A stretch of DNA of 64,000 nucleotides from Neisseria polysaccharea ATCC 43768. GTDB taxonomy: Bacteria; Pseudomonadota; Gammaproteobacteria; Burkholderiales; Neisseriaceae. Below, piece after piece: positions 1 to 64,000 of this stretch. The notes below the pieces were generated by a model that worked only from the letters and a program-made list of their open reading frames with translations, ran no database searches and had not been told where the DNA came from. Where the stretch lies: contig ADBE01000029.1 of the NCBI GenBank assembly GCA_000176735.1, forward strand, positions 1-64,000, written 5' to 3'. The position numbers were made by a program, and so were the translations under genes. Within the stretch, counting starts at the first letter, position 1; each line of letters begins with the position of its first letter.

Positions 1-12
1 CATTGCCTCTGT

Positions 13-1509
13 TTAAAAATTCCTGTTTTTATCAAATATTTCAAACAGTTTTTCCTTGTCGGCACAAGACCCCTCCGGTATCAGGTTCAATATCGTTTCC
101 AACGCCTCGGCAATATCTTCCCGCTCTACCGTGTCGATAAAGAGTTTTTTGTCCATTTTGTTGAAACCTTCGGTATAGGCTTTGACCGCCTCTGCCAGCT
201 CCTCTCCTATGTTTTCAGGCGGATTGCCGAGCAGTTTGACCACGCCGGCACGGGTTTTCCGGTACAGCTCCGCCGCTTTTTTGGCTTGGCTTTTCGGGAT
301 ATGCTCCGCGCCGTCCCAATCGCGGAAGGGGTTGTCGAAATTTTGCGCCAGCCATTCGGGTTTTCGGGCTTTTTCTATCCACAGGTCCAGCCCGTCTTCC
401 TTCCGTTTCTTATAAAGTTTCTTCACTGCCTTCGCCGCCTCTTCGGGCAGGCTGCTCATCCACAGCCTGTGCAGCTTCGGCAGCCGGTCGGGATGCGGGA
501 TGTCGTCCGCGCCGAAACCGAACAAATCTACGGTAGTGAACACTTCCAAATCCTCAAATCCCGATACGGCGGAAAAATTGGCAAGATTGCCCGGTTTGCC
601 CCACAGCCGTATGGTTTTGAGCTTGGGATACGTTTCCGACAGGTTTTGCATATCGAAATCGGCAATGCCCATGACGTTGACGGCGGTCAGGTTTTCCAAA
701 CCCCGCACTTTGGGAACGCTTTTGCCCACTTCCAAAATCAGACCCGCGCCCTTTTCGGCGGTACAGACCTTGCAGTTTTCCTTGATTTCGCCTTTCAGGT
801 TCAGGCTGTCCAAGCCTTCGTTCAGATAAAGCGATTCCACGCCGGTCATATCGACAGAAAGGTCGGTTATGCGCGTATTGCTGAAATCCAGCACGGTCTG
901 ACCGTGGTTTTCCAGACACAATCGGGTGATAAACGGATATTCCTCCAGATATTCATATAGATTTTTATGCCATTTGGTCAGAAACAGCGAAGACAGGCAG
1001 GGAAACGCCTTCAGTTCCATCGCGTCTTCAAAATCGTCCCAAACATCGCTCAAATTCTGTTTGGATATGCCGTATTCCCGTCCGGCAAACATCACGGTCT
1101 TTTTGCTTTTGGCGGCTTTTTTGAATGCCTTTCTCTGTTTTTCGGGTATCTGCTGCCATCTCAACTGACGGTACACGTCGTAGCCGTCGCCCCAAAAAGA
1201 GGCATACCGCTGCGTGTCTTCGCCGACCAGCGGCGCGGTATTCCCAACCCGTACATATCCCGTCGGCACGACGGCACTTGCCTTATACATGTGCAGACCG
1301 CGTTCCCAATACATAAAGTCTTTGTAAAGCGGTTTCAAATCCGCCAGCTCCTCCGCCCCAAGCGGTTTGTTGCCCTGCCAGTCCAAAGCCAGCAGGGTTG
1401 CATGTGTTTTTTTGCCACCGTGTTCTTCAACCCGGGTAACCTGGCAGGCAGTGTACTGCTTCAGTCTGAAATTATAGACGCAATATACGTCTCCGGCATC
1501 GGCATACAT
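13..1509 (-). CDS. Hypothetical protein with leucine-rich-repeat-like middle
   Basis: About 498 residues, no signal peptide or membrane segment. The N-terminal part opens with an acidic GDVYCVYNF segment that resembles the opening of immunity-type domains; the middle (about residues 195-340) has irregular repeats of the LRR kind (LYLNEGLDSLNLKG, LTAVNVMGIADFDMQNL); the C-terminal part is Lys/Glu-rich helix. Function not recognised. Two ATGs lie 6 bp apart (1515 and 1509); the AAAGGAA Shine-Dalgarno abuts the first and is well spaced for the second, so I use 1509. It stands alone, separated from the bio genes by a DUS hairpin. It could be an immunity or effector-like accessory protein, but this is only a guess. 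Confidence 0.75.
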   Translation of the reverse strand: MYADAGDVYCVYNFRLKQYTACQVTRVEEHGGKKTHATLLALDWQGNKPLGAEELADLKPLYKDFMYWERGLHMYKASAVVPTGYVRVGNTAPLVGEDTQRYASFWGDGYDVYRQLRWQQIPEKQRKAFKKAAKSKKTVMFAGREYGISKQNLSDVWDDFEDAMELKAFPCLSSLFLTKWHKNLYEYLEEYPFITRLCLENHGQTVLDFSNTRITDLSVDMTGVESLYLNEGLDSLNLKGEIKENCKVCTAEKGAGLILEVGKSVPKVRGLENLTAVNVMGIADFDMQNLSETYPKLKTIRLWGKPGNLANFSAVSGFEDLEVFTTVDLFGFGADDIPHPDRLPKLHRLWMSSLPEEAAKAVKKLYKKRKEDGLDLWIEKARKPEWLAQNFDNPFRDWDGAEHIPKSQAKKAAELYRKTRAGVVKLLGNPPENIGEELAEAVKAYTEGFNKMDKKLFIDTVEREDIAEALETILNLIPEGSCADKEKLFEIFDKNRNF

Positions 1510-1546
1510 CGGCATTTCCTTTATTTCTGTCGGTTTTCACAGACAG

Positions 1547-1583
1547 ATGCCGTCTGAAACCTGGAAACGGCTTCAGACGGCAT
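1547..1583 (-). terminator. Inverted DUS pair, terminator of bioH-bioC operon
   Basis: Two oppositely oriented copies of ATGCCGTCTGAA separated by 13 bp form a hairpin just downstream of the last gene of the minus-strand bio operon. No strong T-run follows, so termination strength is uncertain. Paired DUS commonly double as terminators in Neisseria. Confidence 0.6.
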
Positions 1584-1619
1584 CTGCACATCATCTTATC
1601 TAGTACAGCCCCTAAATTT

Positions 1620-2045
1620 TTATTCATGGAGATTTTCATTTATTAAAAATTCGGGTAAGTTTTTAAACAAAAAAAATTCATCTCCCCAATTAATCATATT
1701 CAACACTGATTGGGAAAAAATTAGCCGAAACCCGATTTCATCATCATCAAGATATAGTTTTCTCATTTCCAATAGGTCTTCATCTTTAAGGAAACCAAAA
1801 AAATCAAAATCGGTTAAATCGAATATTTTAAGCTCTCCATAACTACCTAAAGATACGTTTTCAGCTTCCTTGTTGATTTCATAAGACAGATTCGGTTCGC
1901 TGCCATTACACTTAAATAAAACAGGGATCCCTTCCAAATCAAACTGTATTTCATCGGGACGTTGGACATCAATATCAAGATCCGTTTCGTCATATATGAA
2001 GAAAAGCCCCTTTACTGATAAAATCCTTCCATTTAACTCATTCAT
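1620..2045 (-). CDS. Hypothetical acidic protein coupled to bioC
   Basis: 141 residues, strongly acidic and rich in Phe, Leu and Asp, without signal peptide or membrane helix. Its ATG overlaps the bioC stop as ATGA, so it is translationally coupled. Base composition is much more A+T rich than bioC, which suggests later acquisition into the end of the operon. No family recognised. Small acidic AT-rich proteins like this are often immunity proteins of contact-dependent toxins, but nothing here proves that and no toxin gene is adjacent. Confidence 0.75.
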   Translation of the reverse strand: MNELNGRILSVKGLFFIYDETDLDIDVQRPDEIQFDLEGIPVLFKCNGSEPNLSYEINKEAENVSLGSYGELKIFDLTDFDFFGFLKDEDLLEMRKLYLDDDEIGFRLIFSQSVLNMINWGDEFFLFKNLPEFLINENLHE

Positions 2046-2875
2046 TTATTTACCCTTATCCATTCTTTTACTGATGGATTAGTTAAGCCATTCTTCGGAA
2101 AAAACTGCACCACGTTCTCCCCTTGCGGCAGCATCAGTTTTTTCACGGCGTGTCCGTACACTGTTTCCAGCGTAATACTCAAACCGCCTTCCCGCTCAAA
2201 TATTGTCCCGACACACGAACGCGCGGCGTTTTCATCGTTCCACGCCATCGCCCGCCAAACGCCCAGCGTGTCCATATCCGCCCAAAACGTTTCCGCCTTT
2301 TTGTAATCCAACACCAGCTTCGCCGTATCGGTAACGGGGTCGTAAAAGCCGTTTTCGGCGAGCATATCGCCCAAGTCGTGCATATCGGGAAACATCACGC
2401 TGCGGCTTTCAATGCCGTTTTCTTTCAGACGGCATTTCAGTTCCGCCAAGGTATCTCGCCCGAAGCAGGTAAAAAACAGCAGCCCGTCCGTCTTCAGCGC
2501 GCGCGCCCAATTTTGCAGCACGGGGACGATGCTTTCCGCCTCCGTCAAACCGAGGTTGGACCACAACATATCGGCACACGCTTCGGGCAGCGGCGCGGTC
2601 GGGGATTGGCAGTACTGCACCACGCCCTTACCCGTAAACCTTTGCCAAAAACCGCCCTTGCGCGCGGCGGCCGCCGCCACCAAAAAATCCGCACGGGAAT
2701 CGTATTCTTCAAATACCGCCTGCGGATAGCGTTTCGCCAGCAGGCTGCGGCTGATGTCCGCATCCGCACCGGCAAGCAGGATATGTTTGGGCGCGTTGCG
2801 GACGAGTGTTAGGCGTTGGTCGGCATGTTCGGCGAGATGGCGGTGAACCTGCCAGCGTGCGTCCTGATGGTTCAT
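2042..2875 (-). CDS. bioC: Malonyl-ACP O-methyltransferase BioC-like
   Basis: Class I SAM methyltransferase of about 277 residues that would methylate malonyl-ACP to mask its free carboxyl group and start pimelate synthesis for biotin. The family call rests on the fold signature (ILLAGADAD at the SAM motif I position, DMLWSNLGL and LLFFTCFG in the middle) and on the neighbour bioH, whose product removes the same methyl group. Motif I is degenerate: the usual GxGxG is replaced by AGADAD. I start at MNHQDARW (2875), one base after the bioH stop, instead of an upstream in-frame ATG inside bioH. Confidence 0.75.
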   Translation of the reverse strand: MNHQDARWQVHRHLAEHADQRLTLVRNAPKHILLAGADADISRSLLAKRYPQAVFEEYDSRADFLVAAAAARKGGFWQRFTGKGVVQYCQSPTAPLPEACADMLWSNLGLTEAESIVPVLQNWARALKTDGLLFFTCFGRDTLAELKCRLKENGIESRSVMFPDMHDLGDMLAENGFYDPVTDTAKLVLDYKKAETFWADMDTLGVWRAMAWNDENAARSCVGTIFEREGGLSITLETVYGHAVKKLMLPQGENVVQFFPKNGLTNPSVKEWIRVNK

Positions 2876-2876
2876 C

Positions 2877-3620
2877 TCAAACCCCTTCGGCAAAATCGCG
2901 GTACAGCGCGGCAAACGCTTCCGCGTGGCTCAAAAACGGCGCATGCGCCGCCTTTTCCATCACAACCAACCTGCTGCCCTTCAAACGGCGGTGCAGATAT
3001 TCACCCATGCGCGGCGGCGTAATCGCGTCTTTGCCGCCGAACACCAGCAGTACCGGAACATCTATCTTGTCCAACAAATGCCGCGCATCCGCCCTTTCCG
3101 CCGCGTCCAAAGCTTCCTGTAAGGCGGAGGGTGTGCCGCAGCGCGCCAAATCGGGCAGGATTCTGCCTATGATTCCGTCCGCATCATGCGTATGCAAAAG
3201 CTGCAATTGTAGAAACTGTTTGATATGTTTGGCATAATCCGAACGGAACGCACCGACCATTTTGCCCAGTGCAGGCGCGGCAAGCCCTTCGGGATAGTCT
3301 TCGTCAGCCGTCAGCCGCGCGAAACTCGCCGTCAGGCAGAGCGAACGGACTTTGTCGGGATGGCGCGCCGCCAGATACAGCGCGACCAATCCGCCGAGCG
3401 ACCAGCCGAAAATGTCGGCCGGCGCGTCAATTTGGGCGGCAATGCCGTCTGCCGCCGCCGCAATGTCGAAAGGTCGGACAAACGGAGCGTCCCCGTGTCC
3501 GGGCAAATCGACGGCGGACACCGCCCATTCCCCGGGCAGACGGGGCATCAGGTCGTCGAACACATGGCGGTTCGCCCCCCAACCGTGTATCAGGTAAACT
3601 TTTTTGGCAGCATCAGGCAT
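2877..3620 (-). CDS. bioH: Pimeloyl-ACP methyl ester carboxylesterase BioH
   Basis: Alpha/beta hydrolase of about 247 residues that hydrolyses pimeloyl-ACP methyl ester and ends the BioC-masked pimelate cycle. Visible: N-terminal [15 protein letters not shown] oxyanion loop, nucleophile elbow GWSLGG, acid Asp in [10 protein letters not shown], and catalytic His in [11 protein letters not shown] near the C terminus. An in-frame extension of 65 residues upstream is low-complexity and antisense to comF, so I start at [13 protein letters not shown]. This ATG overlaps the comF ATG head to head (GCATGA). It forms one operon with bioC and the following acidic gene. Confidence 0.9.
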
Positions 3621-4344
3621 GAATTTTCTCTCTTGTTGGCGGCGCATCGCAGACGCGGCCGCAGTCAGACACTGCGTATTATGCCACGATTCATCAGACG
3701 TTTCAGACGGCATCTGCGCCGGCTGCAATACCGATTTGGCAAGTTTCCGCACCGATGCGGCAAACAACTGCCCCCTGTGTTTCAGACACATCCAAGGCGG
3801 ATCGGTGTGCGGCATTTGCCAAAAGAAACCGCCCGCATTCGACCGGATGTGGGCCTCGCTGCATTACGAACCACACGTCAGCAACATGATACGTACGCTG
3901 AAACACTTGGCTGATTTGGGCATGGTGCAGCCGCTGGCAGACCTGATGGTACAAAACCCGCCCAACTGGCTTTCAGACGAATGTTTCGATTTCGTCCTGC
4001 CCGTACCGCTGGGCAAAGAACGGCTGCTTCAACGCGGCTTCAATCAAAGTGAAAGCATCGTCGGGTTGTTGGCACAACGCTACGGCTGGCAGATACTGCC
4101 CCGACACACCGTATTCCGACACCACCGCCCGCCGCAAAGCACGCTCAAAGGCAGCGAACGGCGGCGAAATATCAAAAACGCCTTTGAAATCCGCACACCG
4201 ATACCGGAAAACTGTAATATTCTGTTAATCGATGATGTCTTTACCACCGGTGCGACGCTGGACGAACTGGCAAAAACACTGAAAAAATCGGGCGCGAACC
4301 GAATCTGCTGCTGGACGCTGGCACGCACGCCAATGAAAAAATAA
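3619..4344 (+). CDS. comF: ComF family phosphoribosyltransferase-like protein
   Basis: About 241 residues. The N-terminal zinc-ribbon segment has paired cysteines (CVLC, CAGC, CPLC, CGIC), then a type I PRTase domain with the PRPP loop [17 protein letters not shown] near residue 200 and the GFNQSE and [10 protein letters not shown] segments typical of ComF/GntX. ComF proteins are needed for DNA uptake or handling of single-stranded DNA during transformation, apt for a naturally competent Neisseria. ATG 3619 shares bases with the divergent bioH start; a TTG 15 bases upstream is the alternative. A DUS lies inside the coding region near 3710. Confidence 0.88.
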
Positions 4345-4408
4345 CTAAATTTTTTGACACCCCATCCGCCTTGTGGCAAGGTTACGCGCCTATAAGTGAT
4401 TGATATTT

Positions 4409-4873
4409 ATGTTTACCATCGTTTTATACCAACCGGAAATCCCACCGAATACAGGCAATATCATCCGCCTGTGCGCCAATACCGGCGCGGATTTGCACCT
4501 TGTCAAACCGCTCGGCTTCCCGTTGGATTCCGCCAAAATGAAACGCGCCGGGCTCGACTACCACGAGTTCGCCAGCCTGACGGTGCACGAAAACTTCGAC
4601 GACTGCCTCAAGGCACTCGCAGGCAGGCGCATTTTCGCCCTGACCACCAAAGGCACGGCGCGCCCCGATGAAACGGCGTTTCAAAAAGGCGACGTTTTAC
4701 TGTTCGGGCCGGAAACGCGCGGACTGCCTGCCGACATCCTCGACAGCCTGCCCGCCGCGCAAAAAATCCGCCTGCCCATGCAGCCCGGCAGCCGGAGTAT
4801 GAACCTTTCCAACACCGTCGCCGTGATTCTCTTTGAAGCGTGGCGGCAACACGGTTACGCAGGTGGCGTTTGA
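4409..4873 (+). CDS. trmL: tRNA (cytidine/uridine(34)-2'-O)-methyltransferase TrmL
   Basis: SPOUT methyltransferase of 154 residues that methylates the wobble ribose of leucine tRNAs. Family signatures: [15 protein letters not shown] at the N terminus, [10 protein letters not shown] (SAM knot loop) near residue 105, and [19 protein letters not shown] near the end. The length is normal. Start ATG at 4409; a TTG at 4400 is a weaker choice. It follows comF by 64 bp without a clear terminator and may be cotranscribed. Confidence 0.92.
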
Positions 4874-5000
4874 ACGCAGGTTCATGCCGTCTGAAAACCG
4901 TTCGGACGCATTCCGAACCGCTGCCGCAGCGTGCGGCGGTTCGGAATGTGTCCGTAGGGCATGATGCCCATTCGTCTTCAACTCAAGAACGGAACACGTT

Positions 5001-5720
5001 TTGACTTTAACCCGAAAAACCCTTTTCCTCCTCACGGCCGCATTCGGCACACATTCCCTTCAGACGGCATCCGCCGACGCAGTGGTCAAGGCAGAAAAAC
5101 TGCACGCCTCCGCCAACCGCAGCTACAAAGTCGCCGGAAAACGCTACACGCCGATAAACCAAGTCGCCGAGTTCACGCAAACCGGCAACGCCTCGTGGTA
5201 CGGCGGCAGGTTTCACGGGCGCAAAACCTCCGGTGGGGACCGCTACGACATGAACGCCTTTACCGCCGCCCACAAAACCCTGCCCATCCCCAGCTATGTG
5301 CGCGTAACCAATACCAAAAACGGCAAAAGCGTCGTCGTCCGCATCAACGACCGCGGCCCCTTCCACAGCAACCGCATCATCGACGTATCCAAAGCGGCGG
5401 CCCAACAATTGGGCTTTGTCAGCCAAGGTACGGCGCACGTCAAAATCGAACAAATCGTCCCGGGCAAATCCTCACCGACTGCCGAAAACAAAGACATCTT
5501 CATCGACTTGAAATCTTTCGGTACGGAACACGAAGCACAAGCCTATCTGAACCAAGCCGCCCAAAACCTGGCTTCATCGGCATCAAACCCGAACCTATCG
5601 GTTGAAAAACGCCATTACGAATATGTCGTCAAAATGGGGCCGTTTTCCTCGCAGGAACGTGCCGCCGAAGCCGAAGCTCAGGCACGCGGTATGATTCAGA
5701 CGGCATTGACTGCCGGTTGA
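5001..5720 (+). CDS. rlpA: RlpA-type septal peptidoglycan-binding protein
   Basis: 239 residues starting at TTG with GGAA six bases upstream. Signal peptide LTRKTLFLLTAAFGTHSLQ followed by ASADA; no lipobox cysteine, so it is periplasmic rather than a lipoprotein. The double-psi beta-barrel is clear: GNASWYGGRFHGRKTSGG, then RVTNTKNGKSVVVRINDRGP with the conserved Asp-Arg-Gly, and DVSKAAAQQLG. A short SPOR-like tail (YEYVVKMGPFSSQERAAEAEA) is present. RlpA proteins act on denuded glycan at the division site. A DUS is embedded in the signal peptide (encoding LQTAS), so the uptake signal is used as coding sequence. Confidence 0.87.
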   Translation: MTLTRKTLFLLTAAFGTHSLQTASADAVVKAEKLHASANRSYKVAGKRYTPINQVAEFTQTGNASWYGGRFHGRKTSGGDRYDMNAFTAAHKTLPIPSYVRVTNTKNGKSVVVRINDRGPFHSNRIIDVSKAAAQQLGFVSQGTAHVKIEQIVPGKSSPTAENKDIFIDLKSFGTEHEAQAYLNQAAQNLASSASNPNLSVEKRHYEYVVKMGPFSSQERAAEAEAQARGMIQTALTAG

Positions 5721-5773
5721 TGTCCCGCCTTTACGTCCTTCAAACACCACCAGATACTTCGCAGGAGCAAAAT

Positions 5774-6100
5774 ATGAACATCAAACACCTTCTCTTGACC
5801 GCTGCCACCGGCGCACTGCTGGGCATTTCCGCCCCCGCGCTCGCCCACCACGACGGACACGGCGATGACGACCACGAACACGCCGTACACCAACACAACA
5901 AACAAGACAAAATCATCAGCCGCGCCCAAGCTGAAAAAGCAGCGTTGGCGCGTGTCGGCGGCAAAATCACCGACATCGATCTCGAACACGACGACGGCCG
6001 TCCGCACTATGATGTCGAAATCGTCAAAAACGGACAGGAATACAAAGTCGTTGTCGATGCCCGTACCGGCCGCGTGATTTCCTCCCGCCGCGACGACTGA
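5774..6100 (+). CDS. Exported His-rich PepSY-domain protein
   Basis: 109 residues starting at ATG 5774 behind AGGAG. Signal peptide ends at APALA; the mature N terminus is His/Asp-rich (HHDGHGDDDHEHAVHQH), a likely metal-binding stretch, followed by a PepSY domain (ISRAQAEKAALARVGG, DVEIVKNGQEYKVVVDARTGRV). PepSY proteins are periplasmic and often regulate proteases or sensors. Function of this one is unknown. It follows rlpA after about 50 bp and is closed by a DUS hairpin. Confidence 0.88.
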   Translation: MNIKHLLLTAATGALLGISAPALAHHDGHGDDDHEHAVHQHNKQDKIISRAQAEKAALARVGGKITDIDLEHDDGRPHYDVEIVKNGQEYKVVVDARTGRVISSRRDD

Positions 6101-6114
6101 ATTTGATACAATCC

Positions 6115-6153
6115 GTGCCGTCTGAAGCCCGAACCGGTTTCAGACGGCATTTT
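6115..6153 (+). terminator. Inverted DUS pair with T-run
   Basis: Opposed GCCGTCTGAA copies around a GC-rich loop, ending in TTTT, directly after the PepSY gene: a good intrinsic terminator. Confidence 0.7.
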
Positions 6154-6181
6154 GCACCCGACACTTCAGGATCCTTCATAC

Positions 6182-6766
6182 ATGATCAGCAGACTGACCG
6201 GCAAACTGGTTGAAAAAAACCCTCCGCAAATCGTCATCGATGTCAACGGTGTCGGCTATGAAGCCGACGTATCCATGCAGACCTTCTACAACCTGCCGCC
6301 CGTGGGTGAAAGCGTACAACTGTTTACCCAGCTTATCATTCGGGAAGACGCACACCTGCTCTTCGGTTTTGCCACTGCGGAAGAACGCAAGACCTTCCGC
6401 CAACTGATTAAGGTCAGCGGCATCGGGGCAAAAACCGCCTTGGGGATTTTATCGGCAATGACTGCCGACGAACTGGCGCAGGCGGTTGCAGAAGAAGATG
6501 TCAAACGCCTCTCCTCCGCTCCGGGAATCGGCAAAAAAACCGCCGAACGCATGGTCTTGGAACTGCGCGGCAAGCTGGTCGCGCATACGGTAACAGACGG
6601 GCTGTTTGCCGCCCCGTCCGAGAATGACGAAACCAATGACATCGTCAGCACGCTGCTTGCGCTGGGTTACAGCGAACGCGAGGCAAAAGCGGCGGTCAAA
6701 GGTGTTCCGAAGGGGACGGACGTGGGCGAAGGCGTGCGCCTTGCTTTGAAAAACCTGCTGAAATAA
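6182..6766 (+). CDS. ruvA: Holliday junction branch migration protein RuvA
   Basis: 194 residues, the usual RuvA length. The N-terminal OB fold begins [21 protein letters not shown]; two helix-hairpin-helix motifs follow ([16 protein letters not shown] and [17 protein letters not shown]), and the C-terminal UBA-like domain ([17 protein letters not shown]) that contacts RuvB is intact. RuvA binds four-way junctions and loads RuvB for branch migration. Start chosen at 6182, not at an upstream in-frame codon within the preceding hairpin. No ruvB is adjacent. Confidence 0.96.
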
Positions 6767-6871
6767 TGCCGTCTGAAGGCGGCGCGGCGTTTGCCCTGAC
6801 GAAACCCTGCGTTTCCGCCCCGCGCTGTCTTCCCGACGGCTTTTCCCGTAAAATGGCGTTATTGTCCTTCC

Positions 6872-6905
6872 TTTCAGACGGCATTGTGTTTGATGCCGTC
6901 TGAAA
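6872..6905. repeat. Inverted DUS pair upstream of the ABC transporter
   Basis: TTTCAGACGGCAT and ATGCCGTCTGAAA face each other across 8 bp. It can terminate ruvA and serves as uptake signal; the ABC transporter ATG lies 23 bp further on. Confidence 0.6.
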
Positions 6906-6928
6906 CTGTTTTACCGAAATCGAAAACA

Positions 6929-8785
6929 ATGTTGAACAAAATCTTTTCCTGGTTCGAATCCCGAATCGACCCCTATCCCGAAGCCGCCCCGAAAACGCCT
7001 GAAAAAGGACTGTGGCGGTTTATCTGGAGCAACATCAGGGGCTTGCGCAAATGGATTGCCGTTTTGGCGGCATTTACCGCAGGCATCGGCATCATGGAAG
7101 CCCTACTGTTTCAATTTATGGGCAAAGTCGTGGACTGGCTCGGCAAATACACGCCCGCGACCCTGTTTGCCGAAAAAGGCTGGGCGTTGACGGCGATGGC
7201 GGCGATGATGGTGTTTTTCGCCCTCTGGACCTTCCTCGCGTCCAACGTGCGCCTGCAAACCCTACAAGGCGTGTTCCCCATGCGCCTGCGCTGGAACTTC
7301 CATCGCCTGATGCTGGGGCAGAGCCTCGGCTTCTATCAGGACGAATTTGCAGGACGCGTGTCCGCCAAAGTCATGCAGACCGCGCTGGCGTTGCGCGACG
7401 TGGTGATGACGGTTGCCGACATGGTCGTGTATGTGCTGGTGTATTTCATTACTTCCGGCGTGATTCTGATTTCGTTCGACGGCTGGCTGCTGCTGCCCTT
7501 TATCGGCTGGATGATTGGATTCGCCCTGATTATGCGTTTCCTGATTCCCAAGCTCGGCAAAACCGCCGCGCGTCAGGCGGATGCGCGCTCGCTGATGACC
7601 GGCCGCATTACCGACGCCTATTCCAACATCACCACCGTCAAACTCTTCTCCCACGGCGCGCGCGAAGCGGCCTACGCCAAGCAGTCGATGGAAGAATTTA
7701 TGGTGACGGTACACGCCCAAATGCGTTTGGCGACGCTTCTACACACCTGCAGCTTCATCGTCAACAGCTCGCTGACCGCCGGCACGACCGCGCTGGGCAT
7801 CTGGCTTTGGTATCACGGGCAAGTCGGCGTCGGCGCAGTTGCTACCGCCACCGCCATGGCGTTGCGCGTCAACGGTTTGTCGCAATACATCATGTGGGAA
7901 TCCGCCCGATTGTTTGAGAACATCGGCACCGTCGGCGACGGCATGGCAACCCTGTCCAAACCGCACACCATCCTCGACAAGCTGAACGCCCTGCCGTTGA
8001 AAGTGTCGCAAGGCGAAATCAAGTTTGATCACGTCGATTTTTCCTACGAAGCAGGCAAACCGCTCCTCAACGGCTTTAATCTGAACATCAAACCCGGCGA
8101 AAAAGTCGGCTTGATCGGCCGCAGCGGCGCAGGAAAATCCACCATCGTCAACCTGCTCCTGCGCTTTTACGAACCGCAAAGCGGCACGATTTCGATCGAC
8201 GGCCAAACCGTGGACAGCGTTACCCAAGAAAGCCTGCGTGCCCAAATCGGTTTGGTGACGCAAGATACTTCCCTGCTGCACCGCTCCGTCCGTGACAACA
8301 TTATCTACGGCCGTCCTGATGCGACCGAAGCCGAGATGATTTCCGCTGCGGAACGTGCCGAGGCCGCCGGTTTTATTCCTAACTTAAGCGATGCCAAAGG
8401 CCGACGCGGCTATGATGCACACGTCGGCGAACGCGGCGTGAAACTTTCCGGCGGCCAGCGCCAACGCATCGCCATCGCCCGCGTTATGCTCAAAGATGCG
8501 CCGATTCTGTTGCTTGACGAAGCCACCAGCGCGCTCGACTCCGAAGTCGAAGCCGCCATCCAAGAAAGCCTCGACAAAATGATGGAAGGCAAAACCGTGA
8601 TTGCCATCGCACACCGCCTCTCCACCATTGCCGCGATGGACCGCCTCATCGTCTTGGACAAAGGCCGCATCATCGAAGAAGGCAGCCACACCGAGTTGCT
8701 CGAGAAACAAGGCCTGTATGCCAAACTTTGGGCGCACCAAAGTGGCGGCTTCTTGAGTGAACATGTTGAGTGGGAAAACAATTAA
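6929..8785 (+). CDS. ABC exporter, fused permease and ATPase
   Basis: About 618 residues. The N-terminal half is an ABC type-1 exporter membrane domain (helices around residues 40-330); the C-terminal half is the nucleotide-binding domain with Walker A GRSGAGKST near residue 397, Q-loop VTQDTSLLH, signature LSGGQRQRIAIAR near 505, Walker B ILLLDEATSALD and H-loop AHRLST. A half-transporter that would dimerise in the inner membrane. Related to multidrug and lipid exporters; the substrate is not evident. Start at MLNKIFSW; the in-frame codons before it lie in the DUS hairpin. Confidence 0.88.
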   Translation: MLNKIFSWFESRIDPYPEAAPKTPEKGLWRFIWSNIRGLRKWIAVLAAFTAGIGIMEALLFQFMGKVVDWLGKYTPATLFAEKGWALTAMAAMMVFFALWTFLASNVRLQTLQGVFPMRLRWNFHRLMLGQSLGFYQDEFAGRVSAKVMQTALALRDVVMTVADMVVYVLVYFITSGVILISFDGWLLLPFIGWMIGFALIMRFLIPKLGKTAARQADARSLMTGRITDAYSNITTVKLFSHGAREAAYAKQSMEEFMVTVHAQMRLATLLHTCSFIVNSSLTAGTTALGIWLWYHGQVGVGAVATATAMALRVNGLSQYIMWESARLFENIGTVGDGMATLSKPHTILDKLNALPLKVSQGEIKFDHVDFSYEAGKPLLNGFNLNIKPGEKVGLIGRSGAGKSTIVNLLLRFYEPQSGTISIDGQTVDSVTQESLRAQIGLVTQDTSLLHRSVRDNIIYGRPDATEAEMISAAERAEAAGFIPNLSDAKGRRGYDAHVGERGVKLSGGQRQRIAIARVMLKDAPILLLDEATSALDSEVEAAIQESLDKMMEGKTVIAIAHRLSTIAAMDRLIVLDKGRIIEEGSHTELLEKQGLYAKLWAHQSGGFLSEHVEWENN

Positions 8786-8910
8786 ACGCTTGGAAAGAAG
8801 ATAAAAGGCCGTCTGAAAAAACAATAATTTAGATCGTGCTTAATTTGATGTCATGAATTAAAATGGTTATGTAATTCAACGATAATTTACGCTAACTTTA
8901 GAAAGACAAT

Positions 8911-9558
8911 ATGAAACGATCTATCAAATATTTGAGTATGGCTGTATTTGCACTTGCAGCAAATGCATGGGCAGGAAGTGCGGAAGAAGAGTTGCTGAAT
9001 GCATTTGTAAAATGTGATGCATCTATGTTTGATATCTTGAAAAACAAGCAGGAGCAATTGAGTAAATATGCTCCGATTGAGAAAGTAGGAAAGACTGCAC
9101 GTTTTCAGTTAGGTAGTGCCGATGAAGATGGGAAAAGACAGGTTATCTTCAATAAACCGATAATAGTAAACGGCATACATTTTAGTAGTTTTTCGGCAGC
9201 ATATTCGGAACTGCCGGTTAATGAGATGGGTAAAAATCCTGTCTTTTATTTCTGGGGGTTCGAGCTTAAAAAAGCTCAGGCTGCTGATGTGGTAGCAAAG
9301 TTCCCTCAATGGGGATTGAAACCGATGGGAGAGGATTTTGTGACTTCTCCGCAAATTATTATTAATAGTCATAAGTCTTTACGTTGGCAGCCAAATATGC
9401 AAGCAACGTCTGGTTCGATACCTGCAAAAAATACAGTAGAAAAATCGCTGATATTGGAAGAGAGTGACGGTAAAACTTCTCTCATCTGTACTATTCAGGG
9501 TTATCCGAATGATAAACTGATTCGTCGTGAACGACTTGATCTAATCGGGGGAAAGTAA
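8911..9558 (+). CDS. Hypothetical exported protein
   Basis: 215 residues with a clean signal peptide (MKRSIKYLSMAVFALAANAWAG, cleavage near AWA). The mature protein is mixed alpha/beta without a motif I recognise. Two cysteines (near residues 32 and 190) could form a disulfide. A+T content is higher than in the flanking ABC transporter and rsgA genes. The next gene starts 2 bp after its stop, so they form a two-gene operon. Possibly an acquired periplasmic pair. Confidence 0.85.
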   Translation: MKRSIKYLSMAVFALAANAWAGSAEEELLNAFVKCDASMFDILKNKQEQLSKYAPIEKVGKTARFQLGSADEDGKRQVIFNKPIIVNGIHFSSFSAAYSELPVNEMGKNPVFYFWGFELKKAQAADVVAKFPQWGLKPMGEDFVTSPQIIINSHKSLRWQPNMQATSGSIPAKNTVEKSLILEESDGKTSLICTIQGYPNDKLIRRERLDLIGGK

Positions 9559-9559
9559 A

Positions 9560-10051
9560 ATGAAAAAGTTAGCTGTTTTTTTAATGACAATTTGTTTACC
9601 AATCTCAGTATTTGCCGATAAGCCAAGATTTTTGCCGATGCTGGAGGATGCTCAGAGTCGTGTTTATGCAGATATGGAAAGTATCAAGAATCATCCTCAC
9701 AATCCAAATTTGTTAGTATATGATGTGATAACTAATTTTGATGATACGAATAAAAATTTGGCAGGTACTTCCATGATAGAGAAGCACTATCTGGATTGTC
9801 TGAACAGGATTGATATTATGAATCCGGAGCCGGCAAAGATATACAGTCGTCATTTTGGAAAGGGGAAATTATTGCATGAGATCCCAATGGAATCTGAACG
9901 GTTTGAAATGAAAGAGATTTCGACGATGAGTATTCTATCTGCTACTGTGTGTAGTGTCGGCGGCCATGATTTTGGCGGTAATCCGAATGCTTTAGAAGAT
10001 ATGGGAAAAGCGTTGGATAAAATGGAGCAAAAGAAAGGTCGGAAAAGATAA
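9560..10051 (+). CDS. Hypothetical exported protein, partner of the preceding gene
   Basis: 163 residues with signal peptide MKKLAVFLMTICLPISVFA. The mature part contains two cysteines about 47 residues apart per strand of the fold (LDCLNR and TVCSVGG), so one disulfide is likely, and a Lys-rich tail. No family recognised. Spacing of 2 bp from the upstream gene and shared low G+C indicate a unit. It ends before an imperfect DUS hairpin near 10059-10087. Confidence 0.85.
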   Translation: MKKLAVFLMTICLPISVFADKPRFLPMLEDAQSRVYADMESIKNHPHNPNLLVYDVITNFDDTNKNLAGTSMIEKHYLDCLNRIDIMNPEPAKIYSRHFGKGKLLHEIPMESERFEMKEISTMSILSATVCSVGGHDFGGNPNALEDMGKALDKMEQKKGRKR

Positions 10052-10112
10052 ATCTCAAGGCCGTCTGAAAACATTTTCAGACAGCCTTCCCGTTCCCCCA
10101 CCCGTCAAAACC

Positions 10113-10979
10113 ATGACCAATACCGCCCAAATCATCACCAGCTACGGCCGCCGCTACATCGTGCGCACGCCCGACGGCAAAACCTACGAAGCCAGCACGC
10201 GCAAAAAGCGGGTCGATTTCGCCTGCGGCGACCGCGTGCATATCCAAACCGTCAACGCCGAACAGGCCGTCATCGAAGACTACCTGCCGCGCGAAAGCCT
10301 GCTCTACCGCCAAGACGCTTGGAAAACCAAACTTATCGCCGCCAACGTCAGCCAGCTCCTTATCGTTACCGCCGCCGTTCCCTCGCCCAGCGAAGCCCTG
10401 TTGCAACGCGCCCTCCTTGCCGCCGAAGCCGCGGGCATCCAAGCCGTCATCGTCCTGAACAAAGCCGACCTGCCCGAAACCGCCCTCTGGCGCGAAAAAC
10501 TCAAATTCTACGAAACGCTCGGTTATCCCGTCATCGAAACCCGCGCGCTAGAAAACGCCGACATCCTGCGCCCCGTCCTGCAAGGGCATAGCAACATCCT
10601 GCTCGGACAAAGCGGCATGGGTAAATCCACCCTGACCAACGCCCTCTTGGGCAACCAAACCGCCCGCACTGGCGACATCTCCACCGCGCTCGATTCCGGC
10701 AAACACACCACCACCCACGCCCAGCTTTACGATTTAAACGAAGAAACCCAATTAATCGACTCCCCGGGTTTGCAAGAATTCGGCCTGCACCACCTCGAAG
10801 CCGCCGACCTACTGCAATACTTCCCCGACCTGAGCCATCTCGTCGGGCAATGCCGCTTCCACAACTGCACCCACCGCGCCGAACCCGGCTGCGCCGTCAA
10901 AGCCGCCGCGCAAACCGGTAAAATTCGCACCGAACGGCTGACCTTCCTGCAACGTATTACCGACGATCTGCTCAAATAA
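10113..10979 (+). CDS. rsgA: Ribosome small subunit-dependent GTPase A
   Basis: 288 residues. Circularly permuted GTPase that helps mature the 30S subunit. N-terminal OB fold (RRYIVRTPDGKTYEAS), then motifs in permuted order: G4 LNKADLP, G1 GQSGMGKSTLTNALLG near residue 167, G3 DSPGLQEFG, and the C-terminal zinc knuckle CRFHNCTHRAEPGCAV. All key residues are present and the length is usual. Confidence 0.95.
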   Translation: MTNTAQIITSYGRRYIVRTPDGKTYEASTRKKRVDFACGDRVHIQTVNAEQAVIEDYLPRESLLYRQDAWKTKLIAANVSQLLIVTAAVPSPSEALLQRALLAAEAAGIQAVIVLNKADLPETALWREKLKFYETLGYPVIETRALENADILRPVLQGHSNILLGQSGMGKSTLTNALLGNQTARTGDISTALDSGKHTTTHAQLYDLNEETQLIDSPGLQEFGLHHLEAADLLQYFPDLSHLVGQCRFHNCTHRAEPGCAVKAAAQTGKIRTERLTFLQRITDDLLK

Positions 10980-11006
10980 CCTCTTGCCGTTTGCAGGACA
11001 AAAACC

Positions 11007-11040
11007 ATGCCGTCTGAAATCCTGCTGTTTCAGACGGCAT
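11007..11040 (+). terminator. Inverted DUS pair after rsgA
   Basis: Perfect opposed ATGCCGTCTGAA copies separated by 10 bp between rsgA and xseB; probable rsgA terminator. Confidence 0.6.
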
Positions 11041-11090
11041 CCGGTTTTCAGAAATGCTACAATTCCGTTTTTACAGAAACTCCCGACACC

Positions 11091-11315
11091 ATGAAGAAAA
11101 TTACCCCGAAATCGTTTGAAGAGGCCCTGTCGCGCCTTGAATCACTGACCCAGTCCATGCAGGGGGAAATGCCCTTGGAAGACGCGCTTGCCGCCTATCA
11201 GGAAGGCAACGAACTGGTCAGATACTGCCAAACCAAGTTGGCCCAAGTCGAACAAAAACTACAGGTTTTAGACACAGATGGGCTGAAGGAGTTAAACCTT
11301 GAATCCGGCGAATGA
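11091..11315 (+). CDS. xseB: Exodeoxyribonuclease VII small subunit
   Basis: 74 residues with the family signature: [39 protein letters not shown] and the coiled tail VEQKLQVL. It partners XseA (not in the window) to degrade single-stranded DNA. Start at MKKITPKSF; the upstream in-frame ATG is inside the DUS hairpin. Its 3' end overlaps ispA by 17 bp, the usual xseB-ispA coupling. Confidence 0.94.
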
Positions 11316-12195
11316 TTTGAAAGCGTGGCAACAGAGGGCGCAGGCGCAAACAGAGCTGCTGCTTGAACGGTTTTTGCCGTCTGAGGGGGAAATACCGCAC
11401 ACACTGCACGAAGCGATGCGTTATGCGGCTTTGGACGGCGGCAAGCGTCTGCGGCCGATGCTGGTTCTGGCAGCTTCGGAATTAGGCGAAGCCGTGCATG
11501 AAGCAGTAGAACAGGCAATGGCGGCAATCGAAATGATCCATGCCTATTCGTTGGTTCACGACGATATGCCGGCGATGGACAACGACAGCCTGCGCCGGGG
11601 CAAACCGACCTGCCATGTGAAATATGGAGAAGCAACCGCACTACTGGTCGGCGATGCTTTACAGACCCAAGCCTTCGACGTGTTGAGTCGTCCGACAGAA
11701 CTGCCCGCCGCACGCCAGTTGGCAATGTTGTCGGTGTTGGCGAAAGCGGGCGGAAGCAGGGGTATGGCGGGCGGTCAGGCAATCGATTTGGCAAACGTCG
11801 GCAGGCAGATGCCGCAAGCCGATTTGGAACAGATGCACAGCCTGAAAACAGGTGCGCTAATCCGTGCGGCGGTTGTATTGGGGGCGATGTCTTGCCCGAA
11901 TCTGTCTGAAGACAGTCTGGCGGTATTGGACGATTATGCGGCAAAACTGGGGCTGGCGTTCCAAGTCATCGACGATGTGTTGGACTGCGAGGCAGACACG
12001 GCGACTTTGGGCAAAACGGCGGGCAAAGACGCGGACAACGACAAGCCGACTTATGTGAAACTGATGGGTTTGGAAGCGGCGCGCTCATACGCACACAAAC
12101 GGGTTGCCGAAGCGGTCGCGCTGCTCGAACCCTTCGGCGGCAAAGCCCTGCGCCTGCGGCAGTTGGCAGAATTTGCAGTCGCCCGCAAATATTGA
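11299..12195 (+). CDS. ispA: Geranyl/farnesyl diphosphate synthase
   Basis: 298 residues. Condenses IPP with DMAPP and GPP to make farnesyl diphosphate for undecaprenyl and quinone side chains. First Asp-rich motif DDMPAMD and second DDVLD are both present, with GGKRLRPML near residue 47 for IPP binding and the [10 protein letters not shown] helix. The start is TTG 11299, supported by AAGGAG eight bases upstream and overlapping xseB. Confidence 0.94.
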
Positions 12196-12262
12196 AACCG
12201 GCGTATATCGCCGACTGAAACGTGCCGGCATAGCGATGCCGGCCTGCACTTGAATGAAACAA

Positions 12263-12294
12263 ATGCCGTCTGAAAAGGTTTCAGACGGCATTTT
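12263..12294. terminator. Inverted DUS pair between convergent ispA and small lipoprotein gene
   Basis: ATGCCGTCTGAA and its inverse around 8 bp, ending in TTTT on the plus strand. It terminates ispA, and its right arm also supplies the stop codon of the small lipoprotein gene on the minus strand. Confidence 0.75.
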
Positions 12295-12373
12295 CGTACA
12301 CGTTTTTCTCCTTGTTACAGGCAGTTAATGATAAAGCGGCGCAGAGACCGAACAGCAAAATAAAAGGTTTCAT
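12281..12373 (-). CDS. Tiny outer-membrane-type lipoprotein, 30 residues
   Basis: Read by eye on the minus strand: ATG at 12373 behind AAGGAG with 7-base spacing, signal peptide MKPFILLFGLCAALSLTAC with lipobox LTAC, then only 11 further residues, NKEKNVYENAV. After signal peptidase II the mature lipopeptide would be 12 residues starting at the acylated Cys. The TGA stop lies inside the DUS. Resembles LptM/YifL or entericidin-type small lipoproteins in size; the role is unknown. Confidence rests on the strong RBS and textbook lipobox. Confidence 0.7.
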   Translation of the reverse strand: MKPFILLFGLCAALSLTACNKEKNVYENAV

Positions 12374-12419
12374 AAGGGAGCTCCTTCTACAGCGAAGTAT
12401 TTTAATCTTGACTAGAAAT

Positions 12420-12450
12420 GGAATAATATTTGTCGTTACTTTATTATTCC
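12420..12450 (-). terminator. AT-rich inverted repeat at the end of the membrane protein gene
   Basis: GGAATAATA and TATTATTCC face each other across 13 bp and overlap the stop codon of the next minus-strand gene. Either a weak terminator or an operator for the small lipoprotein gene. Confidence 0.4.
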
Positions 12451-12923
12451 TTTAAATTTTCTTTAAAAATTTGAAAAACATTTTGTTTCAATAATTCCGC
12501 AATAGTTGTCAATAAAAATGCGGTAAACCATAAATACAACCCTAATCCATAAGTTGGTTCTGCATGTCCTCCCGCTTCATTCACAATTACTTCGTCTAAT
12601 GTAAATGTAAGCAGTGCCACAACCCATAACAATCCATGAAAAGTGAAAATAACTTTTTTGGATTGGCGCCTAATAAGAGATGTGAATATCAATAGGAACC
12701 AAATATAATTTGCATAAACGGCAAAATATCCGATATTCCCCAATACTGGACCAAATATTGTTCCCAAAATCAAGACAAAATAACCCTCATATTGCCCTCC
12801 TTGCCCAAAAGTAAAGACATTTTGAGGTAAGGCACAAATCCAAATTAAAACAGCAGCAAAGGAACATAATTTATGGGCATGGCGGTTTATCTGATTTTTT
12901 GTTATAGATAATGAATTTTTCAT
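12444..12923 (-). CDS. Hypothetical four-helix membrane protein
   Basis: 159 residues with four likely membrane segments (around residues 20-35, 47-70, 72-85 and 95-112, with a further hydrophobic stretch near 128-143). AT-rich compared with nuo genes next door. Family not recognised. It lies alone between the nuo terminator and the small lipoprotein gene, on the same strand as both. Confidence 0.72.
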   Translation of the reverse strand: MKNSLSITKNQINRHAHKLCSFAAVLIWICALPQNVFTFGQGGQYEGYFVLILGTIFGPVLGNIGYFAVYANYIWFLLIFTSLIRRQSKKVIFTFHGLLWVVALLTFTLDEVIVNEAGGHAEPTYGLGLYLWFTAFLLTTIAELLKQNVFQIFKENLKE

Positions 12924-13023
12924 AATAAATCTCTTGTTAATATTAGCTTAATACTGATTATTACTGAAAAAAGTCAACTTTGCTCCTTATATTATTCCTA
13001 CTTTATCTCAGAATAACAGCAAT

Positions 13024-13060
13024 TCGTCTGAAAACCAATCCTAACCCGTTTTCAGACGAC
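13024..13060 (-). terminator. Inverted GTCGTCTGAA-type pair, end of nuo cluster
   Basis: TCGTCTGAAAA and TTTTCAGACGA around 15 bp, downstream of the DUF2818 gene on the minus strand. Likely final terminator of the complex I cluster. The arms carry the GTCGTCTGAA uptake dialect. Confidence 0.6.
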
Positions 13061-13156
13061 CTTACTTTACTTATTGCTACCCGCCTTTCAACGAGGTCAC
13101 CTTCACCGCCCCCCTCAGCCGTTTGGTAAACATTCCATCCTGATAGTATTGTTACC

Positions 13157-13456
13157 CTATTCCCTGTTGCGCGCGTGCCAGAAATACCGCCGCACAAAAC
13201 AGGGAAACGCAAAAATCAGGTACAGGCAGACGACGGTGGCGTAAAACTCCCAACCCTGATTGTGTACCGCTCCCGCACGGGATTCGAGGATGTAGGCAAG
13301 AGAGGCGGTCAGCGCGAAACCTGCCGCCAGCTCGATCAGGTGGTGTCCGAAATGTTTGCGCTTGAGCGGAACAATGCCGAACAGCCTGACCGTGATAAAC
13401 GGGGCATTGGCAAAAATCAAGGCAAGCAGCAAAAGGATGTACATCGATGCGGTCAT
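13157..13456 (-). CDS. DUF2818 family membrane protein
   Basis: 99 residues, three hydrophobic helices (start MYILLLLALIFANAPF, middle LIELAAGFALTASLAYIL, end FYATVVCLYLIFAFPCFV) and a basic tail. Small DUF2818 proteins are commonly found directly after nuoN in beta-proteobacteria, as here, so a role in complex I assembly or stability is plausible but unproven. Separated from nuoN by about 100 bp containing an inverted DUS pair. Confidence 0.85.
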   Translation of the reverse strand: MTASMYILLLLALIFANAPFITVRLFGIVPLKRKHFGHHLIELAAGFALTASLAYILESRAGAVHNQGWEFYATVVCLYLIFAFPCFVRRYFWHARNRE

Positions 13457-13555
13457 AATTCCCTTCCTTCCCTTTCAGACGGCATTCCGGCCTGCGGATG
13501 CCGTCGTCTGAAACCGAAAAACGGCAGCCCATCATACGGCTGCCGTCGCGGCGGC

Positions 13556-15001
13556 TTACAGCGTGTTCTCCAACGCCTTGGCGCACCAGTCGATAACGGT
13601 TTGCGGCATAATGCCCCACAGCACCAACAACAGCGCGTTGACGCTCAAGAGGAATTTTGCGGCATTGTTGCCGCCGGCGGAGGGGCGGGCGCGGTCGGAT
13701 TCGTCAAAATACATGACTTTGACCACGCGCAGATAGTAGAACGCGCCAATCAGCGACATCACGACGGCAAACACCGACAACCATACATAGCCTTGTTTCA
13801 AAAGCGCCATAATCACGCCGAATTTGGCGTAAAAGCCCATCAGCGGCGGAATGCCCGCCATAGAGAACATAACCAGCAGCATCAAAAAGGCAAGCCATAC
13901 GCGGTGTTGGTTCAACCCTGCCAAATCGCTGATGTTTTCGCACTCCTTGTCCCCGTCCGACAACACCATCAACACGCCGAACCCTGCCGCCGCCATCAGC
14001 GCGTAAGTTACCGCGTAATACAGCCCCGCCGCAAAACCGACCGCGCCCGCCATAAACGCCAGCAGGATGAAACCCATATGCGAAACGGTGGAATAGGCGA
14101 GCATACGTTTGATGTTGGTCTGCATAATGGCGGCGAGGTTGCCGACCAGCAGCGAAGCGGCGGCAAGCAGGGCAAACATCGGCGACCAGTCCTGATGCAC
14201 CGTTCCCAAGCCGGTAACGAGGATGCGGAAGGCGAAAACGACGGCGGCGATTTTCGGCAGCGTGCCGGCCAGCGCGGCGACGGAAGTGGGCGCGCCCTGA
14301 TAGACATCGGGCACCCACATATGGAACGGCACCGCACCCAGCTTGAACGCGACGGCGACGACGATAAACACCAAACCCAGTTTTAAAAGCCAAACATTTG
14401 CCTGTTCGTTATACGAGTTTGCCAATACTGTGGCAAATTCCAGCGAACCGGTCGCGCCGTAAACCATAGAAATGCCGTAAAGCAATAATCCGGAAGCCAG
14501 CGCGCCCAAAACAAAATATTTCAAAGCGGCTTCGGCGGCAAAGCCGGAATCGCGGCGCAGGGCGATCAGGGCGTAAAGCGCGAGCGACAGCAGCTCCAAA
14601 CCGATATAGGCGGTAAGGAAATGCCCCGCACCCACCATCACGCCCATACCCAACAGGGCAAACAGCGACAGGGTGTAAAACTCGCCTTTGAAAATACCGC
14701 GCACTTGGTTGTAGGGTCTGGCATAGACAAACAGGGCAAACGTCAAGGCATATAAAACCATTTTTGCCAAACGCGACATACCGTCTGCAATATACATGCC
14801 GTTGAACGAAGACGTGCTGCCCTGTTCCCAAACGGCAAGCTGCACCACAGCCGTAACCGCCACCGTTGCCAACGCGCCGTAATGCGTCCAACGGCGTTTG
14901 TCATCACTGACCCACAAGTCTGCCAGCAACAATAACACCAGCAGCGACAGCAGCGCGACTTCGGGCAGTGCGGGCATTAAATTCAAATCAGACCAATTCA
15001 T
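13556..15001 (-). CDS. nuoN: NADH-quinone oxidoreductase subunit N
   Basis: 481 residues, about 14 membrane helices. Antiporter-like proton-pumping subunit of complex I. Conserved features: ELLSLALYALIALRRD, KYFVLGALASGLLLYG, LGAVPFHMWVPDVYQGAPT and LLAYSTVSHMGF with the buried Lys/Glu residues of the family. The ATG lies 9 bp after the nuoM stop, in the usual order nuoL-M-N. Confidence 0.96.
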   Translation of the reverse strand: MNWSDLNLMPALPEVALLSLLVLLLLADLWVSDDKRRWTHYGALATVAVTAVVQLAVWEQGSTSSFNGMYIADGMSRLAKMVLYALTFALFVYARPYNQVRGIFKGEFYTLSLFALLGMGVMVGAGHFLTAYIGLELLSLALYALIALRRDSGFAAEAALKYFVLGALASGLLLYGISMVYGATGSLEFATVLANSYNEQANVWLLKLGLVFIVVAVAFKLGAVPFHMWVPDVYQGAPTSVAALAGTLPKIAAVVFAFRILVTGLGTVHQDWSPMFALLAAASLLVGNLAAIMQTNIKRMLAYSTVSHMGFILLAFMAGAVGFAAGLYYAVTYALMAAAGFGVLMVLSDGDKECENISDLAGLNQHRVWLAFLMLLVMFSMAGIPPLMGFYAKFGVIMALLKQGYVWLSVFAVVMSLIGAFYYLRVVKVMYFDESDRARPSAGGNNAAKFLLSVNALLLVLWGIMPQTVIDWCAKALENTL

Positions 15002-15010
15002 TTACACACC

Positions 15011-16507
15011 TCAAATCTTGCTTTGCGCTACATGGGCAATCAAATCGTTTGCCGCCTGATGCACCACTTCGATAAATGCGTTCGGATACAGACCCATACC
15101 CAATACCGCAACCGCCAAAATCGCCAAAATCGCAAATTCGCGGCAGTTGATGTCTTTCATTTCGGCAACGTGCGGATTGTGGATCGCACCAAAAATCACG
15201 CGTTTGTACATCCACAGGGTATAAGACGCACCGTAAATCAAGGTCATGGCGGCCAACGCACCTACCCAGAAATTCACTTTAACCGCACCCATAATCACCA
15301 TAAACTCGCCCACGAAGCCGGAAGTCGCCGGCAGACCCGCGTTCGCCATACCGAACAACATCATAAACGCCGCAAACTTGGGCATCACGTTCACCACGCC
15401 GCCGTAATCGGCGATATTGCGCGTGTGCAGGCGGTCGTACATCACGCCGATGCACATAAACATCGCCGCCGACACGAAGCCGTGCGAAATCATCTGAATG
15501 ACCGCGCCTTTCAACGCCCAGTCGTCCAACTGCCCGTCAACAAACAAGAACATCCCAAGCGTTACAAAACCCATATGGCTGATGGACGAATACGCCACCA
15601 GTTTTTTCATATCGGTCTGCACCAGAGCCACCATACCGATGTAAATCACGGCAATCAGGCTCAATACGATGATTACGGGGGCAAAATAGCGTGCCGCGTC
15701 CGGCACAATCGGCAGGATGAAGCGCAAAAAGCCGTATGCGCCCAGTTTCAGCGTAATCGCCGCCAACACCATCGAACCGCCGGTCGGTGCTTCAACGTGG
15801 GCATCCGGCAACCAAGTGTGCACAGGGAACATCGGCACTTTTACAGCAAATGACAGGAAGAACGCCGCAAACAAAAGCTGTTGTACACCCAGCGGAATCT
15901 GTTTGATGTTTTGAAAATCGACAATAGAGAAGCTGCCTGTCTGATAGTACAGGTAAACCATGGCAACCAGCATCAAAAGCGAACCCATCAGCGTATAAAG
16001 GAACAGCTTGACCGACGCATAGACGCGGCGCGGACCGCCCCATACACCGATAATCAGGTATAGCGGAATCAGCATACCCTCGAAGAACACATAAAACAGA
16101 ATCGCATCCTGTGCGGCAAACGCGCCGTTAATCAAACCCGACATGATCAGGAATGCCGCCATATACTGCGCCGGACGTTTCTGAATGACTTCCCAACCGG
16201 CCAATACCACCAACAGCGTAATAAACGCATTCAAGATGATAAAGAGCACTGAAATACCGTCCACGCCCAATGCGTAGTTGATTTTCAGAAGCGGAATCCA
16301 CTCGTGGAACTCGGTAAATTGATAGCCGCCGCTCAAACGGTCGAAACCGGTAAACAGGGGCAGCGTTACCAAGAAACCGGCAAGCGCACCCATAAAGGCG
16401 AGCACGCGGGCAAGCGGCGCACGGCTGTCCGACCCCGTTGCCAAAACCAGCACGCCTGCGGCGATGGGTATCCATATTGCCAAGCTGAGTAGGTAGTTGG
16501 AAAACAT
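15011..16507 (-). CDS. nuoM: NADH-quinone oxidoreductase subunit M
   Basis: 498 residues, about 14 helices. Antiporter-like subunit with the key Glu in the FFEGMLIPLYLIIGVWGG region, the Lys-bearing SFAVKVPMFPVHTWLPDAHVEAPT segment and KKLVAYSSISHMGFV. Forms part of the membrane arm. Follows nuoL after 95 bp that contain an inverted DUS pair. Confidence 0.96.
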   Translation of the reverse strand: MFSNYLLSLAIWIPIAAGVLVLATGSDSRAPLARVLAFMGALAGFLVTLPLFTGFDRLSGGYQFTEFHEWIPLLKINYALGVDGISVLFIILNAFITLLVVLAGWEVIQKRPAQYMAAFLIMSGLINGAFAAQDAILFYVFFEGMLIPLYLIIGVWGGPRRVYASVKLFLYTLMGSLLMLVAMVYLYYQTGSFSIVDFQNIKQIPLGVQQLLFAAFFLSFAVKVPMFPVHTWLPDAHVEAPTGGSMVLAAITLKLGAYGFLRFILPIVPDAARYFAPVIIVLSLIAVIYIGMVALVQTDMKKLVAYSSISHMGFVTLGMFLFVDGQLDDWALKGAVIQMISHGFVSAAMFMCIGVMYDRLHTRNIADYGGVVNVMPKFAAFMMLFGMANAGLPATSGFVGEFMVIMGAVKVNFWVGALAAMTLIYGASYTLWMYKRVIFGAIHNPHVAEMKDINCREFAILAILAVAVLGMGLYPNAFIEVVHQAANDLIAHVAQSKI

Positions 16508-16559
16508 AGTGGTTAACCTGTGGTTAAAATAAAAATGTGTTTATGTGGATATTTCTTCG

Positions 16560-16594
16560 TTTCAGACGGCCTGAAGGTTTAAGGCCGTCTGAAA
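16560..16594 (-). repeat. Inverted AG-type DUS pair between nuoL and nuoM
   Basis: TTTCAGACGGCC and GGCCGTCTGAAA around 11 bp. It can form a hairpin in the nuo transcript between two genes that must be coexpressed, so it may attenuate or protect mRNA. Confidence 0.6.
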
Positions 16595-16602
16595 CCTTAT
16601 TC

Positions 16603-18627
16603 TTATCGGAACAATCCCCAGAAGGTCATGCCGAGCAGTACCAATACGCCGAATACCATAGCGGCGGCGTAGGTATAGATAAAGCCGGTTTGGGCTTTAC
16701 GCACTTGCGCGGCAATTACGCCGACCAGTTTGGCAGAGCCGTTGACGATGCCGTTGTCGATAATGGCGGTATCGCCGACTTTCCAGAAGAAAGTACCCAA
16801 TGCGCGTGTGCCTTTGGCGAAAACGTTGAAATACAGGGCGTCGAGGTAGTATTTGTTTTCAAACAAAACGTAAATCGGACGGAACGTCTGTGCAATTTTC
16901 GCTGGCAGGTGCGGCAGTTTGACGTACAAAAGCCATGCGCTCAACACGCCTGCGATAGCAAGGTAGAGTACAGGCGAATGCAGGCTGTGAGACACCATTG
17001 CCAATGCGCCGTGGAACTCTTCCTTCATGATGTGCATGGTCGGATGCGCGTCGGTATTGACGAAAATCACGTCTTTAAAGAAATCGCCGTAAAGCATAGG
17101 CTCGATGGCAACATAGCCGATGATGACGGACGGGATGGCAAGCAAAATCAGCGGCAGGGTAACAACCAGCGGGCTTTCGTGCGGATTGTCGTTTTTGCCC
17201 AAGCCGTGATGTTCTTCACCATGATGATCGTCATGATGTTCAGGCAGGCTGCGCCATTTCTCTTCGCCGTGGAACACCATAAAGTATTGGCGGAACGCGT
17301 AAAACGCGGTAACGAACACGCTGGCAAGGACGGCAAAATAAGCAAAGCCGCTGCCCGGCAGGGTGCTGTATTTCGCCGCTTCGATAATCGAATCTTTGGA
17401 ATAGAAGCCGGAGAAGAACGGCGTACCGATCAGCGACAAGTTACCGATCAGCATGGTCAGCCAAGTAATCGGCATATATTTTTTCAGGTTGCCCATATGG
17501 CGCATGTCTTGGTCATGGTGCATACCGATAATCGCGCTACCTGCCGCCAAGAACAACAAGGCTTTAAAGAAAGCGTGGGTCATCACATGGAACATCGCCA
17601 CGGAATAGGCAGACGCGCCCAGAGCCACGGTCATGTAGCCCAGTTGCGACAGGGTAGAATACGCAACCACACGTTTGATGTCGTTTTGAATCACGCCCAA
17701 AAAACCCATAAACAGGGCAGTAATCGCACCGATTACCATGATGACAGACAGCGCAGTGCTGCTCATCTCATAAATCGGCGACATGCGCGACACCATGAAC
17801 AGACCCGCCGTAACCATCGTCGCGGCGTGAATCAATGCGGAAATCGGGGTCGGGCCTTCCATCGAATCGGGCAGCCAGACATGCAGCGGGAATTGAGCCG
17901 ATTTACCCATTGCGCCCACAAACAAGAGCAAACAAGTTACGGTAATCAAAGACCATTCCACACCGGGGAAAAGCTGGATGGTGGCATTTTGGACGTTGGG
18001 CAGATAGGCGAATACATCTTGATAGCGCAGGCTGCCGCCGAAATAGGCAAGCACCAAGCCGATACCGAGCAAAAAGCCGAAGTCGCCGACACGGTTGATC
18101 AAAAAGGCTTTCAGGTTGGCAAATGTTGCGCTTGGACGTTTGAAATAGAAACCGATCAAGAGATACGACACCAAACCCACAGCTTCCCAGCCGAAGAAGA
18201 GCTGGATGAAGTTGTTGCTCATAATGAGCATCAACATGCTGAAAGTAAACAAAGAAATGTAGCTGAAGAAGCGTTGGTAGCCGACTTTTTCATCGTGCAT
18301 ATAGCCGATGGTATAGATGTGTACCATCAACGATACGCCGGTGACCACGACCATCATCATCGCCGTCATCGTATCGACCAAGAAGCCGACGGAGAAATCC
18401 AAACCGCCCATCGTCAGCCAGGTATAGACGTTTTCGTCAAACTTGGCGCGGCTGCCGTCGATAAAGCCCCACAGCACATAAGCCGACAACACGGCAGACA
18501 CCGCCACACCGAGTATCGTAACCGTATGCGCGCCGGCACGACCGATTTTGTTGCCGAACAAACCCGCAATCAGCGAGCCTGCCAAAGGCACGAGGGCAAT
18601 GATGAGATATAAAGTCATGTCGTTCAT
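16603..18627 (-). CDS. nuoL: NADH-quinone oxidoreductase subunit L
   Basis: 674 residues, the largest antiporter-like subunit with about 16 helices and the long lateral helix at the C terminus. Landmarks: FFGWEAVGLVSYLLIGFY, AQFPLHVWLPDSMEGPTPISALIHAATMV and KRVVAYSTLSQLGYM. An unusually His-rich cytoplasmic loop (EHHDDHHGEEHHGLG, about residues 465-480) is present, of unknown purpose. Separated from nuoK by fic and an orphan gene. Confidence 0.96.
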   Translation of the reverse strand: MNDMTLYLIIALVPLAGSLIAGLFGNKIGRAGAHTVTILGVAVSAVLSAYVLWGFIDGSRAKFDENVYTWLTMGGLDFSVGFLVDTMTAMMMVVVTGVSLMVHIYTIGYMHDEKVGYQRFFSYISLFTFSMLMLIMSNNFIQLFFGWEAVGLVSYLLIGFYFKRPSATFANLKAFLINRVGDFGFLLGIGLVLAYFGGSLRYQDVFAYLPNVQNATIQLFPGVEWSLITVTCLLLFVGAMGKSAQFPLHVWLPDSMEGPTPISALIHAATMVTAGLFMVSRMSPIYEMSSTALSVIMVIGAITALFMGFLGVIQNDIKRVVAYSTLSQLGYMTVALGASAYSVAMFHVMTHAFFKALLFLAAGSAIIGMHHDQDMRHMGNLKKYMPITWLTMLIGNLSLIGTPFFSGFYSKDSIIEAAKYSTLPGSGFAYFAVLASVFVTAFYAFRQYFMVFHGEEKWRSLPEHHDDHHGEEHHGLGKNDNPHESPLVVTLPLILLAIPSVIIGYVAIEPMLYGDFFKDVIFVNTDAHPTMHIMKEEFHGALAMVSHSLHSPVLYLAIAGVLSAWLLYVKLPHLPAKIAQTFRPIYVLFENKYYLDALYFNVFAKGTRALGTFFWKVGDTAIIDNGIVNGSAKLVGVIAAQVRKAQTGFIYTYAAAMVFGVLVLLGMTFWGLFR

Positions 18628-18675
18628 TTGATTGAATCCGATTGATTTAAAAATCTATGTTTGTTTCGTACAAAA

Positions 18676-19017
18676 TTACTTCGGAAAAACAAATCCAACA
18701 CGCTCCAATCGTTTGCGTGCCACAGCTAATTGCTCTTCAGTAAATAAATCACACCACGGCTTTTGTAACACCAGATATTCCATACTGTATTTCAAGGCGT
18801 GGACTCCGCCACCACTCAGAATCAGCTCTGTAAAACCGGTCTGAGTCTTCTTTTCCCCCGTACTCAATAATTTATCCGCCGCCTCTTTACCACCAAATTC
18901 ATTTACAATTTGTAAAAATCGTGTCGCCTTGTAAGGTTGCGGCAAATTCAAAGCCTCCTGATAAATATTTAACATGGCTTTATGAAATTCTTGTTCTAAC
19001 TGATTTTTATCCATCAT
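18676..19017 (-). CDS. Hypothetical soluble protein inserted before nuoL
   Basis: About 113 residues, helical, with a central GKEAADKLLSTGEKKTQTGF segment and C-terminal EEQLAVARKRLERVGFVFP. The pattern resembles small conserved proteins found beside many restriction and phage-defence genes, but I cannot name the family. AT-rich relative to nuo genes. It is cut off from fic by a hairpin and lies 48 bp before nuoL. Not needed for complex I in other organisms. Confidence 0.75.
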   Translation of the reverse strand: MMDKNQLEQEFHKAMLNIYQEALNLPQPYKATRFLQIVNEFGGKEAADKLLSTGEKKTQTGFTELILSGGGVHALKYSMEYLVLQKPWCDLFTEEQLAVARKRLERVGFVFPK

Positions 19018-19100
19018 TCTTCTTCCAATATTTCAGACCGGATTATTCTTACCCAGAATTTCTTTTCTCATCCGCTCCCGTCTGATCACCTACCGAATCA

Positions 19101-19139
19101 GGTCGTCTGAAACAGTCTGAAATCGCTTTTCAGACGACC
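19101..19139 (-). terminator. Inverted GTCGTCTGAA-type pair after fic
   Basis: GGTCGTCTGAAA and TTTTCAGACGACC around about 15 bp, immediately after the fic stop. A terminator here would split the nuo cluster into nuoA-K-fic and orphan-nuoLMN units. Confidence 0.55.
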
Positions 19140-19140
19140 C

Positions 19141-19716
19141 TCAGCCTTTTTCATACCCTTCGTAATAATACGACTGCTCGATACCTTTAAAGATGATTTC
19201 ACGGTTGTCCACATCGTCGGTCAGGTTGTCCTTTAACAGAAAGCGCAGTTCTAAATCGTTGACGGGGCTGCGTTCCATCGCCTGCAAATACAGGGTTTTG
19301 CTTACATTTTGCCAGTTTACGACTTTTTTCAGGTTTTTCTTCAGCACCAAGTCCAGCCAGATGCGGGTACTTCTGCCATTACCCTCCAAAAACGGATGAG
19401 CAATGTTCATTTCAACATATTTGGCGATGATTTCTTCAAAAGTCCGCTCGGGCATCTGCTCGATTTTAACCAAGGCCTCTTTTAAATACATGGCGTTGGC
19501 AAAACGGAAACCGCCTTTGGAAATGTTGTCTTCCCTGATTTGACCCGCAAAATCATATAAGCCGCCGAACAGGTAACGGTGAATCTGTTGCAGGCCCGCG
19601 GTGGTACCGACTTCGATACGGTCGATGTCGCCGCTTTCAAACAGGCGGCGGGCATTATGCAGGCTTTGTTCGTCTATGGATTTCATCGTTTTTCCTATCG
19701 GGTTTTCAGACGGCAT
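19141..19716 (-). CDS. fic: Class III Fic adenylyltransferase (NmFic)
   Basis: 191 residues. Fic domain with [12 protein letters not shown]; counting from MPSEN the catalytic His is residue 107, and the C-terminal inhibitory motif SYYYEG puts Glu at 186, matching the numbering known for the N. meningitidis Fic protein. Class III Fic enzymes transfer AMP to targets (gyrase/topoisomerase subunits for related toxins) and are held off by their own C-terminal helix and by oligomerisation, with release after automodification. The MPSEN start is encoded by a DUS; AGGAA is better placed for Met11 (19686), so the cellular protein may be 181 residues. Inserted between nuoK and nuoL. Confidence 0.93.
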
Positions 19717-19749
19717 CGGTGTCTTGTCAGGTCTCGACCCAACCTACCT

Positions 19750-20055
19750 TTACCCTTTCAACTCATCCAAATCGGCAACGTTGATTGTTTGTCGGTTGCG
19801 GTACACCAGCACCATAATCGCCAAACCGATGGCAGATTCGGCAGCGGCAACGGTCAATACGAAGAATACGAAAATTTGTCCGGCAGTATCGCCCAAATGT
19901 TGCGAGAAGGCGATAAAGTTGAAGTTCACCGCCAAAAGCATCAGCTCGATGGACATCAGCAATACCAGCACGTTTTTACGGTTCATGAAGATACCCATTG
20001 CGCTGATACCGAACAGGAGCGCACCCAATACCAGATAATGCGTCAAGGTAATCAT
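19750..20055 (-). CDS. nuoK: NADH-quinone oxidoreductase subunit K
   Basis: 101 residues, three membrane helices. The two buried glutamates of the family are visible in [15 protein letters not shown] and [14 protein letters not shown]. Overlaps the nuoJ stop by 4 bp (ATGA coupling). Confidence 0.96.
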
Positions 20056-20723
20056 GCTTTGCCCTCCCCTTCCGGCTTGAGGCCGTCTGAAACTTCGCTT
20101 TCTTCGGCAGATTCAACTTGCGGTTTGACCGCTTCCATTTTCACCAGACGCATACGGCCTTGATCGGCGCGTACTTTAACTTGGTCGGCAGGATCCATAC
20201 GTTTCGGATTGGTGGTTTTACGGTGAACCAATGCAATCGCGGCCACCATACCCAACAGCAGCAATACCGCCGCCAATTCAAACGGCAACAGGTAATCGGT
20301 ATAAATACGGCTGCCCAAATCGCGGATATTGTTGTAATCGGCAGGAATGTCTTTCATCAGACCAAATGCGGCCAGGTCGGTTTTCGGGTTGACCAAAATC
20401 AGGATCAGGGCAACCGCCAACAATGTGCCGACCACGCCGGCAACAGGCGCATGACGCCAGAAACCGGCGCGCATTTCTTCAATGTCGATGTTCAACATCA
20501 TCACAACGAACAGGAACAACACCATCACTGCGCCGACGTAAACCACCACCAGCGTCACACCCAAAAACTCAGCCTGCATCAGCATCCAAAGCATCGCACT
20601 CACGCAGAAGGTCAGCACCAGATGCAAAGCTGCGTGAACAGGGTTTTTAGCGGTAACGGTACGAACCGCACCGTACAAAACGATGGCGGCAAGAATATAG
20701 AACAGAATCGCGGAAAAAGTCAT
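20052..20723 (-). CDS. nuoJ: NADH-quinone oxidoreductase subunit J
   Basis: 223 residues with five helices and the [20 protein letters not shown] segment (pi-bulge helix of the family). The C-terminal tail of about 60 residues is hydrophilic and acidic and contains a DUS-encoded stretch ([11 protein letters not shown]), longer than in many homologues. Coupled to nuoK. Confidence 0.95.
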
Positions 20724-20734
20724 TCGTCTGCTCC

Positions 20735-21214
20735 TTAACGATACGGCGCGTCAGCGGCTTTGCGTTTGGCGATTTCAGCTTCGTATTTGTCGCCAATGGC
20801 CAAAAGAATCGGCTTGGTCATGTGCAAATCGCCTTTTTTCTCGCCGTGGTATTCAAAAATATGCGTTTCCACAATCGCATCAGTCGGACACGCCTCTTCG
20901 CAGAAGCCGCAGAAGATGCACTTGGTCAGGTCGATGTCGTAACGTTTGGTACGGCGGGTACCGTCTTCGCGTTCTTCCGATTCGATGTTAATCGCCATTG
21001 CCGGACAAACTGCCTCGCACAATTTACACGCAATACAGCGCTCTTCGCCGTTCGGATAACGACGTTGCGCGTGCAGGCCTCGGAAACGCACGGATTGCGG
21101 CGTTTTCTCTTCGGGGAAATAAATTGTATCTTTGCGGGCAAAAAAGTTTTTGAGCGTTACGCCCAAGCCTTTTACCAATTCGCCAAGCAGAAAGGTTTTT
21201 ACTAAGTTAGCCAT
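20735..21214 (-). CDS. nuoI: NADH-quinone oxidoreductase subunit I
   Basis: 159 residues. Ferredoxin-like subunit carrying two [4Fe-4S] clusters: [12 protein letters not shown] and [17 protein letters not shown]. It passes electrons to NuoB in the peripheral arm. Start at MANLVKTF; five more in-frame residues upstream are possible. Confidence 0.96.
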
Positions 21215-21294
21215 ATTATGTTCCCTCAAAACAGGGATTTCGTTAGGTATTCAAAATCGCTTTGTTCAGACGGCCTCAAGATGCCGTTTGAAAC

Positions 21295-22371
21295 TTATTT
21301 CCACAAATTCAGCGGCGAAATCATCCACATGCCCAAAATCACGATGTAGGCGAAGCCGATCGGAATCAGCACTTTCCAGCCCAAACGCATGATTTGGTCG
21401 TAACGGTAGCGTGGGAAGGTTGCACGGATCCACAGATACCAGTACAGCACTGCCGCCATTTTCACGAACATCCAGAATGCGGAAGGCGTACCGATAAAGC
21501 CCCAGCTTTGCGGGAACGGAGACAACCAGCCGCCGAGGAACATCAACGATGTCAGCGCGGCAATCAGAATCATGAAAATGTATTCGGCAAGGAAGAACAG
21601 CGCGAATGCGAAGCCGGAATATTCGACGTGGTGTCCGGCAACGATTTCGGATTCGCCCTCTGCCACGTCAAACGGTGCGCGGTTGGTTTCGGCAACGGCG
21701 GAAATCAGATAGACGATGAAGATTGGGAAGAGCGGCAGCCAGTTCCAAGAGAATACCGAACCGCCGGCAATACCTTTGGCTTGTGCGGCAACGATGTCGG
21801 AGAAGTTCATGCTGCCCGACACCATCACGACGCACACCAGCGCGGCACTCATGGCGATTTCGTAGGAAATGCTTTGCGCGGAAGCACGCATTGCGCCCAA
21901 GAACGAATATTTGGAGTTGGAAGCCCAGCCCGCGATGATCACGCCGTAAACCGACAGCGAGGTAATCATCAGGATATACAAAAGGCCGATATTGATGTTG
22001 GTCAGCACCCATTCTTCGTTGAACGGAATCACTGCCCACGCCGCGAAAGACGGTGCAAGCGACATAATCGGGCCGATATAGAACAGGGCTTTGTTTGACA
22101 GCTTCGGACGGGTTACTTCTTTAAACAAGAGTTTGAACACGTCGGCAAACGGCTGAATCAGACCCCACGGGCCGGTTACGTTCGGGCCGACGCGAAGCTG
22201 CATAAAGCCGATGACTTTACGTTCGAAATAAGTCAGGTAGGCGACGGTCAGAATCAGCGGAATCAGGATAATCACGATTTTGACGATGACGGATACCACC
22301 AAGCCTACGGTGATGCCCAAATCGCCCAGACCGAGCGTTGCGGCAAAGAGGTTTTGGAACCATTCTTGCAT
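21295..22371 (-). CDS. nuoH: NADH-quinone oxidoreductase subunit H
   Basis: About 358 residues, eight helices. Shapes the quinone chamber at the arm junction: [55 protein letters not shown] and [17 protein letters not shown]. Its ATG lies next to the nuoG stop. Confidence 0.96.
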
Positions 22372-22373
22372 GA

Positions 22374-24635
22374 TCAAGCTCCCGCCAGTTCAATAGTGTC
22401 CATCAACGCACCCAGCGCGGCATTTTCGGTATGCAGCGGCAGATGCACCACGTTTTCAGGCAGTCCGGCATCGGCTTTGACCATCACGGACACGCCTGCC
22501 CCGTTTTGTTTGGCGACGGCGGTTTGCCCGTCTTGCAGACCCAAGCGCGCCAAAGTGTTCGGATTTACACGCGCGGCAGGCACGGCGGCATGGCCGGTTT
22601 CTTGCAGCGGCGCGGAACGGCGCACGATGGCATCGGTGTGATAGATGCCCACTCCGCCCACACGCACGAGGCGGCTTGATGCCGTCTGAAAATCTTTTTG
22701 AGTCGAAGACACGCGGTTGTCCAGTTTGGACGGCAGGCTTTCCACGTCCAGCGCGTCTTTCAGAATCGCGGCGGTATCGTGGTATTCAAAACCTTGCAGG
22801 TCAAACAGGTTGCCCAATACGCGCAACACTTTCCACAGCGGACGCGAGTCGCCGAAGCCTTGTACCACGCCGTGGAAGGATTGCAGACGGCCTTCCATAT
22901 TGATGAAGCTGCCTGATGTTTCGGTAAACGGCGCAATCGGCAGCAATACGTCGCACACATCCAGCAGCGTTTTGCTGACAAACGGTGTAAACGCCATCAC
23001 GCTTTTCGCCTGTTTCAACGCGGCTACGGCTTTTGCACCGTCAACCGTATCGATTTCAGGCTCAACGTTGAGCAGCAAGACTGCCTGTTTCGGCGCATTT
23101 GCCATTTCGGTAACGCTCTCACCTGAGTTCACGCCCAATACGTCCGCACCGACGCTGTTGGCGGCTTGCGGCAAAATACCCAGTACCGCGCCGGTTGCAT
23201 CCGCCAGCTCTTGCGCGGCGGTATAAATGGCGGCGTAATCAGGATGGTTTTGCACTTCCGCGCCCAAAATCACCGCTGCTTTTTCAGCGTTTTTCAGGCT
23301 GGCGGTAACGGCGTGTTCCGCATTGGCAGACAAGTTTTTCAGACGGCCTGCCCACTCGTCGGGATGTGCGGCTTCTTGAGACAGAAGCGGCATAAACAAT
23401 TCTTCTTTACTGCTGGCCAATACGCTCAAGGCCATACGGTCTTTGGCGGCACGGCGCAGGCGGGCGGTCAGGAGCGGCTGTTCTTTGCGCAAGTTCGCGC
23501 CGACTACCAATACGGCATCGTTGTCAGCCAGAGATTCAATGCTTTGTCCCAACCATTGCGCACCTTTAAGGCCGTCTGAAAGACGTTTGTCTTGTTGGCG
23601 CAAACGGGTGGCAAAGTTTTTAACACCCAAGCCGTCGGCGAGTTTCTTCGCCAAATACAGCTCTTCAACCGTATTCATCGGGTTCGCCCAAATGCCGACT
23701 TGGTTTTGGTTGCCGTCTTTGGCGATACATTCAATCGCGCTGCGGACATATTCCAACGCGGTTTTCCAATCCACGTCCATCCACTCGCCGCCCTGTTTGA
23801 TTTTCGGGTTTTTCAGACGGCTTTCATGATACAGGCCTTCATAGGCGAAACGGTCGCGGTCGGACAACCAGCATTCGTTAATCGCTTCGTTTTCCAGCGG
23901 CAGCACGCGGCGGACGGTATGGTCTTTGGTTTGTACAATCAGGTTACTGCCCAAAGCGTCATGGGCGGAAACGGATTTGCGGCGATTCAATTCCCAAGTA
24001 CGCGCGTTGAAGCGGAACGGTTTGCTGGTCAATGCGCCGACAGGACACAAATCGATGACGTTGCCTGACAATTCGGTTTCCACCGCTTTGCCGATAAAGG
24101 GCATGATTTCGGAGTGTTCACCACGATTCACCATCGCAATTTCCTGCAAGCCGGCGATTTCTTCGGTGAAACGTACGCAGCGGGTACAGTGGATACAACG
24201 GCTCATTTCCTCGGCGGAAACCAAAGGACCCATGTCCTTGCCGACGACGGAACGTTTTTCTTCGGTATAACGGCTGGTGGTTTTGCCGTAGCCCATCGCC
24301 AAATCCTGCAACTGGCATTCACCGCCTTGGTCGCAGGTCGGACAGTCAAGCGGATGGTTGATGAGCAGGAACTCCATCACGCCTTCTTGCGCCTCTCGGG
24401 CTTTTGCCGAATGCGTACGCACAATCATGCCGTCTGTAACCGGCGTGGCACAGGCGGGCAGAGGTTTGGGGGCTTTTTCCACGTCCACCAAACACATACG
24501 GCAGTTGGCGGCGATGGAAAGTTTTTTGTGGTAACAGAAATGCGGGATATAAGTACCGAGCTTGTGCGCGGCTTCAATTACCGTCGCGCCCTGCTCCACA
24601 GATACCTGTTTGCCGTCGATTTCGATTTGTAACAT
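22374..24635 (-). CDS. nuoG: NADH-quinone oxidoreductase subunit G
   Basis: 753 residues. N-terminal [2Fe-2S] ferredoxin domain ([15 protein letters not shown]), His-Cys [4Fe-4S] motif ([18 protein letters not shown]), further 4Fe-4S cysteines ([10 protein letters not shown]) and a long molybdopterin oxidoreductase-like domain without catalytic role. Electron wire of the peripheral arm. Length is within the usual range. Confidence 0.95.
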
Positions 24636-24693
24636 GGTTCGTTCCTAGTTACGGGTATTTGATAAATCATTCTTTTGGATGCCGTCTGAAAAC

Positions 24694-25989
24694 TCAGCAC
24701 CACTTATTCGGCTTCATCGGCCCACCGTGTTCGATGTAATGCACAAACTCATCACGGAAATGCTTGGTAAAGCTGCGGACGGGGAAGACGGCGGCATCGG
24801 CGAGGGCGCAGATGGTGCGGCCTGCCATTTGGTTACCGATAGAATCCAGCAGATCCAAGTCTTCCATGCGGCCTTTGCCTTCTACAATGCGGTGGACGAT
24901 GCGGTAGAGCCAGCCCGTACCTTCACGACAAGGCGTACATTGGCCGCAAGACTCGTCATAGTAGAAGTAGCTCAGACGCTCAAGGGCTTTGACCATGCAC
25001 ACGTCTTCGTCCATCACGATAATCGCGCCGGAACCGAGCATCGAGCCTGCTTTGGAAATCGAGTCATAGTCCATATTGGTCTGCATCATGATATCGGCAG
25101 GCAATACGGGTGCGGACGAACCGCCGGGAATAACGGCTTTAAGTTTTTTACCGCCGCGCATACCGCCCGCCATTTTCAAGACTTCGGCAAACGGCGTACC
25201 CAATGGCACTTCATAGTTGCCCGGACGCTCGACATGGCCGGAAATACAGAACAATTTGGTACCGCCTGCATTCGGAATACCTTTATCGGCAAATGCCTGT
25301 CCGCCGTCACGGATAATGAATGGAACGGAGGAGAACGTTTCGGTATTGTTGATGGTAGTCGGTTTGCCGTACAGGCCGAACGAAGCAGGGAACGGCGGTT
25401 TAAAGCGCGGCTGGCCTTTTTTGCCTTCCAGCGATTCGAGCAATGCGGTTTCTTCGCCGCAAATATATGCGCCGTAGCCGTGGTGGGCGAAGAGTTCGAA
25501 TTCAAAATCCGAACCCAGAATATTTTTACCCAAAAAGCCTGCGGCACGCGCCTGCTCCAAAGCGGCCTCAAAGCGTTGGTAGCCTTCAAAAATTTCGCCG
25601 TGGATATAGTTGTAACCGGCTTTCGCACCCATCGCGTAACCGGCGATAATCATGCCTTCAATCAGAGCATGAGGATTGAACATGATGATGTCGCGGTCTT
25701 TAAATGTACCCGGCTCGCCTTCGTCGGTGTTGCAAACGACGTATTTTTCGCCCGGGAAAGAACGGGGCATAAAGCTCCATTTCAAACCGGTCGGGAATCC
25801 CGCACCGCCACGCCCGCGCAAGCCGGAGGTTTTGACTTCATCAATCACATCGATTTGCGAGATGTTTTCGGACAGGATTTTACGCAGGGCGGTATAGCCG
25901 CCACGTTTGACGTATTCGTCCAATGTCCAACAATCGGGATTGGCGGTATCCACTTGGTCAAAAATCACGCCTGATTGGTAAATAGCCAT
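24694..25989 (-). CDS. nuoF: NADH-quinone oxidoreductase subunit F
   Basis: 431 residues. Binds NADH and [16 protein letters not shown] and [20 protein letters not shown] are the nucleotide loops, and [15 protein letters not shown] ligates the [4Fe-4S] cluster. Entry point of electrons into complex I. Preceded by the accessory cold-shock-type gene rather than directly by nuoE. Confidence 0.97.
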
Positions 25990-26049
25990 TTTTGGTGTGC
26001 CTGTTTGTTTTCGTATCGTTTGCAGCTGCCTGCCGTCTCAATGTTCCTG

Positions 26050-26090
26050 ATGCCGTCTGAAACGGTTCGTCTGTTTTCAGACGGCATTTT
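26050..26090 (-). terminator. Inverted DUS pair between accessory gene and nuoF
   Basis: ATGCCGTCTGAA and TTCAGACGGCAT flank 17 bp and end in TTTT on the plus strand. It sits after the accessory gene in the nuo reading direction and could lower read-through into nuoF. Confidence 0.55.
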
Positions 26091-26148
26091 CCTGTCTTCG
26101 TTTAATCTGAACCAAACCTGCGTTTGTTCTTCCCGTCATCAATCAAAA

Positions 26149-26724
26149 TTACCATCCGCTGCACATATTTTCACACGGAATGCCGTCGCCATCGCCGTCC
26201 ATCTTGGTATCGGAACAGTTCCTCACAAACCATTTGGCTTCTTCGCACGAAGTCATTTGTGAGCAATATTGCCTGCCGTCGCAACGGTATGGGCTGCTGT
26301 CGGGCTGCTGCCGTTTTATTTCGGGCAATACTTGCGTTTTAACCGGCGTATTTTCCTGTTTCGGAGTCAGCTTCTCTGACGCATATTGATACGCCTTATA
26401 GCCGATTACCGAAACAAGCAGCAAACCGACCGACAAAGACAGCACAACCTGAACAATCGAAGTGGGAGATTCCTCGTCTTTTCGATGTTTCTTGCGGTAT
26501 ACGGGAGAAACTGCACGCTCCCGATTCAGATAGCGTATCTGTTTTGCAGAAAATCTTCCCTTGCCATCTGAAACCACTTCAAAAGAAACCTGCTCGTCAA
26601 GCCCGGGCCGCGGATTTCTTTGCAGGAAGTCGGAAATATGGCAGAAAATTTCTTTGTTACCGCCATCTATCCGTATAAAACCATAACCTTTTTCGTCATC
26701 CCACTTGACGATTACCCCTCTCAT
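26149..26724 (-). CDS. Cold-shock domain, membrane segment and excalibur domain protein
   Basis: 191 residues in three parts. Residues 1-70 are a cold-shock-like OB fold (GVIVKWDDEKGYGFIRIDG, EIFCHISDF). Residues about 90-115 form a membrane helix (VVLSLSVGLLLVSVIGYKAY). Residues about 148-191 are an excalibur calcium-binding domain (CEEAKWFVRNC, DGDGDGIPCENMC). The nucleic-acid part would be cytoplasmic and the calcium part periplasmic. No complex I role is known. The Shine-Dalgarno lies in an A6G6 tract. Flanked by DUS hairpin on the nuoF side. Confidence 0.85.
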   Translation of the reverse strand: MRGVIVKWDDEKGYGFIRIDGGNKEIFCHISDFLQRNPRPGLDEQVSFEVVSDGKGRFSAKQIRYLNRERAVSPVYRKKHRKDEESPTSIVQVVLSLSVGLLLVSVIGYKAYQYASEKLTPKQENTPVKTQVLPEIKRQQPDSSPYRCDGRQYCSQMTSCEEAKWFVRNCSDTKMDGDGDGIPCENMCSGW

Positions 26725-26825
26725 GAAGCACTCCCCCCTTTTTTATTGTTACTTTTTAAAATCACAATTTAGAATTTTGGAATAACCAGTTAAGTTTGAT
26801 CACAAACCTAATGTGTTCAGACAAT

Positions 26826-27299
26826 CTATTCTAATTCTGCTAATTTTTTCTCAATCGCCTCTTCAGTCATAAAGCTGCACATGCTGTGGTTGTTGACCAG
26901 CATGACCGGAGCATCGCCGCACGCGCCCATGCATTCGCCTTCGACAAGGGTGAATTTGCCGTCGGGCGTAGTTTCGCCGTAGCCGATACCGAGTTTTTTC
27001 TTCAGGTATTCGCCGGTATCCATGCCGCCACGCAGGGCACAGGGCAGGTTGGTACAAACGGTCAGTTTGTATTTGCCGACGGGCTCAAGGTCGTACATAT
27101 TGTAGAAAGTAGCGACTTCGTAGGCTTGTGCAGGCGAGATGCCGATATAGTCTGCAACAAAGGCGATGGTCTCGGGAGCAAGCCAGCCTTTTTCGGTTTG
27201 GGCGATACGCAACGCGCCCATGATGGCGGAACGGCGTTGGTCGGCAGGATATTTTGCCAACTCAATATCAATTTGTTTTAAGGATTCTGCGGATAACAT
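26826..27299 (-). CDS. nuoE: NADH-quinone oxidoreductase subunit E
   Basis: 157 residues, thioredoxin-like [2Fe-2S] subunit: CTNLPCALRGG and GECMGACGDAPVMLVN supply the four cysteines. Works with NuoF in NADH oxidation. The ATG overlaps the nuoD stop by one base (TAATG). Confidence 0.96.
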   Translation of the reverse strand: MLSAESLKQIDIELAKYPADQRRSAIMGALRIAQTEKGWLAPETIAFVADYIGISPAQAYEVATFYNMYDLEPVGKYKLTVCTNLPCALRGGMDTGEYLKKKLGIGYGETTPDGKFTLVEGECMGACGDAPVMLVNNHSMCSFMTEEAIEKKLAELE

Positions 27300-28555
27300 T
27301 ATCGGTCAACCTCCCCGAATACGATGTCCTGCGTACCGATGATGGCAACGACGTCGGCGAGCATATGGCCTTTTGCCATTTCGTCCATACCTTGCAGATG
27401 GGCGAAGCCGGGTGCGCGGATTTTCAGGCGGTAGGGTTTGTTTGCGCCGTCTGAAATGATGTAAACGCCGAACTCGCCTTTCGGATGTTCGACAGCGGTG
27501 TAGGTCTCGCCCTCGGGAACGTGCATACCCTCGGTAAAGAGTTTGAAATGGTGAATCAGGTCTTCCATACCTGTTTTCATTTCGGTACGTTTGGGCGAGG
27601 CAAATTTGTGGTTGGTGGTAATGACCGGACCGGGATTCACGCGAAGCCAGTCGACACATTGTTTGATGATGCGCACGGATTGGCGCATTTCTTCCATACG
27701 GCAGAGGTAGCGGTCGTAGCAGTCGCCATTCACACCGACGGGAATGTCGAAATCCATTTTGTCGTACACTTCGTAAGGCTGTGTCTTACGCACATCCCAT
27801 TCCACGCCGGAACCGCGCAACATCACGCCGGTAAAGCCTTTTTGCATGGCGCGCTCGGGGGAGACGACGCCGATGCCGACGGTACGCTGTTTCCAGATGC
27901 GGTTGTCGGTCAGGAGGGTTTCGAGTGTGTCGATGTTTTTTGGGAAGCGTTCGCAGAAGGCGTCGATAAAGTCGAGCATAGTGCCTTCACGGGATTCATT
28001 GAGCTGCTTCAATACTTTGGCGTTGCGGAATTTGCTGCTCTCGTATTTGGGCATGAAGTCGGGCAGGTCGCGGTAAACGCCGCCGGGACGGAAGTAGGCT
28101 GCGTGCATACGCGCGCCGGATACGGCTTCGTACAAGTCCATCAGCTCTTCGCGGTCGCGGAAGGCGTAGAGGATGGCGGTCATCGCGCCAATGTCGAATG
28201 CGTGCGAACCGATGCCCATCAAGTGATTGAGGATGCGCGTTACTTCGGCAAACATGACGCGAATATACCGGGCGCGGATAGGTACATCGATACCGGCAAG
28301 TTTTTCTACTGCCAAACAATACGCCTGCTCGTTGACCATCATGGAAACGTAGTCCAAGCGGTCCATATAGGGCAGGGCTTGCAGATAGGTTTTGGTTTCA
28401 GCCAGTTTTTCAGTACCGCGGTGCAGGAGGCCGATATGCGGGTCGGCACGGACGATGGTTTCGCCCTCCAACTCCAAAATCATACGCAATACGCCGTGCG
28501 CCGCAGGGTGTTGCGGGCCGAAGTTGATGGTGTAGTTTCTTAATTTATTGGCCAC
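27299..28555 (-). CDS. nuoD: NADH-quinone oxidoreductase subunit D
   Basis: 418 residues from GTG 28555, chosen because AGGAG lies seven bases upstream and because homologues begin near [19 protein letters not shown]. The 49-kDa-type subunit forms the quinone site with NuoB. Landmarks: [27 protein letters not shown]-like segment, and the C-terminal DIVFGEVDR. Overlaps nuoC by 11 bp. Confidence 0.96.
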
Positions 28556-29138
28556 CGTAGTTCTCCTCACGGACGATACGCGGCGTGATCTCGCGCGGCT
28601 CAATGGTAACAGGTTGGTAAATCACGCGTTTTTGCTCTTCGTCGTAACGCATTTCCACATAGCCGGAAATCGGGAAGTCTTTGCGGAACGGATGTCCGAC
28701 AAAGCCGTAATCGGTCAGGATGCGGCGCAAGTCCGGGTGGTTGTTGAACATGATGCCGTACATATCAAAGGCTTCGCGCTCGTACCAATCCGCGCTGTTG
28801 TAAATATCGACTACGGATTCGACTACGGGGAAGTCGTCGTCTGAAACCCAGACGCGCACGCGGATGCGCTGATTGTTTTTAACGGAAAGAAGCTGGCTGA
28901 CGACGGCAAAGCGCTTGCCCTGCCATAATTCGTTTTTATAAGTGCTGTAATCGACACCGCACAAGTCAACCAGAAGCTCGAAATGCAGTTCTTCATGGTC
29001 GCGCAGCGTGGTCATGACTGAAATATAGTGTTCAGGCAGACACTCGACGGTAATTTCGCCCAAAGCTGAAATGACTTTGCTTGCCTGATCGCCAAGCACA
29101 CCGACAACGGTCTCGTATAAGTTTTGAATGCTTGCCAT
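28545..29138 (-). CDS. nuoC: NADH-quinone oxidoreductase subunit C
   Basis: 197 residues, 30-kDa-type subunit, separate from NuoD as in most bacteria outside the enterics. The signature [32 protein letters not shown] is intact. A GTCGTCTGAA uptake sequence is embedded in the coding region near 28838. Confidence 0.96.
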
Positions 29139-29150
29139 ATCGTCCTCTCC

Positions 29151-29633
29151 TTACTCGTCACGCGCGATGGTGGAAGTGCGCTTGATTTTTTGTTGGAGCT
29201 GAATCAGGCCGTAAATCAGGGCTTCCGCAGTCGGCGGACAACCCGGCACATAAACATCTACCGGCACGACGCGGTCGGCACCGCGCACGACAGAATAAGA
29301 ATAATGATAGTAGCCGCCGCCGTTGGCGCACGAACCCATAGACAAGACCCAACGCGGCTCGGCAAGTTGGTCGTACACGCGGCGCAGGGCGGGCGCCATT
29401 TTATTGGTGAGCGTACCCGCCACAATCATCAGGTCGGCCTGACGGGGAGACGGACGGAAAATAATGCCGAAACGGTCAAGGTCATAACGCGCCATGCCCG
29501 CATGCATCATTTCCACGGCGCAGCAGGCCAAGCCGAAAGTAACCGGCCACAATGAACCGGTACGCATATAGTTCAGCACCGTATCCGCGCTGGTGGTGAT
29601 GAAACCTTTTTTCAAAACGCCTTCTATTCCCAT
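29151..29633 (-). CDS. nuoB: NADH-quinone oxidoreductase subunit B
   Basis: 160 residues starting at [11 protein letters not shown]. Carries the terminal [4Fe-4S] cluster N2: [26 protein letters not shown] and [13 protein letters not shown]. The ATG overlaps the nuoA end by 10 bp; in-frame codons upstream are inside nuoA. Confidence 0.96.
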
Positions 29634-29980
29634 TCCAGCGCACCTTTTTTCCATTCGTAAACAAAGCCTACCGTCAGGACGACGATAAACACCAGCATAG
29701 ACCAGAAGCCGTACGCGCCCAAATCTTTGAACACAACTGCCCACGGCAACATGAACGCGACCTCCAAATCGAAGAGGATGAAGAGGATGGCGACGAGGTA
29801 ATAGCGTACGTCGAACTTCATCCTCGCGTTTTCAAAGGCTTCGAAACCGCATTCGTAAGGCGCGTCTTTTTCGGCGTAGTGGCGTTTCGGGCCTAAAATC
29901 GTGCCGAGCAGGATAAACAGCACGCCGGCTGCAAGACCGACAAGGATAAAGACAAAGACGGGAAAGTAAGCGGACAACAT
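29624..29980 (-). CDS. nuoA: NADH-quinone oxidoreductase subunit A
   Basis: 118 residues from [11 protein letters not shown], three helices, with [20 protein letters not shown] and [12 protein letters not shown], both invariant in the family. First gene of the complex I cluster. Confidence 0.95.
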
Positions 29981-30095
29981 GGTTACACCCAAATCCGTTA
30001 ACAAAATTTCTACAATAATTTCGTATTTTAGCGAATTTCAAAAACCATTAAAAGGTAAATATCGGCAAAACGCCCAAAAAAACCCAATAAATACA

Positions 30096-30122
30096 ATCAT
30101 GTTATGATAACGATTCTTATTT
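30096..30122 (-). promoter_or_regulatory. Fur-box-like site upstream of nuoA
   Basis: On the minus strand AAGAATCGTTATCATAACAT matches much of the Fur consensus GATAATGATAATCATTATC. It lies about 120 bp before the nuoA start. Fur has been reported to bind and activate the nuo promoter in N. meningitidis; whether this is the bound site is my inference. Confidence 0.5.
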
Positions 30123-30186
30123 GATTTCAAGAACGCCGGACCGTCTGTTTCGCGCCAATCCTATAAAAACAAAACGTTTCTATCTT

Positions 30187-30293
30187 TATAGTGGATTAAA
30201 TTTAAATCAGGACAAGGCGACGAAGCCGCAGACAGTACAAATAGTACGGCAAGGCGAGGCAACGCTGTACTGGTTTAAATTTAATCCACTATA
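30187..30293. repeat. Correia element, short form (107 bp)
   Basis: Begins TATAGTGGATTAAATTTAAA and ends with the inverse, TTTAAATTTAATCCACTATA; the core has the GACAAGGCGACGAAGCCGCA segment of the family. It sits between nuoA and sppA promoters. Correia elements can carry promoters and RNase III sites. Confidence 0.92.
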
Positions 30294-30390
30294 TTGCTGC
30301 CATCGTACAGACCGGCACGGTACAAACCGCGCGACAAGCGTTCTGTTTTCATATTACCGTTTCACAAATATCACCCTACCATGCAAAAAA

Positions 30391-30419
30391 ATGCCGTCTG
30401 AAAACCTTTCAGACGGCAT
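30391..30419 (-). terminator. Inverted DUS pair downstream of sppA
   Basis: ATGCCGTCTGAAA and TTTCAGACGGCAT around a 4-bp loop, 3' of the minus-strand sppA gene. Confidence 0.6.
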
Positions 30420-30422
30420 CGG

Positions 30423-30450
30423 TATAGTGGTTTGAATTTAAACCACTATA
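30423..30450. repeat. Solo Correia terminal repeats (28 bp)
   Basis: TATAGTGGTTTGAATT followed at once by TAAACCACTATA: the two terminal repeats of a Correia element joined with no core. Nearly perfect palindrome directly after the sppA stop. Confidence 0.75.
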
Positions 30451-30464
30451 TCCGGCGGAAAGCG

Positions 30465-31451
30465 TTATTGGAGGGATTGCAGAGCTTCCGAAACGCTTGC
30501 TTTGAGTTCTGCGCCGAAGCGTCTGCCCAAGATTCTGCCGAAATCGTCCTTCGGAGTGTAATCCACCACATCGGGAGCTTTGACCACGTCTTGCGCCACG
30601 CTGTAAATATTACCTAGTCCGTCCACCAGCCCGACTTTCAGCGCGTCCGCGCCCGTGTACACCCGACCGCTGAACACGTCGGGATATTGTCGGAATTTGA
30701 GGCGGCCGCCGCGTCCGGTTTTGACGGCTTTGATGAATTCTCCGTGTATGCCGGTCAGCATTTCTTCCCAAATTTTCGACTGTTCGGGCGTTTCGGGCGA
30801 AAACGGATCGCCCATGCCTTTGTTGCTGCCCGCAATTTTAACCCTGCGTTTTACGCCGATTTTTTCCATCAGGCCGGTCGCGTCGAAACTGCTGCCGATA
30901 ACGCCGATGCTGCCGACGATGCTGGACGGGTCGGCATAGATTTTGTCCGCCGCCGCCGCGATGTAGTAGCAGCCGGACGCGCACATATCCTCCGCCACGA
31001 GATAAACGGGAATGCCGGGGTGCTGCGCCTTCAGACGGCGTATTTCTTCAAAAGCGGTGTTGGAGACGACGGGCGAACCGCCGGGACTGTTGGCGCGGAT
31101 GACGATGGCTTTTGCCTGCGGGTTTTTGTAGGCGGCCTCCATACCGTCTTTGAGTTTTTTGACCTGGTCTTCTACACCGTTGCCGATTTCGCCGTACAGG
31201 TTGACGACTGCGGTATGCGGCGTATTGCCCGCCAACTGCAATGCGGCTTCGTCTTTTCGGAAAATACCGGCAAGCAGGGCAACCAGAATCAGGGTGCTGA
31301 CGGCGCGCCAGATGTTTTTCCACATCCGCTCCCTGCGCCTGTCCCGATAGGCGGACAACAGCACTTCGCGCATGATGTCGCGCTCCCATAAGGTTTCCCC
31401 CGCATTTTTTGCTTCGGGTGCTTCGTTTTCTCTTCTGATTCGGTATTGCAT
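30465..31451 (-). CDS. sppA: Signal peptide peptidase SppA, S49 family
   Basis: 328 residues, single-domain S49 protease anchored by one N-terminal helix (STLILVALLAGIF). The catalytic Ser is in ASGCYYIAAAADKIYA and the Lys in GSIGVIGSSF...KRRVKIAG; NSPGGSPVVS is the substrate loop. It cleaves signal peptide remnants or membrane proteins at the periplasmic face. Half the size of E. coli SppA, like the short bacterial form. Confidence 0.92.
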   Translation of the reverse strand: MQYRIRRENEAPEAKNAGETLWERDIMREVLLSAYRDRRRERMWKNIWRAVSTLILVALLAGIFRKDEAALQLAGNTPHTAVVNLYGEIGNGVEDQVKKLKDGMEAAYKNPQAKAIVIRANSPGGSPVVSNTAFEEIRRLKAQHPGIPVYLVAEDMCASGCYYIAAAADKIYADPSSIVGSIGVIGSSFDATGLMEKIGVKRRVKIAGSNKGMGDPFSPETPEQSKIWEEMLTGIHGEFIKAVKTGRGGRLKFRQYPDVFSGRVYTGADALKVGLVDGLGNIYSVAQDVVKAPDVVDYTPKDDFGRILGRRFGAELKASVSEALQSLQ

Positions 31452-31490
31452 GGTTTTCCTTAAATATCGTCCGATTTGGGCAAACGGTTT

Positions 31491-32303
31491 TCAGTTTACC
31501 CGATTTTTCAGCTCTGCTCCCAATCCGTCCAAGCTGTGCAACACTTCCGCCCACGCCGCGTCCAAAAGGTTGACGGCTTCTCCTTCGGCTTTGATGCCGA
31601 ACTCAATGTGCGGTTTGACTTGCGTGCCGTCTGAATGCGTCCAACCGACGCTGGGCAGGCTGTACGAACGCACACCGGGATAAGTTTGCTCGATATGCTC
31701 CATAAGCGGCGTAATGCGCGATTCGGGCTGCTCAAACACATACACGCTGCGGCTGCCGCGTTCGGTTTGGTTGAAGCGGTCGGCGTAATAAGTTTCCAAT
31801 ACCCATTCCGCCATCGGGTGCGCCATCACGGGGAAGCCGGGGAAAAAATAATGCTCGCGGATAGAAAATCCGGCGATGTTGTTAAACGGATTGGGCACCA
31901 ATTCCGCGCCTTCGGGAAAATCTGCCATTTTCAGGCGTTGGGCGTGTTCCGGCGAATCAAGCGGCTCGCCGCGTTTCTGGGTTATGCCTTCGATAAACTT
32001 GGCGGCTTCGGGATGGCGGACGATGGGCAAATCCAAAGCGGCGGCGGCAGCTTGGCGGGTATGGTCGTCGGGCGTGGAACCGATGCCGCCGGTAACGAAG
32101 GTCGGCAGGTCGTCTGAAAAGCTGCGGCGCAGTTGTTTGACCAGCAAATCAGGTTCGTCGGGCAGGTATTGCACCTGATTGAGCTTCAGTCCGCGTGATT
32201 CCAGCAGGGATTTGAAAAAGGCGAAATGCTTGTCCTGGCGGCTGCCGTGCAGGATTTCGTCGCCGATGATGATGAGGTTGAACAAATGCTGTCGGTCTTT
32301 CAT
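31491..32303 (-). CDS. Molybdopterin-binding (CinA/MoaB-like) domain protein
   Basis: About 270 residues. The N-terminal MoCF fold has LFNLIIIGDEILHGSRQDKH, LPTFVTGGIGSTPDDHTRQAA and HPMAEWVLE, the pattern of the CinA N-terminal domain; a deamidase domain is missing. Biochemical role unknown; related proteins hydrolyse nucleotide pyrophosphates. Start at MKDRQHLF because the 69 residues upstream in frame are low-complexity and lie over the next gene's leader. Confidence 0.85.
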   Translation of the reverse strand: MKDRQHLFNLIIIGDEILHGSRQDKHFAFFKSLLESRGLKLNQVQYLPDEPDLLVKQLRRSFSDDLPTFVTGGIGSTPDDHTRQAAAAALDLPIVRHPEAAKFIEGITQKRGEPLDSPEHAQRLKMADFPEGAELVPNPFNNIAGFSIREHYFFPGFPVMAHPMAEWVLETYYADRFNQTERGSRSVYVFEQPESRITPLMEHIEQTYPGVRSYSLPSVGWTHSDGTQVKPHIEFGIKAEGEAVNLLDAAWAEVLHSLDGLGAELKNRVN

Positions 32304-32371
32304 AATCTTTCTTCTCGGAGGTCGTCTGAAAATGTCCGGACGCTTCCAAAGGGTTAAACAAAAGGAAAACC

Positions 32372-32890
32372 ATGCACGAATATCGTTTGAAACAACCGAA
32401 AAACCTGCTTGACCGTTTGGAAAGTGTCTTCTTTGCCGTCTTCGGCTTGGGTTTGATACTGATGGAACGGCGCATTGCACTGGGCTTAACGCTCTTTGCC
32501 TTTTCCGCATGGTCGCTGTGGCGTGATTTTTATAAACGCAGCCGCGAAATCGTATTTTCAGAAGAAGGGATTTGCAAAATCAGCCGCGAAGGCACGCAAA
32601 CACTGCCTTTAGAGGATTTTTGCGGCGTGGCGGTATTTACTGATACGAAACGAAGCAGAATCATTAATATCTACCGGATTGCGCTCGTCCCTAAGCAGCC
32701 GTACGATACGCCGCTGACGGTATATACCGTAGTACAGTCGTTTACCCGTCTGCCGGCTTTACCCCCGGAGTCCGTCAATTACATCCGTCATCGGATTGCC
32801 GAATGCACGGGCTTGCAGGATTTCGGCGATATCGGCTCGGCGACCTTGTCGGAGCTGTATGCAAAATGCTGTTTTTTAAATCAAGATTGA
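32372..32890 (+). CDS. Hypothetical membrane-anchored protein
   Basis: 172 residues, two adjacent hydrophobic stretches (about residues 17-52) followed by a soluble beta-rich domain that looks like a pleckstrin-type or bPH fold (REIVFSEEGICKISREGTQTLPLEDFCGVAVFT). Family not certain. Divergent from the gene before it and closed by a hairpin. Confidence 0.78.
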   Translation: MHEYRLKQPKNLLDRLESVFFAVFGLGLILMERRIALGLTLFAFSAWSLWRDFYKRSREIVFSEEGICKISREGTQTLPLEDFCGVAVFTDTKRSRIINIYRIALVPKQPYDTPLTVYTVVQSFTRLPALPPESVNYIRHRIAECTGLQDFGDIGSATLSELYAKCCFLNQD

Positions 32891-32895
32891 CATAA

Positions 32896-32931
32896 GGTCG
32901 TCTGAAAACCGAAATCCGTTTTCAGACGACC
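32896..32931 (+). terminator. Inverted GTCGTCTGAA-type pair
   Basis: GGTCGTCTGAAAAC and GTTTTCAGACGACC around a short loop after the membrane-anchored protein gene. Confidence 0.65.
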
Positions 32932-32985
32932 TATTTGGTTTACTCGGCTGGATTGTCGGCAATATTTATTAGATAATAAACCTAA

Positions 32986-34383
<1,398 letters not shown>

Positions 34384-34457
34384 GGTTTGCTGTTTTGCAT
34401 CATTAGCAACTTAAGGGGTCGTCTGAAAAGATGATCCCTTATGTTAAAAGGAATCCT

Positions 34458-34673
34458 ATGAAAGAATACAAAGTCGTCATTTATCAGGAAAGCCTGTTGT
34501 CCAGCCTGTTTTTCGGCGCGGCCAAAGTCAATCCCGTCAAATTCAGCGCGTTTCTCAACAGCCAAACCTCTGAAGGCTGGCGTGTCGTTACTATGGAAAA
34601 AGACCAACGCCGTATGCTGCTGTTTTTTGTGCGTGAAGCCTATCTCGTCATCTTGGAGCGGGAACGTGTTTAA
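34458..34673 (+). CDS. DUF4177 family small protein
   Basis: 71 residues, MKEYKVVIYQESLL at the start and LNSQTSEGWRVVTMEKDQRR with a C-terminal beta strand, matching the short DUF4177 family of unknown function. Overlaps the next gene by 8 bp, so they are coupled. Confidence 0.82.
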   Translation: MKEYKVVIYQESLLSSLFFGAAKVNPVKFSAFLNSQTSEGWRVVTMEKDQRRMLLFFVREAYLVILERERV

Positions 34674-34881
34674 GCTCGGCGTTTATGCATGTCTCGGACT
34701 GTTTGCCGGCTGGGTGCTGCTGCTGATTGTGCAACTTTGGTTTTCTTTTCTCGAAGCCGAATTGTTCTTCAAAATCACACTGACTATGGCGGGGCTGTTT
34801 GTCATCATCCTCGCCGCCCTGCTGGTATTCGGCCAGTATTTTTCCGAAAAGAAAATGAAAGACGACGGGTTTATCAACTGA
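34666..34881 (+). CDS. Small two-helix membrane protein
   Basis: 71 residues from GTG 34666 with GGAG upstream, two membrane helices (YACLGLFAGWVLLLIVQLW and ITLTMAGLFVIILAALLVF) and a charged tail KKMKDDG. Function unknown; paired with the DUF4177 gene. Confidence 0.7.
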   Translation: MFKLGVYACLGLFAGWVLLLIVQLWFSFLEAELFFKITLTMAGLFVIILAALLVFGQYFSEKKMKDDGFIN

Positions 34882-34917
34882 TGCGGACTTGAACCGGACC
34901 CCACCCCAAACATCACA

Positions 34918-34950
34918 ATGCCGTCTGAACGCCCCCGCTCCGGACGGCAT
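34918..34950 (-). terminator. DUS hairpin at the end of nhba
   Basis: ATGCCGTCTGAACG pairs imperfectly with CTCCGGACGGCAT (the right arm has lost one DUS base) directly 3' of nhba on the minus strand. Confidence 0.6.
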
Positions 34951-34955
34951 CAACA

Positions 34956-36230
34956 TCAATCCTGCTCTTTTTTGCCGGCAAACACGCCGAATCCGCCCTT
35001 TTCCGCATCTGTCGGGCGATAGCTGTATTTTCCCGCCACTTCCTCGCCGGCCGGGCCGTAAAACTTTCCGGAAACATCCCCGCCGCTATTTTCCGTCCAA
35101 GTCCCCTTAAAGCCGTTTCCATCGATGGCGGCTTTGAATTTTTGCGTACCCATATGCAAATCATCGCCGCTGTCGATAATGCCGTCCACAGATTTGCTGC
35201 CGAAATCGACTTTTGCGGCAAACCTGCCCCTAGTCGGGTACGGACGGCCGTTTTCCGTATGAAAATGCAGTACTTCGCCGTTGTACACGGCCGCGCCCGC
35301 AAGCATTTCGCCTTTTGCCGGTTCGCCTTGAACACGAAGGGCATACGATCCGCCGGGCAATTTTTCCGCCCCGTAAGTCAGATACCGGTAATTTCCTTCG
35401 GGCGCGAAGATATTGCCGGAATGCCCCGTCAGGCTGACCGCCTCCCCATCGACAATCAGCGTATCCGCCTGATTGACGGGGATTAGCGGCATCTCGGCAG
35501 GAAGCGACCTCCTCGACCGTCTCGACCGTGCAGAACGAGTGGGGGGGTTGTCCGTATAAAAGATGATATATTTGTTAGTTCCATCCTTTTTTACCCTGTC
35601 AGCAACCAAACCGACAAATTTATTATTATTCTTCCCATCTTTCTTGTAGTTATTTATTTTGTCTGCATCACTTAATTTTTCAAATTCTGATTTTGACGGT
35701 GCTTCTTCATCCAATAAATTATCGCCACTACAAGAATCGCCTTTACAGTGGGTCAACGTTATATTTTGCGACGGTCCGTCAATCAAAACGCCATTAGCCA
35801 CGTTCGTCCTTCCAAAATCGCCGCCGCCATTCGCAGGTGCAGGGTTTGACGCAGGGGCGGAATCTGAAGAACCGGCGGGTTGGTTGTTCCCTGTTTGATT
35901 TGCGGATTCGTCGGCATTTTGCGGCATATCATTTTGCGCCCCCTCGTCTTCATTTTTGGGTTTGTCCGTTGTTGCCGCACCGCCATTGCCTGTATTTTCT
36001 GCCGAAACTGCCGCCATATCTTGGCCGCCTTGTGTGGATGGCGCGCCCTGTCCTTGAGAACCTGCCTGTGGTGCATCTTCTTTTGCCTCTGTCTCTTTTT
36101 CAGCAACAACAGGAGCGGCCGGTTTTGACGGCGTGTCCGCCGACTTAACATCGGGCGATCCGCCACCGCCGCCACCACAGGCTGAAAGGGCAACAATACA
36201 AGCCATTGCAATCACACTGCGTTTAAACAT
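34956..36230 (-). CDS. nhba: Neisserial heparin-binding antigen (GNA2132)
   Basis: 424 residues from [11 protein letters not shown]. Surface lipoprotein with lipobox LSAC followed by a poly-Gly run (GGGGGG), a long disordered Pro/Ala/Asn/Asp-rich N-terminal half, the Arg-rich heparin-binding motif [13 protein letters not shown] near residue 230, and a C-terminal eight-stranded barrel (from about residue 290). Binds heparin and DNA, is cleaved near the Arg motif by NalP and host proteases, and is a component of the 4CMenB vaccine. A three-Met string precedes the start, so 36236-36230 are all possible. Confidence 0.97.
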
Positions 36231-36297
36231 CATCATCTCCTTCATATTCAAGACAGCCGGTATTGTTTCCGCCATATGCCCATAAAATTGTAAAAAT

Positions 36298-36333
36298 ATG
36301 CCGTCTGAACGCCAAACGTGCTTCAGACGGCAT
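36298..36333 (-). terminator. Inverted DUS pair after sstT
   Basis: ATGCCGTCTGAAC and GCTTCAGACGGCAT around about 10 bp, 3' of the sstT remnant. Confidence 0.6.
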
Positions 36334-36341
36334 AGCTTGGT

Positions 36342-37572
36342 TTATTCCGCCCGGTTTCTCTGTCGGCCCAAATCGGCGGCGGCGGTAAACAAAACGTCGG
36401 TTGAAGAATTCAACGCCGTTTCCGCCGAATCCTGAATCACGCCGATGATAAAGCCGACGGCGACCACCTGCATGGCGACATCGTTGCTGATGCCGAACAG
36501 GCTGCACGCCAGCGGAATCAGCAGCAGCGAACCGCCCGCCACGCCGGACGCGCCGCACGCGCTGACCGTCGCCACCAGGCTCAACAGCAGCGCGGTGGCA
36601 AAATCAACCTGTATGCCTTGGGTGTGCGCCGCCGCCATAGCCAAAACGGTAATCGTAATCGCCGCGCCGCCCATATTGACGGTCGCCCCCAACGGGATGG
36701 AAATCGAATAAGTGTCTTCGTGCAGCCCCAGTTTTTTCGCCAAAGCCATATTCACGGGGATATTGGCGGCGGAAGAACGGGTAAAGAAGGCATACACGCC
36801 GCTTTCGCGCAGGCAGGTAAACACCAGCGGATAAGGGTTGCGGCGGATTTTCCACCACACGATGGCGGGATTGACCGCCAGCGCGATAAACGCCATACAG
36901 CCCAACAGCACTGCAAGCAGCTTCGCATAACCCGCCAGCGCGCCGAAACCCGTCTCCGCGATTGTGGACGACACCAGCCCGAAAATGCCCAAAGGGGCAA
37001 AACGGATAATCCATTTCACGACGGTGGAAACCGCTTCCGCCAAATCGGCAACGACCTGCCGCGTAACGTCCGAACCGTGATTCCGCAACGCCGCGCCCAA
37101 AACCAAAGCCCAAGCCAAAATGCCGATATAGTTGGCATTGGCAATCGCGTTAATCGGGTTGGCGACCAGGTTCATCAGCAGCGATTTCAATACTTCCACA
37201 ATGCCGGAAGGCGGCGCGGCGGACACATCGCCCGCGCCCGCCAAAACAATGTGCGTCGGGAAAACCATACCGGCGATGACGGCGGTCAGGGCTGCGGAAA
37301 ACGTGCCGGATAAGGTAAAGGACGATAATCGGCCTGATATGCGCCTTGTTGCCTTTTTGGTGCTGTGCGATTGTGGCCGCCACCAAGATAAATACCAAAA
37401 CCGGCGCGACCGCTTTGAGCGCGCCGACAAACAGGCTGCCGAACAAGCCTGCCGCCAAGCCCAGTTGCGGGGAAACCGAACCGATTACGATGCCCAACGC
37501 CAAACCGGCGGCAATCTGCCTGACCAGGCTGACGCGGCCGATCGCATGAAATAAGGATTTGCCGAACGCCAT
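36342..37572 (-). pseudogene. sstT: Serine/threonine:sodium symporter, frameshifted
   Basis: Together the two frames encode a complete SstT of about 410 residues (dicarboxylate/amino acid:cation symporter, serine uptake). Frame one runs from [13 protein letters not shown] to PIIVLYL; the rest, from [14 protein letters not shown] to the C terminus, is in another frame. The break lies near 37306-37320, where CTTATCC stands where CTGTCC or similar is expected, one base too many. All later motifs ([36 protein letters not shown]) are intact, so the loss is recent or an assembly error. Confidence 0.85.
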
Positions 37573-37960
37573 AATTCTTCCTTATGTTGTGATATGTTAA
37601 AAAATGTTGTATTTTAAAAGAAAACTCATTCTCTGTGTTTTTTTATTTTTCGGCTGTGTTTTAAGGTGCGTTGATTTGCCCTATGCAGTGCCGGACAGGC
37701 GTTGTTTTATCATTCGGCGTGATGGTTTAATTTATTGAACAGAAATAAATTTATTCGATTCCGCCTATTTTTCGACACCACTCCGAAACGCAGCCTGCCC
37801 GCATACGGATTGGAAGCAAAATCCCCTAAAACAAGCAGATACATTCCAGGCGGGCCGCAACCTCCGAAATACCGGCGGCGGTATGCCGTCTGAAGCGTCC
37901 CGCCCCGTCCGAACAGTGTTAAAATCGAAAGCCGCCACACCGATACCCGACACCCGTACC
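37573..37960. other. Intergenic region between divergent sstT and tamA
   Basis: About 390 bp, AT-rich in the first half with several T-runs (the sstT promoter side) and one DUS near 37884 on the plus strand. TTAAAAT at about 37919-37925 could be a -10 for tamA. I see no gene, tRNA or repeat in it. Confidence 0.5.
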
Positions 37961-39790
37961 ATGATGATCAAACCGACCGCCCTGCTCCTGCCGGCTTTAT
38001 TTTTCTTTCCGCACGCATACGCGCCTGCCGCCGACCTTTCCGAAAACAAGGCGGCGGGTTTCGCATTGTTCAAAAACAAAAGCCCCGACACCGAATCAGT
38101 CAAATTAAAACCCAAATTCCCCGTCCTCATCGACACACAGGACAGTGAAATTAAAGATATGGTCGAAGAACACCTGCCGCTCATCACGCAGCAGCAGGAA
38201 GAAGTGTTGGACAAAGAACAAACAGGCTTCCTTGCCGAAGAAGCACCGGACAACGTCAAAACCATGCTCCGCAGCAAAGGCTATTTCAGCAGCAAAGTCA
38301 GCCTGACGGAAAAAGACGGAGCTTATACGGTGCACATCACACCGGGTCCGCGCACCAAAATCGCCAACGTCGGCGTCGCCATCCTCGGCGACATCCTTTC
38401 AGACGGCAACCTCGCCGAATACTACCGCAACGCGATGGAAAACTGGCAGCAGCCGGTAGGCAGCGATTTCGATCAGGACAGTTGGGAAAACAGCAAAACT
38501 TCCGTCCTCGGCGCGGTAACGCGCAAAGCCTACCCACTTGCCAAGCTCGGCAACACCCGGGCGGCCGTCAATCCCGATACCGCCACCGCCGATTTGAACG
38601 TCGTCGTGGACAGCGGCCGCCCCATCGCCTTCGGCGACTTTGAAATCACCGGCACGAAGCGTTATCCGGAACAAATCGTCTCCAACCTGGCGCGCTTCCA
38701 ACCGGGCACGCCCTACGACCTCGACCTGCTGCTCGACTTCCAACAGGCGCTCGAACAAAACGGGCATTATTCCGGCGCGTCCGTACAAGCCGACTTCGAC
38801 CGCCTCCAAGGCGACCGCGTCCCCGTCAAAGTCAGCGTAACCGAGGTCAAACGCCACAAACTCGAAACCGGCATCCGCCTCGATTCGGAATACGGTTTGG
38901 GCGGCAAAATCGCCTACGACTATTACAACCTCTTCAACAAAGGCTATATCGGTTCGATCGTCTGGGATATGGACAAATATGAAACCACGCTTGCCGCCGG
39001 CATCAGCCAGCCGCGCAACTATCGGGGCAACTACTGGACAAGCAACGTTTCCTACAACCGTTCGACCACCCAAAACCTCGAAAAACGCGCCTTCTCCGGC
39101 GGCATCTGGTATGTGCGCGACCGCGCGGGCATCGATGCCAGGCTGGGGGCGGAGTTTCTCGCAGAAGGCCGGAAAATCCCCGGCTCGGATGTCGATTTGG
39201 GCAACAGCCACGCCACGATGCTGACCGCCTCTTGGAAACGCCAGCTGCTCAACAACGTGCTGCATCCCGAAAACGGCCATTACCTCGACGGCAAAATCGG
39301 GACGACTTTGGGCACATTCCTGTCCTCCACCGCGCTGATCCGCACCTCTGCCCGCGCAGGTTATTTCTTCACGCCCGAAAACAAAAAACTCGGCACGTTC
39401 ATCATACGCGGACAAGCGGGTTACACCGTTGCCCGCGATAATGCCGACGTTCCTTCAGGGCTGATGTTCCGCAGCGGCGGCGCGTCTTCCGTGCGCGGTT
39501 ACGAACTCGACAGCATCGGACTTGCCGGCCCGAACGGATCGGTCCTGCCCGAACGCGCCCTCTTGGTGGGCAGCCTGGAATACCAACTGCCGTTTACGCG
39601 CACCCTGTCCGGCGCGGTATTCCACGATATGGGCGATGCCGCCGCCAATTTCAAACGTATGAAGCTGAAACACGGTTCGGGACTGGGCGTGCGCTGGTTC
39701 AGCCCGCTCGCGCCGTTTTCCTTCGACATCGCCTACGGGCACAGCGATAAGAAAATCCGCTGGCACATCAGCTTGGGAACGCGCTTCTAA
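37961..39790 (+). CDS. tamA: Outer membrane translocation module TamA (Omp85 family)
   Basis: About 609 residues. Signal peptide ends near PHAYA; POTRA domains occupy about residues 30-265; the C-terminal 16-stranded barrel follows, with the Omp85 lid-lock motif VRGYEL near residue 509 and the terminal strand IRWHISLGTRF. Works with TamB in lipid or protein transport to the outer membrane. tamB follows after about 55 bp, the conserved arrangement. Confidence 0.94.
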   Translation: MMIKPTALLLPALFFFPHAYAPAADLSENKAAGFALFKNKSPDTESVKLKPKFPVLIDTQDSEIKDMVEEHLPLITQQQEEVLDKEQTGFLAEEAPDNVKTMLRSKGYFSSKVSLTEKDGAYTVHITPGPRTKIANVGVAILGDILSDGNLAEYYRNAMENWQQPVGSDFDQDSWENSKTSVLGAVTRKAYPLAKLGNTRAAVNPDTATADLNVVVDSGRPIAFGDFEITGTKRYPEQIVSNLARFQPGTPYDLDLLLDFQQALEQNGHYSGASVQADFDRLQGDRVPVKVSVTEVKRHKLETGIRLDSEYGLGGKIAYDYYNLFNKGYIGSIVWDMDKYETTLAAGISQPRNYRGNYWTSNVSYNRSTTQNLEKRAFSGGIWYVRDRAGIDARLGAEFLAEGRKIPGSDVDLGNSHATMLTASWKRQLLNNVLHPENGHYLDGKIGTTLGTFLSSTALIRTSARAGYFFTPENKKLGTFIIRGQAGYTVARDNADVPSGLMFRSGGASSVRGYELDSIGLAGPNGSVLPERALLVGSLEYQLPFTRTLSGAVFHDMGDAAANFKRMKLKHGSGLGVRWFSPLAPFSFDIAYGHSDKKIRWHISLGTRF

Positions 39791-39844
39791 ACCGATACGG
39801 CCGCTTCAGACGGCATTGCAGCAAACCATTTTGAAACAGACATT

Positions 39845-42800
39845 ATGACCGATACCGCACCGACAGATACCGATCCGACCGAAAACGGCACGCGCAAAAT
39901 GCCGTCTGAACACCGCCCTGCCCCGCCGGCAAAAAACGCCGCCCGCTGCTGAAGCTGTCGGCGGCACTGCTGTCTGTCCTGATTTTGGCAGTATGTTTCC
40001 TCGGCTGGCTCGCCGGTACGGAATCCGGTTTGCGCTTCGGGCTGTACCAAATCCCGTCTTGGTTCGGCGTAAACATTTCCTCCCAAAACCTCAAAGGCAC
40101 GCTGCTCGACGGCTTCGACGGCGACAACTGGTCGATAGAAACCGAGGGGGCAGACCTTAAAATCAGCCGCTTCCGCTTCGCGTGGAAACCGTCCGAACTG
40201 ATGCGCCGCAGCCTGCACATTACCGAAATTTCCGCCGGCGACATCGCCATCGTTACCAAACCGACTCCGCCTAAAGAAGAACGCCCGCCTCAAGGTCTGC
40301 CCGACAGCATAGACCTGCCCTCCGCCGTCTATCTCGACCGCTTCGAGACGGGCAAAATCAGCGTAGGCAAAACTTTTGACAAACAAACCGTCTATCTCGA
40401 ACGCCTCAACGCGGCATACCGTTACGACCGCAAAGGACACCGCCTCGACCTGAAGGCCGCCGACACGCCGTGGAGCAGTTCGTCGGGGTCAGCCTCGGTC
40501 GGCTTGAAAAAACCGTTTGCCCTCGATACCGCCATTTACACCAAAGGCGGACTCGAAGGCGAAACCATACACAGTACGGCGCGGCTGAGCGGCAGCCTGA
40601 AGGATGTGCGCGCCGAACTGACGATCGACGGCGGCAATATCCGCCTCTCGGGAAAATCCGTCATCCACCCGTTTGCCGAATCATTGGATAAAACATTGGA
40701 AGAAGTGCTGGTCAAAGGGTTCAACATCAATCCGTCCGCCTTCGTGCCTTCCCTGCCCGATGCCGGACTGAATTTCGACCTGACCGCCATCCCGTCGTTT
40801 TCAGACGGCATCGCGCTGGAAGGCTCGCTCGATTTGGAAAACACCAAAGCCGGCTTTGCCGACCGCAACGGCATCCCCGTCCGTCAGGTTTTGGGCGGCT
40901 TTGTCATCCGGCAGGACGGCACGGTGCATATCGGCAATACGTCCGCCGCCCTGCTCGGACGGGGCGGCATCAGGCTGTCGGGTAAAATCGACACCGGAAA
41001 AGACATCCTCGATTTAAATATAGGCATCAACTCCGTCGGCGCGGAAGACGTACTGCAAACCGCGTTCAAAGGCAGGTTGGACGGCAGCATCGGCATCGGC
41101 GGTACGACCGCCTCGCCCAAAATCTCTTGGCAACTCGGCATCGGCACGGCGCGCACGGACGGCAGCCTCGCTATTGCAAGCGACCCCGCAAACGGACAGC
41201 GGAAACTGGTGCTCGACACCGTCAACATCGCCGCCGGGCAAGGCAGCCTGACCGCGCAAGGCTATCTCGAGCTGTTTAAAGACCGCCTGCTCAAGCTGGA
41301 CATCCGTTCCCGCGCATTCGACCCTTCGCGCATCAATCCGCAACTTCCGGCAGGCAATATCAACGGCTCAATAAACCTTGCCGGCGAACTGGCAAAAGAG
41401 CAGTTTGCGAGCAAAATGCGGTTTTCCCCCAGTATACTCAACGGCGTACCGCTTAACGGTCATGCCGACATTATTTACGAATCCCGCCACCTTCCGCGCG
41501 CCGCCGTCGATTTGCGGCTGGGACAGAACATCATCAAAACAGACGGCAGCTTTGGTAAAAAAGGCGACCGGCTCAACCTCAATATCACCGCCCCCGATTT
41601 ATCCCGCTTCGGTTTCGGACTGGAAGGCTTGTTAAACATACACGGCCATCTTTCCGGCGATTTGGACGGCGACATCCGAACCTTTGAAACCGACCTTTCC
41701 GGAACGGCGCGCAACTTACACATCGGCAAGGCGGCAGACATCCGTTCGCTCGATTTCACGCTCAAAGGTTCACCCGACACAAGCCGCCCGATACGCGCCG
41801 ACATCAAAGGCAGCCGCCTTTCGCTGTCGGGCGGGGCGACGGTTGTCGATACCGCCTACCTGACACTGGACGGCACGGGCGCGCAACACCGTATCCGTAC
41901 GCATGCCGCCATGACCTTGGACGGCAAACCGTTCAAATTTGACTTGGACGCTTCAGGCGGTATCAACAGAGAACTTACCCGATGGAAAGGCAGCATCGGC
42001 ATCCTCGACATCGGCGGCGCGTTCAACCTCAAGCTGCAAAACCGTATGACGCTCGAAGCCGGTGCGGAACGCGTGGCGGCAAGTGCGGCAAATTGGCAGG
42101 CTATGGGCGGCAGCCTCAACCTGCAACACTTTTCTTGGGATAAAAAAACCGGCATATCGGCAAAAGGCGGCGCACGCGGCCTGCATATCGCCGAGTTGCA
42201 CAATTTCTTCAAACCGCCCGTCGAACACAATCTGGTTTTAAACGGCGACTGGGATGTCGCCTACGGGCGCAACGCGCGCGGCTACCTCAATATCAGCCGG
42301 CAAAGCGGCGATGCCGTATTGCCCGGCGGGCAGGCTTTGGGTTTGAACGCATTTTCCCTGAAAACGCGCTTTCAAAACGACCGCATCGGAATCCTGCTTG
42401 ACGGCGGTGCGCGTTTCGGACGGATTAACGCCGATTTGGGCATCGGCAACGCCTTCGGCGGCAATATGGCAAATGCACCGCTTGGCGGCAGGATTACCGC
42501 CTCCCTTCCCGACTTGGGCGCATTGAAGCCCTTTCTGCCCGCCGCCGCGCAAAACATTACCGGCAGCCTGAATGCCGCCGCGCAAATCGGCGGACGGATA
42601 GGCTCTCCGTCCGTCAATGCCGCCGTCAACGGCAGCAGCAACTATGGGAAAATCAACGGCAACATCACCGTCGGGCAAAGCCGCTCCTTCGATACCGCGC
42701 CTTTGGGCGGCAGGCTCAATCTGACCGTTGCCGATGCCGAAGCATTCCGCAACTTCCTGCCCGTCGGACAAACCGTCAAAGGCAGCCTGAATGCCGCCGT

Positions 42801-44013
42801 AACCCTCGGCGGCAGCATCGCCGACCCGCACTTGGGCGGCAGCATCAACGGCGACAAGCTCTATTACCGCAACCAAACCCAAGGCATCATCTTGGACAAC
42901 GGTTCGCTGCGTTCGCATATCGCAGGCAGGAAATGGGTAATCGACAGCCTGAAATTCCGGCACGAAGGAACGGCGGAACTCTCCGGCACGGTCGGTATGG
43001 AAAACAGCGGACCCGATGTCGATATCGGCGCGGTGTTCGACAAATACCGCATCCTGTCCCGCCCCAACCGCCGCCTGACGGTTTCCGGCAACACCCGCCT
43101 GCGCTATTCGCCGCAAAAAGGCATATCCGTTACCGGGATGATTAAAACGGATCAGGGGCTGTTCGGTTCGCAAAAATCCTCGATGCCGTCCGTCGGCGAC
43201 GATGTCGTCGTATTGGGCGAAGTCAAAAAAGAGGCGGCGGCACCGCTCCCCGTCAATATGAACCTGATTTTAGACCTCAATGACAGCATCCGCTTCGCCG
43301 GCTACGGCGCGGACGTTACCATAGGCGGCAAACTGACCCTGACCGCCCAACCGGGCGGAAACGTGCGGGGCGTGGGCACGGTCCGCGTCATCAAAGGGCG
43401 TTACAAGGCATACGGGCAGGATTTGGACATTACCAAAGGCACGGTCTCCTTTGTCGGCCCGCTCAACGACCCCAACCTCAACATCCGCGCCGAACGCCGC
43501 CTTTCCCCCGTCGGTGCGGGCGTGGAAATATTGGGCAGCCTCAACAGCCCGCGCATTACGCTGACGGCAAACGAACCGATGAGTGAAAAAGACAAGCTCT
43601 CCTGGCTCATCCTCAACCGCGCCGGCAGCGGCAGCAGCGGCGACAATGCCGCCCTGTCCGCAGCCGCAGGCGCGCTGCTTGCCGGGCAAATCAACGACCG
43701 CATCGGGCTGGTGGATGATTTGGGCTTTACCAGCAAGCGCAGCCGCAACGCGCAAACCGGCGAACTCAACCCCGCCGAACAGGTGCTGACCGTCGGCAAA
43801 CAACTGACCGGCAAACTCTACATCGGCTACGAATACGGCATCTCCAGCGCGGAACAGTCCGTCAAACTGATTTACCGGCTGACCCGCGCCATACAGGCGG
43901 TTGCCCGTATCGGCAGCCTTTCATCGGGCGGCGAGCTGACATACACCATACGTTTCGACCGCCTATTCGGTTCGGACAAAAAAGACTCCGCCGGAAACGG
44001 CAAAGGGAAATAA
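39845..44013 (+). pseudogene. tamB: TamB, frameshifted near the N terminus at an A6 tract
   Basis: The only plausible start is ATG 39845, giving 35 codons that stop at TGA after the cytoplasmic leader (PAKNAARC). One extra A in the tract at 39931-39936 would continue as AKKRRPLLKLSAALLSVLILAVCF, the expected inner-membrane anchor, and on through about 1340 further residues of beta-helical AsmA-like sequence to the C-terminal DUF490 domain (VGAGVEILGSLNSP, GLVDDLGFTSKRS). No ATG or GTG exists in the main frame before the anchor; a TTG at 39985 lies inside it. As read, TamB would be lost or made only by slippage. Confidence 0.85.
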
Positions 44014-44017
44014 ACGG

Positions 44018-44060
44018 TTTTCAGACGGCGCGGCACTGTCCGCCGCCATGCCGTCTGAAA
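44018..44060 (+). terminator. Inverted DUS pair after tamB
   Basis: TTTTCAGACGGCG and GCCATGCCGTCTGAAA around a GC-rich loop just downstream of tamB. Confidence 0.6.
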
Positions 44061-44129
44061 GGCGCGCCGCCAAACCGGACATTTGAAAACCTGCTTTTCC
44101 GCCGTCCGCCTGCAAGGGAACGGAATCGA

Positions 44130-44284
44130 TATAGTGAATTAACAAAAATCAGGATAAGGCGACGAAGCCGCAGACAGTACAAATAGTACGGAACCGATTC
44201 ACTTGGTGCTTCAGCACCTTAGAGAATCGTTCTCTTTGAGCTAAGGCGAGGCAACGCCGTACCGGTTTTTGTTAATCCACTATA
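44130..44284. repeat. Correia element, full form (155 bp), copy 1
   Basis: TATAGTGAATT start and AATCCACTATA end, with the 50-bp internal segment (CGATTCACTTGGTGCTTCAG) that includes the putative IHF site. The left terminal repeat has one mismatch (GAATT for GGATT). Only two bases differ from the copy at 46316. Confidence 0.95.
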
Positions 44285-44583
44285 ATGCGCCCTTCGGCGT
44301 GGCGGATATATAAGGAAGTGATTTTCCATCTAAGTAAAAACCGCCCTATCGGATAAGCCGCTTGACTGAAAAGGCTTTACCCGCGCCGTATCGGAACACG
44401 TACTCTAAAATACAATCCGTTGAATTGAAACAAATATAAAAACATTTGACCGCAAAAACGGTAGCGCATCATTTGACAAAGAATGAAAATATCGGTTAAA
44501 AACCGATTTTCATACAAAAAACACCGCCGCCGTCCGCATCCGTTTCAGACGGCATTGAGAGAAAATCTTTTAGGAGAACCTTT
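44285..44583 (+). promoter_or_regulatory. Leader region of the peptide transporter gene
   Basis: About 300 bp without a gene. It contains a stable hairpin at about 44486-44513 (GAAAATATCGGTT / AACCGATTTTC), a DUS at about 44543-44554, and AGGAGA before the ATG. The hairpin could be a leader structure or terminator remnant; nothing more can be said. Confidence 0.4.
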
Positions 44584-46041
44584 ATGTCCCGGCATCCCGC
44601 CCGCACCGGAGAAAAAACATTCTTCGGCCACCCCTTCCAGCTTTCCACCCTCTTCCATATCGAATTGTGGGAACGTTTTTCATTTTACGGAATGCAGGGC
44701 ATCCTGCTGATTTACCTCTACTACACCGCCGACAAAGGCGGCTTGGGCATAGACAAAACCCTCGCCGGCGGCATTGTCGGCGCATACAGCGGCAGCGTGT
44801 ACCTGTCCACCATTTTGGGCGCGTGGTTTGCCGACCGCGTATGGGGTGCGGAAAAAACCCTCTTCCTCTCGGGCATCGTCGTGATGCTCGGACACATCGT
44901 CCTTGCCGCCGCCCCAGGCCTGTACGGCCTTTTAATCGGGCTGATATTCATCGCATTAGGCAGCGGCGGTGTGAAATCTACGGCCAGCTCTATGGTGGGC
45001 ACATTATACGAACAGGACGAAATGCGCCCGCTGCGCGATGCGGGATTTTCCATTTTCTACATCGCCATCAATATCGGCGGCTTCCTAGGCCCGCTGCTGA
45101 CCGGCCTGCTTCAAGAAAACATCGGTTTCCATTATGGTTTCGGCGCGGCGGCGGTCGGTATGGCATTCGGCTTGTGGCGTTATTCCTTGGGACGTAAAAA
45201 TCTGCCCCATCCCACCGTCCCCCATCCGCTTTCAAAAGGACAGGGCAAAACTGCGGCCGCCGTCGGCATTGCTCTCATCGCCGCACTTGCAACCGCCATC
45301 AAAACCGGGCTTGTCAACCTCGACAATTTCTCCGGCATCCTCTTATCTACCGTCATCCTTGCCGTCATTGCCTATTTTGCCCGCCTGCTGACTAATCCCC
45401 GCGTCAGTTCCGACAACAAACGGCACATCATCGCCTACATCCCGCTTTTCCTGACCATCTGTATGTTTTGGGCCGTCTGGTTTCAGATTTACACCGTGGC
45501 AACCGTCTATTTCGACGAAACCGTCAACCGCACCATCGGTTCGTTTACTGTACCCGTCGCTTGGAAAGATTCTATGCAAAGCCTGTGGGTCATCCTGTTT
45601 TCCGGACTGATGGCGGCAATGTGGACAAAAATGGGGCGCAAACAGCCCAAAACCCCGCTGAAATTCGCTATGGCGGTATTTGTTACCGGTGCGTCGTTTT
45701 TGGGGTTTGTCCCCTTTATTTCCTCCGGCACGCCGATGCCTATTGCGGTTTTCGCACTGATCGTCCTCGCCATCACGATAGGCGAACTGATGATTTCCCC
45801 GATTGCGCTGTCCATCTCCACCAAAATCGCACCGCCTTTATTCAAAACCCAAATGGTCGCCCTTAATTTCCTTGCCTTTTCATTAGGCTTCACTTTGGGC
45901 GGCGTATTGTTTGAAAAAGGCTATCAGGCGGGCGACGAAATCGGCTTCTACCGGCTGCTGTTCTACATCGGCGCAGCCACAGGTTTCCTGCTGCTCCTGC
46001 TCGTCCCAAAATTGAACAAAATGCTCGAAGGCACAGACTAA
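44584..46041 (+). CDS. Proton-dependent oligopeptide transporter (POT/PTR2 family)
   Basis: 485 residues, about 12-14 membrane helices. POT signatures: ELWERFSFYGMQGILLIYL, with the ExxER proton-coupling motif in helix 1, GAWFADRVWG, GGVKSTASSMVGTLYEQ and FSIFYIAINIGGFLGPLLTG. Imports di- and tripeptides with protons. Similar to DtpT-type proteins. RBS AGGAGA precedes the ATG. Flanked on both sides by a 155-bp Correia element. Confidence 0.93.
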   Translation: MSRHPARTGEKTFFGHPFQLSTLFHIELWERFSFYGMQGILLIYLYYTADKGGLGIDKTLAGGIVGAYSGSVYLSTILGAWFADRVWGAEKTLFLSGIVVMLGHIVLAAAPGLYGLLIGLIFIALGSGGVKSTASSMVGTLYEQDEMRPLRDAGFSIFYIAINIGGFLGPLLTGLLQENIGFHYGFGAAAVGMAFGLWRYSLGRKNLPHPTVPHPLSKGQGKTAAAVGIALIAALATAIKTGLVNLDNFSGILLSTVILAVIAYFARLLTNPRVSSDNKRHIIAYIPLFLTICMFWAVWFQIYTVATVYFDETVNRTIGSFTVPVAWKDSMQSLWVILFSGLMAAMWTKMGRKQPKTPLKFAMAVFVTGASFLGFVPFISSGTPMPIAVFALIVLAITIGELMISPIALSISTKIAPPLFKTQMVALNFLAFSLGFTLGGVLFEKGYQAGDEIGFYRLLFYIGAATGFLLLLLVPKLNKMLEGTD

Positions 46042-46060
46042 GTCCTGCCCCGATGCACCT

Positions 46061-46092
46061 ATGCCGTCTGAACCCTTCAGACGGCATTTTTT
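46061..46092 (+). terminator. Inverted DUS pair with T-run
   Basis: ATGCCGTCTGAA, 3-bp loop, TTCAGACGGCAT then TTTTTT: strong terminator for the peptide transporter. Confidence 0.8.
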
Positions 46093-46315
46093 CCGCATAA
46101 TGAAACCAAACCGTTTCCATCCGACAGGACAGGCTTTCGCCCACCCTGAAATAACCGCCCCGGCAGCCTGCCGGAACCTGCCGATTGTCATTTGAATACC
46201 TGCCTGATTCCGTCTGTTTGCAAGGGAAAGCCGCTGATTTCCGCTTTGGCGGAAAACGGTTCTATTGAGTAAAAGGCATTTTGTCCGACTAAATGAGTGC
46301 TGCATCAACGAAATA

Positions 46316-46470
46316 TATAGTGGATTAACAAAAATCAGGACAAGGCGACGAAGCCGCAGACAGTACAAATAGTACGGAACCGATTCACTTGGTGCTTCAG
46401 CACCTTAGAGAATCGTTCTCTTTGAGCTAAGGCGAGGCAACGCCGTACCGGTTTTTGTTAATCCACTATA
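46316..46470. repeat. Correia element, full form (155 bp), copy 2
   Basis: TATAGTGGATT to AATCCACTATA with perfect terminal repeats; same orientation and length as copy 1, two base differences. Lies downstream of rnpB. Confidence 0.95.
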
Positions 46471-46490
46471 AAAACACAGCCTAAATAAAA

Positions 46491-46528
46491 ATGCCGTCTG
46501 AACCGTATTTCAGGTTTCAGACGGCATT
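46491..46528 (-). terminator. Inverted DUS pair, rnpB terminator
   Basis: ATGCCGTCTGAA and TTTCAGACGGCAT around 13 bp, immediately 3' of rnpB on the minus strand, followed by an A-rich plus-strand stretch that reads as Ts on the minus strand. Confidence 0.65.
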
Positions 46529-46539
46529 TGCGTGTCGGA

Positions 46540-46908
46540 TGCACACCGGACAGACGGTAAGCCGGGTTCTGTCTCGGACAGTCATTCCTCTAGGCATACC
46601 GTTGCCGGTATGCTCAAGCAACCTACCCGAACGCTCGGCGGGCAGCGTCATTGCGTTCTGTTTGGTCTTACTCCGAATGGGGTTTGGCCTGCCGCATATT
46701 GTTACCAAATGCGCGGTGCGCCCTTACCGCACCTTTTCACCCTTGCCTGTGCTGCCAAAGCAGCCATCGGCGGTTTTGCTTTCTGTTCCACTTTCCGTCG
46801 CGTTACCGCGCCCGGCCGTTAGCCGGCATTCTACCCTGCGGAGCCCGGACTTTCCTCCCCGTATGCCTTACGCGATACGCGGCGACTGTCTGCCCGTCCC
46901 GTGTGCGG
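46540..46908 (-). ncRNA. rnpB: RNase P RNA, bacterial type A
   Basis: Minus strand carries the conserved core: GAGGAAAGTCCGGGCTCCGC near the 5' side, GGTAAACTCC-type and AGAGTAAGACC-like segments in the middle, and the 3' ACAGAACCCGGCTTAC. The 5' GGGCAGACAG pairs with 3' CTGTCCGG for helix P1. TATAAT at 46914-46919 fits a -10 box. Ends are estimated to within about 10 bases. The catalytic RNA matures tRNA 5' ends. Confidence 0.95.
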
Positions 46909-46934
46909 CACGGATTATAACACGAAACGCAAAA

Positions 46935-46969
46935 ATGCCGTCTGAAGCGGCACAGGCTTCAGACGGCAT
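46935..46969 (-). terminator. Inverted DUS pair after prfB
   Basis: ATGCCGTCTGAAGC and GCTTCAGACGGCAT around 7 bp between prfB and the rnpB promoter. Confidence 0.65.
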
Positions 46970-46979
46970 ACGTCTCAAA

Positions 46980-48083
46980 CTACACGCCCTGTTTCAGGCT
47001 GGCTTCGATAAAGCCGTCCAAGTCGCCGTCCAATACGGCTTTGGTGTTGCCGACTTCGTAGCCTGTACGCAAGTCTTTGATACGTGAGGAATCCAAAACA
47101 TACGAGCGGATTTGGCTGCCCCAACCTACATCAGATTTACCTTCTTCCAATGCCTGTTTCTCTTCGTTGCGTTTGCGCATTTCCAATTCATACAGTTTGG
47201 ATTTCAACATTTCCATCGCGGCCGCTTTGTTGGCGTGTTGAGAACGGTCGTTTTGACATTGCACCACAATCCCCGTCGGCTCGTGGGTAATGCGCACGGC
47301 GGAGTCGGTTTTGTTGATGTGCTGACCGCCCGCACCCGATGCGCGGTAGGTGTCGATGCGCAAATCGGCGGGGTTGATTTCGATTTCGATGGAATCGTCG
47401 ATTTCGGGGTAAACGAACACGGATGAGAACGACGTATGGCGTTTGTTGTTCGAGTCAAACGGCGAGTAGCGCACCAAGCGGTGAACGCCGGTTTCCGTGC
47501 GCAGCAAGCCGTAGGCGTATTCGCCTTCCACGCGGATGGTGGCGCGGTTGATGCCCGCGATTTCGCCGTCGTCTTCTTCGAGGATTTCGATTTTGAAGCC
47601 TTTGCGCTCGGCGTAGCGGCTGTACATGCGGAACAGCATACCCGCCCAGTCTTCCGCTTCCGTACCGCCTGCGCCTGCGGTGATGTCGATAAAGCAGTTG
47701 TTCGGGTCGGCGGGCTGGTTGAACATCCGTTTGAACTCCAAATCCGCCATCTGTTTTTCCAGTCCCGCCACGTCTTCCTGCACGGCGGCGAACCCTTCTT
47801 CGTCGTTTTCTTCGACGGTCATTTCGATCAGCATGCGGTTGTCTTCGATGCCAGACGCGATGTTGTCGAGCGTCAACACGATGCCTTCAAGGATTTTGCG
47901 CTCTTTGCCGATTTCTTGGGCGCGTTTCGGGTCATTCCACAGCTCAGGGTCTTCGGAAAGGCCGATGACTTCTTCCAATCGGTCTTTCTTGCCCTGATAG
48001 TCCATATAGACGCGGATGTCTTCGCTGCGCTTTTCCAAATCGTTCAGGGTGTTGTTGAGCTGGTTGATTACTTCGGCTTCCAT
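46980..48083 (-). CDS. prfB: Peptide chain release factor 2
   Basis: 367 residues in one frame. RF2 marks: stop-codon tripeptide SPF in [13 protein letters not shown] and the catalytic GGQ in [15 protein letters not shown]. It releases peptides at UGA and UAA. Unlike E. coli, there is no in-frame UGA or frameshift site near codon 26 (the sequence reads through [14 protein letters not shown]), so autoregulation by frameshifting is absent. Confidence 0.96.
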
Positions 48084-48185
48084 GATTCTTGTGTGCTTTC
48101 AAAATTTTAGGGGCGTATTGTAAGGGATTCGGGTATTTTTTTCTATGGATAAAGCCTTCTAGAAACACGTTCAGACGGCATAGCG

Positions 48186-49079
48186 TCAATAACGGTATGC
48201 CGCCAGTTTACGTTTAATTTCAGGCAATGCGGCACGTGCGGCCTCTTCACCCAACCGGATGGCGCGTTTTTTCTGATCGAATCCGCCCACAGACCCTAAA
48301 TCCAACACCTGCGGTTTGATGACGACATTTGCCTGCCCCAACTCGTTTTGCAGTGCAGAAACACTCATTACGTTCAGTGTCTGATCGAGATAAGAGAAGA
48401 ACCCTTGACCGACATTTTTGCTCGGACGTGCGGAAATATCGACGGCAATCACAAAATTCGCCCCCTGCCGCCGGGCCGAACTGACAGGGACGGGCTGCGA
48501 CAGACCGCCGTCAACATATTTGTGCCTGTCGATGATGACTGGCTGGAACACATTGGGAATTGCTGCGGAAGCACGAACCGCCTGTCCGACATTCCCCTGA
48601 TTGAAAGCGACGGCCTTGCCGGTTTCAAAATCAGTGGCAACGGCGGCAAATTTGATGGGAAACTGCTGAATCTGCCTGCCGCCGACTTTTCGGTTGATGT
48701 AATTTTGCAGCTTTTCGCCTTTGATAAAACCACTGGTGGACAAGGTTAAATCGACCAAATCGGTTTTACCTAAAATTTCGGCTTCCAATTCGAGGCGGTC
48801 GGGCGACATACCCGATGCAAAAAGGCTGCCGACTATCGAACCTGCCGATGTGCCGGTAACCACCTTCACAGGAATACCGTTTTCTTTCAAAACCTTAATA
48901 ATGCCTATATGGGCAAATCCTTTAGACGCGCCGCCACCGAGTGCCAAACCGACCACTGCGGCGGGTTTGGCAGTTTGCACCGGCTTGCGGGCGACATTGT
49001 TTCCCGCCGTACCGCAGGCGGCAAGCAACGCGGCGGCGGCGATTGCCAAAAGTGGTCTGATTTTTGAAAACATTACCAT
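48186..49079 (-). CDS. Patatin-like phospholipase lipoprotein
   Basis: About 297 residues. Signal peptide with lipobox LAAC; then the patatin fold: glycine-rich oxyanion loop LALGGGASKGFAHIG, nucleophile GTSAGSIVG and the catalytic Asp in KYVDGGLSQPVPV. Belongs to the RssA-like bacterial group and probably acts on phospholipids in the periplasm or outer membrane. AAAGGA fits the ATG at 49079 best; 49088 is an alternative. Confidence 0.88.
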   Translation of the reverse strand: MVMFSKIRPLLAIAAAALLAACGTAGNNVARKPVQTAKPAAVVGLALGGGASKGFAHIGIIKVLKENGIPVKVVTGTSAGSIVGSLFASGMSPDRLELEAEILGKTDLVDLTLSTSGFIKGEKLQNYINRKVGGRQIQQFPIKFAAVATDFETGKAVAFNQGNVGQAVRASAAIPNVFQPVIIDRHKYVDGGLSQPVPVSSARRQGANFVIAVDISARPSKNVGQGFFSYLDQTLNVMSVSALQNELGQANVVIKPQVLDLGSVGGFDQKKRAIRLGEEAARAALPEIKRKLAAYRY

Positions 49080-49092
49080 ATTTTCCATTCCT

Positions 49093-49281
49093 TTATATAT
49101 TGCACCCCGTCAAAAGGGGGATTGCTTTTCTTAACAATCTCCTTTGACAGCCAAGCGAAAGGGGCTTTGTTAAGTCATCATTAAAATTAATATTTTCTTT
49201 TTTTCCTTTACGGAAATTGTAATTGTTGGGGTCATATGAATGATCGAAACCACCATCAATAGTTTCATTTTCCAGCGACAT
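49093..49281 (-). CDS. Small hypothetical ORF, possible toxin-locus fragment
   Basis: 62 residues, Asn/Asp/Tyr-rich N-terminal half (DHSYDPNNYNFRKGKKENIN) and an Arg/Leu-rich end. No start-site signal of note. It lies 12 bp after the immunity-like gene, in the same direction and with the same AT-rich composition. I suspect a decayed piece of a polymorphic toxin cassette rather than a working gene. Confidence 0.35.
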   Translation of the reverse strand: MSLENETIDGGFDHSYDPNNYNFRKGKKENINFNDDLTKPLSLGCQRRLLRKAIPLLTGCNI

Positions 49282-49293
49282 AGACCGTTGCCC

Positions 49294-49782
49294 CTATAAA
49301 TACTGAGATGGCAAAGGAAATATGCCTTCACTTTCTGGATAATTTTCCACATTACTAGACAGCCAGAGTTCAAAGATTTTGTAATCGTCAAAGAAACCAT
49401 ATATATACCCTCGCTTTAGTAAGTCTATATAATCTTTTTGAGAAACTACCAAAGAATTTCCGTTTCTTATTACTCTTGATTGTCTAATAAAAAGTTCTTT
49501 ATTGTATGATAAGAAAATCGCTAAATCTGGATATATTATATTTTCTTTCTCTAAATCAACTTGCCCTATCAGTTTCCAAATCTTCTTTCTTATGGCTGTT
49601 TCTATACAGGCTTTATAAGTCTTAAACCCAACAGAAAGAAGCTCATCCATATTGGCTGTCTTTTCCGAGAGATAATCAAAAATACCAAACTCGTATTGCC
49701 TCACCCTACATATGTAAGCAAATTTCCCATTTGGGAGCGAGATTTCATAGATTCTGCCGTATTTTTTTATACCCTTATCCAT
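49294..49782 (-). CDS. Immunity-protein-like (Imm26-type) protein
   Basis: 162 residues, no signal peptide, AT-rich. The opening GRIYEISLPNGKFAYICRVRQYEFGIFDYL matches the pattern of Imm26-family immunity proteins of polymorphic toxin systems (a beta-rich domain beginning with G-x-hydrophobic-x-IPLPDG). This is by eye. No complete toxin gene is beside it; the sequence upstream holds short remnants only. It may protect against a toxin delivered by neighbours (orphan immunity). Confidence 0.6.
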   Translation of the reverse strand: MDKGIKKYGRIYEISLPNGKFAYICRVRQYEFGIFDYLSEKTANMDELLSVGFKTYKACIETAIRKKIWKLIGQVDLEKENIIYPDLAIFLSYNKELFIRQSRVIRNGNSLVVSQKDYIDLLKRGYIYGFFDDYKIFELWLSSNVENYPESEGIFPLPSQYL

Positions 49783-49794
49783 ATTGATTATTTT

Positions 49795-50040
49795 TTAAGT
49801 GATTTATTTGATAAATTATCATCGAGTAGTCCCGTTTTGTTATTGTCGGGATTAACATTTGAAAGCATACCGTCCAAGGCGGGAATTATCTCACAACACC
49901 GCCGTTATCCAAATATCCCGCCTTTTTCCCTTTCTTTCCGTCAAAATACTTTCTTTTTATATTCATTAACTTGTTAAATTGTTGGCTGCCGAGTGTCAGT
50001 TTTTCCGACAAAATCCGTCTAATGGGGTATCAACAGAACC
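49795..50040 (-). pseudogene. Degenerate remnants upstream of the immunity gene
   Basis: Two short minus-strand frames without starts of their own: one ends KGKKAGYLDNGGVVR then stop at about 49887, the next ends GLLDDNLSNKSLKK then stop 10 bases before the immunity ATG. The composition and reading frames look like the tail of a toxin gene broken by deletion. No intact gene can be drawn in these 250 bp. Confidence 0.4.
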
Positions 50041-50055
50041 AAAATAGGAATACTT

Positions 50056-50505
50056 ATGAAAATCGGAACAACTTGGCAGACGGCATCCGCTATGCTGGTT
50101 TTGCGTCTGTTTGCCGCATATGAATTTTTGGAATCGGGTTTGCAAAAATGGAACGGGGAGAATTGGTTTTCCGAAATCAACGATCAATTCCCATTCCCGT
50201 TCAACTTGCTGCCGGATGCGTTAAACTGGAATCTTGCGATGTATGCGGAGCTTTTGCTGCCCGTACTGTTGCTTTTGGGTTTGGCAACGCGCCTGTCGGC
50301 ATTGGGGCTGATGGTCGTTACCGCCGTCGCCTGGGCTGCGGTTCACGCCGGTTCGGGTTACAATGTCTGCGACAACGGTTATAAAATGGCTTTAATTTAT
50401 ATCGTGGTATTAATCCCGCTGCTTTTGCAGGGTGCGGGCGGATGGTCGCTGGATACGCTGCTGAAAAAACGGTTTTGCCCCCGATGCCGTCTGAAACAAG
50501 ATTGA
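50056..50505 (+). CDS. DoxX-family membrane protein, first gene of the sigma-E operon
   Basis: 149 residues with four membrane helices (LVLRLFAAYEFLESGLQKW, YAELLLPVLLLLGLATRLSALG, MVVTAVAWAAVHAG, MALIYIVVLIPLLLQG) and a cytoplasmic CPRCR tail whose codons include a DUS. DoxX (HvfX-type) proteins accompany DUF692 peptide-modification operons. Together with the next five genes it forms the operon linked to the ECF sigma factor in N. meningitidis. Role in redox or peptide export is unproven. Confidence 0.85.
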   Translation: MKIGTTWQTASAMLVLRLFAAYEFLESGLQKWNGENWFSEINDQFPFPFNLLPDALNWNLAMYAELLLPVLLLLGLATRLSALGLMVVTAVAWAAVHAGSGYNVCDNGYKMALIYIVVLIPLLLQGAGGWSLDTLLKKRFCPRCRLKQD

Positions 50506-50578
50506 TTCAGTCGTGGAATCTGACTTTAAACATTCCAACCTTATCTCGTTAACTTGATATTCTGAAAAGGAAATAGAA

Positions 50579-50959
50579 ATGAACAAAAACATTGCTGCCG
50601 CACTCGCCGGTGCTTTATCCCTGTCTTTGGCCGCCGGCGCCGTTGCCGCCGACAAACCGGCAAGCAACGCAACAGGCGTTCAAAAATCCGCCCAAGGCTC
50701 TTGCGGCGCGTCCAAATCTGCCGAAGGTTCGTGCGGCGCGGCTGCTTCTAAAGCAGGCGAAGGCAAATGCGGCGAGGGCAAATGCGGTGCAACCGTAAAA
50801 AAGCCCACAAACACACCAAAGCATCTAAAGCCAAAGCCAAATCTGCCGAAGGCAAATGCGGCGAAGGCAAATGCGGTTCTAAATAATCCGCTCCCTCAAA
50901 CCAAGCCGCGTTTTTCAGTAAAATGCGGCTTTTTTAACGGCAAACAAAGATTTTTTTAA
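50579..50959 (+). CDS. Cys-rich EGKCG-repeat peptide precursor (HvfA/bufferin-like), frameshifted
   Basis: Signal peptide ending AGAVAA, then repeated cores: QGSCG, EGSCG, EGKCG, EGKCG. Such DUF2282-like precursors have their cysteines converted by the DUF692 enzyme to oxazolone/thioamide or thiooxazole groups and bind copper. After GATVKK the frame changes: the A tract at 50797-50802 has six As. With seven, the protein reads KKAHKHTKASKAKAKSAEGK and ends in two more EGKCG units and SK, stopping at 50886. As given it acquires 50 unrelated residues. RBS AAGGAA. Confidence 0.82.
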   Translation: MNKNIAAALAGALSLSLAAGAVAADKPASNATGVQKSAQGSCGASKSAEGSCGAAASKAGEGKCGEGKCGATVKKPTNTPKHLKPKPNLPKANAAKANAVLNNPLPQTKPRFSVKCGFFNGKQRFF

Positions 50960-51001
50960 CAAGCACATTATTCTTTTGTGCCATCCGAACCGGGTAAAAA
51001 T

Positions 51002-51844
51002 ATGATTCAACACGCAGGCTTGGGCTACCGCCGCGACTTGGCGGAAGACTTTCTCTCCCTTTCCGAAAACAGCCCGATATGCTTTATCGAAGCCGCCCCC
51101 GAAAACTGGCTGAAAATGGGCGGCAGGGCGCGCAAACAGTTTGACCGCGTGGCGGAACGGCTGCCGCTGGCGTTGCACGGATTGTCTATGTCGCTAGGCG
51201 GACAAGCCCCGCTGGATACCAATTTGATAGACGGCATCAAAGAAATGATGTGCCGTTATGACTGCACGTTTTTCTCCGATCATTTGAGCTACTGCCACGA
51301 CGGCGGTCATCTTTACGATTTGTTGCCGCTGCCTTTCACTGAAGAAATGGTGCATCATACGGCGCGGCGTATCCGCGAAGTGCAAGACCGTTTGGGCTGC
51401 CGCATCGCCGTGGAAAACACATCCTACTACCTGCATTCTCCGCTTGCCGAGATGAACGAGGTCGAGTTCCTCAACGCAGTTGCCCGTGAAGCCGACTGCG
51501 GTATTCATTTGGATGTGAACAATATTTACGTCAACGCTGTCAATCACGGCCTGTTGTCGCCTGAAGCCTTTTTAGAAAATGTGGATGCAGAGCGCGTGTG
51601 CTATATCCATATTGCCGGACATGACGTGGAAACGCCGGAATTGTTGATTGATACACATGGCGCGGCAGTTTTGCCGACTGTTTGGGACTTGCTCGAACTT
51701 GCCTATGCCAAGCTGCCGACGATTCCGCCCACCCTGTTGGAACGCGATTTCAATTTTCCGCCTTTTGCCGAACTCGAAGCCGAAGTCGCCAAAATCGCCG
51801 ACTATCAAACGCGTGCCGGAAAGGAATGCCGCCGTGCAGCCTGA
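51002..51844 (+). CDS. DUF692 multinuclear non-heme iron oxygenase (HvfB/BufB-type)
   Basis: 280 residues, TIM-barrel. Metal-binding residues of the family appear in order: [63 protein letters not shown] enzymes use two or three iron ions to oxidise cysteines of a precursor peptide; here the substrate should be the EGKCG peptide encoded just upstream. Start [10 protein letters not shown] at 51002, overlapping the next gene by 11 bp. Confidence 0.92.
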
Positions 51845-52580
51845 AACCTCCGCCCAATACCAGCACCGCTTTGCCCAAGCCATACGCGGGGGAGAAGCCG
51901 CAGACGGCCTGCCGCAAGACCGCCTGAACGTCTATATCCGCCTGATACGCAACAATATCCACAGCTTTATCGACCGCTGCTATACCGAAACACTGCAATA
52001 CTTTGACAGCGAAGAATGGGGCCGTCTGAAAGAAGGTTTCGTCCGCGACGCGCACGCCCAAACGCCCTATTTTCAAGAAATCCCCGGCGAGTTCCTACAA
52101 TATTGCCAAAGCCTGCCGCTTTCAGACGGCATTTTGGCACTGATGAATTTTGAATATACCCAATTGCTGGCAGAAGTTGCACAAATTCCGGATATTCCCG
52201 ACATTCATTATTCAAATCACAGCAAATACACGCCCTCCCCTGCGGCCTTTATCCGGCAATATCGATACGATGTTACCGATGATTTGCAGGAAGCGGAAAC
52301 AGCCTTGTTAATATGGCGAAACGCCGAAGATGATGTGATGTACCAAACATTGGACGGCTTCGATATGATGCTGCTGGAGATAATGGGGGCTTCCGCGCTT
52401 TCGTTTGACACCCTTACCCATACCCTTGTCGAATTTATGCCCGAAGCCGATAATTGGAAAAATATTTTGCTTGGGAAATGGTCAGGCTGGATTGAACAAA
52501 GAATTATCATCCCCTCCCTGTCCGCCATATCCGAAAATATGGAAGGCAATTCCCCGGGCCAAAACCATCTATCCGCATAA
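51834..52580 (+). CDS. DUF2063 peptide-modification partner (HvfC/BufC-type)
   Basis: About 248 residues from GTG 51834 with AAGGAA upstream. Helical N-terminal DUF2063 domain ([33 protein letters not shown]) followed by a second domain. In this system it binds the leader or signal part of the precursor and presents it to the DUF692 enzyme. Overlap with that gene means tight coupling. Confidence 0.88.
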
Positions 52581-52601
52581 AATTATCTTACTCCCGATAC
52601 T

Positions 52602-53189
52602 ATGCCGCTACCCGACCTGACCGATGCCGAATTAATGGAGTCGCGCAAACTGCTTCTGCATTTTGCGCGGCTTCAATTGCCCGACCATCCTGATTTGGCT
52701 GAAGATTTAGTACAGGAAACATTGCTGTCCGCATACAGCGCAGGCGACAGTTTTCAAGGCAGGGCGCTTGTCAACAGCTGGCTTTTTGCCATATTGAAAA
52801 ACAAAATTATTGACGCATTACGTCAAATCGGGAGGCAGAGGAAAGTCTTTACCGCACTGGATGACGAGCTGCTGGATGAAGCATTTGAAAGCCATTTTTC
52901 CCAAAACGGGCATTGGACGCCGGAAGGGCAGCCGCAACATTGGAACACTCCGGAAAAATCATTAAACAACAACGAATTTCAAAAAATTCTGCAAAGCTGC
53001 CTATACAACCTGCCTGAAAACACCGCACGGGTATTTACCCTGAAGGAAATACTCGGTTTTTCATCCGACGAAATACAACAAATGTGCGGTATCAGCACGG
53101 CCAACTACCACACCATTATGCACCGCGCCCGAGAATCATTGCGCCAATGCCTGCAAATCAAATGGTTCAACCAAAAAAACCCGAAGTAA
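52602..53189 (+). CDS. rpoE: ECF sigma factor (sigma-E type)
   Basis: 195 residues. Region 2 (HPDLAEDLVQETLLSAYS, RALVNSWLFAILKNKIIDALR) recognises -10; region 4 (LPENTARVFTLKEILGFSSDEIQQMCGIS, HRARESLRQCL) recognises -35. Between them is an extended linker. It corresponds to the single ECF sigma factor of N. meningitidis, whose regulon includes this operon and msrAB. Directly followed by its anti-sigma gene, 5 bp away. Confidence 0.93.
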   Translation: MPLPDLTDAELMESRKLLLHFARLQLPDHPDLAEDLVQETLLSAYSAGDSFQGRALVNSWLFAILKNKIIDALRQIGRQRKVFTALDDELLDEAFESHFSQNGHWTPEGQPQHWNTPEKSLNNNEFQKILQSCLYNLPENTARVFTLKEILGFSSDEIQQMCGISTANYHTIMHRARESLRQCLQIKWFNQKNPK

Positions 53190-53194
53190 ACGTT

Positions 53195-53374
53195 ATGAAA
53201 AAATGCCGCGATATTGCCCTGCTTCTTTCCAAACATCAGGAACGGGAAACCACCCCGGGCGAGAAGATTTCCATATACACACACCTGCTGTTCTGTCCGT
53301 ATTGCCGGGAATATAAAAGACAACTTCAAACCATCAAAATATCACTGGCAAAAACAACCCAAACTTCAAAATAA
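53195..53374 (+). CDS. mseR: Zinc-binding anti-sigma factor MseR
   Basis: 59 residues from ATG 53195. Contains the ZAS motif H-x3-C-x2-C (THLLFCPYCREY), the zinc site that senses oxidants in this family. It would sequester the sigma factor encoded upstream until oxidation. A longer in-frame upstream reading lies within rpoE and is not used. Confidence 0.85.
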   Translation: MKKCRDIALLLSKHQERETTPGEKISIYTHLLFCPYCREYKRQLQTIKISLAKTTQTSK

Positions 53375-53403
53375 ATGCCGTCTGAAAGGGCTTCAGACGG
53401 CAT
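53375..53403 (+). terminator. Inverted DUS pair ending the sigma-E operon
   Basis: ATGCCGTCTGAA and TTCAGACGGCAT around 5 bp, one base after mseR. Confidence 0.75.
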
Positions 53404-53633
53404 AAGCTGACGGAAACAAATCAAACCGATTTACTGTTATCGGCAGTTCATCCATAATACACACTTCAAAAGCAGCATATTTCCCCATACGGAATGTATA
53501 AATACGCAAAATACGAAGGCTGCATCAATTTGCCATATTTGCTTTATTTGCCTTATTTCACAGACGGCACTACCCCTCCCGCCCAACCCGTTCCTTTCTG
53601 AATGAGCGGATTTCAATGATTAAGGAAACCTTA

Positions 53634-54056
53634 ATGCGCCCAATCTTCCTATCTTTCGTTTTACTCCCTATATTACTAACCGCCTGCAGTACACCGGACA
53701 AGTCTGCCAGATGGGAAAATATCGGCACGATCTCAAACGGCAATATCCATACATATATCAATAAAGACAGCGTGAGAAAAAACGGAAATCTGATGATTTT
53801 CCAAGATAAAAAAGTTGTTACCAATCTAAAACAAGAACATTTTGCCAACACCCCCGCATACAAGACTGCCATTGCCGAGTGGGAAATCCATTGCAACAAC
53901 AAAACATACCGCTTAAGTTCGCTACAGTTGTTTGATACAAAAAACACGGAAATTTCCACACAAAGCTACACAGCCTCTTCCCTCCGCCCGATGAGCATCC
54001 TGTCCGGGACATTAACTGAAAAACAATATGAAACCGTATGCGGAAAAAAACTCTGA
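53634..54056 (+). CDS. Adhesin-E-like lipoprotein
   Basis: 140 residues from MRPIFLSFV with lipobox LLTAC. The mature part has W-E-N-I-G-x-I-S and YINKDSV near the N terminus and a late Cys pair (EIHCNN, TVCGKK), resembling the surface-adhesin protein E fold first described in Haemophilus. Binding partner unknown. The ATG at 53616 six codons earlier is an alternative. Confidence 0.68.
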   Translation: MRPIFLSFVLLPILLTACSTPDKSARWENIGTISNGNIHTYINKDSVRKNGNLMIFQDKKVVTNLKQEHFANTPAYKTAIAEWEIHCNNKTYRLSSLQLFDTKNTEISTQSYTASSLRPMSILSGTLTEKQYETVCGKKL

Positions 54057-54059
54057 TTT

Positions 54060-54230
54060 CAACTTATACACAAACTTATCCATAAGCCTTATTATAAAAA
54101 TGCCGTCTGAAATACTGAAATACTGAAATATCAGCATTTCAGACGGCATTTTGCCATTCCATGAAAATTATCCACAAAAGTTATCCACATTATTTTTTAA
54201 AACCGGCTTCTATCCGAAATATAAACCTGC
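54060..54230. other. Candidate replication origin: DnaA-box cluster
   Basis: Four boxes in about 125 bp: TTATACACA (54064), TTATCCATA (54076, one mismatch), TTATCCACA (54168) and TTATCCACA (54181), in two pairs spaced 12-13 bp, all on the plus strand. A DUS hairpin (54100-54152) lies between the pairs. AT-rich DNA (TTATTTTTTAAAA) follows the last box and could be the unwinding element. No gene fits here. Further boxes occur to the right up to 62.1 kb and parS sites at 57.9 and 60.8 kb. Confidence 0.55.
54100..54152. terminator. Inverted DUS pair inside the DnaA-box region
   Basis: ATGCCGTCTGAAA and TTTCAGACGGCAT separated by a loop made of repeated AATACTG units, followed by TTTT. It terminates the lipoprotein gene. 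Confidence 0.65.
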
Positions 54231-54745
54231 TATATAATTTCACTATCCAAACGTAAATTGTTCCATTGATACACAAAACTGCTTGCCCCCATAATTTTGA
54301 TAAAGCATTTTTTGTATTCCCGGCTCCGTCCCATAACCAACACAGCCTCTAAAAAATAATCGCTTGTTTTGACACCGATACACTCATACAGATACAGAAA
54401 TTTAAGAAAATAGCCTTGTGTATTGACCATCTCAAGCAATTCAGAAAAATCAAGAAATTTTCTGACCGTAAACAAACGTTTCCCTAAAAAGACGATGTCT
54501 TCAAAAATATCGACCAAATAATCATCTTCGGCGTTTTCATTTTCATGGGTTAAAACAACACGGGAAAAATCTGTTTTCAGATGCTTTCCCACTTGATTGT
54601 TTGGATTGTTGTTCAGAACGATAAAACCGTCCTCAAAATTAAAGCAGACGTTGCGTCCTTCTACCTTTATCTCTGTGCAATAACAATCATGTAGAGAAAT
54701 ACCATCCGAAAAATTTTTTCTTTGTGTATGCAAAAAAGTTTTCAT
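54230..54745 (-). CDS. Hypothetical AT-rich cytoplasmic protein
   Basis: 171 residues without signal peptide or membrane helix, acidic N-terminal half with a beta-rich look (EGRNVCFNFEDGFIVLNN) and an aromatic helical end. Resembles the small orphan immunity-type proteins that are scattered in Neisseria genomes, but I recognise no family. Its A+T content is well above that of tsaC next door. Confidence 0.75.
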   Translation of the reverse strand: MKTFLHTQRKNFSDGISLHDCYCTEIKVEGRNVCFNFEDGFIVLNNNPNNQVGKHLKTDFSRVVLTHENENAEDDYLVDIFEDIVFLGKRLFTVRKFLDFSELLEMVNTQGYFLKFLYLYECIGVKTSDYFLEAVLVMGRSREYKKCFIKIMGASSFVYQWNNLRLDSEII

Positions 54746-54759
54746 TCAAGCAACCATAT

Positions 54760-55329
54760 CTAACGCAAACGTTTACCTGTTTCCCCGTCAATAATCTGAC
54801 TCGGCGATTTCTGCCTGCCGATTCTCCCACCAACAATCCACACATCACGTCCGAATTGCCTTCTGACTTCCCTCTCCGTCCGACACGCGCGTTTGCCTGC
54901 GCGGTTGCACGAAGTCGAGACCAAAGGCGTTTGCAAAGCCTGACACAAGCGGCGCGCACCTACATGGGCGGGAACCCTGACCGCCAACTTGCTGCGCTGT
55001 TTCCCGCGTAACTCAGGTAATACGCAGGATTTGGCAGATAATAGGAACGTTTTAGGGGCGGGCCATTCTTTTCTAAGCATAGCCTGCAGATTTTCAGACG
55101 GCATTTGAAGTAAAGGCTGCAACTGTTCAAATTGATTCCCGATGACAATCATACCCTTGTGTTGCGGCCTTTTTTTCAAATGCGCCAACTTACCGAGTGC
55201 TTTGGCTAATGTCGGAAGACACCCCAAGCCATAACAAGATTCGGTCGGATAAGCGACCAAACCACCTTTTTTCAAATAAACGCTTAACTTACGTTGCGCT
55301 GATGCTGCGATAATTCTCGGAAATAACAT
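54760..55329 (-). CDS. tsaC: Threonylcarbamoyl-AMP synthase (Sua5/YrdC family)
   Basis: 189 residues from MLFPRIIAAS. Makes the activated threonylcarbamoyl for t6A37 of ANN-reading tRNAs. Family marks: GGLVAYPTESCYGLGC, KKRPQHKGMIVI, WPAPKTFLLSAK, RVPAHVGARRLC and PLVSTSCNRAGKRAC. Short (TsaC) form without Sua5 domain. A DUS lies inside (encoding QMPSEN). TrmO, which modifies the same base, is encoded at 61.9 kb. Confidence 0.9.
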   Translation of the reverse strand: MLFPRIIAASAQRKLSVYLKKGGLVAYPTESCYGLGCLPTLAKALGKLAHLKKRPQHKGMIVIGNQFEQLQPLLQMPSENLQAMLRKEWPAPKTFLLSAKSCVLPELRGKQRSKLAVRVPAHVGARRLCQALQTPLVSTSCNRAGKRACRTEREVRRQFGRDVWIVGGRIGRQKSPSQIIDGETGKRLR

Positions 55330-55337
55330 AATATAAA

Positions 55338-55381
55338 ATGCCGTCTGAAGCGTATCAGTCATACTTGGCTTCAGACGGCAT
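55338..55381 (-). terminator. Inverted DUS pair after purD
   Basis: ATGCCGTCTGAAGC and GCTTCAGACGGCAT around about 17 bp. It is the rightmost AT-DUS pair of the window. Confidence 0.65.
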
Positions 55382-55395
55382 CATCCTCTTTCTAA

Positions 55396-56667
55396 TTAAC
55401 GGTTAATCGCTTTATCGGCAATGTCTTTACGGTATTGCATCCCGTCGAAGCTGATTTTTTCCAATGCGCCATACGCCTTGGCTTTGGCTTGAGCCACATC
55501 GTCGCCCAATCCTACGACACACAATACGCGTCCGCCGTTGGTCAATACGTCGCCTTTCTCGTTTGCCGTTGTGCCAGCATGGAATACTTTGCCTACTTGG
55601 TTAGCGGCATCCAAACCGGAAATAACATCGCCTTTTTTGGGCGTTTCGGGGTAATTTTGCGCCGCCAGTACCACGCCCACGGCAGTTTGCGGACTCCATT
55701 CCGCGGTTACACTATCGAGTTTGCCGTCTATTGCTGCTTCGACCAAATCCGCCAAGTCGCTGTTCAGACGACTCATAATCGGCTGGGTTTCGGGATCGCC
55801 GAAACGGCAGTTAAACTCAATCGTATAGGGTGCTCCGCTTTGATCGATCATCAAACCTGCGTACAGGAAACCGGTGAACTCATATCCTTCCGCTTTCATC
55901 CCCGCTACGGTCGGCAAAATAATCTCGTTCATCGCACGCTCGTACACAGCAGGCGTTACCACAGGCGCGGGACTGTACGCACCCATACCGCCCGTATTCG
56001 GACCTTTGTCTCCGTCTAAAAGACGTTTGTGGTCTTGACTGGTCGCCATAGGCAATACATGATTGCCATCAACCATAACGATAAAGCTCGCTTCTTCGCC
56101 TTGCAGGAAATCTTCAATCACAACGCGCGCGCCGGCATTGCCCATTTTATTGCCCAACAACATATCGTCAATCGCAGCATGCGCTTCATCCAAAGTCATT
56201 GCCACAATCACGCCTTTACCTGCCGCCAAACCATCGGCTTTGATGACGATGGGCACACCTTTCTGATTGACGTAATCATGTGCGGCATCGGCATTTTCAA
56301 AGGTTTGATATTGCGCGGTTGGAATGTTGTATTTCGCCATAAATGCTTTGGCGAAATCTTTAGAACTTTCCAACTGAGCCGCATATTGTGTCGGACCGAA
56401 TATTTTTAGCCCTGCAGCACGGAATTCATCCACAACACCCGCCGCCAAAGGTGCTTCAGGACCGACGACGGTAAAAGCAATATTTTCTTTGTGGCAAAAT
56501 TCGATTAAATCCCGATGCGCGGTCAAGGCGATGTTTTGCAGCTTGGGTTCAATCGCCGTACCGGCATTACCGGGCGCAACAAATACTGTTTCCACTTTGG
56601 GCGACTGCGCCAATTTCCAAGCCAGCGCATGTTCGCGACCGCCATTACCGATAACCAGCAGCTTCAT
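55396..56667 (-). CDS. purD: Phosphoribosylamine-glycine ligase
   Basis: 423 residues, ATP-grasp ligase that joins glycine to phosphoribosylamine in purine synthesis. Start MKLLVIGNGGREHALAWKL, then PTQYAAQLESSKDFAKAFM, KADGLAAGKGVIVA, SQDHKRLLDGDKGPNTGGMGAYSP and EFNCRFGDPETQ, all diagnostic. The C-terminal domain is complete. Confidence 0.97.
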   Translation of the reverse strand: MKLLVIGNGGREHALAWKLAQSPKVETVFVAPGNAGTAIEPKLQNIALTAHRDLIEFCHKENIAFTVVGPEAPLAAGVVDEFRAAGLKIFGPTQYAAQLESSKDFAKAFMAKYNIPTAQYQTFENADAAHDYVNQKGVPIVIKADGLAAGKGVIVAMTLDEAHAAIDDMLLGNKMGNAGARVVIEDFLQGEEASFIVMVDGNHVLPMATSQDHKRLLDGDKGPNTGGMGAYSPAPVVTPAVYERAMNEIILPTVAGMKAEGYEFTGFLYAGLMIDQSGAPYTIEFNCRFGDPETQPIMSRLNSDLADLVEAAIDGKLDSVTAEWSPQTAVGVVLAAQNYPETPKKGDVISGLDAANQVGKVFHAGTTANEKGDVLTNGGRVLCVVGLGDDVAQAKAKAYGALEKISFDGMQYRKDIADKAINR

Positions 56668-56791
56668 ACCATATCCTTGATAAATATATACTTTTAACGA
56701 AAACTTGACACAAAGGAACTTTTATCCTGTTTGAAGAAATTTTGGTGAAATCAAATAAAAACCACTTCAGCCCCTCTGCAACCTATTCAAC

Positions 56792-56800
56792 TTATCCACA
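56792..56800 (+). promoter_or_regulatory. DnaA box
   Basis: Perfect TTATCCACA in the AT-rich gap between purD and the DUF4298 gene. Others nearby: 61252-61260 and 61877-61885 on the plus strand, 62054-62062 on the minus strand. Confidence 0.55.
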
Positions 56801-56823
56801 AAATTAAAAAAGGACGAGCAACC

Positions 56824-57141
56824 ATGCAAAAACGTATTGATGAAATCCAAAGCAAATACCGCGAATGGTGTTATTTACTACCGCAACTGGAAGAAAACAT
56901 CCGCTGTTGGAAATATGCCGTCGCTTTAATTCGCGATATGGATAATTTCTACACCCACGAATATCAGGCGTGTCATCAGGTTATTGAAGACGGGGCAGAA
57001 CTGGATTTGAGTACGGAAGGCGAATACAGCATTATGAGTGAAGATGCGCTATGGAACGCGCTGGGCGAATTCCATCAATTGGCTTGGCTACATTTGCGCT
57101 CCAGCGTCGATGCCTTGGACAGATATACGCAAGAAGATTAA
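56824..57141 (+). CDS. DUF4298 family protein
   Basis: 105 residues, helical, with MQKRIDEIQSKYREWCYLLP at the start and W-rich middle. AAAGGA lies well before the ATG. Matches the pattern of the small DUF4298 family of unknown function. Single gene between purD promoter and a bidirectional hairpin. Confidence 0.75.
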   Translation: MQKRIDEIQSKYREWCYLLPQLEENIRCWKYAVALIRDMDNFYTHEYQACHQVIEDGAELDLSTEGEYSIMSEDALWNALGEFHQLAWLHLRSSVDALDRYTQED

Positions 57142-57151
57142 TCAGCGAAGA

Positions 57152-57191
57152 GGTCGTCTGAAAACCCTAAGATGTGGATTTTCAGACGACC
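57152..57191. terminator. Inverted GTCGTCTGAA-type pair, bidirectional
   Basis: GGTCGTCTGAAAA and TTTTCAGACGACC around about 14 bp between two convergent genes; serves both. Confidence 0.7.
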
Positions 57192-57193
57192 TT

Positions 57194-57805
57194 TCATTCA
57201 AAAGGCTTTTCCATATTTACTTCAATCTGCCGAGTATTCTTCCAAGCCGAAACACAGGCCTCATAATTTGCCAACGACAAACTTACCGTCAATCGGCAAT
57301 CCAACTGTAAATCCTGCTCGAATATATCCGCCTGATGTTGTTTAGCGATGCGTATCGCTTCATTCAAAAACGGATATTCACATCTCAGCCAAACGGTTTC
57401 TTCAATATTCTTTTCAATCACTTCCGCAATCGCCAACGCCTGAGCCGTCGCCTCTTTGTACGCATGTATCAGACCTGGAACGCCCAATAAAGTACCACCG
57501 AAATAGCGGACGACCACGACCAAAACATCGGTGATACCCACCGAATCAATCTGTCCCAAAATTGGTCGCCCAGCACTTCCTGATGGCTCTCCATCATCGT
57601 TGGCACGAAATTGCATACCATCCACGCCCAAACGATAGGCATAACACCAGTGTCGTGCTTTATGATGTTCTTCCTTTAACGGATCGAGGTATTTTTTCAC
57701 ATCAGCCAATGTCCGAATCGGATAGGCAAATGCAATAAAACGGCTGCCTTTATCTTTAAACTCAGCCTGTGTCGGGGAAGTAATGGTTTTATAAGTCGTA
57801 ATCAT
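57194..57805 (-). CDS. yigZ: YigZ/IMPACT family protein
   Basis: 203 residues. N-terminal UPF0029 domain with FKDKGSRFIAFAYPI, HHKARHWCYAYRLG, NDDGEPSGSAGRPILGQI and VVVVRYFGGTLLGVPGL; a C-terminal EF-G V-like domain follows. Relatives in eukaryotes regulate translation; the bacterial role is not settled. Confidence 0.92.
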   Translation of the reverse strand: MITTYKTITSPTQAEFKDKGSRFIAFAYPIRTLADVKKYLDPLKEEHHKARHWCYAYRLGVDGMQFRANDDGEPSGSAGRPILGQIDSVGITDVLVVVVRYFGGTLLGVPGLIHAYKEATAQALAIAEVIEKNIEETVWLRCEYPFLNEAIRIAKQHQADIFEQDLQLDCRLTVSLSLANYEACVSAWKNTRQIEVNMEKPFE

Positions 57806-57850
57806 GCTGAAATGTTTTCAGACGACCTCATTAATACAAGGTCGTCTGAA

Positions 57851-57866
57851 AGTTTCACGTGAAACA
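57851..57866. promoter_or_regulatory. parS site (15 of 16 match)
   Basis: AGTTTCACGTGAAACA, against the ParB-binding consensus TGTTTCACGTGAAACA, with one mismatch at base 1. Lies just after the etfA stop, beside a GTCGTCTGAA pair. ParB nucleates here for chromosome segregation, normally close to the origin. Confidence 0.85.
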
Positions 57867-58802
57867 TCATTTTTTCAATACTTCTGTTAATTGTGGAACA
57901 ATTTCAAATAAATCGCCAACCAATCCGTAATCGGCTACATTGAAAATCGGCGCATCGGCATCTTTGTTGATTGCGACAATCACCTTACTGTCCTGCATAC
58001 CAGCAACGTGTTGAATCGCACCTGAAATACCGATTGCAAAATAGAGTTGCGGCGCAACCACTTTACCGGTTTGTCCGACTTGAGCATCGTTTGGCGCATA
58101 TTCGGCATCAACTGCCGCACGGGATGCACCGATTGCCGCACCTAAAACATCCGCCAACGGTGTCAGCACTTCATTAAATTTTTCCGCACTACCCAACGCA
58201 CGACCACCGGAAACAATCACTTTTGCCTGAGTCAGTTCGGGACGATCGGAATGGGAAAGCTGACGGTTAACAAAACGACTCAGGTTTTGGGCAGGGGTTG
58301 TTTCAATATTAATTACCTCAGCATTACCACCTTGCACCGCCGCTGCGTCAAAAGCCGTCGCACGGAAGGTCAGCACCAATTTTTCCGCATTGGCTTGCAC
58401 GGTTTCAAATGCATTACCTGCATAAATCGGACGTACAAAAGTCGTGTTATCTACAATCTCGGTCAAATCAGAAATTTGCGGTACGTCTAATAAGGCGGCT
58501 ACGCGGGGCAAAAGGTTTTTACCGAATGTGGTTGCCGTTGCTGCAACATAGCGGTAATCCGCCGCCAATTTGACAACCAGCGGAGCCAACTCTTCAGCCA
58601 AACCTTCAGCATAATGGGCAGCATCTGCAACCAAAACTTTTTCCACTCCCGCTACTTGCTTCGCGAACTCCACGACGGACGATGCGCCGTTTCCGGCAAC
58701 CAATAAATCGACTTTGCCTAGTTTTGCGGCAGCGGTAACAGCATGCAAAGTGGCAGGATTCAACTGTTTGTTGTCGTGTTCGGCAATAATCAATACGCTC
58801 AT
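57867..58802 (-). CDS. etfA: Electron transfer flavoprotein alpha subunit
   Basis: 311 residues. FAD-binding C-terminal domain with VIVSGGRALGSAEKF, SRAAVDAEYAPNDAQVGQTG, YFAIGISGAIQHVAGM and INKDADAPIFNVADYGLVGDL. Passes electrons from flavin dehydrogenases to ETF-quinone oxidoreductase. Preceded by etfB with a 10-bp gap. Confidence 0.95.
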   Translation of the reverse strand: MSVLIIAEHDNKQLNPATLHAVTAAAKLGKVDLLVAGNGASSVVEFAKQVAGVEKVLVADAAHYAEGLAEELAPLVVKLAADYRYVAATATTFGKNLLPRVAALLDVPQISDLTEIVDNTTFVRPIYAGNAFETVQANAEKLVLTFRATAFDAAAVQGGNAEVINIETTPAQNLSRFVNRQLSHSDRPELTQAKVIVSGGRALGSAEKFNEVLTPLADVLGAAIGASRAAVDAEYAPNDAQVGQTGKVVAPQLYFAIGISGAIQHVAGMQDSKVIVAINKDADAPIFNVADYGLVGDLFEIVPQLTEVLKK

Positions 58803-58812
58803 TTCAGTCTCC

Positions 58813-59562
58813 TCAAATCACTTTGGCTTCGTTTTTCAATTTTTCAACTAATTCGGCAACGCTTGCTACTTTTACGCCTGCCTGACGCGCTTTAGGCTCG
58901 GCGAATTTCACCGTTTTCAGACGAGGTGAAATGTCGGCAACCAAATCGGCAGGAGCCAGTTTTTCCAAAGGTTTTTTCTTCGCCGCCATAATATTGGGGA
59001 GTTTGACGAAGCGCGGCTCGTTCAAACGCAAATCTGCACTGATAACAGCGGGCAATTTCAATGCTATGGTTTCTTCGCCGCCATCAATTTCGCGCACAAT
59101 CTGTACTTCATCACCTTCAATTTGTACTTTTGAAGCAAACGTACCTTGTGCCGCATTCAGCAAAGCTGCCAGCATTTGCGCCACTTGATTGGCATCGTCA
59201 TCAATCGCTTGTTTACCCAAAAAGAAAATTTGCGGATTTTCTTTGTCCGCAACAGCTTTCAGCAGCTTGGCAACTGCCAGCGGCTCTAATTTCACATCAG
59301 TTTCAATATGAATGGCACGGTCGGCACCCATAGCCAAAGCGGTACGCAAGGTTTCTTCGCATTTTTTCTCACCCAAAGAAACCGCTACGATTTCGCTTAC
59401 TTTTCCGGCTTCTTTTAGTCGAACAGCTTCTTCCACAGCAATTTCGTCAAACGGATTCATCGACATTTTGACATTACCGATATCTACATCCGAACCATCG
59501 GCTTTTACACGAACTTTGACGTTGTAGTCTACTACGCGCTTTACCGCGACCAGTGCTTTCAT
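58813..59562 (-). CDS. etfB: Electron transfer flavoprotein beta subunit
   Basis: 249 residues, adenine nucleotide alpha-hydrolase-like fold, start [19 protein letters not shown], then [21 protein letters not shown] and [18 protein letters not shown]-binding partner of EtfA. First gene of the two-gene operon. Confidence 0.95.
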
Positions 59563-59788
59563 TGAATTCTCCCAAAAAGAACGTTGCTTTCACTATTCAG
59601 CGAAGCCAAACCTTCTTCCCTATAAAATCAAATCCGTTTTTTCTTAAAAACGAATTCATTCAGAAATCTTTCAGATAATGCTTGCCGATTATACCATTTT
59701 TAAAGCATTTACTCAGGCTAGTAGATATACATTCTTATGCTTAACAAACTGAAAAATATCAGGTGCTATATCAGTTTCAGACAACCCT

Positions 59789-60757
59789 TTAGCCTTTGTC
59801 TGCTGCAACACAATCCATCAACGTTTGATAAACCAAATCTGCGGTCGGAATCTGCCCAATATTACCCAAATTTTTTGCAACAACTGAAACTTGAACGCCT
59901 GTTTTAATCGGATCGGTATCGGTATAAATCCCGACCACAGGTTTTTCCAAGGCGTTCGCCAAATGCAGCAAACCGGTATCCACACCAACTATTCCGACCG
60001 CGTGTTTCAACAGGTACGCCGCCTGTAATAAATTTATTTTAGCGCACACTATGGCAAACGGCAGCCCGTCTGCAATCTGTTCCGCACGCGCTTTTTCAGC
60101 CTCGTTTCCCCAAGGCAAATAAACATTGCATTGTTGTTTTTGATTCAGTTTTTGCAGCAACGCCCGCCAGTTTTCCACAGGCCATAACTTACTATCCCGA
60201 CTGGTCGCGTGCAAAACCGCATAATACGGCTGCTCTAAATTTTTCAGACGACCTGCTTCAGGAACAGTCAAACCAAATACCTGCGTTTCAGGCATCACAT
60301 ACCCAAATACTTGGGCAAACAGCTCTCGGTTGCGCCAAACGGCATTTTTTCCCTTCGGTACAGCGTATGTTTTCTCATACACAACCGCAGCCAGTCCCTC
60401 ACGCGCGCTATTTTTATCCAAACCATAAATAGGGGATTTTGCCATTTTGGCGAAACACGCGCTTTTAATCAGACCTTGACTATCCAATACAAAATCAAAT
60501 ACTTCCTGCCGCAAAGTCTGTTTCAGACGACCTATTTCTCGCCAAGTTTCAGCCCGAAAGAGATGTTTGCGCCATTGCCGCCATCTCATTACATGGATTT
60601 TTTTTACAAACGGATGCAGGCGCGCAATATCTACAAATCCAGCTTCACACAGCCAATGGAGTTCCACATCAGGGCATTGTCGCGCCAAATCCTCGATTGC
60701 GGGCAAAGTGTGAATTAAATCGCCCATACTGGACAAGCGGACAAGCAAAATTTTCAT
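59789..60757 (-). CDS. waaC: Lipopolysaccharide heptosyltransferase I
   Basis: 322 residues, GT9 family. Adds the first heptose to Kdo of the lipooligosaccharide core at the inner face of the inner membrane. MKILLVRLSSMGDLIHTLPA opens the acceptor domain; YAVLHATSRDSKLWPVENW and GVDTGLLHLANALEKPVVGIY form the ADP-heptose site. A GTCGTCTGAA-type sequence occurs twice inside. Confidence 0.93.
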   Translation of the reverse strand: MKILLVRLSSMGDLIHTLPAIEDLARQCPDVELHWLCEAGFVDIARLHPFVKKIHVMRWRQWRKHLFRAETWREIGRLKQTLRQEVFDFVLDSQGLIKSACFAKMAKSPIYGLDKNSAREGLAAVVYEKTYAVPKGKNAVWRNRELFAQVFGYVMPETQVFGLTVPEAGRLKNLEQPYYAVLHATSRDSKLWPVENWRALLQKLNQKQQCNVYLPWGNEAEKARAEQIADGLPFAIVCAKINLLQAAYLLKHAVGIVGVDTGLLHLANALEKPVVGIYTDTDPIKTGVQVSVVAKNLGNIGQIPTADLVYQTLMDCVAADKG

Positions 60758-60770
60758 ATTCTAAGAAGTA

Positions 60771-60786
60771 TGTTTCACGTGAAACA
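60771..60786. promoter_or_regulatory. parS site (perfect)
   Basis: TGTTTCACGTGAAACA, the full ParB consensus palindrome, between waaC and the nicotinamidase-like gene, 2.9 kb from the other parS. Confidence 0.93.
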
Positions 60787-60794
60787 ATTTTAAC

Positions 60795-61430
60795 TTATTG
60801 ATTATTAATATATTTTTTAATTTCTTCGGCGTTTTTTAAGATGACGGCACCGGCAGAACGCATTTCCTGCCATGCCGTTTCAATGGTATCCGGCGCAATA
60901 CCCCGACAAGCCGCTTCATTGACGATAACCTGCCAACGACCACCTTTGAGCAACTGCAAAACCGTTGTTTTAACACAATAATCCGTAGCCAAGCCACCGA
61001 CAATGACCATATCCGTATTTTGACAACGCAGCCACTCAATCAATCCAGTGCTCAGTTTTTGCTCAATATCGTGAAAACACGCGCCGTAAGGATGCAACTC
61101 AGGATCAACGCCTTTCCAAACGCAATAATCGTATTCTTTGGCAGAAGGCAGCCCGTCCAACAATTCATAGCCGCGCGTACCGACCATTGCATGAGCCACC
61201 CAAGTCAAATCCGCATCGGGCAAACCTGTCGGCTTCAACATATCAACAGAGTTATCCACAAGCCATTTCGCCGCCGCATGATGCGCATCTTTCGTCATTA
61301 CGCGCAAATCCGCCAAAGCGGCTTGGGCATTCAACTCTTCGACAATCAAATGCCCCTCGTTTACAGGCAGCTCATCAGGACACAAAGGCGTAAAAGTTTT
61401 TTGTGCATCAACATCAATGGAAACAATCAT
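60795..61430 (-). CDS. Nicotinamidase-like cysteine hydrolase
   Basis: 211 residues, isochorismatase-like fold. Catalytic triad visible: Asp in SIDVDAQKTFTP, Lys in WKGVDPELHPYG and Cys in VGGLATDYCVKTT. The metal-binding Asp/His residues (TKDAHHAA) are as in PncA. It probably converts nicotinamide to nicotinate in NAD salvage. The start MIVSIDVDAQ lacks a strong RBS. Confidence 0.8.
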   Translation of the reverse strand: MIVSIDVDAQKTFTPLCPDELPVNEGHLIVEELNAQAALADLRVMTKDAHHAAAKWLVDNSVDMLKPTGLPDADLTWVAHAMVGTRGYELLDGLPSAKEYDYCVWKGVDPELHPYGACFHDIEQKLSTGLIEWLRCQNTDMVIVGGLATDYCVKTTVLQLLKGGRWQVIVNEAACRGIAPDTIETAWQEMRSAGAVILKNAEEIKKYINNQ

Positions 61431-61442
61431 CTCATTACTTCT

Positions 61443-61745
61443 TCACTTAAGATCGTCATTCTCTATTTTATGAATAACAAAACTCTTACCTTCTTTATTT
61501 AAGGAGTACAATTCATCTAGGTGGATATGATATGTCATATCCACCTCCTCCATTTTAGCTATACCTAAGATGCTCCTTGCTAGAAGCTGTAATCCGATTT
61601 TATTACCCAAAATTTCAATCTCACCTCCTATAGGTGAGATCTGAAAGGAAAGATAACAACCTGACTTGGGTGTAATATACGGGATTCCCTCTTCGTTATA
61701 GCGAACCGTTATGCTTCTTTTTTTATCAACACTCCAATGCCTTTT
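61443..61745 (-). pseudogene. Startless Imm32-like immunity ORF
   Basis: Read by eye: 100 open codons on the minus strand, VDKKRSITVRYNEEG, then SFQISPIGGEIEILGNKIGL, LLARSILGIAKMEEV and YHIHLDELYSLNKEGKSF to TGA at 61443. The GN-x2-GLQLLA and HIHLD pattern looks like Imm32-type immunity proteins. No ATG or GTG opens the frame; one more A in the A7 tract at about 61717-61723 would join it to GTG-TTG-ATA upstream. AT-rich. Confidence 0.5.
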
Positions 61746-61786
61746 TTAAGAGCGTCTTGGGCACGAGGATTCTGTGCTACTTTATT
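61709..61786 (-). pseudogene. C-terminal tail of a toxin-like reading frame
   Basis: 25 codons NKVAQNPRAQDALKKG then IGVLIKKEA and stop, overlapping the immunity-like frame by 37 bp as toxin and immunity genes usually do. Everything upstream is missing; a stop and then trmO promoter DNA lie there. Confidence 0.4.
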
Positions 61787-61876
61787 TCAACACGATTAAA
61801 ATGCCCTGTATTATAACAAATTACTGCCCGAAAGCGGTAAAACCGGCTGTGATAAGATAAGGTTTTTCCAAAAAAC

Positions 61877-61885
61877 TTATCCACA
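61877..61885 (+). promoter_or_regulatory. DnaA box before trmO
   Basis: Perfect TTATCCACA five bases before the trmO start codon. Binding of DnaA here could repress trmO. Confidence 0.5.
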
Positions 61886-61890
61886 ATCTT

Positions 61891-62565
61891 ATGACTTATA
61901 CCATCACCCCCATCGCCATCACCCGATCGCCCTACAAACAGAAATTCGGCATCGCCCGCCAGCCCGGATTGGTTCCTGCCGCAGAAATCTGCATCGAGCT
62001 GAATCCCGAATTTACCGCAGACAGCGTACGCGGATTGGAACATTTCGATTATGTGTGGATAAGTTTTATCTTTCACGGCGTATTGGATGAAGGCTGGGCG
62101 CAAATGGTGCGCCCGCCACGGCTCGGCGGCAAACAAAAAATGGGCGTATTCGCCACGCGCAGCCCCCACCGCCCCAATCACCTCGGACTGTCACTCTTAA
62201 AACTCGAACGCATCGAAACCGGCAAACCCGTCCGCCTCTATTGCAGCGGCGCAGACCTGTTGGACGGCACACCAATTATCGACATAAAACCCTACATCCC
62301 CTTTGTCGAATCCAAACCCGATGCCGCATCCGGTTTCGTCAGCGGCAAACCCGTAGAGTTGGAAGTCGTTTGGCAGGAAAACATCGGCGCGGAAAATTTA
62401 TCTGCAAACACCAAAAACCTTATCAGCCAAAGCATTGCCCAAGATCCGCGCCCCGCCTATCAGAATATTCCCGAACGGATTTATGTGATGAATATTGCGG
62501 ATTACGAAATCAGGTTTCAAATCAAAGGAAACCGCGCGACGGTTATTGGGATAAGTGTTGTGTGA
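61891..62565 (+). CDS. trmO: tRNA (t6A37)-methyltransferase TrmO
   Basis: 224 residues, single-sheet beta-barrel methyltransferase that makes m6t6A37. Markers: YTITPIAITRSPYKQKFGIARQPGL, LEHFDYVWISFIFHG, GVFATRSPHRPNHLGLSLLKL and DGTPIIDIKPYIPFVE. C-terminal extension is normal. No Shine-Dalgarno is obvious; a DnaA box sits just before the ATG and another inside the gene at 62054. Confidence 0.94.
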   Translation: MTYTITPIAITRSPYKQKFGIARQPGLVPAAEICIELNPEFTADSVRGLEHFDYVWISFIFHGVLDEGWAQMVRPPRLGGKQKMGVFATRSPHRPNHLGLSLLKLERIETGKPVRLYCSGADLLDGTPIIDIKPYIPFVESKPDAASGFVSGKPVELEVVWQENIGAENLSANTKNLISQSIAQDPRPAYQNIPERIYVMNIADYEIRFQIKGNRATVIGISVV

Positions 62566-62592
62566 AATTTTATTCACAATTCTATTAAAAAA

Positions 62593-62626
62593 GGTCGTCT
62601 GAAAAATTTTCAGACGACTTTTTTTT
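62593..62626. terminator. Inverted GTCGTCTGAA-type pair with T8
   Basis: GGTCGTCTGAAAA and TTTTCAGACGACTTTTTTTT between convergent trmO and methyltransferase genes; strong bidirectional terminator. Confidence 0.8.
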
Positions 62627-63617
62627 AAATTATCAACTCTTTTTTGATTGCTACCGCAATCTCATAAGCTAAATTAACAGGTACAGCATTACCTATCATT
62701 TTGTACGCATCATTAATATTTTGATAGATAAATTTAAAATCATCAGGAAAGCCTTGAACCCTCGCTACTTCACGCACAGTCATCCTACGATAAAGAGCTT
62801 CTTTTCCAACTACAAAACGGTAGTCATTTAGTCCATGTTTCTCCATTTTTGGAGCTTGTGGATGAAGCTGGCATTGCCGCCCCGAAGCCTGAACTGTAAA
62901 TGCTTGTTCATGCCATGCTTTTACACGGTTCCTGCTCATAAAAATTGGGGAAAAACTACCTATAAAATATTCGTTGTTATTAATAGCATTAGGATTAGCT
63001 TTATTTTGAAAAGCCGCAGGAACGGCTGTATCTTGTAAATCCCAAATAATATCCTTCAATGTTATCTTATCTTCATCTTTAACTGTCGAACCTGTTGGAA
63101 ATGAGAATTTGATTTTCAAATCTTTACGAAAACCAATATAGAAGACTCTCTTACGTTCTTGAGCCACACCATAATCTTTGGCATTTACCATAGTCAGGCT
63201 TACATCGTACCCACATTCATCAAACATTTTCAGTAAATTTTGTACCGCTTCATTATGGCGGTTTGCAAGCATACCGCTAACGTTCTCAGCTAAAAAGAAC
63301 TTAGGCTGCTTACTTTTCAAAATACGGATATAGTCGAAAAACAATTGACCCCGCTCATCATCAATACCTCGCAAAGCCCCTGCTTCCGACCATGACTGAC
63401 AAGGAGGACCTCCGATAATACCATCGATTTCATCAGGAAAATCTTCTTCCTTAATACTACGTATATCGCCTTCAATTAAATGTGTTTTAGGATGATTAGC
63501 CTTAAATGTTGACCAAATAGTTTTATCATATTCGTTTGCAACAGGCACTTCAAATCCTGCTTTTTCAAAACCTAAATCTAAACCACCACAACCGCTAAAT
63601 AAACTAATTATCTTCAT
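62625..63617 (-). CDS. DNA cytosine-5 methyltransferase, M.NgoPII-like
   Basis: 330 residues with all motifs: [32 protein letters not shown] with the catalytic Cys, [48 protein letters not shown] and [18 protein letters not shown]. The sequence resembles M.NgoPII (GGCC) as I recall it; the target must be confirmed. RBS AAGGAA overlaps the end of the gene upstream. AT-rich, so probably acquired. Confidence 0.9.
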
Positions 63618-63626
63618 CTGTTCCTT

Positions 63627-64000
63627 TCATTGAAAAATATTACAATCTTGCGTGTTTTTATCATTTAAATCATCTGTATTTTGAACACCTAAGTTAATTA
63701 GGCATTGTTTTAATTGTTTCGCAACTTTATTCCCATTACATTGAAATGGTTTATCAAAAATCAATTCATGAGTCAGTTTTCCATTAACAACTTCCCATTT
63801 TACTTGAACTGCAAGTGGTCTATCTCCATCAAATTTATCTTCGAAACTTCGATAATTAAGTGCTTTACAGGCAAAATAAATATTAGGATTATTCCTAACA
63901 TATTCATCTAATGAAACAATTTTATCCAGTATTTCTTCAGTAGACGAAAATTCGTCTCCTATCAGAATATAATTCGCAACACCAGAGTTTGGAATAATTA
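63627..64000 (-). CDS. Partial protein, probable restriction endonuclease of the pair
   Basis: Open frame from the window edge to TGA at 63627, 10 bp before the methyltransferase ATG. The 123 visible residues (IPNSGVANYILIGDEFSS, DKPFQCNGNKVAKQLKQC, QDCNIFQ) are AT-rich and match no motif I can name. Position and coupling to the methyltransferase suggest the cognate endonuclease, C-terminal part only. Confidence 0.55.
   Translation of the reverse strand, partial: IIPNSGVANYILIGDEFSSTEEILDKIVSLDEYVRNNPNIYFACKALNYRSFEDKFDGDRPLAVQVKWEVVNGKLTHELIFDKPFQCNGNKVAKQLKQCLINLGVQNTDDLNDKNTQDCNIFQ

Follow-up and report, generated by a model that had tools for sequence, protein, structure and literature searches.

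Co-transcription of the sigma-E operon of Neisseria meningitidis, its autoregulation by sigma-E and the anti-sigma activity of MseR were published in 2010 (PMC2893595). Hydrogen peroxide has been reported to raise the gonococcal genes NGO1947/1948, hypochlorite (HOCl) to induce the homologous Haemophilus influenzae operon (2021, PMC7907618), and neutrophils to induce the gonococcal operon (published 2024). In H. influenzae, HvfB needs HvfC as a partner. The N. gonorrhoeae peptide, gonophorin, was produced in Escherichia coli in 2025; it carries 5-thiooxazoles and binds 1-2 Cu, and the copper-loaded form was a complex mixture that precipitated, its authors leaving the physiological role open (PMC12668002).

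The DNA analysed here, a 64,000-nt stretch of a Neisseria polysaccharea genome (the window), carries six genes in the order hvfX-hvfA-hvfB-hvfC-rpoE-mseR at 50056-53374, all on the plus strand. This is the order and position given by a first-pass annotation (doxX, EGKCG peptide, DUF692, DUF2063, rpoE and mseR), whose family calls also hold, with profile scores over the cut-offs for HvfX, HvfB, HvfC, the ECF sigma factor and the anti-sigma factor. hvfX (50056..50505) encodes a DoxX-like membrane protein of 149 aa (PF07681, 80.7 bits; NF050144, 138.8 bits, cut-off 80). It is followed by an HvfA-type precursor with a broken frame (50579..50959) and by hvfB (51002..51844), which encodes a 280-aa MNIO enzyme, formerly DUF692 (PF05114, 325.2 bits; NF003818, 373.5 bits, cut-off 360; PDB 3bww, E 2.6e-116). 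hvfC (51834..52580) encodes a partner protein of 248 aa with DUF2063 and RRE-type parts (NF050145, 159.1 bits, cut-off 142), near-identical to PDB 3dee (E 1.3e-160). The ECF sigma factor RpoE/Ecf (52602..53189, 195 aa; NF009184, 388.8 bits, cut-off 276) and the zinc-type anti-sigma factor MseR (53195..53374, 59 aa; NF052368, 71.8 bits, cut-off 50) complete the operon.

The HvfB iron-site residues N174, D217 and H219 are present in the window and, by column count, are kept in 99/99 loci, a set that includes the window's own locus and some genomes twice and leaves out the partial locus L068. They were matched to N175, D242 and H244 of the published H. influenzae HvfB, with the numbering offset inferred from the alignment. 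The column count replaces an earlier regular-expression count of the iron-site motifs (24/30), which needed exact spellings. The first-pass annotation named the right class, an MNIO RiPP of the Hvf/bufferin type controlled by an ECF sigma factor and its anti-sigma, and the published hvf operon of oxazolin and gonophorin (EGKCG-type "captophorin" RiPPs, MNIO-PME1) very probably has its Neisseria ortholog here.

An exact match to the sigma-E promoter consensus (PMC2893595) lies at 49995..50023 on the plus strand, with -35 GTMAGBWTT, a 12-nt spacer and -10 CGTCTAAH. Genome-wide, GTMAGBWTT-N12/13-CGTCTAAH has two exact matches, one upstream of the hvf operon and one upstream of msrAB, and a reversed-pattern control has 0 in the genome. 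The two sites precede the two sigma-E targets already known in print. Counted in the translation, MseR has Cys4, His30, Cys34 and Cys37, so that both Cys4 and an H-x3-C-x2-C motif are present; Cys4, His30 and Cys37 are the residues named for MseR in PMC2893595. Of the 34 Neisseria genomes with hvfB, 32 have rpoE downstream of it at a distance of at most 3 kb.

The precursor has an N-terminus that looks signal-like by eye, followed by four Gly-[Lys/Ser]-Cys-Gly cores inside 40 residues, against a maximum of one in 20 trinucleotide-shuffled copies of the window. A peptide with repeated Gly-Cys cores behind a signal, as first annotated, is thus seen in part: four of the six cores are in frame, but the frame then breaks and the last two EGKCG cores, ending at 50886, lie in the -1 frame. 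Reading frames and comparison with relatives place the break at an A-run at 50797..50803 on the plus strand that reads as an in-phase A_AAA_AAG heptamer. Past it, the open frame adds 51 unrelated residues and stops at 50959. The window precursor scores over the cut-off of the core-domain model NF050137 (27.9 bits vs 19.5) and under that of the whole-HvfA model NF050188 (31.9 vs 95); an intact gonococcal precursor, as a control, scores 43.1 and 48.5 bits with the same two models, so it too falls short of the whole-HvfA cut-off. With the precursor frame lost past core four, the genome as written would need ribosomal slippage to give the normal six-core product. The most likely cause of the break is an error in the draft or a lesion of the strain.

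On balance, it is probably an error of sequencing or assembly, in which case the organism's real precursor would be normal, with six cores. The assembly is a draft of 139 contigs and the break sits at a homopolymer; hvfX, hvfB, hvfC, rpoE and mseR, the rest of the operon, are open, and the six cores are in a single frame in all seven close-relative loci (four distinct genomes). The window also holds a second single-base break, in a gene for a 406-aa transporter, which we take to be SstT; the two relatives with compared stretches over this gene both have it intact. Such breaks came up rarely, however, a frame-break scan flagging two places in the window. Its reference set was 290 ORFs, some of them spurious, of which 203 had a match; they came from stretches that align to 52,540 (G039), 16,184 (G020) and 29,193 (G015) bases of the 64,000 in the window. 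The scan missed the break in the precursor itself, so its sensitivity is limited.

A genuine lesion at the strain or species level, with a precursor gene decaying next to an idle modification system, is possible but rather doubtful. The frame is broken in the sequence as read, and an hvfB match is missing from 12 of the 46 genomes of the genus (from 8 when only the 41 genomes with completeness of 90% or more and contamination of 5% or less are counted), so some species may lack the system or have lost it. On the other hand, the open frames of the five other genes give no other sign of decay, and in the -1 frame cores 5-6 and the residues before them are exactly the gonococcal sequence. That the break is genuine and used, with slippage to -1 at A_AAA_AAG giving a short four-core and a full six-core copper peptide from one gene, appears very improbable: the RNA 3' of the heptamer folds with a z of -1.53, 13 of 200 shuffles folding as well or better (a weak test of slippage), ORFs of at least 120 codons (72,978 nt in all, spurious ORFs included) hold three in-phase copies of the heptamer, and inspection of 25 bases by eye showed no well-placed upstream stimulator of the Shine-Dalgarno type. 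What the window mainly adds is a caution against taking the precursor of this N. polysaccharea genome as the reference sequence.

HvfB belongs to the same MNIO superfamily as BufB and matches the MNIO_BufB model at 257.8 bits, yet this is under the BufB cut-off of 310 while the HvfB cut-off is exceeded, and the precursor has EGKCG cores and no match to DUF2282 or any other Pfam family; a bufferin proper (BufA/BufB) in place of an Hvf-type system is thus rejected as extremely unlikely. A methanobactin system was rejected at 50.9 bits with the MbnB-class model TIGR04159 (cut-off 325). A role of the DUF2063 protein as a transcription regulator, proposed with the 3DEE structure (PMC2954202), in place of a RiPP partner, is scarcely credible given the HvfC equivalog score over its cut-off, the requirement for HvfC in H. 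influenzae and the reassignment of NGO1945 as an MNIO partner (PMC12452194).

From these identities, a course of events can be proposed. MseR would let go of the ECF sigma factor, and the freed sigma factor would direct RNA polymerase to transcribe hvfX-hvfA-hvfB-hvfC-rpoE-mseR from the sigma-E promoter, in an autoregulated manner, and msrAB from the second. With the help of HvfC, the mixed-valent diiron centre of HvfB would oxidise Cys of the Gly-x-Cys-Gly cores to 5-thiooxazoles, and the modified peptide would be exported and bind Cu(I), presumably limiting copper damage to the envelope when the host attacks with oxidants; MsrAB would meanwhile repair oxidised methionine. Co-transcription, sigma-E control, anti-sigma activity, 5-thiooxazoles and copper binding in E. 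coli are in print for orthologs; the physiological role, the signal sensed and the role of HvfX are what we infer. The copper or hypochlorite defence in Neisseria suggested at first is unproven, since meningococcal sigma-E is reported not to respond to H2O2, diamide, singlet oxygen or SDS-EDTA (PMC2893595), and a gonococcal ecf deletion is reported to survive neutrophils as well as its parent. A Microbulbifer EGKCG cluster is described as not copper-induced, and its authors are hesitant about a role in copper protection.

The operon and most of its interpretation are already known. The novelty claimed in the first-pass annotation does not stand for the operon, its control, its induction by HOCl or gonophorin, all of which are published (PMC2893595, PMC7907618, PMC12668002); as gonophorin was made in E. 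coli, the statement that the product is yet to be purified from Neisseria may, taken to the letter, still be true. "In a pathogen" is unsupported for this genome, which carries an Amylosucrase_C-like domain, absent from the gonococcal genome G015 and the Poly_export-positive genome G020, and has no match to Poly_export (polysaccharide export). With the amylosucrase-like domain present and the polysaccharide-export match absent, the gene content points to a species that is probably commensal. In human-associated Neisseria, the operon couples a sigma factor for envelope stress with a copper ligand that is made by post-translational modification, a link already published, and the locus is a tractable place in commensals for testing the trigger (copper, hypochlorite or neither) and the role of the peptide.

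Among the described systems, bufferins (PMC12452194) have the MNIO, DUF2063 and DoxX core genes and copper binding in common with this type of operon, but their precursor families are different, and the Buf1 sigma genes are paired with NrsF anti-sigma genes, not with an MseR-type zinc anti-sigma gene. NedA, the lipidated oxazolin of N. dentiae (PMC12636315), comes from the same genus and has EGKCG cores and the NedB/NedC maturases; it carries a lipoprotein signal, whereas no lipobox was seen by eye in the window precursor. The hvfABCX/oxazolin system of H. influenzae (PMC13419390, PMC7907618) has HvfA, HvfB, HvfC, HvfX, EGKCG cores and ECF sigma control together with msrAB, as in the window. 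However, its HvfB is about 66% identical to that of the window, its precursor has three paired cores, and its rpoE2 is located elsewhere (no rpoE match in the compared flanks of hvf locus L017), whereas the window rpoE is inside the operon. The N. meningitidis sigma-E operon NMB2140-NMB2145 (PMC2893595) agrees with the window in gene order, in promoter consensus and in where MseR has its Cys and His residues, although the window species is different and probably commensal, and the chemistry was unknown in 2010. The gonophorin ngo cluster of N. gonorrhoeae (PMC12668002) has the same genes as the window; its precursor has six cores in frame where that of the window is broken after four, and identity to N. 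gonorrhoeae DSM 9188 (L002) is 98% for HvfB, 94% for HvfC, 99% for HvfX and 98% for RpoE.

Six genes, all on the + strand, occupy 50056-53374. By NCBIfam their products are HvfX (the DoxX-like protein), an HvfA-type peptide (the Cys-rich precursor), HvfB (the DUF692, or MNIO, enzyme), HvfC (the DUF2063 protein), an RNA polymerase sigma factor (the ECF sigma factor) and an anti-sigma factor (MseR, 59 aa), in agreement with the doxX, peptide, DUF692, DUF2063, rpoE and mseR of the first-pass annotation. The operon is already known. Curated cut-offs are exceeded by every protein, with the exception of the precursor (50579-50959) against its whole-protein model (31.9 bits, cut-off 95); its score against the core-repeat model is above the cut-off (27.9 bits, cut-off 19.5). 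As the intact gonococcal precursor also falls below the whole-protein cut-off (48.5 bits), this is no bar to HvfA membership. Four Gly-[Lys/Ser]-Cys-Gly units are found in 40 residues of the precursor; when the whole window was shuffled by trinucleotides 20 times, no shuffle held more than one. This density is not due to chance.

The precursor had been described as a signal-bearing peptide with repeated Gly-Cys cores. The repeats are present, but the frame is not intact, being interrupted at a short A-run (50797-50803). The open frame has four cores followed by 51 unrelated residues, and the final two EGKCG cores sit in the -1 frame. Seven close-relative loci from four genomes (N. gonorrhoeae, N. 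viridiae, N. bergeri and G020, a complete genome) each carry six cores in one frame, with one gap opening each in the alignment to the window. A draft error is the likeliest explanation, as the assembly is a 139-contig draft and a second single-base break is found in the same window, in a 406-aa transporter gene near 37309; a real lesion is the next most likely. The A-run as read is an in-phase A_AAA_AAG heptamer, the sequence of dnaX-type slip sites, and the -1 frame past it continues exactly like the gonococcal precursor. The signals supporting ribosomal slippage are weak. The split transporter gene (36357-37572, - strand), presumably SstT, is intact in both relatives whose compared stretches cover it. 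A third frame-break signal lies near 39936, in an ORF that, judged by eye, is probably not a gene. The ORF-based frame-break scan of the window did not flag the precursor's own break, and thus undercounts.

An exact match to the sigma-E consensus of PMC2893595 is found at 49995-50023. Elsewhere in the 2.03-Mb genome the consensus matches exactly once, just upstream of an ORF holding an MsrA domain, and a reversed-pattern control gave 0 matches in the genome. MseR retains Cys4, His30, Cys34 and Cys37. hvfB is matched in 34 of 46 genus genomes (this one included), and in 32 of the 34 the rpoE gene follows on the same strand at a distance of no more than 3 kb; in G007 the two are 12.8 kb apart and in G008 940 kb apart. 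Two genomes with no hvfB, G001 and G022, nevertheless show an rpoE match (E below 1e-30 at 43 % identity), and no rpoE match was found within the fetched flanks of the H. influenzae locus. In N. viridiae (L003:5400-6460) the gap between hvfB and rpoE exceeds the window's by about 0.84 kb. Within this additional DNA, 153 successive codons, of no assigned kind, contain no stop, and the match to hvfC breaks off early. A Bacteroidetes MAG (L060:2651-3383) has rpoE-like (34 %) and weak MseR-like (25 %) matches upstream of its hvfB and EGKCG-type precursor, so the ECF link may extend beyond Pseudomonadota.

For N. meningitidis, PMC2893595 reports that the six genes are co-transcribed, that sigma-E is autoregulated and controls msrAB, that MseR is the anti-sigma factor, and that rpoE/msrAB are unresponsive to H2O2, diamide, singlet oxygen and SDS-EDTA. 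This regulon has also been studied by RNA-seq (PMC3240639). The homologous H. influenzae operon is reported to be HOCl-induced via RpoE2 (PMC7907618). In gonococci exposed to neutrophils, NGO1944, 1945, 1946 and 1948 are upregulated, and that study records no survival defect on ecf deletion (PMC11257400). Among the matches listed in the open-access literature, no report was found that tests copper or hypochlorite as inducer of the operon in Neisseria.

HvfB matches PDB 3bww (E 2.6e-116), the H. somni MNIO structure, and the cofactor of HvfB is described as mixed-valent diiron (PMC13419390). Replacement of three residues inactivated an H. influenzae HvfBC fusion (PMC13419390); the residues correspond to N174, D217 and H219 here (numbering offset inferred from the alignment), and are identical in 99/99 loci, a set that includes the window's own locus and some genomes twice, and excludes one partial locus. 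HvfC matches PDB 3dee (E 1.3e-160), which is gonococcal NGO1945, assigned as an MNIO partner (PMC12452194).

hvfB and the start of hvfC (51106-52155) resemble a mosaic. Identity to three loci (L005, L076 and L080, from an N. sicca-labelled genome, G014 and G009) is 87-97 % per 150 nt here but 53-85 % across the precursor and hvfX; the later part of hvfC, where alignable, gives 65-75 %. In rpoE it is high again to L080 (94-95 %). dS of hvfB is 0.27 against N. gonorrhoeae and 0.43 against L004, compared with 0.05-0.13 for hvfX, hvfC and rpoE. These values suggest that the enzyme gene was exchanged between Neisseria lineages. Neither the broken precursor here nor the mosaic hvfB was met in print, in a literature search aimed at neither.

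The operon had also been placed in a pathogen, which gene content does not bear out, the genome being probably that of a commensal. It has an Amylosucrase_C-like domain, as do 20/46 genus genomes, with G015 (gonococcal) and G020 lacking it, and it has no Poly_export match, G020 alone matching among five genomes tested. The next gene downstream (53616-54056) codes for a small protein that resembles a lipoprotein and has a match to Surface-adhesin protein E (PF16747, 45.9 bits).

The operon is best explained as an ortholog of the gonophorin/oxazolin operon that would work likewise. Published work on orthologs shows the chemistry, the binding of copper and the control by sigma-E; we infer that the peptide is exported and protects against copper, and likewise what induces the operon and what HvfX does. 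Gonophorin, the gonococcal ngoABC product made in E. coli, carries 5-thiooxazoles, and with added copper one or two Cu were seen within a complex mixture that precipitated (PMC12668002). The Buf_EGKCG/oxazolin class has also been described (PMC12452194). Gonococcal copper buffering need not depend on the operon, since another periplasmic copper-storage protein, Csp, exists, the loss of which raises copper sensitivity (PMC12510493). A related Microbulbifer cluster was not copper-induced according to PMC12538549, whose authors hesitate to assign copper protection. Two HvfA-type precursors are found near each other in at least nine loci (L007, L090-L094, L096, L098 and L100), one with a lipobox-like signal and one without (by regex); nine is a lower bound, as eight of them are among 30 genus loci (L072-L101) with short flanks. 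The lipidated precursor type of these paired loci has a published counterpart in N. dentiae, the lipidated peptide NedA (PMC12636315).
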